DNA of 28,048 nucleotides from a virus: positions 1-28,048 of IMG/VR virus record IMGVR_UViG_3300042555_001861; one strand, given 5' to 3'. The notes beneath the pieces are model-generated. The model made no database searches and was not told where the DNA came from. It worked only from the letters and a program-made list of their open reading frames with translations. Both the position numbers and the translations under genes were made by a program. The first letter of the stretch is position 1. The number at the start of each line of letters is the position of its first letter. Positions 1-28,048 of the stretch are shown one piece after another.

Positions 1-3000
1 AAACGATTCTCCTGACTGAAACTCTGCTTCTAGTTTTTCTACCAAGAAATAACCTGTGTCTTTTCTTTGGTAGACATAGACCTGTCCAGGAAAACCTCTT
101 GGATCGGAAAATGTAGTTCTACGTTTGTCAAAGGTTGTAAAATTAAATTGCGTGGTAATGGAGTATCCTGCATTCTTGGCAGCCACTACAATTTTTTCTG
201 TGGATGGACTTATAGATATGCTAGAACCAAAATATTCATTGGTAAAATATTCAAAACTTTGTAATTTTTGTTTCAATCTAAATTGACGCACAGAAGAATC
301 GCTGTCAAATTTAAACACATAGGCAGCGCCTTGATTCTGCTTGGTAATATCTGCCAACGGGCTGCTGGCCACAATGGTAGTAGCAGCAGCGTCTATGTCT
401 ATGGCAAATCCAAATTGATCTCCAGATGCTATGATTCCACCATTGCTAGTGTCGTTGATATCTGACAGTGAATCTGCAGTTATGGTCTGTAACAGGGAAT
501 ATCGGTTACCGGCATCTCTTTCATATATAAAAATCTTGCCGGTGGAGGGTGACGCACTATCTCCTACATTTGACCAAGGCAATCCCGCATCTGGATACTG
601 TGCTAGACTAGTTATAGATGATGTAGTTGCGTCTATCAACCTGTGATATCCGCCCTGCCATTTGACTACATCGCCTTCTGTGTATTCCTGGTACAGATTC
701 CAATTACCCTTGTAATTAGAAAAATACTGTCCGTCTGAATTAGGTGCTCCTACAACTAGAACCGCACCATCTCGACTCATGGTCAAACTTATACCAAATT
801 GATCTCCGTCCTTGACTAGTTCTGCCAACTGACTTGAACTCAACAGGCCTTCTGCAAGTGTTGATCCGTCATCATCCATAGCCACATTTGTTGGCAATGA
901 ACATTGTGTGGACACAGGATCTAATTTTCTCCAATTAGTTGGCACGGTAGGCAATATTATGCCGCCTTGATTGTCAACTACAGATTCATACAAATCTCCC
1001 TGATACCATACTATCGATTCAGCTGGATAAAATACTAGAGACGATGATTGATATAATCCTAGATACTTGGTATTTTCTAAATGCTGCCATTCTGTACCGT
1101 TGTAGAAATATAGATATACTCGACCTCGACCTGTATTAGCGCCTAGTGCTGGATCGCACAACGACCCCACTGCTGACACTGCCATATAATAGGTATTGCC
1201 GGACACACCAATTGAAATAGCACTACCAAATTGTTCAAACGCTGCTTGGCGGGGACTTACAAAACTATGAGCAATTTCCCACTGTCCTTGAGAATATCTA
1301 TACAAAGAGATCATGCCCTGATCTGTAAAGCCATTTCCTCTGGCTGCTGGATTGGCATTCACTATAGTAGCTGGTTTCCAATCTTCACTGTTGAAATTTA
1401 TAGAACTGCCATCTCCTGCACTGATATTATTCACGGCTTCCCAAAGTTTGCCCTGATACAATACAGTTTCGCCTACAAGATAACTGACAAACTGATTTAA
1501 CTCTCCTAGATAGCCACTTTTTACACCGCTGGCATTTGGTGAGCCAACTGCTAACCATCTATGATCAGGACTTACTGCCAATACCTTACCAAATGATCCT
1601 AGTACTGCTGTATCAAAACCGTCAGGTGGGGGTACTATCTGTTTCAATATCAATTGTGATCCAGCAGTCTGTGCTGTATAAATCATCACGTATCCAGAGT
1701 CCGGTATGCTGGTGGCAATTTGTTTGAGGCTGTCTAGATACAACACCGCGGTACCTGTGCCGAGAGGGGCGGTAATTCCGTATTCAGCAAATTCAAAAGT
1801 TGAATATTGTTTGGTTTTTTCTATGACTTCCCACTTGTTGTCGCCATTGTTGTCCACCCATAGTTTTGATCCAAGACCAAGCAGTGCAGTTTTTTGGTCA
1901 TCTAATTGTGCGTATGTTGCGAATCTCACTGTGGTGAAAATTCCTACCACTGCCGAGGTGCTGTCTTCTATTTCTGGATCATCTGTAGACGACGGTGCTA
2001 TAATAATGGTGTTGCGTGTTACCGCAGTAATCTTAAAGAATCCATTGAGATTTAGCACATAGGTGATGCCTACAATATCGTTAACTGAAAAATTATGCAG
2101 TCTTTCAAAAGTTAGTTCTATTTCAGTTTCGGATAATTTTTCAACTCTGCTGATTCTCAACGCTAATTCTTCATTGTAACGTAGCACAGTCCATGACGAT
2201 TTATCAAACGTGATCCAAAAATGAGTGTTGTTGAACACTGTTCTAATATCTAAATCAAGAATGTCATCCTTGTTTTTAAGAATAAAATCCACATGTTTTT
2301 TGTTAACATACCCTGCAGACCTAGAGACCCCATCATAGTCAATTAACGGGTTAAGATTGGTAGTAAAGGGAGTGTCAGCTATAGAAAAATTAGATGATTT
2401 TATTCTTAGATATTGATCTAAAACAACACCCGCATCTTCACTATAGGTTATTAATATAGGTTGTGGATTAATAGCAAAGGCATCTTTTTTGATTTCAAAT
2501 TCGAATTCTTTGGTTTGATCTGTGCCGCCATATTGGGCTATTTTAAATGCCCACTCTTCTTTCAATACCACACTGTCATCATCTGTTCGACTGATTTTAT
2601 CAAACACTTTGACAATAGCGTTGGCTGTGCCTTTTTCTCTAATGAATCCTTGATAAATTCTAAACTGTGTAATTTCGTCTTCGGCTAAATTTTCAAGATA
2701 TTCTCTAGGTTGATATCCCACGGCATGTCTTGCAAGGTTTCGCTGGCTAGACCCAACACCGTCAGTGTTTACTTCATAATAGTCTTCAAATTGATTTATT
2801 CTATAATCAAAATTTGGAACCAATGATTTAGTTGGGGTAGAGTCAAGTTTAGTCCACCCGGCATCTTGAAATTCTGCTGTGCCTAGTTGACTATACTTGC
2901 TAGTCCAATTGTACGATTTGTAAGCGACAATATCACCTAATTTGTAGTCTACAAAAGGTTGCCAGGCCTGTATGTTAACATTGTCAAACAAAAATCCAGG

Positions 3001-6000
3001 GCTGGTATAATCGCCATCCCAATCAACTGTACGGAATCCTCGACTCTTAATACGTTCTTGACGATAGCCTGTTGGCTTATCATAGATAACATCATTGAAA
3101 ACTGTACGATCATCAAACACAACTACGTGTTCTTTGAGCACAAAATGCAATTTTAAAAAATATACGCCTTCATTGGTATCTGTGGTTGATATAGTAATAG
3201 TTTGAAAATCTCTATTGACATTGATATTTCGTGGTGACAACGTGGCTCCGTCATTCTTTAAAACCTGATAATCATAAAAACCATCTAGTATATTGTCTGC
3301 TACTCCCACGGCGAAATTAATTTTCAACAATGATGCTGCCGGACTTAGTGTCAGCAAAGATCCTTCGGCCCAATTATGCTGACTCCAAAACATGAATTCT
3401 TTAGCAGATGTAAACCAATCTCTGGCTGCTTGATACTGCGGATCATAAAAATCAAAAACAAACCCCACGCTTTTGAGATATTCTTGATAGCCTAGAAGAA
3501 AATCTATCACCTGTTGAATATCAGTCACCACTGCGCCGTAGAATAATTTTCTTATTTTTAGTTTGTTGAAATTTCTTCTTCTAAAAGCAGTAATTCCGCC
3601 AGTGATCGGAGCTCCTGCTAATTTTCGCCATGTTGCGGTGCCGTTGGGAGTTTCTTCAAACTCAATACCGCTAGTATGGCTGCGTATGCTGCGATAAAAT
3701 TGATTTTGATATCGTATGACTATTCCATTGCCATAGAATTTTTCACTTTCCCAATCAAAGAAATTCTCACTGACTCCACCTACTTGGATAACAGGATCGC
3801 GCTGAGATTGCACGGCGGCATAATAATTAAAAAAAGCATTGGAATTATCATAACCGCTGATTTTGTATCCTTGGTTCGTTTTTTCTATAATTACTCCGCT
3901 ATACACAAGGTTTGTGATCGGTGCGCTAACATTAAAAATTATGTCATAATTCTCTGGCGGGATAAAAATACTGCTAGAAGTTGATTTTGGATTCTTACTG
4001 TCTAGTACATATTTTTGTTGTGCCTGGTCGACAAAACCTGCCAATCGATTAGATAATTTAACATTAATATTTGACAATTTGTCTTCTAGATTGGCAGAGT
4101 CGGTAGCTGTGCTTTTTAAATAATTTACAATATAAATTACCAATCCTGACACCGGCTGATCTACAGTAGATTCATAAATTAAATCATCTATAGTCAAAAA
4201 CATCTGCGTATTTGTATTAACTGTTTGTCCAAGAATATTTGTGGTTACTGCGCTTCGGTTAAAACCGTCTGCAATAAATTCCATGGGTTTTAACAATGAT
4301 AATACTGACATGATAGCAAATGGCCATTCACTGCTGGATCTCCATGCAAATTCTACAGGGGCTAGATCTCCAAGTTGAAAAGCTCCTTGATTATTCACCA
4401 ATGAAAAATTTCCAGCAAGCCCAGAATCTAAAGGACTCAACAATTGACCATCTCCGTCTACAGGAATGTGCTGCATGATTGAAGGGCGCTTGTACCTGTC
4501 TCGTATACCAGCACGATCACCTTGACGAATTATGCCATCTCTTAGATCTTCCCACAGAATTAAATTATTTGAAGTATAAGGTGCTGGACCGTATTCACTT
4601 TCCCACCATGTGGGTTTTTCTGAAAATCCCAGCATTTCCCACGGGCATTGGTGTGGCCTTGTTGTGTCATAGAACCATTGATAGACTCCTCTCCAATAGC
4701 CTGGTAGATTCACTGCGCCCGTAGGGTCAGTCATGTTGCTGTAGGTATAAGTGAAAGAATTTTGAGAATCATAATAACTGTTTTTTACGTAGTCAATGCT
4801 GGTGCCTTGAATCCATTTTAAAAATTCAGCATTTACAATATTGTCAACTTGAAGTTTGTTATACTGTGAGTTTCCGTAATACCCGCCAAGTATAAGATCA
4901 ATGTCAAATACATTTTCTTTATATTCTTGTTTGATATTGTTGTAGATTCTGTATTCAAGTTCAAGTAGAACATCATCTCTAAAATCACCATAGGCCACAG
5001 TGATGCTACCGTCGTGTCCTTGTATGACTTCTTGTGGCTCAGCATAGGTATCGTCTAAGAATCTTCTAGGTAGATATTTTTTATATAATCCCATCTTGGT
5101 AGGAGTTGGTGGAATAAAATTCACAGCCGTAGACACATACTCTCTAATTTGAATTTTATCGTTTTCAGAAAGCTGTATTTTTAAATTTACAAAACCAAAA
5201 GTTGAATTAAACTCATAGTCTTTGTTATGTAAAAGTTGTTGATTGTTGTAATACACGTAGACTGCTCGAGAACTAAGTGTAGCAAGATCAAATTTTTCAG
5301 ACAGTGCGAATGTTTTAATCCCCGTGTCTTCTACTGTGTAATCTATTGTAGAATATGCTCCACTACCAATCATGTCTGATCCAGCAAAGGGTCTGGTTGA
5401 ATTTTGTGATCTACTGATTTCTTCTAGTATAGAATCCACAAAATCTTTTGGGGTTTGATCATAGTACAGTTCATTAGCTAGCGTGATGAAACTGTTTTTA
5501 AAATCTGTATAGGTTTTCTTGGCATACTGTATAGACTTGATGATATTGATTTCTTTATCGCATAACAATGCTATCGACAGCGGGGCAGGGCTAGAATGTT
5601 TTAGAAATCGTCTAGTGAGATTTTGAAATCCACTGATATCACGTAGATTATTACTGCCAGGATATCGTCCAACAAAATTATCTAGCATTTCTAATCCGCT
5701 AGAAATATGATCAGATGCTTGTCCCAGTGTGAATGTTTTTATTCTTTCATTTAGGGGATTTTTTTCCAGACCCATTGGTATTTCATAATATCCTAGATCA
5801 GGCACAGTATCTGCAAATATTTTAATTGTGATAACATCACCAACAGCAAAATTATTTGTGAAAGTAAATGTGTCGATGTTTCTTGTATAGGTGTCACGTA
5901 GTTGTACACCGTTGAGATAAAATAAAATCTTTGCTATTTTGTCATCTGTAAGTGTGGTCCAATCGACCACTGCCGTGACAATTTCATTGGTAATAGAATT

Positions 6001-8151
6001 TACAGTAATTGTGTCTATTATAGGTTGTACAACATTAGGATCTAATTTTAACCAACCATTGTCATACTGTTCATCTATATTAAATTTGTAAAATCCTGTG
6101 GCTAGATTTTGATAATAAAGTTTTTTATCAAGTGTGTAGTTAAAAACATCACTGTCTAGATTCCAGGTAAACTGTATATCTCCAACATTATCTATATTAA
6201 GATAACTGATAGCAAAGCCTAGCTCTTTGTCAAGACCGCCTATGCCTTGTTTGTAGCTGATAATCGGACTGCCAACAAACGAGCTCACTGGGTAAGAGTC
6301 AGCATCACTAAAACTTACAGCATTAGCATCGAACATGTCAAATAATGGGGTTTGATTGACCCCTGTTTTTGACTGACTCTTGATCCAGCCAACGCCGTTG
6401 AAGTGATACATGAATCCACGATTTACAAGTCCCCGTCTGATTAACACACATTCTCCCACTGCGGGATCTAGTTCTGAACTTCTTATTAAACTGATTTGTC
6501 TTGAATTGACATGTCTAATAAATTTCACTGTGTATATTTGATTATTTGCCAACTTGTCAGTGTCGTTGGTTATCAAAATTCTGGCACCATCAAAAAGACT
6601 TTCGCCATCGATAATATATCCGCTACTGCCTTCTATAACTGAAAACACATCTGTGGTGAAATCGTCTATGTAATCTACTGCGGGCATTGCCAGTGATCCG
6701 TGATTGTACAATTTTAAATTTGATTTAAATTCTATTATAGGACGTTTTGCTCTAGTAGTTTCATCTGCTTCAAAGCTGGATTGATTTAAGTTGTGAGCAT
6801 AATCCAACACTGCTCTATGATACCATCTATTGTATCTTGACCATGGATTGGAATCTACACTGGCTCTGTTAATTGTAATGTAATCTTTGTCGCCTGGGAA
6901 TGCCGCAGCGTCGTCAAAAGGTTGGGTATCAAATCCACCATTATCGAATAAAATTTCAGGCGAAGAATTTGCAAATGTAGCAGATACTACAAGATCAGCA
7001 ACATTGATTAAGGAAATCTTTTCTCCTACCCCTTCTACTATCCATTTGTTGTTCATGGATTGATTACCGTATTTCGCCGGAGATACTGTGCCAGTGAAAT
7101 AAATTATCATACCATTGCTGAAAGTTATACCATTGCTGCTTGTGTATGTGGTCTTGCCGAGAATCTCTTTTTCAATGTCAATTTTAGTGTTGCTTTCAAT
7201 ATTGGCAATGATAAATCGACCAAATCTATTTGGGTCAGTGAAACTTTGATAGAACAAAACGTCAGGAGCATCTAGAGGCACGGTGAAAGTTATTGTGCCA
7301 TTTTCAGTTCCGTTATTGGTCAGTCCTTTATTATAGTCAAACGAGGTAGTCTCGTTGGCTACATCGACAAACTCCCAATCGTCGCTGTTTTCATCTATGG
7401 TACTGCCGTCTACAGGATTGATATTTTTTTTGGCCTTCCATATTTTACCGTCAAACACCGTGAGCTGCCCTTGAACATAGGGAAACACAGGATTGTACTG
7501 CAACGTACCTGTGTCAACGTTGGTTCTAATGATAAATGGATTACCTGGGGTTGCAACTTGGAATTTATAGGTCTGTCCTCGGTACAATGTGATTGCAGGA
7601 TTATTGGTCAATCCATCTGGGGTGAATATAAAAACACTGCCCACCCCAGGTCTCACGCGATAGGTGCTGGTAATATTCTGTGCTTGGCCGAGAATTTTAA
7701 TTGGAGGCGGTCCTGCAGGCACCCAATAGTATTCACGATAATTGACCAACTTGTCCCATTCTATAGGGGGATTCCAAGTATAGTGATCCTGTGATACTAT
7801 TAGATCATCTCGTTCTTCGTTGTTGTTGAAAAATTTTATTTGATTTTTGAAATCTAAATAGTCCCAAAAGGCAGTGGCTTTTTGATCTTTTTCAACCACA
7901 ACTGCTGGTTCCAACTGGTATCTGCTTCTTAGTGTTTCGTCACTGTCGAGATATACGTCCTTGGTGTTGAATGTTTTGCCGTATCTTCTGCCTATATATC
8001 CAACTTTCTTTTCAAGCACACCGGGCTGAGTCAGAGGATCCAGAGTTGCTGCTAGAAATTTTTGATTAGCTTCAGTTTGAAAAATCTGTGGGAGCAGTTC
8101 AGAAGTTTTTCTAATAGGTAGACCACTTTCGGGAAATATTTTATCTGCCAT
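1..8151 (-). CDS. Giant virion structural protein, probable peripheral baseplate component (3' end outside window)
   Basis: One reading frame stays open from the ATG at 8151 to the left edge: 2717 codons without a stop. The N-terminus (MADKIFPESGLPIRKTSELL) and blocks such as LEKKVGYIGRRYGKTF near residue 45, a Trp/Tyr-rich block around residues 1140-1220, and APVEFAWRSSSEWPF near residue 1270 resemble, from memory, very large structural proteins of marine T4-like phages. It starts 28 bases after gp6, where T4 has gene 7 (baseplate wedge, about 1030 residues), so a gp7-like or wedge-peripheral role is inferred from position. The region after about residue 2170 carries FG-GAP-like repeats (separate entry), suggesting a surface-exposed binding part. 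A weak GAG precedes the ATG. It is last in the baseplate operon within view. It could instead be a tail-fibre-network protein. That it is one real gene is near certain; the role is not. Confidence 0.85.
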   Translation of the reverse strand, partial: MADKIFPESGLPIRKTSELLPQIFQTEANQKFLAATLDPLTQPGVLEKKVGYIGRRYGKTFNTKDVYLDSDETLRSRYQLEPAVVVEKDQKATAFWDYLDFKNQIKFFNNNEERDDLIVSQDHYTWNPPIEWDKLVNYREYYWVPAGPPPIKILGQAQNITSTYRVRPGVGSVFIFTPDGLTNNPAITLYRGQTYKFQVATPGNPFIIRTNVDTGTLQYNPVFPYVQGQLTVFDGKIWKAKKNINPVDGSTIDENSDDWEFVDVANETTSFDYNKGLTNNGTENGTITFTVPLDAPDVLFYQSFTDPNRFGRFIIANIESNTKIDIEKEILGKTTYTSSNGITFSNGMIIYFTGTVSPAKYGNQSMNNKWIVEGVGEKISLINVADLVVSATFANSSPEILFDNGGFDTQPFDDAAAFPGDKDYITINRASVDSNPWSRYNRWYHRAVLDYAHNLNQSSFEADETTRAKRPIIEFKSNLKLYNHGSLAMPAVDYIDDFTTDVFSVIEGSSGYIIDGESLFDGARILITNDTDKLANNQIYTVKFIRHVNSRQISLIRSSELDPAVGECVLIRRGLVNRGFMYHFNGVGWIKSQSKTGVNQTPLFDMFDANAVSFSDADSYPVSSFVGSPIISYKQGIGGLDKELGFAISYLNIDNVGDIQFTWNLDSDVFNYTLDKKLYYQNLATGFYKFNIDEQYDNGWLKLDPNVVQPIIDTITVNSITNEIVTAVVDWTTLTDDKIAKILFYLNGVQLRDTYTRNIDTFTFTNNFAVGDVITIKIFADTVPDLGYYEIPMGLEKNPLNERIKTFTLGQASDHISSGLEMLDNFVGRYPGSNNLRDISGFQNLTRRFLKHSSPAPLSIALLCDKEINIIKSIQYAKKTYTDFKNSFITLANELYYDQTPKDFVDSILEEISRSQNSTRPFAGSDMIGSGAYSTIDYTVEDTGIKTFALSEKFDLATLSSRAVYVYYNNQQLLHNKDYEFNSTFGFVNLKIQLSENDKIQIREYVSTAVNFIPPTPTKMGLYKKYLPRRFLDDTYAEPQEVIQGHDGSITVAYGDFRDDVLLELEYRIYNNIKQEYKENVFDIDLILGGYYGNSQYNKLQVDNIVNAEFLKWIQGTSIDYVKNSYYDSQNSFTYTYSNMTDPTGAVNLPGYWRGVYQWFYDTTRPHQCPWEMLGFSEKPTWWESEYGPAPYTSNNLILWEDLRDGIIRQGDRAGIRDRYKRPSIMQHIPVDGDGQLLSPLDSGLAGNFSLVNNQGAFQLGDLAPVEFAWRSSSEWPFAIMSVLSLLKPMEFIADGFNRSAVTTNILGQTVNTNTQMFLTIDDLIYESTVDQPVSGLVIYIVNYLKSTATDSANLEDKLSNINVKLSNRLAGFVDQAQQKYVLDSKNPKSTSSSIFIPPENYDIIFNVSAPITNLVYSGVIIEKTNQGYKISGYDNSNAFFNYYAAVQSQRDPVIQVGGVSENFFDWESEKFYGNGIVIRYQNQFYRSIRSHTSGIEFEETPNGTATWRKLAGAPITGGITAFRRRNFNKLKIRKLFYGAVVTDIQQVIDFLLGYQEYLKSVGFVFDFYDPQYQAARDWFTSAKEFMFWSQHNWAEGSLLTLSPAASLLKINFAVGVADNILDGFYDYQVLKNDGATLSPRNINVNRDFQTITISTTDTNEGVYFLKLHFVLKEHVVVFDDRTVFNDVIYDKPTGYRQERIKSRGFRTVDWDGDYTSPGFLFDNVNIQAWQPFVDYKLGDIVAYKSYNWTSKYSQLGTAEFQDAGWTKLDSTPTKSLVPNFDYRINQFEDYYEVNTDGVGSSQRNLARHAVGYQPREYLENLAEDEITQFRIYQGFIREKGTANAIVKVFDKISRTDDDSVVLKEEWAFKIAQYGGTDQTKEFEFEIKKDAFAINPQPILITYSEDAGVVLDQYLRIKSSNFSIADTPFTTNLNPLIDYDGVSRSAGYVNKKHVDFILKNKDDILDLDIRTVFNNTHFWITFDKSSWTVLRYNEELALRISRVEKLSETEIELTFERLHNFSVNDIVGITYVLNLNGFFKITAVTRNTIIIAPSSTDDPEIEDSTSAVVGIFTTVRFATYAQLDDQKTALLGLGSKLWVDNNGDNKWEVIEKTKQYSTFEFAEYGITAPLGTGTAVLYLDSLKQIATSIPDSGYVMIYTAQTAGSQLILKQIVPPPDGFDTAVLGSFGKVLAVSPDHRWLAVGSPNASGVKSGYLGELNQFVSYLVGETVLYQGKLWEAVNNISAGDGSSINFNSEDWKPATIVNANPAARGNGFTDQGMISLYRYSQGQWEIAHSFVSPRQAAFEQFGSAISIGVSGNTYYMAVSAVGSLCDPALGANTGRGRVYLYFYNGTEWQHLENTKYLGLYQSSSLVFYPAESIVWYQGDLYESVVDNQGGIILPTVPTNWRKLDPVSTQCSLPTNVAMDDDGSTLAEGLLSSSQLAELVKDGDQFGISLTMSRDGAVLVVGAPNSDGQYFSNYKGNWNLYQEYTEGDVVKWQGGYHRLIDATTSSITSLAQYPDAGLPWSNVGDSASPSTGKIFIYERDAGNRYSLLQTITADSLSDINDTSNGGIIASGDQFGFAIDIDAAATTIVASSPLADITKQNQGAAYVFKFDSDSSVRQFRLKQKLQSFEYFTNEYFGSSISISPSTEKIVVAAKNAGYSITTQFNFTTFDKRRTTFSDPRGFPGQVYVYQRKDTGYFLVEKLEAEFQSGESF
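166..1620 (-). repeat. FG-GAP / integrin-alpha-like beta-propeller repeats inside the giant protein
   Basis: Five spaced blocks in the frame of the giant protein share the pattern [QYS]FG-x(n)-hydrophobic strand-G/S-x-P. They are QFGISLTMSRDGAVLVVGAP (about 736-804), QFGFAIDIDAAATTIVASSP (358-417), YFGSSISISPSTEKIVVAAK (about 175-234), QFGSAISIGVSGNTYYMAVS (about 1170-1229) and SFGKVLAVSPDHRWLAVGSP (about 1537-1596). Two are followed by a closing strand such as GAAYVFKFDS or GQVYVYQ. This is the FG-GAP repeat signature of integrin-alpha-type propellers. The set is still running near the left edge, so more blades may lie outside. Propellers of this kind usually bind ligands or sugars; host-surface contact is an inference. 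Confidence 0.7.
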
Positions 8152-8179
8152 TTTTTATGCTCTTGTTTTAATAACTATA

Positions 8180-11100
8180 TCAGCTGCCAGATGAAGTACT
8201 GGTTGACACGCTGGTAGTAAAAGTTGTAGAATTATTAATGACACTATCTACAGGGATTCTGAGTTCCGACGCAGAAATTGCAGTTACAATTTCTATGTCA
8301 TCTACTGTAGCGCCACTGACAAAAATTTCATCAACTCTGCTTTGTATTTCAAATAGACTACCAAATGACTGTGTAATCTGTCTTGGCAGAATTACCATGT
8401 TGCTAATATCAGGTGCCGCGGTATTAATCACATATGTGATCAATTCACTGACGTAAAATCTATCACCAAAATCCCAATTATTAATATCAAAGAATTCATT
8501 TATGGCATTGATGATTTTAACTTTTAAATCGTTGTCATTGATCAATTTGTTTACGTTTTTTACTATTTTAAATTTTGCTTGAAATTGCACGTCGGCAGTT
8601 GATCCAAATAATACCTTGTAGACCACAGGATGATATATTATTTCATCCGATATAGATTTAATCAAATCTAAATTTGATCCGAATGCAATTCGTAGACTAT
8701 CGCTGTTTGGTTCTTCTGGTTTTTTAGTTGCGCCTGCAAGAAAATTTCTAAATGCAGTGTTATAACTTCGTGTTAAAAGATACACATCAACAATGTTACT
8801 GGAACTGGGATCAATTCTACGATCAACATTGGCATTGTGAATGTACTGGAATTTAAGTCCTGCTCTGCCGTAATTTGCAGTATATGAACTTTCTAATACC
8901 AAAGTATTTGTGGTTCGATCAACTCGTTTGACCACATTTTCATTGCTGTCGTAGAAGTAGATTAGTTGGCCGTCGGTATAGTCATTGACATTAACTAGAC
9001 TTTCTTTCTGCACAACGACAATGATGTTATCAGTATTATCCACATATTGTTTGATTTTATTGCCTGCTACATCTACAGATTCTTGGAAGAATAAAAATTT
9101 CAAATCAAAGTCTAGTCCTGCTACCTGCTCAAATGCTTCAGGATTGTCAATGACTCCGTCACTGTCAGAATCATAAAATTCAATTTTTATTTCTTCTGTG
9201 CTTTGATATCCGTCGTCAAAGGTAATAGCATCGCTGATAGCAAAACTAATATCTTGCTTCAAGGGATTCAAAAGATTACTGTCCGGGTTAATTCCTAAAA
9301 TCTTAATTTGATCTTTGACCACATCACCAGTTTTACCGTTATAGGTTTTTTGTGAGCTATCATAATAAAATCTATTTTCTTCTATGCTACCAAACACATA
9401 CTCTAAACCACGTATTCTAACAAAATATTCATCTGCCTGTTTAACAAATGCAATGATCCATGACGAATCTAAATTTTGACTAGTTGTGTCGCCACTTTTA
9501 CCAAGGCTAAAATCATTTAACAAGTCAAGATTAGCAGTAGCTACTAATTTCCAAGATGCATCGATTACTGAAAAACGCAGACCAAAATTAAGATTAGCCA
9601 GCATGAGATTGATCATCTCGTTTTCTATTCCGTTAGGAAGATTGTTAACAAACTTAGCCACTATCCTAGTAGCAATAGCTTCTGATGGGATAATGTCACT
9701 GAACTGCACTGCTCCTAGTCCAGACGCTAGAATTCCCACACCTGCATTGGTACCGTCGCCTGTGATTTTTATAACTTTGGTCCATAGTCGATCTTTCTGT
9801 TCAGGATCATTGGCATCAGTAGTAACCAATTTGCCACGTCTAAAAGACTGGCCGGCTGGTGCTGTGAATTTAACCAATGTGCCCGGAGTGATGTATTGCA
9901 ATGTGCTGGTAGTATATGACCCAACTTTTAAAATTGTACCATCAATAAAATTGTAAAAATATCCGGTAGAATTATTCACATCTGTGGTTATCTGTTTCCA
10001 GCGATAGTTTGTGTCACTAAACAAGATCTTGTCAAATTTAGTGAGATAAAAATTGTAGGTATCTGCAGAAGCAAAGATGGGTTCAATGCTGTTGCGTATA
10101 AAATTTATAATATCAATTCTATTTGTAAATTTAAATGCCAATGATTTTTCAATGTTCTGTTTATAAATAAGTCCATCGGCGGCAAATACATTTATACTAG
10201 AATACTTCCCGCTGGCATCAATCAAATCATAGTTTCTACTGATTCCGCTTGATATTCTATTAATTGCTTTTACTTTGAGAATGTTCTGTGAAGTAGATAA
10301 TGGGGCAAGATTGTAGTCTTCTCCGGTAATCATTCTATTCTGGGTATAGTATTGAGCAGGAGCATTTGTTCTGATTGAAGCCACAGACTCACTTGGAGAA
10401 GATGAACTTACAGTAGACTTGAGACCCATGGTCAATGTAAGAGTGTGCCTGACACCAGTCTTGCTGGTATAGGGAATGGATATTGTGATTCCCCTCATTT
10501 CATTTGGTGATATTTGATAGCTTAAACCATTGCTGGTTCTATAATAGACTCGGAACGATCCTTGAGGTAAATTACCATATACTCCGTCTGCGAATGCTAG
10601 ATCAATTCTATCATTTTCTTTTGTGAGCACTGAATAGATATTTCTAATATTGCTATTGATACTGTTATATGAAATGTTGTTGCCTATTAAACTCGATACC
10701 TTGGTCCATTCATTTAACTGTACTCCTGCCGAATTAAGTGCAAATAACCAAACATCATCATTGTTGATATTATTTGTATCTACAGCGATTAATTCATTAG
10801 TAGCAGGGACATCGATAGAAAAATCTGCTAGTTCAAGACTGCCTTGTTTGAACATGAGATAAAATCCAGTGTTAGCACTGGTCCCTCCTTTGCCGTCATT
10901 CCTATATATAAAACCTAATTGATTGCCGGGAAATGGAGTTTCTTCATAAATTTCTTCTTTGCCTTTGAAACTAGTGCTGACTAATTCAAATGCCATTTGG
11001 CGGCCAGAAACCACTTTGCTGTAGGCAAAAATTGGCACATCATTTGATGAGGTTCTAAATCGATATTGCTCTGTAGCAATGCCATCGATTGTTGCGGAAC

Positions 11101-11623
11101 CTTGGCTGCGGCCAAATGCAGTGTTGTCTGTCATTGCAGCGTTTAGCACCGTGACGAATTGTTCTACCCAGTTTTGATTGGTTGGATCATTCCACACAAT
11201 TGTCTGTTGAGCCAGATTTTTACCGTTGTTATCTAAAACACTTTCTGTGGTGCTGACAGTGTCAAATTTTAACAAACCCTTGGCTGATATGTTACGTTTA
11301 GCATTATAACTCAACATTTTAGCAAGACGAAGTACACTTTCTTTTCGTTCCGCTAGTTCAATAAAATTTTCACGGCTGGCTAGATCTATTCTAAAAGCAA
11401 GACTCTGTCCAAGAAATGCAATAGCATCAATCAGAGCAAGATATTCACTGCTTTCAATATAATCGTTAAAATCTTCTGGATAGTTTTCTCTGAAATAGGC
11501 AATAATAACTCTGCGAAGATTTTCAAAATCATAGCTTTTAAAATCAGCACTCTGAAAAGTCTGATAGATCCTAGTCCAATCTTCGTTGAGTATTAAATTA
11601 TTTTGTCTAGACGTTGTGGTCAT
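8180..11623 (-). CDS. 6: Baseplate wedge subunit gp6
   Basis: Product of 1147 residues resembling T4 gp6, which links wedges into the inner ring of the baseplate. The N-terminal 130 residues (NEDWTRIYQTFQSADFKSYD, then a helical stretch with YPEDFNDYIESSEYLALIDA) and the C-terminal end (PRQITQSFGSLFEIQSRVDE near residue 1090) are the recognisable gp6-type parts. The middle is a long beta-rich region with Asp/Asn-rich turns. T4 gp6 has 660 residues, so this version is about 1.7 times as long. The ATG has an AGGAT Shine-Dalgarno about 8 bases upstream and follows gp25 after 41 bases. It sits between gp25 and the giant protein in the baseplate operon. Confidence is high for the family, lower for the function of the extra middle region. 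Confidence 0.85.
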   Translation of the reverse strand: MTTTSRQNNLILNEDWTRIYQTFQSADFKSYDFENLRRVIIAYFRENYPEDFNDYIESSEYLALIDAIAFLGQSLAFRIDLASRENFIELAERKESVLRLAKMLSYNAKRNISAKGLLKFDTVSTTESVLDNNGKNLAQQTIVWNDPTNQNWVEQFVTVLNAAMTDNTAFGRSQGSATIDGIATEQYRFRTSSNDVPIFAYSKVVSGRQMAFELVSTSFKGKEEIYEETPFPGNQLGFIYRNDGKGGTSANTGFYLMFKQGSLELADFSIDVPATNELIAVDTNNINNDDVWLFALNSAGVQLNEWTKVSSLIGNNISYNSINSNIRNIYSVLTKENDRIDLAFADGVYGNLPQGSFRVYYRTSNGLSYQISPNEMRGITISIPYTSKTGVRHTLTLTMGLKSTVSSSSPSESVASIRTNAPAQYYTQNRMITGEDYNLAPLSTSQNILKVKAINRISSGISRNYDLIDASGKYSSINVFAADGLIYKQNIEKSLAFKFTNRIDIINFIRNSIEPIFASADTYNFYLTKFDKILFSDTNYRWKQITTDVNNSTGYFYNFIDGTILKVGSYTTSTLQYITPGTLVKFTAPAGQSFRRGKLVTTDANDPEQKDRLWTKVIKITGDGTNAGVGILASGLGAVQFSDIIPSEAIATRIVAKFVNNLPNGIENEMINLMLANLNFGLRFSVIDASWKLVATANLDLLNDFSLGKSGDTTSQNLDSSWIIAFVKQADEYFVRIRGLEYVFGSIEENRFYYDSSQKTYNGKTGDVVKDQIKILGINPDSNLLNPLKQDISFAISDAITFDDGYQSTEEIKIEFYDSDSDGVIDNPEAFEQVAGLDFDLKFLFFQESVDVAGNKIKQYVDNTDNIIVVVQKESLVNVNDYTDGQLIYFYDSNENVVKRVDRTTNTLVLESSYTANYGRAGLKFQYIHNANVDRRIDPSSSNIVDVYLLTRSYNTAFRNFLAGATKKPEEPNSDSLRIAFGSNLDLIKSISDEIIYHPVVYKVLFGSTADVQFQAKFKIVKNVNKLINDNDLKVKIINAINEFFDINNWDFGDRFYVSELITYVINTAAPDISNMVILPRQITQSFGSLFEIQSRVDEIFVSGATVDDIEIVTAISASELRIPVDSVINNSTTFTTSVSTSTSSGS

Positions 11624-11664
11624 TTTACTATCCTATCATGTATTTAACTATAAAAATAAACTGC

Positions 11665-12102
11665 TTAGTAAATGATTTTGTTTTCTCTATCAAAATCAAA
11701 AGTCATTCGTTCATTGATATTAAAAGGCAGATAGGTTATATCAGCTTCTATTCTTATTCCCATATCGGTGGAATCAATGCTTACTCCGTTGATTTCTATC
11801 CTAGGATCATAATTGATAATCTGTTCAACATCGTCTGTAATTAATTTTTTAACTTCTTCAGTAAATTGTTCAAATAACAAATCCCATAACGCTGTGCCAA
11901 AATCAGGATTTTCTAATTTTTCACCTTTGCGAATATAAAAATGATTGATGATATCCTGTTTTACCAAATCGATGTCGTATAATTTAAATCCATTTTTGGA
12001 TTCTTGAGAACTGAAACCTTTGTAGGTAAATGCGGTGTTGCCGCTGGTACCGGTACTGGCAGTTAACGCAGCCACTGATTTTTTGTTATATATTTTTGCC
12101 AT
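11665..12102 (-). CDS. 25: Baseplate wedge subunit gp25 (gp25/TssE family)
   Basis: 145 residues, against 132 in T4. The gp25/TssE family forms the wedge core together with gp6 and gp53 and primes sheath polymerisation. The family pattern is visible: DIVKQDI-type helix start (IDLVKQDIINHFYIRKGEKL, residues 44-63), NPDFGTALWDLLFE (65-78), and a DPRI at 99-102 where the family has its EPR motif, followed by the closing beta strands. About 35 N-terminal residues rich in Ser, Thr and Lys precede the fold. The start lies one base after the stop of the spike gene, so the two are probably translationally coupled. The gene order spike-gp25-gp6 fits a wedge and hub assembly block. Confidence 0.88.
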   Translation of the reverse strand: MAKIYNKKSVAALTASTGTSGNTAFTYKGFSSQESKNGFKLYDIDLVKQDIINHFYIRKGEKLENPDFGTALWDLLFEQFTEEVKKLITDDVEQIINYDPRIEINGVSIDSTDMGIRIEADITYLPFNINERMTFDFDRENKIIY

Positions 12103-12103
12103 T

Positions 12104-13603
12104 TTATGTATCCCTATCAGTGTTTTTTGGTGTTAGCAGTGTTGGGGCTTGATTCTCATGTAACGCCCAAGGTTCGTGCATGGGAATTCTTTTCATGATA
12201 CTGTCTAATGTTCCTGCGGAGTATCGTTTTTTATTGCCCCAGGTTGAACTAGAACTAGTTTTAATATTAGCATGAGTTTTTAATGTAGAGGCCGGTGTGG
12301 CAGCTACTGCCAATCCAGAATTTAAATTAATGTTGCCTCCGTCAATATTAGTGTCTGATGATTTAATATTGGTTGCTCCGCCTGATGACAGTTTAGTTCC
12401 TGATCCGGAAACTAGATCGAATCCTGCACCGACAGTGATTTTCCCATTTTGAGCTGCAATTAAATTCAAATTGCCCACTGCTTCTATTTGGATGTTGCCT
12501 CCTGCGGCTTTTGTGTTGACATTTCTACCAGCTTCAAAATTTATATCTCTATCGGCTCTAATATTAACATCGTTTTCTGAATGTATGGATATGCTATCTT
12601 GTGCATATACATCAATTTTTCCATTGCTGGTCAGTTCAACCCATGCGGTGCCACGTGAATTGCCTATATAGATTAAGTCTTCACTGTTGTGTAACAATAT
12701 CTGATGGCCAGTTCGTGTACGCAGTCTTACATATTCATTGTAAGGAATATTTGTATCACCTTTTTCTTTCTTAAGTGTATCTGCATAGTCTAAAGGTCCT
12801 TGGCCGGCTGGTTTTTTTCTTATGAATTGATCATCCCCGTCGTCAAAAACCAATTGGGTGCCACCTAATCTACTAACAGGAACCGTTGATGGACTTTGTG
12901 CCTGCCGTTTACCAATAAACTGTTTTTTTGCATTGGGGCCTCTATCAAATGGCCCGGGGGTTGATATTCCAAATACTGTGTTAGGAATGTTCCTTCTTGA
13001 AGTACTTGTGGTAGTTCCACGTACATCGTCTTCTAACAATCCCTGTTCTAAAAATACATCAGCAATAGGATGCACCGGTTTTTTTATTTTATCAGTTTCT
13101 AAAGATTTATCTAGCGCATTGGTTTTTCTATTGATTTCTGCCACAGGAAGAGGCCGCGTGGTATCGTATTTTTTCTTTTGTTCTGGTGTCAGTTCAACCG
13201 CGGCGGAGCCTCCAATTGCGGGAATCATGTGATTCATAAATCTGCTGGGCACACAAGCAAACCAAAATCCTTCTGCAGTATTACCATCAACAAAAGCACA
13301 CAGTACAGTGGTGCCAATTTCAGGAGTTGGAAACCACATGCCATAACTTTTTTGTGTGTCATTGTAATCAGTTTTATTCAAGCCTAAATTTTCATACGCA
13401 GTGACTCCATAAAAAGGACTGGCATATCTTACTGTATATGTCTGACCTAGGTCGCCAATAGTATTTCCATTATCTCTTGATATTGACACTTCTAGTCCGC
13501 TCATAAATCCGGGATCCAAATATCCTACAACCTTGGCCATCATTATACCGGAGCCGATTTTTCCAGAGCTTTCACTAACTGGGGTTCGTTTTTCAATAGA
13601 CAT
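12104..13603 (-). CDS. 5: Baseplate central spike gp5, without a visible lysozyme domain
   Basis: 499 residues. The first 140 resemble the OB-fold of gp5/VgrG proteins (AKVVGYLDPGFMSGLEVSIS, later MWFPTPEIGTTVLCAFVDG and GFWFACVP). A linker with Lys, Pro and Ser follows. From about residue 285 comes the beta-helix spike: YVRLRTRTGHQILLHNSEDL and TAWVELTSNGKIDVYAQDSI, then short strand repeats such as DVNIRADRDINFEAGRNVNT and GNIQIEAVGNLNLIAAQNGK. In T4, gp5 (575 residues) carries a lysozyme domain between the two parts; here the linker is too short for it and I see no T4-lysozyme-like catalytic stretch. The start overlaps the stop of the upstream gene (TAATG). The trimeric spike is expected to pierce the outer membrane and to sit on the hub. 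Confidence 0.8.
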   Translation of the reverse strand: MSIEKRTPVSESSGKIGSGIMMAKVVGYLDPGFMSGLEVSISRDNGNTIGDLGQTYTVRYASPFYGVTAYENLGLNKTDYNDTQKSYGMWFPTPEIGTTVLCAFVDGNTAEGFWFACVPSRFMNHMIPAIGGSAAVELTPEQKKKYDTTRPLPVAEINRKTNALDKSLETDKIKKPVHPIADVFLEQGLLEDDVRGTTTSTSRRNIPNTVFGISTPGPFDRGPNAKKQFIGKRQAQSPSTVPVSRLGGTQLVFDDGDDQFIRKKPAGQGPLDYADTLKKEKGDTNIPYNEYVRLRTRTGHQILLHNSEDLIYIGNSRGTAWVELTSNGKIDVYAQDSISIHSENDVNIRADRDINFEAGRNVNTKAAGGNIQIEAVGNLNLIAAQNGKITVGAGFDLVSGSGTKLSSGGATNIKSSDTNIDGGNINLNSGLAVAATPASTLKTHANIKTSSSSTWGNKKRYSAGTLDSIMKRIPMHEPWALHENQAPTLLTPKNTDRDT

Positions 13604-16014
13604 TAGAAATTTAATCCTTGATCTTCATCATATTTTATACTATCATCTTCAGTATCAACTACAGTAGTTTTGGGAGGTTCTGGTTTGGTGGTATCATACA
13701 ACATCTGTGACTGCTTGCTGATTGCTTCAGATCCATCAATGAAATCTTGTGGTTGTCCTAGCAGTCTACCCATATTTAAAGTCTGTTGAAATGTGCCTCC
13801 GGAAAATTTACTAGTCACCCAATTGATTTTGTAAATTCCGCTGAAGGGACTGACCCATTCTCCTTTAGGGAAATTGTAGAGACCACCTTTACCATTAGTT
13901 CCAAGATTGGGTTCTACGGGACTTCTCCAAGATAGATACACATATATTTCACTGCTTTCCCAACTCATGGTAGCATCTGCAGTGACCTGTCTGTTTGGAC
14001 CAGGCTCGGCAAAATAATTGCTGTTAATCCCGCTGTCAGATATGAAAAAAGGATCTCCTAGAATATCAATATCAACAAGGGTAAGATCCTTGCTGCCATT
14101 CAAAAAAGCATTATTAAATGCATCTGCCACCATTTGTTCTGCAGTTTTATCGCCAGATGCCGAACTGGTTTTTATGCTATAATCCGGTTTCACTGACGCA
14201 CCGCCTGTGACTGCTGATACTCCGCTTACTGCCTCGCCTGTTTGCACCACGGCTTGATTTTTTTGTTCATCTGCTCCTGTCTGTATGTCTTTGTTGGCTA
14301 TGGCAGCATTTTTGTTCGGCGGTTTAGGCATTTGACCTTGATACCATAATGCATTAAGTGTGATGTCGAATTTTAACAAATCGTTATTTGTACCGGTGTA
14401 GATGTAATCGTAACGTTTGGCAATAATTTTGCTTAACTGGCCCTGGCCGGCCGGAGCAGCTGAAGGATTTTTTATTATGCCTGCATTCACTTTATAAGGC
14501 ACAACTCTATAGATGTATTTCTTTGCACGAACATTTCTTTTGGTATCATATCCCAGTAGTTGTATCTGACAATCTAGTCTATACCACTCAACTTGACCGT
14601 TTTCATCAATTGCTTCTGGTTTGATAGCATCTTCAGCAAATTTAGAACTTAGAATAATTCGATTAATTACTTCACTAACTTTTGTCGTTTTTTGAGGGAA
14701 GGTGAACAATCTTAAATTAGTATCGATTGACATTTTCTCTTTAATTACTTTCTTTCCATCTTCATCAAGTACATCACTTTCATATTTGTAAACATAGTTT
14801 CCGCCAGATGTAGCATCAAACCCCATGGTGTTGGTATCACTGCCGATTCGCCCTGATCCAAAATCTAATTGAACTTCATCTTTAGTATCACTGATCTTTG
14901 TTTCTGCGGGTTTGTTGGGATCGGCAGTGGCTTTTAACACTTCGGTGGCATTTGTAGATTTAATTACACCTATATCATCTGAAGAATCTTTTGGAAATAC
15001 AATTTGATATATATCTGCTAGATCCTGCTGGTCAGATTTGACCAAATCTTGTTGTATTCTATTTAGAGCATTGGTTAGGCTTCTTGAACCAGATGCCAAT
15101 ACACTCTTAACTGTTTCTCCTGTTATAGAAATGTCGCTGGGTAATATATTGACTAGATCACTGAAACCGCTGAAGTGCAGGGGCATAGCGACCACTGAAT
15201 ATTTGCTGCCACCTTCGTCAACTTTAAAGTTAATTTCATTTATTCTAATGGTAAAAAATCTAGTTAATTTAGCTGTTGATGCCAGCATGGCTCCGTTGTC
15301 CTTCATCCCTTTAAATTCTAACACTAGAAGGTAAGGAGTTTCTACTAGATAACTAGGATATCCCGCATTTACTGCTGCAACTTTCATGCTTTGTAAAAAC
15401 ATCCCCATTGAATACGGTTCGTACACATCGAATGTAATGTTACAATTATTGGTATTTCCTTCTTTAGCCCCTGGTGCCAAATTGTGTTTCATAGAGAAGT
15501 TGTCAATGAAATATTCTGGAGCACCATTCACTGTATTGGTTCTTCGTGCATCATAACGGCCTGCTGATGATAGAATTACATTTGATAATCTTGTGGGATT
15601 ATTTCTGTATAAATCCGGATTGTTAAATTCGTTGGGAGTAAGGCAAGACAGCGTCCAGAGAGGAGAATATGAAGCAAACTGTTCCAGTATATTTTGATAA
15701 GGCGGTCCTCCTGCTATAGGTTTCAAAAATGATACAGCAAGCGGTGGAAGTTTTGTAGGATCAGGTTCCCATGATTTTATTTTATCTATGGCAATAGTGG
15801 CACCTTGAGAAAATGCATTGGTAACTTGTCTGGCTGTTCCGGTTACTGTGCTTATGGCATTAGTTACCTGTGAAATAGGATTACCATCTGGCTTGACAAA
15901 AGATTCTATTTTATTACCAATGTCTCTAAAACTAGGTGGGCTTGTTTGAGTATAGGCCGACCCTAGTCTAGCATATTTTTCTGTTGGAGTTTCACCTGAA
16001 CCAAAAATTGACAT
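13603..16014 (-). CDS. Large baseplate hub candidate (gp27 position)
   Basis: 803 residues. I do not recognise it with certainty. The N-terminal part is followed by a domain with NCNITFDVYEPYSMGMFLQS, then GYPSYLVETPYLLVLEFKG near residue 225, a pattern seen in tail-tube-like and hub domains of contractile tails. The C-terminal part contains WVSPFSGIYKINWVTSKFSG and FQQTLNMGRLLGQPQDF, like the end of gp27/gpD-type hub proteins, where the segment 'SGIY-x-V-x-F-x-G-x-FxQTL' is common. Between them lies a Ser/Ala/Gly/Lys-rich stretch. It lies directly before the spike gene with a TAATG overlap, and a hub protein that seats the spike is the natural partner. T4 gp27 has 391 residues, so this would be a doubled or extended version. 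Another structural role is possible. Confidence 0.5.
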   Translation of the reverse strand: MSIFGSGETPTEKYARLGSAYTQTSPPSFRDIGNKIESFVKPDGNPISQVTNAISTVTGTARQVTNAFSQGATIAIDKIKSWEPDPTKLPPLAVSFLKPIAGGPPYQNILEQFASYSPLWTLSCLTPNEFNNPDLYRNNPTRLSNVILSSAGRYDARRTNTVNGAPEYFIDNFSMKHNLAPGAKEGNTNNCNITFDVYEPYSMGMFLQSMKVAAVNAGYPSYLVETPYLLVLEFKGMKDNGAMLASTAKLTRFFTIRINEINFKVDEGGSKYSVVAMPLHFSGFSDLVNILPSDISITGETVKSVLASGSRSLTNALNRIQQDLVKSDQQDLADIYQIVFPKDSSDDIGVIKSTNATEVLKATADPNKPAETKISDTKDEVQLDFGSGRIGSDTNTMGFDATSGGNYVYKYESDVLDEDGKKVIKEKMSIDTNLRLFTFPQKTTKVSEVINRIILSSKFAEDAIKPEAIDENGQVEWYRLDCQIQLLGYDTKRNVRAKKYIYRVVPYKVNAGIIKNPSAAPAGQGQLSKIIAKRYDYIYTGTNNDLLKFDITLNALWYQGQMPKPPNKNAAIANKDIQTGADEQKNQAVVQTGEAVSGVSAVTGGASVKPDYSIKTSSASGDKTAEQMVADAFNNAFLNGSKDLTLVDIDILGDPFFISDSGINSNYFAEPGPNRQVTADATMSWESSEIYVYLSWRSPVEPNLGTNGKGGLYNFPKGEWVSPFSGIYKINWVTSKFSGGTFQQTLNMGRLLGQPQDFIDGSEAISKQSQMLYDTTKPEPPKTTVVDTEDDSIKYDEDQGLNF

Positions 16015-16015
16015 T

Positions 16016-16315
16016 TTAAATTCCGATATATTTTTCTATATTTGATTTTTTTGGGCAGAATATAACGGTTCCCGGAACAAAATCAAAAATTGGATCTTTT
16101 ATAGTTTCCATATTTCTTTGCGTAAACACCCACCATAGTTTGGCATTACCATAAAGATCAAATGCCAATAAGTCAGGACGATGTCGGTATTGTGTTTCTA
16201 TAATATAACGATAATCATCTGCCTCTGAAGGCACAGGTCGAATAGTTAATAATTCTAAATAAAAATTATTTTCTTTTGTTGTATAATAGGGTGATGCTCG
16301 ATTATATGAAGCCAT
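16016..16315 (-). CDS. 53: Baseplate wedge subunit gp53-like
   Basis: 99 residues. The stretch YIIETQYRHRPDLLAFDLYG, then AKLWWVFTQRNMETIKDPIF and DFVPGTVIFCPKK, is typical of the gp53 family: a helical segment that reads 'RPDLLAYDLYG-x-LWWVFA-x-RN', followed by a short LysM-like or strand element. In T4, gp53 (196 residues) belongs to the wedge core with gp6 and gp25 and clamps the inner baseplate. This version is half that length, which is usual for marine and other non-coli phages as far as I recall. Its ATG overlaps the stop of the upstream gene (TAATG) and it ends one base before the hub candidate, so it lies in a tightly coupled operon. Confidence 0.75.
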   Translation of the reverse strand: MASYNRASPYYTTKENNFYLELLTIRPVPSEADDYRYIIETQYRHRPDLLAFDLYGNAKLWWVFTQRNMETIKDPIFDFVPGTVIFCPKKSNIEKYIGI

Positions 16316-17685
16316 TAGATGTATCCTTGGCCGCCAACAATTTGACCGTTGGCGTAACTTTTGAGATTGAATTGTCTTAATCTTGTTCTATTATAAATTG
16401 GCGCTACTGTTACCGATATAGTGCTCATTATAGGCACCCACGTTGGTGCTCCACCTTTAGGAGTATACTTGATATAACTTGTATCATCTTTGAAATCAAC
16501 TGAAAAACTTTTTACAATTACAGGAACATTATTAAAAACTCTTGCACCGTATCCAGTGAGGTTACAGATAATAGGCGGATTGCCTACGTTTTCGCCCGAA
16601 CCAAAAAACATCTTGGTGGCTGTTTTTAAAAACGTAGTTCCCTCAATCCAATATTGTGCATCAAGTTCATTTTCTACTGAGAACTCTCCAGAAATTTGTA
16701 TATCATCAACCTGACTGTTCTTATAGGCATAGAATGGTTGTATATTATGGATTGGCTCTATCTGAGTATAGTTGGCCTTGGAAGATACTGTGATGTTTGG
16801 AAGATAAGGAAAAACAAAACCATTGGTGTCCACAAGTCTATTGAATGCTGTGCCAAACAATCCAAAATTGCAATTTATTCTCACACGCCAATCATTTACT
16901 GCGCCCGGCTTTAACTCGACAAACGATCCTTGTTGGGTAAATAATTCAGCACCGCTAGGAAGATTCTTACCTCTGGCCATACTTAAAAGATTGTTTACCA
17001 TTCCTGCTGCACCTGATACTTTACCGGCAAGTGCAGCAATACCACCACCTAACCCGCCACTGGCCAATCCTAATTTGTCTAAACTTGCCCCTATCGCAGC
17101 ACCAACATTACTGATACCACCAGCAATACCACCTACTTGGCCAGCAACACCGCCAAGTGCTCCGGCGACTCCCGAAATTGCACTAGTAGCATTTGAGGCT
17201 AGTCCTTGTAGAGCACCTCCAATGCCTGTGGCATTTGACGCAAGGCTCTGTACTGTGCTGTTGATACCGCCTAGAGCACCGGTGACTCCAGCCAGTGCTC
17301 CTTTGGCATCATTAGCAAGATTTCCTGCTGCGGCTGTGAACCCGTTTAGACCTGTACCTATTTCTCCGCTCAAACGGCCAACGGTGGCATCTAAATTTGA
17401 TTTTAATGAAGCAAAATTTTCGGGAGCTTTTTTAATCGCTGCTGCGGCATCATTGGCCGCAGCTTCAACTTGTGTTGACACATTTGCAACCAATCTTGCT
17501 AAAGGATTACTGTTAGGTCCCGAAGAAGCTGTTAATGCACCCCCACCAAATGCTGCCGTTAATTTTTCATTAATGCCTCTGTTGTTAGCAACCTGTTCAG
17601 CCGTGATACCTTCAGGATCGCCGCTGGCTCGGTTGATTCGTGCAGCTTCTTGTGCTGGAGTTTCAGGATAAGAGTTACGTGCCAT
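16315..17685 (-). CDS. Baseplate tail-tube junction protein, gp48/gp54-like
   Basis: 456 residues from the ATG at 17685. A TTG nine bases upstream would add three residues, but AAGGA at about 17698-17702 sits about 12 bases before the ATG and only 3 before the TTG, which favours the ATG. The C-terminal 200 residues (DWRVRINCNFGLF, LPNITVSSKANYTQIEPIHN, FNNVPVIVKSFSVDFKDDTS, then a strand ending SVTVAPIYNR) look like the tube-type fold of gp48/gp54, which caps the hub and starts the tail tube. The N-terminal half, residues about 95-245, is an unusual Ala/Gly-rich region of repeated LASNATGIGGALQG-like units. It is first in the baseplate operon, just after a late promoter. The exact T4 equivalent (48 or 54) cannot be decided by eye. 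Confidence 0.55.
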   Translation of the reverse strand: MARNSYPETPAQEAARINRASGDPEGITAEQVANNRGINEKLTAAFGGGALTASSGPNSNPLARLVANVSTQVEAAANDAAAAIKKAPENFASLKSNLDATVGRLSGEIGTGLNGFTAAAGNLANDAKGALAGVTGALGGINSTVQSLASNATGIGGALQGLASNATSAISGVAGALGGVAGQVGGIAGGISNVGAAIGASLDKLGLASGGLGGGIAALAGKVSGAAGMVNNLLSMARGKNLPSGAELFTQQGSFVELKPGAVNDWRVRINCNFGLFGTAFNRLVDTNGFVFPYLPNITVSSKANYTQIEPIHNIQPFYAYKNSQVDDIQISGEFSVENELDAQYWIEGTTFLKTATKMFFGSGENVGNPPIICNLTGYGARVFNNVPVIVKSFSVDFKDDTSYIKYTPKGGAPTWVPIMSTISVTVAPIYNRTRLRQFNLKSYANGQIVGGQGYI

Positions 17686-17713
17686 TTTGAGCAAATTTCC
17701 TTGTCATATAGAC

Positions 17714-17721
17714 TATTTATT
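17714..17721 (-). promoter_or_regulatory. Late promoter for the baseplate operon
   Basis: On the minus strand the bases read AATAAATA, an exact match to NATAAATA and 7 of 8 to the T4 late element TATAAATA. The expected start of transcription, about six bases further, leaves a leader of roughly 20 bases with AAGGA before the ATG at 17685. The gene immediately on the other side (gp55) codes for the sigma factor that reads such elements. Confidence 0.6.
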
Positions 17722-17733
17722 ATTGACAAAATG

Positions 17734-17742
17734 TGCTATTAT
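17734..17742 (+). promoter_or_regulatory. Possible extended -10 promoter for gp55
   Basis: TGCTATTAT matches the extended -10 form TGnTATAAT with one mismatch. TTGACA occurs at 17723-17728 but is far too close to be its -35. Start of transcription near 17749 would leave a short leader with GGAG at 17753-17756 before the ATG at 17769. In T4, gp55 is made before late genes, so a non-late promoter is expected here. Weak evidence. Confidence 0.3.
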
Positions 17743-17768
17743 ATTAATAACCGGAGAATTCTAAAACA

Positions 17769-18635
17769 ATGACAATAATTACGCAGCCTCCTAAGATCAA
17801 GTATCTTACCAACAAGGATCTACTAAAAGAAATACATCTCAGCAAGAATACCTATTGCACCTACAGCGATCCTGCATACAGTGACTATGATTTAATCATC
17901 CCAAATTTGTCTAAAATCAATATTAGAACAATTGCCGATGCCAAGAGAAATCGTGCCATCAAGATGGGTAAAAAAGCCCACGAACTTGCACAGTCAGGTG
18001 GTAAAAAGTTTCCTGCCAAAGATTACGAAGTTGACTACAAAAAAATCCTTAAAACTGATGTGGTGTTTAGAGTCATGACCTTTGAACATGTGCCGCTTGC
18101 ACCAGGAAGAAAAAAGACCTTGAAGAATACCGCAGATAGTCATGAGAAGGTGAATTTTCCTCCTTTCCAACACTGGAAGTTTGATGAAAATGACAATCTT
18201 ATATTGGTGGGTAAAAGTCATTGGAAAGGTGATTTTGTTACTGGCTCCTTTAACAAAGAGCATGGACAAATGACTAACAATCTAGCCCGCATGTTCTTAA
18301 AATTATGTGAGCGGTATGCAACTAGAGGCAACGTGCGTGGCTACACTTATAATGACGAAATGCGTGGACAGGCTATTCTACAGCTAACTCAGATTGGTCT
18401 ACAGTTTGACGAATCAAAATCTGACAATCCGTTTGCCTACTACACGGCTGCTGTTACAAATTCATTCGTTAGAATTATCAACATTGAAAAACGTAATCAA
18501 AATATTCGTGATGATATTTTAGAAATCAATGGCATGAATCCATCATGGACAAGACAGAATGCTTCGGGTAAGCCAGGTGGCGGATACGGACCAGTTAGTA
18601 CTGCACCAGTAGACGGGGGTGGAGATTGGGATTGA
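17769..18635 (+). CDS. 55: Late-transcription sigma factor gp55, with a large internal insertion
   Basis: 288 residues, against 185 in T4. gp55 replaces sigma70 on host RNA polymerase and reads late promoters, with the sliding clamp as activator. The start KYLTNKDLLKEI (11-22) matches the T4 N-terminus as I remember it (YVNNKELLQAI). The sigma-2-like core is at about 168-243: ARMFLKLCERYATRGN, YTYNDEMRGQAILQLTQIGL and DESKSDNPFAYYTAAVTNSF. Between them lie about 140 extra residues with KRNRAIKMGKKAHEL (60-74), FRVMTFEHVPLAPGRKK (100-116) and VNFPPFQHWKFDENDNLILV (128-147). From memory, marine relatives have the same insertion. The C-terminus is Gly-rich and ends in acidic GGGDWD, where T4 gp55 has its clamp-binding tail. 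It is followed by gp47 and gp46 as in T4, and divergent from a late promoter. Confidence 0.88.
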   Translation: MTIITQPPKIKYLTNKDLLKEIHLSKNTYCTYSDPAYSDYDLIIPNLSKINIRTIADAKRNRAIKMGKKAHELAQSGGKKFPAKDYEVDYKKILKTDVVFRVMTFEHVPLAPGRKKTLKNTADSHEKVNFPPFQHWKFDENDNLILVGKSHWKGDFVTGSFNKEHGQMTNNLARMFLKLCERYATRGNVRGYTYNDEMRGQAILQLTQIGLQFDESKSDNPFAYYTAAVTNSFVRIINIEKRNQNIRDDILEINGMNPSWTRQNASGKPGGGYGPVSTAPVDGGGDWD

Positions 18636-18676
18636 CCTAGTGATTGTAAATGTGTTACAATAACTAAGGAGATTCT

Positions 18677-19687
18677 ATGTCATTATTCAAAAAAGTAGCC
18701 TGCTTCACTGATATTCATTTCGGATTAAAATCAGGAAGTCGTACGCATAACCAAGACTGCGAAGATTTCGTCTCGTGGTTTTGTGATGTTGCCAAACAGG
18801 AAAACTGCGAAACTGCAATTTTCCTCGGCGATTGGCATCACAATAGAAACACCACTGATGTTTCGACTATGAACTATACAGTTTCTAATCTAGAGAAGCT
18901 GAGCCAATCATTTGAAAAAGTCTATTTCATTCTAGGCAATCACGACTTGTTCTATAAAGACAAGCGTGAAATTAATTCTATTGAATTCATGCGTCTGTTT
19001 CCTAATATTATTCCTGTTAGAGAACGACTTACTCAAGGCGATGTAACTATTATGCCTTGGCTAGTAGGCGACGAGTGGAAAACTATTCCGGACATCAAAA
19101 GCCGGTATCTGTTTGGTCACTTGGAACTGCCCAGCTTCTACATGAACGCCATGGTACAGATGCCGGATCACGGAACTATTCAATCGGGTCACTTTGCCAA
19201 TCAAGAATATGTGTTCACTGGGCACTTTCATAAGCGACAAAACAATAGAAATATACATTATATCGGTAATGCATTTCCTCACAACTATGCCGATGCTGGA
19301 GATGACGACCGCGGCATGATGATGTTAGAGTGGGGTGGCAAGCCTGAGTTTCGTACTTGGACTGCTCAACCTGTTTATCGCACTTTCAAACTGAGTCAAA
19401 TTATTGATAAACCGGACGAGCTCCTAAGAGAAAAGATGCATTGCCGTGTTACCATTGACCTCCCTATCAGTTTTGAAGAAGCAAACTTTATCAAAGAAAC
19501 ATTCATGCCGCAATACAAATTGCGTGAGCTTATGTTGATTCCAGAAAAAGTTGAAGTAGATGCACAATCTACTCCTATTGATATCAACTTCGAATCAGTT
19601 GATACCATTGTGATGAATCAAATTAATGCCATTGACAGTGATACCTTTGACAAGGCCATGCTGTTGGAGATCTACAATAACCTATGA
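18677..19687 (+). CDS. 47: Recombination nuclease subunit gp47 (Mre11/SbcD family)
   Basis: 336 residues, nearly the T4 length of 339. It is the metallophosphoesterase half of the gp46/gp47 complex that resects DNA ends for recombination-dependent replication and repair. All phosphoesterase motifs are present: DIH at 12-14, GDWHHNR at 51-57, GNHD at 87-90, GHLE at 147-150 and TGHFHKRQ at 181-188; these Asp, His and Asn residues bind the two metal ions. The ATG has a strong AAGGAG at 18666-18671. The stop overlaps the gp46 start by four bases (ATGA), so the two subunits are coupled for equal production. It lies 41 bases after gp55. Confidence 0.95.
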   Translation: MSLFKKVACFTDIHFGLKSGSRTHNQDCEDFVSWFCDVAKQENCETAIFLGDWHHNRNTTDVSTMNYTVSNLEKLSQSFEKVYFILGNHDLFYKDKREINSIEFMRLFPNIIPVRERLTQGDVTIMPWLVGDEWKTIPDIKSRYLFGHLELPSFYMNAMVQMPDHGTIQSGHFANQEYVFTGHFHKRQNNRNIHYIGNAFPHNYADAGDDDRGMMMLEWGGKPEFRTWTAQPVYRTFKLSQIIDKPDELLREKMHCRVTIDLPISFEEANFIKETFMPQYKLRELMLIPEKVEVDAQSTPIDINFESVDTIVMNQINAIDSDTFDKAMLLEIYNNL

Positions 19688-21462
19688 TTAAAATCAAAGA
19701 CCTAACAGTTAGAAACTTTATGAGCGTGGGCGCACAGACCCAAGCAATTAACTTTGACAAAGGACAACTGACGCTAGTGCTAGGTGAAAACTTAGATCTA
19801 GGCGGTGATGACAGCGGAGCCCGTAATGGTACAGGTAAAACCACTATTATCAATGGCCTTAGCTATGCCATATTTGGTACTGCGTTAACTAACATCAAGA
19901 AAGATAATCTTGTTAACAAGATCAACAACAAAGGTATGCTGTGTACTGTTAGTTTTGAAAAGGACGGCATTGACTATCGTATCGAGCGTGGCCGGAAACC
20001 TAACATTTTAAAATTTACTGTTAACGGTCAAGAACAAGAAAGCCTAGATCAAGATGAGAGTCAAGGCGATTCAAGAGAAACACAAAAAGATATTGAAGAT
20101 GTATTCGGTATGTCCCATGACATGTTCAAACATCTTGTGGCTCTTAACACTTACACTGAACCGTTTCTTTCTATGAAGGCTGCGGATCAACGTGCTATCA
20201 TTGAACAACTGTTGGGTATTACACAATTAAGTGAAAAGGCAGAAGCTCTTAAAGAACAGATCAAACAGAGCAAAGATAATATTTCCACAGAAAATATAAA
20301 ACTTGAAACTATCAAAGCCAGCAATGAACGTATTCAACAGAGTATCGAATCTCTTGAACGCAAACAACGCCTGTGGGAAGAACAACACGAAACTGCTCTT
20401 ACTAATTTAACCAAAGCCATTGAAAAATTGTTGGATGTTGAGATTGATGATGAAATTGCCAATCAACGTGCTTTGGTAGAGTGGAACAAAAGTAAAAAAG
20501 AACGTGATAGCCTAACAGTTCTTGTTGCCAAACAGACTAGTACACTAGAAAGAGAACAGCGAACACTGGAAAAACTAGAAAGAGAATTAATAACTCTTGC
20601 AGATCACAAGTGTCATAGTTGTGGTCAAGATCTACATGATACCAAACATGATGAAATGATGTCTGCTAAAAGCAAGCAGGTTGAAGAAAGCCAAGGACAT
20701 TTAAAAACTCACAGTGAAGAACTCAGTGAACTTAACGAAGCACTTAGTCTAGTTGGTGAATTAGGTCAATGTCCCACAGTGATCTATGACAATCTAGAAC
20801 AAGCACTCAATCATAAAAATACTCTAGGCAGTTTAGAGCGTGATTTAGAAATCAAAGTTGCGGAAGATAATCCTTACATTGAACAAATTGAAGAATTACG
20901 CAATACTGCGGTACAGGAAGTAGACTATGAAGGCTTAAACAAACTAGTGCGTGTTAAAGACCATCAAGAGTTCTTACACAAACTGTTAACTAACAAAGAC
21001 AGCTTTATCCGTAAGCGTATTATTGATCAAAATCTAGCCTATCTAAATCAGCGACTGACGTATTATCTCGATAAAATTGGTTTACCGCATCTGGTAGAAT
21101 TCCAAAACGATCTAACTGTTATTATTACACAATTAGGACAAGATCTAGACTTTGATAATCTATCACGTGGTGAACGCAATAGGCTTATTTTGTCTATGTC
21201 GTGGGCATTCCGTGATGTATGGGAAAACTTATATCAAGCAATTAATCTGTTATTCATTGACGAACTTGTTGATAGCGGGATGGATGCCAGCGGAGTTGAA
21301 AGTAGTATTGCGGTACTCAAGAAGATGACCCGTGAACGTAATAAGAATGTATTCTTGATCAGTCATAGAGATGATCTAACCAGCCGTGTTAATCATGTGC
21401 TCAAGGTTATTAAAGAAAACGGATTTACCAGCTATTCAAATGATGTGGAGATTGTTGCTTGA
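19684..21462 (+). CDS. 46: Recombination nuclease subunit gp46 (Rad50/SbcC family ATPase)
   Basis: 592 residues (T4: 560). It is the SMC-type ATPase partner of gp47. Walker A GARNGTGKT is at 45-53, after a Gly/Asp-rich insert typical of the phage form. A long charged coiled coil runs from about 180 to 440, broken by the zinc hook CHSCG with C310 and C313, which joins two coiled-coil arms. The ABC signature LSRGE is at 493-497, Walker B LLFIDE at 522-527, D-loop DSGMD at 530-534, and the switch histidine in LISHRDD at H561. Everything needed for activity is visible. The gene overlaps gp47 upstream and its TGA overlaps the TTG start of the next gene. Confidence 0.95.
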   Translation: MIKIKDLTVRNFMSVGAQTQAINFDKGQLTLVLGENLDLGGDDSGARNGTGKTTIINGLSYAIFGTALTNIKKDNLVNKINNKGMLCTVSFEKDGIDYRIERGRKPNILKFTVNGQEQESLDQDESQGDSRETQKDIEDVFGMSHDMFKHLVALNTYTEPFLSMKAADQRAIIEQLLGITQLSEKAEALKEQIKQSKDNISTENIKLETIKASNERIQQSIESLERKQRLWEEQHETALTNLTKAIEKLLDVEIDDEIANQRALVEWNKSKKERDSLTVLVAKQTSTLEREQRTLEKLERELITLADHKCHSCGQDLHDTKHDEMMSAKSKQVEESQGHLKTHSEELSELNEALSLVGELGQCPTVIYDNLEQALNHKNTLGSLERDLEIKVAEDNPYIEQIEELRNTAVQEVDYEGLNKLVRVKDHQEFLHKLLTNKDSFIRKRIIDQNLAYLNQRLTYYLDKIGLPHLVEFQNDLTVIITQLGQDLDFDNLSRGERNRLILSMSWAFRDVWENLYQAINLLFIDELVDSGMDASGVESSIAVLKKMTRERNKNVFLISHRDDLTSRVNHVLKVIKENGFTSYSNDVEIVA

Positions 21463-21689
21463 GTTCAGAAAGCCATGACAAGATGATTGCTGCTTTTCAG
21501 GAATATTTTAAGTGGCAAGAACGATTTGAATACAAAGGCTCTGACGAAGCAGGCATTAAGGCACGATATTGGCTATCAGAAATACGTAATGAAGCAAGCG
21601 TAAGGCGCATAGAAATACAGGCAAAAAGAGAAGAACGCAAACAAGCCAGAAAAGGCATGATAGGAAGGCCCAAGAAAATAAGTACCTGA
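21459..21689 (+). CDS. Small basic helical protein of unknown function
   Basis: 76 residues from a TTG start. The TTG overlaps the gp46 stop (TTGA) and has GGAG eight bases upstream; the first in-frame ATG (21483) has no comparable signal, so TTG is preferred. The sequence is almost all predicted helix, with FQEYFKWQERFEYKG early and a strongly basic end (RRIEIQAKREERKQARKGMI), which would suit nucleic-acid or partner binding. Similar short proteins follow or lie near replication genes in marine T4-like phages, as I recall, without an assigned role. It is coupled to gp46 before it and to the GIY-YIG gene after it (TGATG). Confidence 0.7.
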   Translation: MSSESHDKMIAAFQEYFKWQERFEYKGSDEAGIKARYWLSEIRNEASVRRIEIQAKREERKQARKGMIGRPKKIST

Positions 21690-22123
21690 TGACATGGTAC
21701 TATAAGAAGAAAGAAGTTGTTGAAATCTCCGAAGATTACATCGGTTTCGTATATCTTATTACTAATGTCGTCTCTGGGCGCAAGTATATAGGCAAAAAAC
21801 TAGCCAAGTTTGCAAAGACCACTTATAAAACAGTAACTTTGAAGAACGGCAAAAAGAAGAAAAAGAAAATTAGAGGCAAAATTGAAAGCGATTGGAAGGA
21901 CTATTATGGTTCTAGCGATGCGCTAACAGCAGACGTACAGGCCTTAGGCAAAGAAAACTTCACCAGAGAAATATTATTCTACTGCAAAAACAAATCAGAA
22001 TGCAGCTACATCGAGGCAAGAGAACAATTCAAACACAAAGTTCTAGAATCAACTGACTGGTACAACGGTCACATACAGGTTCGAGTTCACGGCTCACATA
22101 TCCTCAAAAAACCCAAAATTTAA
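21689..22123 (+). CDS. GIY-YIG family nuclease-like protein
   Basis: 144 residues. The GIY-like part is GFVYLITN (19-26) and the YIG part KYIGKK (32-37). Downstream are DWKDYYGSS (68-76), GKENFTREIL (87-96) and SYIEAREQFKHKVL (106-119), where E109 fits the catalytic glutamate, followed by the conserved-looking DWYNGHI (123-129) with N126. A basic insert with six consecutive lysines (55-60) sits where family members carry the catalytic arginine region, so the arginine cannot be placed with confidence. T4 Seg proteins are free-standing GIY-YIG homing endonucleases; this one could be of that kind or a domesticated DNA-processing enzyme, since it is coupled to the gp46 operon (TGATG with the gene before). 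No inteins or introns are seen around it. Confidence 0.75.
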   Translation: MTWYYKKKEVVEISEDYIGFVYLITNVVSGRKYIGKKLAKFAKTTYKTVTLKNGKKKKKKIRGKIESDWKDYYGSSDALTADVQALGKENFTREILFYCKNKSECSYIEAREQFKHKVLESTDWYNGHIQVRVHGSHILKKPKI

Positions 22124-22538
22124 CAAACACACACCGCCACTAGGCTCAATAAATCTAGGCAACAAACTGCCAAATAAGCCCGCACCGGCGTTGTTAGTGT
22201 GCCCTTAAAGCTGGATCTCGGATCGCAGTCAATGGAATTCCCTACTTGGCAGAGGGGTTGTACAGTAGTATCCTTAACAGGACCACGATCGGATATGCCT
22301 ACAGAACCGGTTTACTGTACAAGAAAGTATTATATCAAGGCTAAAGATGGGAGAAAAACCCACGGTTGTTGCGCAAGACTGCGTTTGTGTAGCAATCCGC
22401 CGTCATTAATAAGACTTGGCTCGAGGTACCGGATGACCGCCTCTGTAAACGCCATAACGCCGTATGTACTGTGCAACTCGCATAATGCTTCTTAGCCCGC
22501 AAGGGCTAAGTATGACTGAACAATCTGCATAATACTTA
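22124..22538 (+). ncRNA. Candidate structured non-coding RNA (no known family assigned)
   Basis: No convincing protein gene fits here. GC is about 48 percent over 22201-22500 by hand count, clearly above the AT-rich flanks. Base pairing is strong: 22186-22194 (CGGCGTTGT) pairs with 22454-22462 (nine pairs, one G-U) and closes a domain of about 277 bases; inside, 22258-22267 (TTGTACAGTA) pairs perfectly with 22313-22322; smaller hairpins include 22348-22351 with 22359-22362 and 22372-22375 with 22380-22383. An eight-pair hairpin with a GCAA tetraloop follows at 22491-22510. I find no tRNA, tmRNA or RNase P landmarks and no clear group I intron core. Strand is assumed from the flanking genes. 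Confidence 0.45.
22491..22510 (+). other. Hairpin with GNRA (GCAA) tetraloop
   Basis: CTTAGCCC pairs perfectly with GGGCTAAG around the loop GCAA. It is not followed by a run of T, so it does not look like an ordinary terminator. It may be the 3' end or a protective hairpin of the structured RNA before it. Confidence 0.6.
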
Positions 22539-22627
22539 AATTGCTTCGCAATTACAATAATCAACACAGTTTAGGAGAAAGAAAATTCGTTGAGCGAAAG
22601 CGAAAACGAATGTGAGCTTCAGCTCAC
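22539..22627 (+). other. Series of three leader hairpins with a repeated 12-base tail
   Basis: Three perfect hairpins stand in a row: 22539-22553 (AATTGC, loop TTC, GCAATT), 22585-22611 (ATTCGTT with AACGAAT, enclosing GCGAAAGC) and 22612-22627 (GTGAGC with GCTCAC, loop TTCA). The first and third are followed by the same 12 bases, CAATTACAATAA, at 22549-22560 and 22627-22638. The second copy runs into the late promoter. The arrangement suggests RNA processing or message-stability elements in the leader of transcripts arriving from upstream. Confidence 0.55.
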
Positions 22628-22661
22628 AATTACAATAAATAACATATCAACCTTCGAGTAA
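22590..22661 (+). CDS. Possible 23-residue leader peptide
   Basis: A TTG at 22590 opens a frame of 23 codons (starting MSESENECELQLTITINN) that ends two bases before the ATG of the next gene. AGGAG stands at 22573-22577, twelve bases upstream, a better ribosome site than the weak GAG before the next gene. The frame passes through two hairpins and over the late promoter element, so only transcripts from further upstream would contain it. It could couple translation to the gene at 22664. It may also be chance; the start is non-ATG and the spacing long. Confidence 0.25.
   Translation: MSESENECELQLTITINNISTFE
22634..22641 (+). promoter_or_regulatory. Late promoter for the 22664-25046 unit
   Basis: AATAAATA matches NATAAATA exactly. 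Transcription would start near 22647, giving a leader of about 17 bases before the ATG at 22664, with only a weak GAG at 22656-22658 as ribosome site. Confidence 0.6.
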
Positions 22662-22663
22662 AC

Positions 22664-24136
22664 ATGAGAGTAAGCAATATAATATTTGAACAACATATGA
22701 TTAATTCTAATAAAATCCTATTAGAATCATGTCATGACCTTGATATCGAACAACAGGCAGTTGTTGAAGGTATTTACAACGAGTTACGACCTTTAATCGA
22801 AGCTAGTCTTAGTGCTGATCAAATTAAAACTATATTTGGTAGTATAGAGAAGTCTGCAACTGATGCTGGCGGTAATAGAACCATGCTGGGCAAAGGTGTT
22901 GACGTAGCTAAAAAAGCTGATGAAGTGGTCAACAACATTGGTAAATGGCTACAGGATACTACTCCAGTTAAGGCATTTGATCAAAAGTTCGATAACTTAA
23001 AGAATAAAATCAATACCAAGTTTCCAGATAGTAAAATTTTAGATATGATTTCAAATATGGGAATCTATGCTACAAACAATCCTGGAAAGACTGCTGCAAT
23101 TATTGGTGTTCTAACTGCTATTGCTGCCTTAGCAGGCGGGCCAGTAGGCGGTGCTATTGCTGGTCAAGTACTGCGTGGTGCTGTAGAATTACTTAAAGGC
23201 GAAAAATTATCCACTGCCTTAGGCAAAGGTATTAAAACTGCTGCCTATGGTTTCATTGCAGGAAAGACTTTCGAATTGCTAGGCGACGCAATCAAAGGCG
23301 GAGCACAGGTAGTTAAAGATAATCTGTTTCCAAACGCACTTCGTTTAAACATGACTCAGGTCTTTGATGAAGTTGGCGGTGAACTAGGTACTCGCTGGGC
23401 TAATTTTGAAATTAAAGGACTAGTTGGTAGACCTGAAGACATTAACACAGCTAAAAAATTGTTTGGCGAAGCTGGGCAATATTGGAAAGCCGGAGACTAT
23501 GAGCAGAGTGCAGCCACTTGGAAATCACTGGAAGGCTTGATTGCTGACACATTCAACGATAAAGAATACATAGCGCAGATTGCGTCTGATCAAGCTAGTA
23601 GAACTATGATCAGTCAGGCAGCACAAGCTGCTCAAGAAGCTACTAAATATCTTGGAGCGGCTGCACAGGGTGCAGTAGCTGCCGCAGGAGTTAAAGGTGC
23701 TCCTGCTAAAAAAGAATCTATACAACATCATCAACGTCCCTTAAGTGAAGGACAAGTGTATCTGGTGTTTAAACGAATCACCGAATCGCAACTCAACGAA
23801 GGGCCAGCGGATGCTATCAAGGGTCTGGCTGGCAAGGTCATGAACAAGGCTCGCACAGTTGGCACCAATCTAACAACTAAGATTACTGCTGACAAATTAA
23901 ATTCTGCTTGGCAAAAGGCAGGCGCACCCGTTGACAGTGAAGAACTTAAAAAGTTTTTAACCACTCAAGGTGTTGATGCTGCAATAGTAGACGGCGTATA
24001 TAAATCTTTAAAAATCAAGAGTGGTGTTGCAGCCACATCTTTGTATGCACAAGTTAAAACAGATTTAGCAAAACTAGACATGAAAGGCAAACAGCGTCTT
24101 TCGGCTTATCTACAAAAACAATTAGGAACTGCTTAA
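22664..24136 (+). CDS. Late protein of unknown function, candidate processed head-internal protein
   Basis: 490 residues; not a family I can name. Residues 142-170 form a hydrophobic Ala/Gly-rich stretch (TAAIIGVLTAIAALAGGPVG) that could insert into or cross a membrane, with more hydrophobic helix near 194-210. Residues 315-345 are Ala/Gln-rich. At 360-380 there is a cluster of L/I-x-E sites (PLSEG, RITES, QLNEG), the pattern cut by the T4 prohead protease gp21, and others lie near the N-terminus (LLES 19-22, LIEA 44-47). The last 30 residues (YAQVK, KLD, KGKQR, LQK) are shared with the next protein. It is preceded by a late promoter and followed after one base by the next gene. Packaging in the head and processing, as for T4 internal proteins, is an inference; a membrane-acting ejected protein is possible. 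Confidence 0.6.
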   Translation: MRVSNIIFEQHMINSNKILLESCHDLDIEQQAVVEGIYNELRPLIEASLSADQIKTIFGSIEKSATDAGGNRTMLGKGVDVAKKADEVVNNIGKWLQDTTPVKAFDQKFDNLKNKINTKFPDSKILDMISNMGIYATNNPGKTAAIIGVLTAIAALAGGPVGGAIAGQVLRGAVELLKGEKLSTALGKGIKTAAYGFIAGKTFELLGDAIKGGAQVVKDNLFPNALRLNMTQVFDEVGGELGTRWANFEIKGLVGRPEDINTAKKLFGEAGQYWKAGDYEQSAATWKSLEGLIADTFNDKEYIAQIASDQASRTMISQAAQAAQEATKYLGAAAQGAVAAAGVKGAPAKKESIQHHQRPLSEGQVYLVFKRITESQLNEGPADAIKGLAGKVMNKARTVGTNLTTKITADKLNSAWQKAGAPVDSEELKKFLTTQGVDAAIVDGVYKSLKIKSGVAATSLYAQVKTDLAKLDMKGKQRLSAYLQKQLGTA

Positions 24137-24137
24137 A

Positions 24138-25046
24138 ATGAAAATCTCTGAACTCCTCGTGGAAAGTCAACAGTTAGATGAAGGTCCAATTTTAAATAAA
24201 ATTGGCTCTGCTGTGGGCAAAGGTGTTGGCGCAGTAGCCAAAGGTGTTGGCGCAGTAGCGGGTGGAGTAGCTGGCCTTGGGTCTGCTGTAAAAAAAGGAT
24301 TTCAAGCAGGTAAAGCCACTGTAGGCGGCGCTGGCGATAATGCAGATCCAGCAGCAGATAATAGAAATATATTACAAAAAGTAAGAGACACAATGCCTGG
24401 TTCAAAGGCTACAGCAGCCACAGGTGGTAGCACTGCTCAAACGGCACAAGATTCTCCTGCACCTGCAACAGGTGGCAGCACTGCTCAAACAACACAGCCT
24501 CCACAATCTACAAATAACAAAGCACCCGCTCAGAATAAATCGACATCAGCATTTGGAAAATTATCTGGGGCCGCCGCAGGACAACCAACCGACAATGCAG
24601 CAGTTAGCGGTGGTACACAGTATGCTCAAGTTAAAGCAAATATTGATAAACTTGACAAGAAAGGTAAACAACGTATTCTACAGTTGTTGCAGAAAGAAGT
24701 TGGCACAGTGCCTGCAACTCCTAAGCCTACACCTGCTAAATCTACCGCAGGTGTTGCGCCAGCAAAACCCGCAGCAGCACCAACAGCAACAACTACTAAA
24801 CCAGCATCGGTCCCGGCAGCGCCAGGAAAAGTTTTAAGAAAACCAAGAGCATTACAACAACCAGCTGCTGGAGAAGTGTCAGCTGCTGAACCAGCAGCTA
24901 CTACAAAAAAATCAAGAACAAAAGCAGCTCCAACTCAAGCAGAAATTGATGCTGACCGTGAAAGAATTATGGGAGTAACTAGTGACAGCATTATTAGAAC
25001 TAGGCCAATGATGGCAGAAGGTTTTAATTTGGTTAGAAAGCGTTAA
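24138..25046 (+). CDS. Late Ala/Pro/Thr-rich protein, candidate processed head-internal protein
   Basis: 302 residues; not recognised. It begins MKISELLVESQQLDEGP, with two L-x-E sites (LVE before S10, LDE before G16) like the leader peptides of T4 internal head proteins that gp21 removes. Then comes a Gly/Ala/Val stretch with a perfect tandem repeat KGVGAVA, a low-complexity Thr/Ala/Pro/Gln linker (90-155), the module YAQVKANIDKLDKKGKQR at 162-179 shared with the C-terminus of the preceding protein, another Pro/Ala/Lys-rich linker, and a basic tail (FNLVRKR) preceded by MAEG. Its low complexity and high Lys content would suit binding of DNA or a scaffold. It ends in TAATAA just before a two-way terminator. 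Confidence 0.6.
   Translation: MKISELLVESQQLDEGPILNKIGSAVGKGVGAVAKGVGAVAGGVAGLGSAVKKGFQAGKATVGGAGDNADPAADNRNILQKVRDTMPGSKATAATGGSTAQTAQDSPAPATGGSTAQTTQPPQSTNNKAPAQNKSTSAFGKLSGAAAGQPTDNAAVSGGTQYAQVKANIDKLDKKGKQRILQLLQKEVGTVPATPKPTPAKSTAGVAPAKPAAAPTATTTKPASVPAAPGKVLRKPRALQQPAAGEVSAAEPAATTKKSRTKAAPTQAEIDADRERIMGVTSDSIIRTRPMMAEGFNLVRKR
24218..24259 (+). repeat. Perfect 21-base tandem repeat
   Basis: Two identical 21-base copies (24218-24238 and 24239-24259), beginning CAAAGGTGTTGGCG, give a doubled heptapeptide (KGVGAVA). Identity at every silent position points to a recent duplication. Confidence 0.9.
24420..24490 (+). repeat. Spaced near-identical 23-base repeat
   Basis: The 23-base segments 24420-24442 and 24468-24490, 48 bases apart, differ at one base and encode the same TGGSTAQT peptide. 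They belong to the low-complexity linker and suggest expansion by duplication. Confidence 0.8.
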
Positions 25047-25051
25047 TAAAC

Positions 25052-25077
25052 AAAAAGGACTCCTAGGAGTCCTTTTT
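25052..25077. terminator. Two-way intrinsic terminator
   Basis: A perfect 26-base palindrome with half-site AAAAAGGACTCCT centred between 25064 and 25065. Read in either direction it gives a GC-rich stem (GGACTC with GAGTCC) followed by a T run, so it can end the plus-strand unit at 25046 and the minus-strand unit at 25080. Only a few bases separate it from either stop codon. Confidence 0.9.
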
Positions 25078-25079
25078 TA

Positions 25080-25358
25080 TTAGAAGAACGGTAATCCGCT
25101 TTTCTTTGTAGTTTCTAAATTGTCTTTGATAATTTCACTAATGATCGAACGTTCTTCCCAACTCAAAGCCATGGCTTCGTCATAACTCATGCCTCGCATG
25201 TACCAACATATTTTTAATATGTCTTTTTTTAATTCTCTAGCCTCTTTTTCCAGCTCCGCAATATACAGTAGAATCTCCGGCTGAGGAAGTGTTAAGATCC
25301 TACCACGAAAAAATTTGTTTGATCCATAGCAATTTCTAATGTGAATTTGTGCTGGCAT
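25080..25358 (-). CDS. Small baseplate-hub-associated protein (gp51 position)
   Basis: Up to 92 residues. The core reads LPQPEILLYIAELEKEARELK, then ICWYMRGMSYDEAMALSWEE near 50-69 and NLETTKKSGLPFF at the end. Short proteins of this type follow gp26 in marine T4-like phages and are often labelled gp51, a hub-assembly factor; sequence similarity to T4 gp51 (about 250 residues) is not evident to me. The only ATG before the core is at 25358, 67 bases inside the gp26 gene; the first 20 residues from it look unlike the conserved part, and GTAGGA at the gp26 end suggests a start nearer 25300, though no standard start codon is in place. The start is therefore uncertain. A strong terminator follows the stop. 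Confidence 0.5.
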   Translation of the reverse strand: MPAQIHIRNCYGSNKFFRGRILTLPQPEILLYIAELEKEARELKKDILKICWYMRGMSYDEAMALSWEERSIISEIIKDNLETTKKSGLPFF

Positions 25359-26164
25359 TCTTCACACTCTACTCCTTCTGCTTTCAGCGCCATAATATCT
25401 TTCATTTCTTTGATTTGATCATTTACTAGATTGAAAATTTCACTTGAAGTGTTTTCCATAAATTCTTTCAACATGGCTTTATCAGTAACTGTACCATCTG
25501 GAGTTTCAATGCTGTCAATACAGTTAACCACTACATCTACAGTCATGCCTGTGAGATTTACAAAACTTTCTCCAAATTTTGCTACTTTTTCTTCGTCTGA
25601 TAACTCGTTGTCATTGACAATGGCAATTAATTTCTGCTGTTCGAATGTTTTAATAGCAATTTTTGTAAGTTCTTTGTAGGTATAGGGTCGAATATTTAAT
25701 TTCAATTCACTCACAGCAAGTGTGTCATTGTATACAAAATCGCCTACTTTGTCTAGGAATGACAATAAATTTATATCGTACTCATTACGGTGATCACAAG
25801 CAGGACAAGAACTCTTTACTTCCATTCTTTCACCATAGGTGGCAATACGAATGGCAATCAGCACCGGATCCATATCTATACTAGGCATCAGCCAAGGATT
25901 TTTTATAGCTGGTACGCAGCTTTTTATTACTTCTACAGTGGCAGCACCATTCATTAATGCGTCAGGAGTTTTGAACATTAATTCGTCTTTGGCTGTCATG
26001 GCAAACACAGGATATTCTTCAGTTTCGCTGATATCCAACGAGCCTTCTGGATAAAACTTTCCCTTACTGGGTAATTTCAAATACAATTTTGGTTGTCTAA
26101 AATAGTTGGCCAGAGGGTTGTGAACTGTTTTCCTCATTGGTTGCGGAATGGTTTGATCAGGCAT
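25292..26164 (-). CDS. 26: Baseplate hub assembly protein gp26-like
   Basis: 290 residues (T4: 208). The segment YLKLPSKGKFYPEGSLDI (28-45), then MTAKDELMFKTPDALMNG (56-73), VIKSCVPAIKNPW (79-91) and DPVLIAIRIATYGERME (99-115), is the hallmark of the T4 baseplate protein family containing gp26. Two CxxC pairs, C120/C123 (SSCPACDHRNEYDI) and C267/C270 (CEECQHKF), could form one zinc site. The family takes part in building the baseplate hub. GGAG stands eight bases before the ATG, and a perfect TATAAATA lies 34 bases upstream. Its 3' end overlaps the small gene that follows. Confidence 0.82.
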   Translation of the reverse strand: MPDQTIPQPMRKTVHNPLANYFRQPKLYLKLPSKGKFYPEGSLDISETEEYPVFAMTAKDELMFKTPDALMNGAATVEVIKSCVPAIKNPWLMPSIDMDPVLIAIRIATYGERMEVKSSCPACDHRNEYDINLLSFLDKVGDFVYNDTLAVSELKLNIRPYTYKELTKIAIKTFEQQKLIAIVNDNELSDEEKVAKFGESFVNLTGMTVDVVVNCIDSIETPDGTVTDKAMLKEFMENTSSEIFNLVNDQIKEMKDIMALKAEGVECEECQHKFTLEIAMDQTNFFVVGS

Positions 26165-26175
26165 TTTTTTTCTCC

Positions 26176-26183
26176 GATAAATA
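26176..26183 (+). promoter_or_regulatory. Late promoter for the tape-measure-like gene
   Basis: GATAAATA fits NATAAATA and is 7 of 8 to the T4 form. Start of transcription near 26189 would give a leader of about 43 bases with GGGG at 26218-26221 before the ATG at 26232. It points toward the minus-strand late promoter at 26198-26205. Confidence 0.5.
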
Positions 26184-26197
26184 CTTTATCTACATTG

Positions 26198-26205
26198 TAT
26201 TTATA
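26198..26205 (-). promoter_or_regulatory. Late promoter for gp26
   Basis: The minus strand reads TATAAATA, a perfect T4 late element. Start of transcription near 26192 leaves a short leader containing GGAG before the gp26 ATG at 26164. Confidence 0.75.
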
Positions 26206-26231
26206 TACGTAGTTTTTGGGGTTTACAATAA

Positions 26232-28048
26232 ATGGCAGAAGTCTTCGGCGATCTTGGCGGGCAACCAATTCAACTTAATAATGCAGCTACAGAAGCTACG
26301 TTAAAACAACTTCTTGCGGCCATGCTGGCGCAGGTGGCCATGCAGAACAAAGGTACCAAAAAAGACAATGCCACACAAAAAGAACTAGAAAAAGAACTGA
26401 CCAGACTGGCAGGATCAGCTAAAGCTGTAACTAAAGCCAATGACGAACTGAGTAAATCTGCAAAGAAAAAACTAGCAGATGCTGATGCCGAAGCCAAGGC
26501 CCGTAAAAAAGCTGCGGATCTAGAACAGCAACAAATAAAAAGTCTGCAAATGGCTATTTCTGCTACAGATGCATTTGCCAACGGACTTGAACGAGGAATA
26601 ACATCACTATCTAGAACCATAAGCACATTTTCAAATTTAAATTCAAGTTTTACTTCAGCTGCCAGTGCCATGTCAGGTATTCCGTTAGTAGGAGGAGCAT
26701 TAGCCTCAGTGTTTGGTACGGTGGCACAAGCAGGTGAACGTACTTATAAAGCATTTCAACAGGCATCTAGTGTTGGTGCAAATTTTGGAGGCAGTATCAA
26801 TGACATGATAGATTCTGCCACTAGTGCCGGCTTGACCTTTGATCAATTTTCTTCAGTGATTGCAAAAAATGGTGAAAACATTGCCATGTTAGGACAAGGA
26901 GCAGGAGATGGTGCTAAACGCTTAGCCGAACTTGGAGCCAAGATTCGAAAAAGTCCCTTATCCGCTGATCTAGCTAGACTGGGCTATACCACTGAAGACA
27001 TAAACGGTGGTATGGCTAGATATGCAGGTATCTTGGCCAAGACTGGCCAGCTTGAAGGAAAAACAAATGCAGAATTAGTACAAGGCAGTGCCGATTACCT
27101 TAAAAATATGGATGCTTTATCTAAATTGACCGGTAAAAGTAAGGACGCACTGAAAGCAGAACAAGATGCATTGATGGCGGATGCAGCCTATAGAATTAAA
27201 CTGAATAGCTTGGATGCTAAAGGACAAGAACAACTTAATGCATTAATGCTGTCGACACCAAAACATCTGCAGGCCGGATTAAAAGAAATAATCGCCTTTG
27301 GTGGTGCCACTTCTGCCGCAGGTACAAATTATATAATGATGGCTCAGCAAAGTGCAGGAGCAGCAAATCAGGCATATGCAGAAATGGAGCGTACGGGAAC
27401 GCTGACCGCAAAAACAGCTCAAAACGTATACGATGTACAGAGAGCAGAAGCACAAGCAATAATAAAATCACCCTCAGGAAAATTATTTGCCAATGTGGGT
27501 GATTCAATACAGCAAGGTATAATACTAAGTATGTCTGACCTAGCTGCACAAAGTGGCTCCTTCACTGAAATTACAAAAAAACGCCAAGAAGCAGAAGCTG
27601 CTGCTGCTGCAAAGAGGGAAGCAGGGATAAAGGACGGATTAGATCCATCTCAACTGCAACAATTTCAAACACTGATAGCCGAAATCAATAATCGACTCAC
27701 AAAGATGGCGGCACAGTTTATGCCTGAACTAGAGTCAGCATTTAGAAAACTTGCAGATTTCACTGAAGCATACATCGTGCCTGTGTTTAAGTTTATGTTG
27801 GAATACATTGAAGAAGTGATAATTGGCCTGGCAGTTTTAAAAGGGGCTGCACTGGCCTTTAAAGCCTATTTGGCTGTGAAAGAGTTCAAGGCTTCACTAC
27901 GCGGTACCCCCGGTAATCCGATGTATGTGAAAGAAGAAGGTGGTGGAAGAGGAAGGGGAAGAGGAAGGGGAAGAGGAAGGGGAAGAGGTAGAGGTGGCAG
28001 AGTACCAACTCCATCAGGTGGTGGCAGAGTACCAACTCCATCAGGTGG
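26232..28048 (+). CDS. Tape-measure-like tail protein (3' end outside window)
   Basis: 605 codons are visible, with no stop before the right edge. Residues about 45-105 are a charged Lys/Ala/Glu coiled-coil stretch (ELEKELTRLAGSAKAVTKAN). Then come Ala/Gly/Ser-rich helices with GIPLVGGALASVFGTVAQAG (about 138-157), like the hydrophobic parts of tail tape measure proteins, and a second hydrophobic segment at about 521-550 (EEVIIGLAVLKGAALAFKAY). After it the protein turns into Gly/Arg repeats (residue 572 onward) and GRVPTPSGG repeats. The gene lies beside gp26, where T4 has hub and tape-measure genes (26-51-27-28-29), so a gp29-type role is inferred; sequence similarity to gp29 is not evident. 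It has its own late promoter. It could also be another long tail or hub protein. Confidence 0.55.
   Translation, partial: MAEVFGDLGGQPIQLNNAATEATLKQLLAAMLAQVAMQNKGTKKDNATQKELEKELTRLAGSAKAVTKANDELSKSAKKKLADADAEAKARKKAADLEQQQIKSLQMAISATDAFANGLERGITSLSRTISTFSNLNSSFTSAASAMSGIPLVGGALASVFGTVAQAGERTYKAFQQASSVGANFGGSINDMIDSATSAGLTFDQFSSVIAKNGENIAMLGQGAGDGAKRLAELGAKIRKSPLSADLARLGYTTEDINGGMARYAGILAKTGQLEGKTNAELVQGSADYLKNMDALSKLTGKSKDALKAEQDALMADAAYRIKLNSLDAKGQEQLNALMLSTPKHLQAGLKEIIAFGGATSAAGTNYIMMAQQSAGAANQAYAEMERTGTLTAKTAQNVYDVQRAEAQAIIKSPSGKLFANVGDSIQQGIILSMSDLAAQSGSFTEITKKRQEAEAAAAAKREAGIKDGLDPSQLQQFQTLIAEINNRLTKMAAQFMPELESAFRKLADFTEAYIVPVFKFMLEYIEEVIIGLAVLKGAALAFKAYLAVKEFKASLRGTPGNPMYVKEEGGGRGRGRGRGRGRGRGRGGRVPTPSGGGRVPTPSG
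27945..27988 (+). repeat. Pure-purine 12-base tandem repeat (Arg-Gly tract)
   Basis: Forty-four bases without a pyrimidine: three full copies and two thirds of the unit GGAAGAGGAAGG. It encodes alternating Gly and Arg. Such tracts are prone to slippage and can form unusual DNA structures. Confidence 0.95.
27996..28048 (+). repeat. 27-base tandem repeat (GRVPTPSGG), cut by the window edge
   Basis: Copy one is 27996-28022; copy two, 28023-28048, is identical as far as it can be seen (26 of 27 bases). Each codes for GRVPTPSGG. More copies may lie beyond the edge. Confidence 0.9.

Follow-up and report, generated by a model that had tools for sequence, protein, structure and literature searches.

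Results

Genes and features at the locus

The window analyzed here is a 28,048-nt stretch of viral DNA (IMG/VR record IMGVR_UViG_3300042555_001861), in which a SegE-type endonuclease gene is followed by the structured region described below (Table 1). Upstream of SegE lie genes for SbcC- and SbcD-like subunits, which we take to be gp46 and gp47 in T4 naming, and then a late sigma factor. A first-pass annotation had claimed that the region beyond SegE holds no credible protein gene and has raised GC, and both claims hold. Between the end of SegE at 22123 and the plus-strand ORF that begins at 22664, 3′ of the RNA, the listed ORFs span only 48 to 98 residues and use GTG or TTG starts, and conservation tracks base pairing; the GC content of 22124–22538 is 47.2% versus 39.1% for the window, a value reached by 27 of 1106 sliding stretches. 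The family of the 21689–22123 product is named "NAD synthetase" in PHROG (phrog_447) and many GenBank records, versus SegE GIY-YIG in Pfam, and the former label looks like a spreading misannotation.

Table 1 Features of the RNA locus, with the percentage of alignment cells paired in each helix over 114 homolog rows.
Feature	Coordinates	Strand	Description
SegE-type GIY-YIG endonuclease gene	21689..22123	+	Pfam PF19835, E 2.9e-33; usual upstream neighbor
Whole conserved RNA (extended Polynucleobacter-1)	22165..22538	+	Defined by homolog conservation; ends approximate
Rfam-covered part	22177..22322	+	RF01718; 146 nt, 5′ part of the RNA
PK0	22167..22173 (CUGCCAA) with 22246..22252 (UUGGCAG)	+	Pairs with P3 loop; by direct strand comparison
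P1 hairpin	22182-22186/22198-22202	+	96.7% paired; 84 double-change cells
P2 hairpin	22211..22228	+	88.5% paired
P3 hairpin	22240-22243/22254-22257 (22240..22257)	+	94.7% paired
P4 stem	22258-22267/22313-22322	+	80.7% paired; encloses P5 and P6
P5	inside P4 (22258..22322)	+	Weak: 89.9% paired, one of four pairs double-changed
P6	22287-22292/22307-22312	+	100% paired; inside P4
P8 small hairpin	22349..22361	+	77.5% paired
P9 long hairpin	22364..22397	+	91.5% paired; 12 of 12 pairs double-changed; loop makes PKa
PKa	22378..22384 with 22457..22463	+	98.5% paired; 5′ strand in P9 loop
PKb	22402..22406 (GUCAU) with 22433..22437 (AUGAC)	+	97.3% paired
P10	22417-22420/22451-22454	+	98.5% paired; encloses P11
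P11	22424-22426/22440-22442	+	100% paired; within P10
Box R1	22480..22486	+	GCAUAAU; direct repeat, identical to R2
P12 GNRA hairpin	22491-22498/22503-22510	+	Loop GCAA at 22499-22502; between R1 and R2
Box R2	22527..22533	+	GCAUAAU; direct repeat, identical to R1
AATAAATA, T4-late-promoter-like box	22634..22641	+	3′ of the RNA, ahead of the downstream ORF

The RNA occupies one locus, usually directly 3′ of the gp46–SegE gene pair. SegE shares the strand of the RNA and lies at most 350 nt from its 3′ core in 194 of 209 stretches, some of which are on a common contig, and 1.05 to 1.3 kb from the core in three more. Of the 12 stretches without SegE, 11 end less than 300 nt from the core; in the twelfth (L044), a PDDEXK_15 endonuclease (4127–4642, E 1.1e-25) fills the SegE slot directly before a retained RNA. 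A reverse search from SegE, taking the best 80 of 466 relatives and recovering many contigs common to the RNA-recruited set, found the core at 66 of the 73 loci whose downstream sequence reached 480 nt or more; one further locus (L376) is without the core motif and has an RNA copy recognized by Rfam, and six are without the RNA. Furthermore, 18 of 24 large contigs carry the exact motif once, the other six, including the window's own group, being without it.

Some individual loci depart from this arrangement. The upstream position in L044 reads as an exchangeable endonuclease slot. SegE ends early, ahead of the RNA, in L057, and in L096 its frame continues into the RNA at P4, so that the latter RNA is without its 5′ domain; each could be a real deletion or an assembly join.

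Downstream of the RNA, the first ORFs (92 rows; mechanically called ORFs of at least 70 residues, some of which may be spurious) fall into 33 clusters, with 47 on the plus strand and 45 on the minus strand, which argues for an RNA gene or a 3′ tail rather than a leader. A late-promoter-like HATAAATA box lies between the RNA and the ORF in 36 of the 47 plus-strand cases, compared with eight of the 45 minus-strand cases and 5.2% of shuffled gaps; in the window this box is AATAAATA, which we take to resemble T4 late promoters. Such boxes are not enriched window-wide (four found versus 8.85 expected). The downstream cargo is very variable among relatives, and many of the plus-strand ORFs (22664–24136 in the window, and relatives) begin with short motifs such as MKIxELLxE, similar to the capsid-targeting N termini that are cleaved off T4 internal proteins. 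Finally, 22539–22630, 3′ of the RNA, contains short hairpins whose loops are CTTCG or the like, and similar ones are found in the same place in relatives.

The RNA is a full-length form of Polynucleobacter-1

The RNA had been left unassigned by the first-pass annotation. An Rfam search assigns its 5′ part to RF01718 (Polynucleobacter-1), scoring 82 bits where the cut-off is 37 and matching model positions 1 to 141 of 141. This model spans less than half of the molecule, because conservation across 114 nonredundant homologs extends from approximately 22165 to 22538. Homologs were collected from IMG/VR with a 5′-half pattern (88 stretches) and an independent 3′-half pattern (at least 120); the 189 usable instances (143 distinct) gave 114 rows of <95% identity, and 39 homologs had been aligned earlier. 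The segment 22165–22538 is a plus-strand structured RNA of T4-related phages and the full-length form of Polynucleobacter-1.

A sub-threshold PGK match is the sole other Rfam match at E up to 10. The earlier failure to recognize a tRNA, tmRNA, RNase P RNA, or clear group I intron agrees with Rfam and with ARAGORN, which finds no tRNA or tmRNA in the window; a group I intron has no Rfam match at E up to 10, and the RNA sits between ORFs rather than in an interrupted gene. GOLLD and ROOL are large, ornate structured RNAs, partly phage-associated and of unknown function. The RNA described here is likewise large, structured, and phage-linked, yet the comparison with GOLLD, ROOL, and HEARO suggested in the first-pass annotation gives no hit to their Rfam models, with E values of up to 10 allowed.

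Polynucleobacter-1 is listed from Burkholderiales and from fresh water and estuary rather than from marine phages, as probably an RNA and probably cis-regulatory, in the motif entries of Weinberg et al. 2010 (PMC2864571). The segment 22177–22322 covers the whole model with the same hairpins, and the consensus hairpins P1, P2, P3, P4, and P6 are kept across the 114 rows. In contrast to the model, the RNA here is over twice as long, adding the upstream strand of PK0 and, downstream, P8 to P12, PKa, PKb, and the twin boxes. It occupies a single locus in phage contigs, where the strands of the downstream ORFs count against cis-regulation. We found no description of the longer RNA or of twin boxes in the literature searched, in which PMC2864571 alone names the family. 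Blastn of the window's RNA and of a second homolog (L020) against named phage records returned no match. One exact pattern gave two chance matches in bacterial genomes; the sequence around them departs from that of the RNA, and neither genome has an RF01718 match. Nor does any of 369 genomes of a single class, a set that perhaps does not include Polynucleobacter and in which no genome gave a positive-control match.

A covariation-supported fold with three pseudoknots

Single-sequence folding of the region is unremarkable (z −1.34 for the plus strand and −1.06 for the minus strand), and the evidence for structure is therefore covariation, which bears out the claim of a structured, probably noncoding phage RNA of about 400 nt. 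The helices emerged from mutual information (MI) on the 114 rows, without a prior model. Across the 74 pairs of twelve helices, 90.5% of cells are standard pairs in the true register, and 1165 show double changes; when 3′ partners are moved by one to three columns (six registers), 35.0 to 42.5% are paired with 136 to 210 double changes, a control that favors the true register because this alignment also supplied the structure. Column-preserving shuffles are exceeded by at least 10 standard deviations for 11 of the 12 helices and by approximately three for P12. At 49 paired sites, G-U outnumbers A-C (499 versus 52), and the RNA is therefore read from the plus strand.

Two of the 12 helices are the pseudoknots PKa and PKb, the latter with 107 double-change cells at the true register versus 0 to 2 in slid registers. 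A third, PK0, is separately supported and has its 5′ strand upstream of the Rfam model. The mean longest Watson–Crick run between its strands is 4.61 versus 3.81 (maximum 4.03) in 200 shuffles of partners among sequences; by MAFFT columns, which align poorly there, just 35.3% is paired versus 30.9%. A candidate P7 (22339–22341/22399–22401) is without covariation (90.9% versus 91.2% in shuffles) and was dropped.

Three helices had been proposed from the window's sequence alone, with covariation in relatives as the check, and two of these survive. The perfect ten-pair stem is P4, in which seven of 10 pairs change on both sides (161 double-change cells). The eight-pair GNRA hairpin, P12, is visible in relatives, though loosely aligned (76.1% paired versus 74.9% in shuffles, with one slid register giving 80.4%). 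The nine-pair helix said to close the structure (22186–22194/22454–22462) fails, at 42.7% paired versus 42.9% in shuffles, and its bases are used elsewhere: 22186 ends P1 and 22187–22194 lie in its loop, and on the 3′ side 22454 belongs to P10 and 22457–22462 to PKa.

Twin boxes that vary by sameness

The most unusual feature of the RNA, missed in the first-pass annotation, is its pair of boxes that covary by identity. Columns 22480, 22481, 22484, and 22486 of R1 covary with columns 22527, 22528, 22531, and 22533 of R2 as strongly as do helix pairs, with 0% complementarity and the same letters throughout; all four column pairs are identical in 114 of 114 rows. Over all loci, R1 equals R2 in 160 of 163 distinct stretches representing 11 sequence types. 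With no box letter forced, the boxes agree in 123 of 124 distinct stretches of L001–L219 (121 as parsed, plus L086 and L202 with R1 re-read). In the SegE-recruited set, 48 of 49 agree. The three R1/R2 mismatches are G/A in L366 (the contig of L228), G/A in L227, and U/G in L081. A scan of IMG/VR with one flank pattern for G in R1 and not-G in R2 at the second position, in that direction, found none, L081 being of the reverse kind; a scan for G versus A at the first position gave three stretches, two of which are the same RNA.

Joint changes of R1 and R2 recur across the phylogeny. In a tree that leaves out the box columns, box type requires at least 41 changes, and the first box position alone changes at least 22 times. 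The supported independent contrasts all run in the same direction (14/14, 8/8, 5/5, and 3/3), those at the fifth and seventh positions being few (sign test p 0.06 and 0.25). Were recombination to move the entire 3′ module at once, joint changes would be overcounted.

The surroundings of the two boxes differ constantly, which argues against gene conversion: CUC precedes R1 and UCU precedes R2 in 114 of 114 rows, where TCT ahead of R2 had been required in selecting the rows and CUC ahead of R1 had not, and the boxes are followed mostly by G (R1) or A (R2). Positions 22475/22522 are U/A in 23 of 114 rows. Box spacing ranges from 47 to 59 nt, and the linker between R1 and P12 varies. Some diverged homologs, L354, L376, and L408, have an altered P12 or flanks and identical boxes: in L376 and L354 the boxes match despite changed surroundings, and in L408 a flanking A is G in both copies. 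These would be useful for a wider family model.

The motif may also be compared with STAXI, described in the relevant entry of PMC2864571 as a self-repeating RNA element of tandem pseudoknots near genes for DNA-handling proteins. Whole pseudoknots repeat in STAXI, whereas here a 7-nt box and its arm alone do so, and STAXI has no Rfam match in this RNA.

Search for a partner of the boxes

By MI, no partner is found within the RNA, and the R2 equivalent is by far the strongest partner of each R1 column. A search that needs no alignment, covering the RNA with 700 nt upstream and 400 nt downstream, likewise found no partner; its best z, 2.5, is a direct-copy signal reached in three of 300 shuffles. 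In 13 phage contigs (67 to 145 kb of fetched sequence each, with G003, G010, G012, G020, and G021 partial), 7-mers of the contig's own type are not clearly enriched, and five longer partner-like matches occur outside the RNA on four contigs. At 508 places aligned between contigs of differing box type, 200 follow the type, each being the RNA's own box, 250 have another sequence, and 58 keep that of the query; no partner is thus found at conserved-flank places in the 13 contigs, by a method blind to places without conserved flanks.

Among columns of the sigma factor, gp47, gp46, and SegE, the highest normalized MI is 0.23 for the first box position and 0.51 for the second, compared with 0.93 and 0.98 between R1 and R2. 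For SegE the maxima at these two positions are 0.12 and 0.19 (180 rows), below gp46, and at the fifth and seventh positions SegE gives 0.28 and 0.31 versus 0.67 and 0.40 for gp46. Phage tRNAs were considered as a partner, and nine of the 10 contigs scanned, some in part, have none; the phage contig of L278 (G015) carries 26 tRNA genes. The failure to find a partner in the RNA, nearby, in linked proteins, or at conserved contig places favors one outside the phage.

Two coding explanations were rejected. A peptide encoded between the boxes (AUG...UAA in some rows) does not fit because the spacing is not in frame, and a T4 gene 60-like ribosome bypass is not consistent with spacings of 0, 1, and 2 modulo 3 in 36, 35, and 43 of the 114 rows. 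Each matched box type does spell a stop codon, UAA or UGA, right after a sense codon whose last letter is A.

Discussion

The reading that we favor, although tentatively and on comparative sequence evidence, is that the RNA acts in trans and that its boxes are twin docking sites for one non-phage partner. The RNA would be made as the 3′ tail of the gp46–SegE operon or from its own promoter and would work as a noncoding RNA instead of serving the following gene as a leader. Its first ~300 nt would form a compact body held by the three pseudoknots, from which two arms near the 3′ end may each expose the same 7-nt box. We consider a host RNA the likeliest partner, with a protein of two-fold symmetry as the alternative; the sequence or specificity of this partner would differ between hosts such that both boxes must change together. 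The constant flank differences between R1 and R2 are transitions, so that one partner base could wobble-pair with both; the G/A mismatches in L227 and L366 are likewise wobble-compatible, and the U/G mismatch in L081 is not and counts against this pairing, as does the U/A at 22475/22522 in 23 of 114 rows. If wobble sufficed, more mismatches than three in 163 might be expected, given at least 22 changes at the first box position.

Roughly half as probable is a 3′ UTR element that stabilizes, processes, or terminates the late-sigma/gp47/gp46/SegE mRNA. The usual position after SegE, P12 near the 3′ end, and the short hairpins beyond it all fit, but about 370 nt with three pseudoknots exceeds the needs of a stabilizer, the matched boxes are left unexplained, and a terminator scan of 21600–22800 returned no plus-strand site. 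Direct contact between R1 and R2 as side-by-side parallel strands, to which only like-with-like contacts would be admitted, is improbable: it would account for the dominance of R2 among the partners of every R1 column and for the lack of a third partner in the RNA, its surroundings, four linked proteins, or the conserved places of 13 contigs, but the variable R1–P12 linker sits poorly with it, and a parallel homo-paired RNA duplex of seven steps is, as far as we know, without precedent in nature.

Two further proposals are slightly less probable again. A role as cis-regulatory leader or as riboswitch for the gene downstream would agree with the position of the ORF at 22664, next in the window, and with the "y" under cis-reg in a table of Weinberg et al. 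(PMC2864571); against this, nearly half of the downstream ORFs lie on the opposite strand, in diverse clusters, and the late-promoter-like box stands 3′ of the RNA in most plus-strand cases. Tyrosine recombinase overlap regions need identity and leave the sequence free, and an exchange reaction between R1 and R2, such as recombination or template switching, would through homology sensing yield just such a 7-nt requirement; a single-box product is nevertheless not among the 22 stretches found with one pattern, and the box flanks constantly differ. Finally, a nuclease–RNA pair of SegE and the RNA, loosely HEARO/IscB-like, is very improbable despite a linkage seen from both search directions, since SegE residues do not follow the first two box positions, L044 keeps the RNA beside an unrelated endonuclease, SegE is shortened ahead of the RNA in L057, and of five named phage records with SegE relatives, the four annotated have the next gene within 150 nt and the four scanned with Rfam (all but L224) give no match.

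We return to twin docking sites for a non-phage partner. It is possible, with somewhat less confidence than we attach to that reading, that many uncultured T4-related phages carry a large noncoding RNA in which two 7-base boxes must match while their sequence is free. With the same reserve, the coevolution of R1 and R2 may be one of sameness rather than complementarity and unlike any RNA motif known to us. If true, a single phage RNA would either read a rapidly changing host partner two times or make a direct like-with-like RNA contact. A little-studied orphan motif of 141 nt becomes a large pseudoknotted phage RNA at a defined locus, and its host, expression, and role become testable. Complementarity-based methods would miss covariation by identity elsewhere, and, should the partner prove to be an RNA or protein of the host, box type may indicate which hosts uncultured phages infect.
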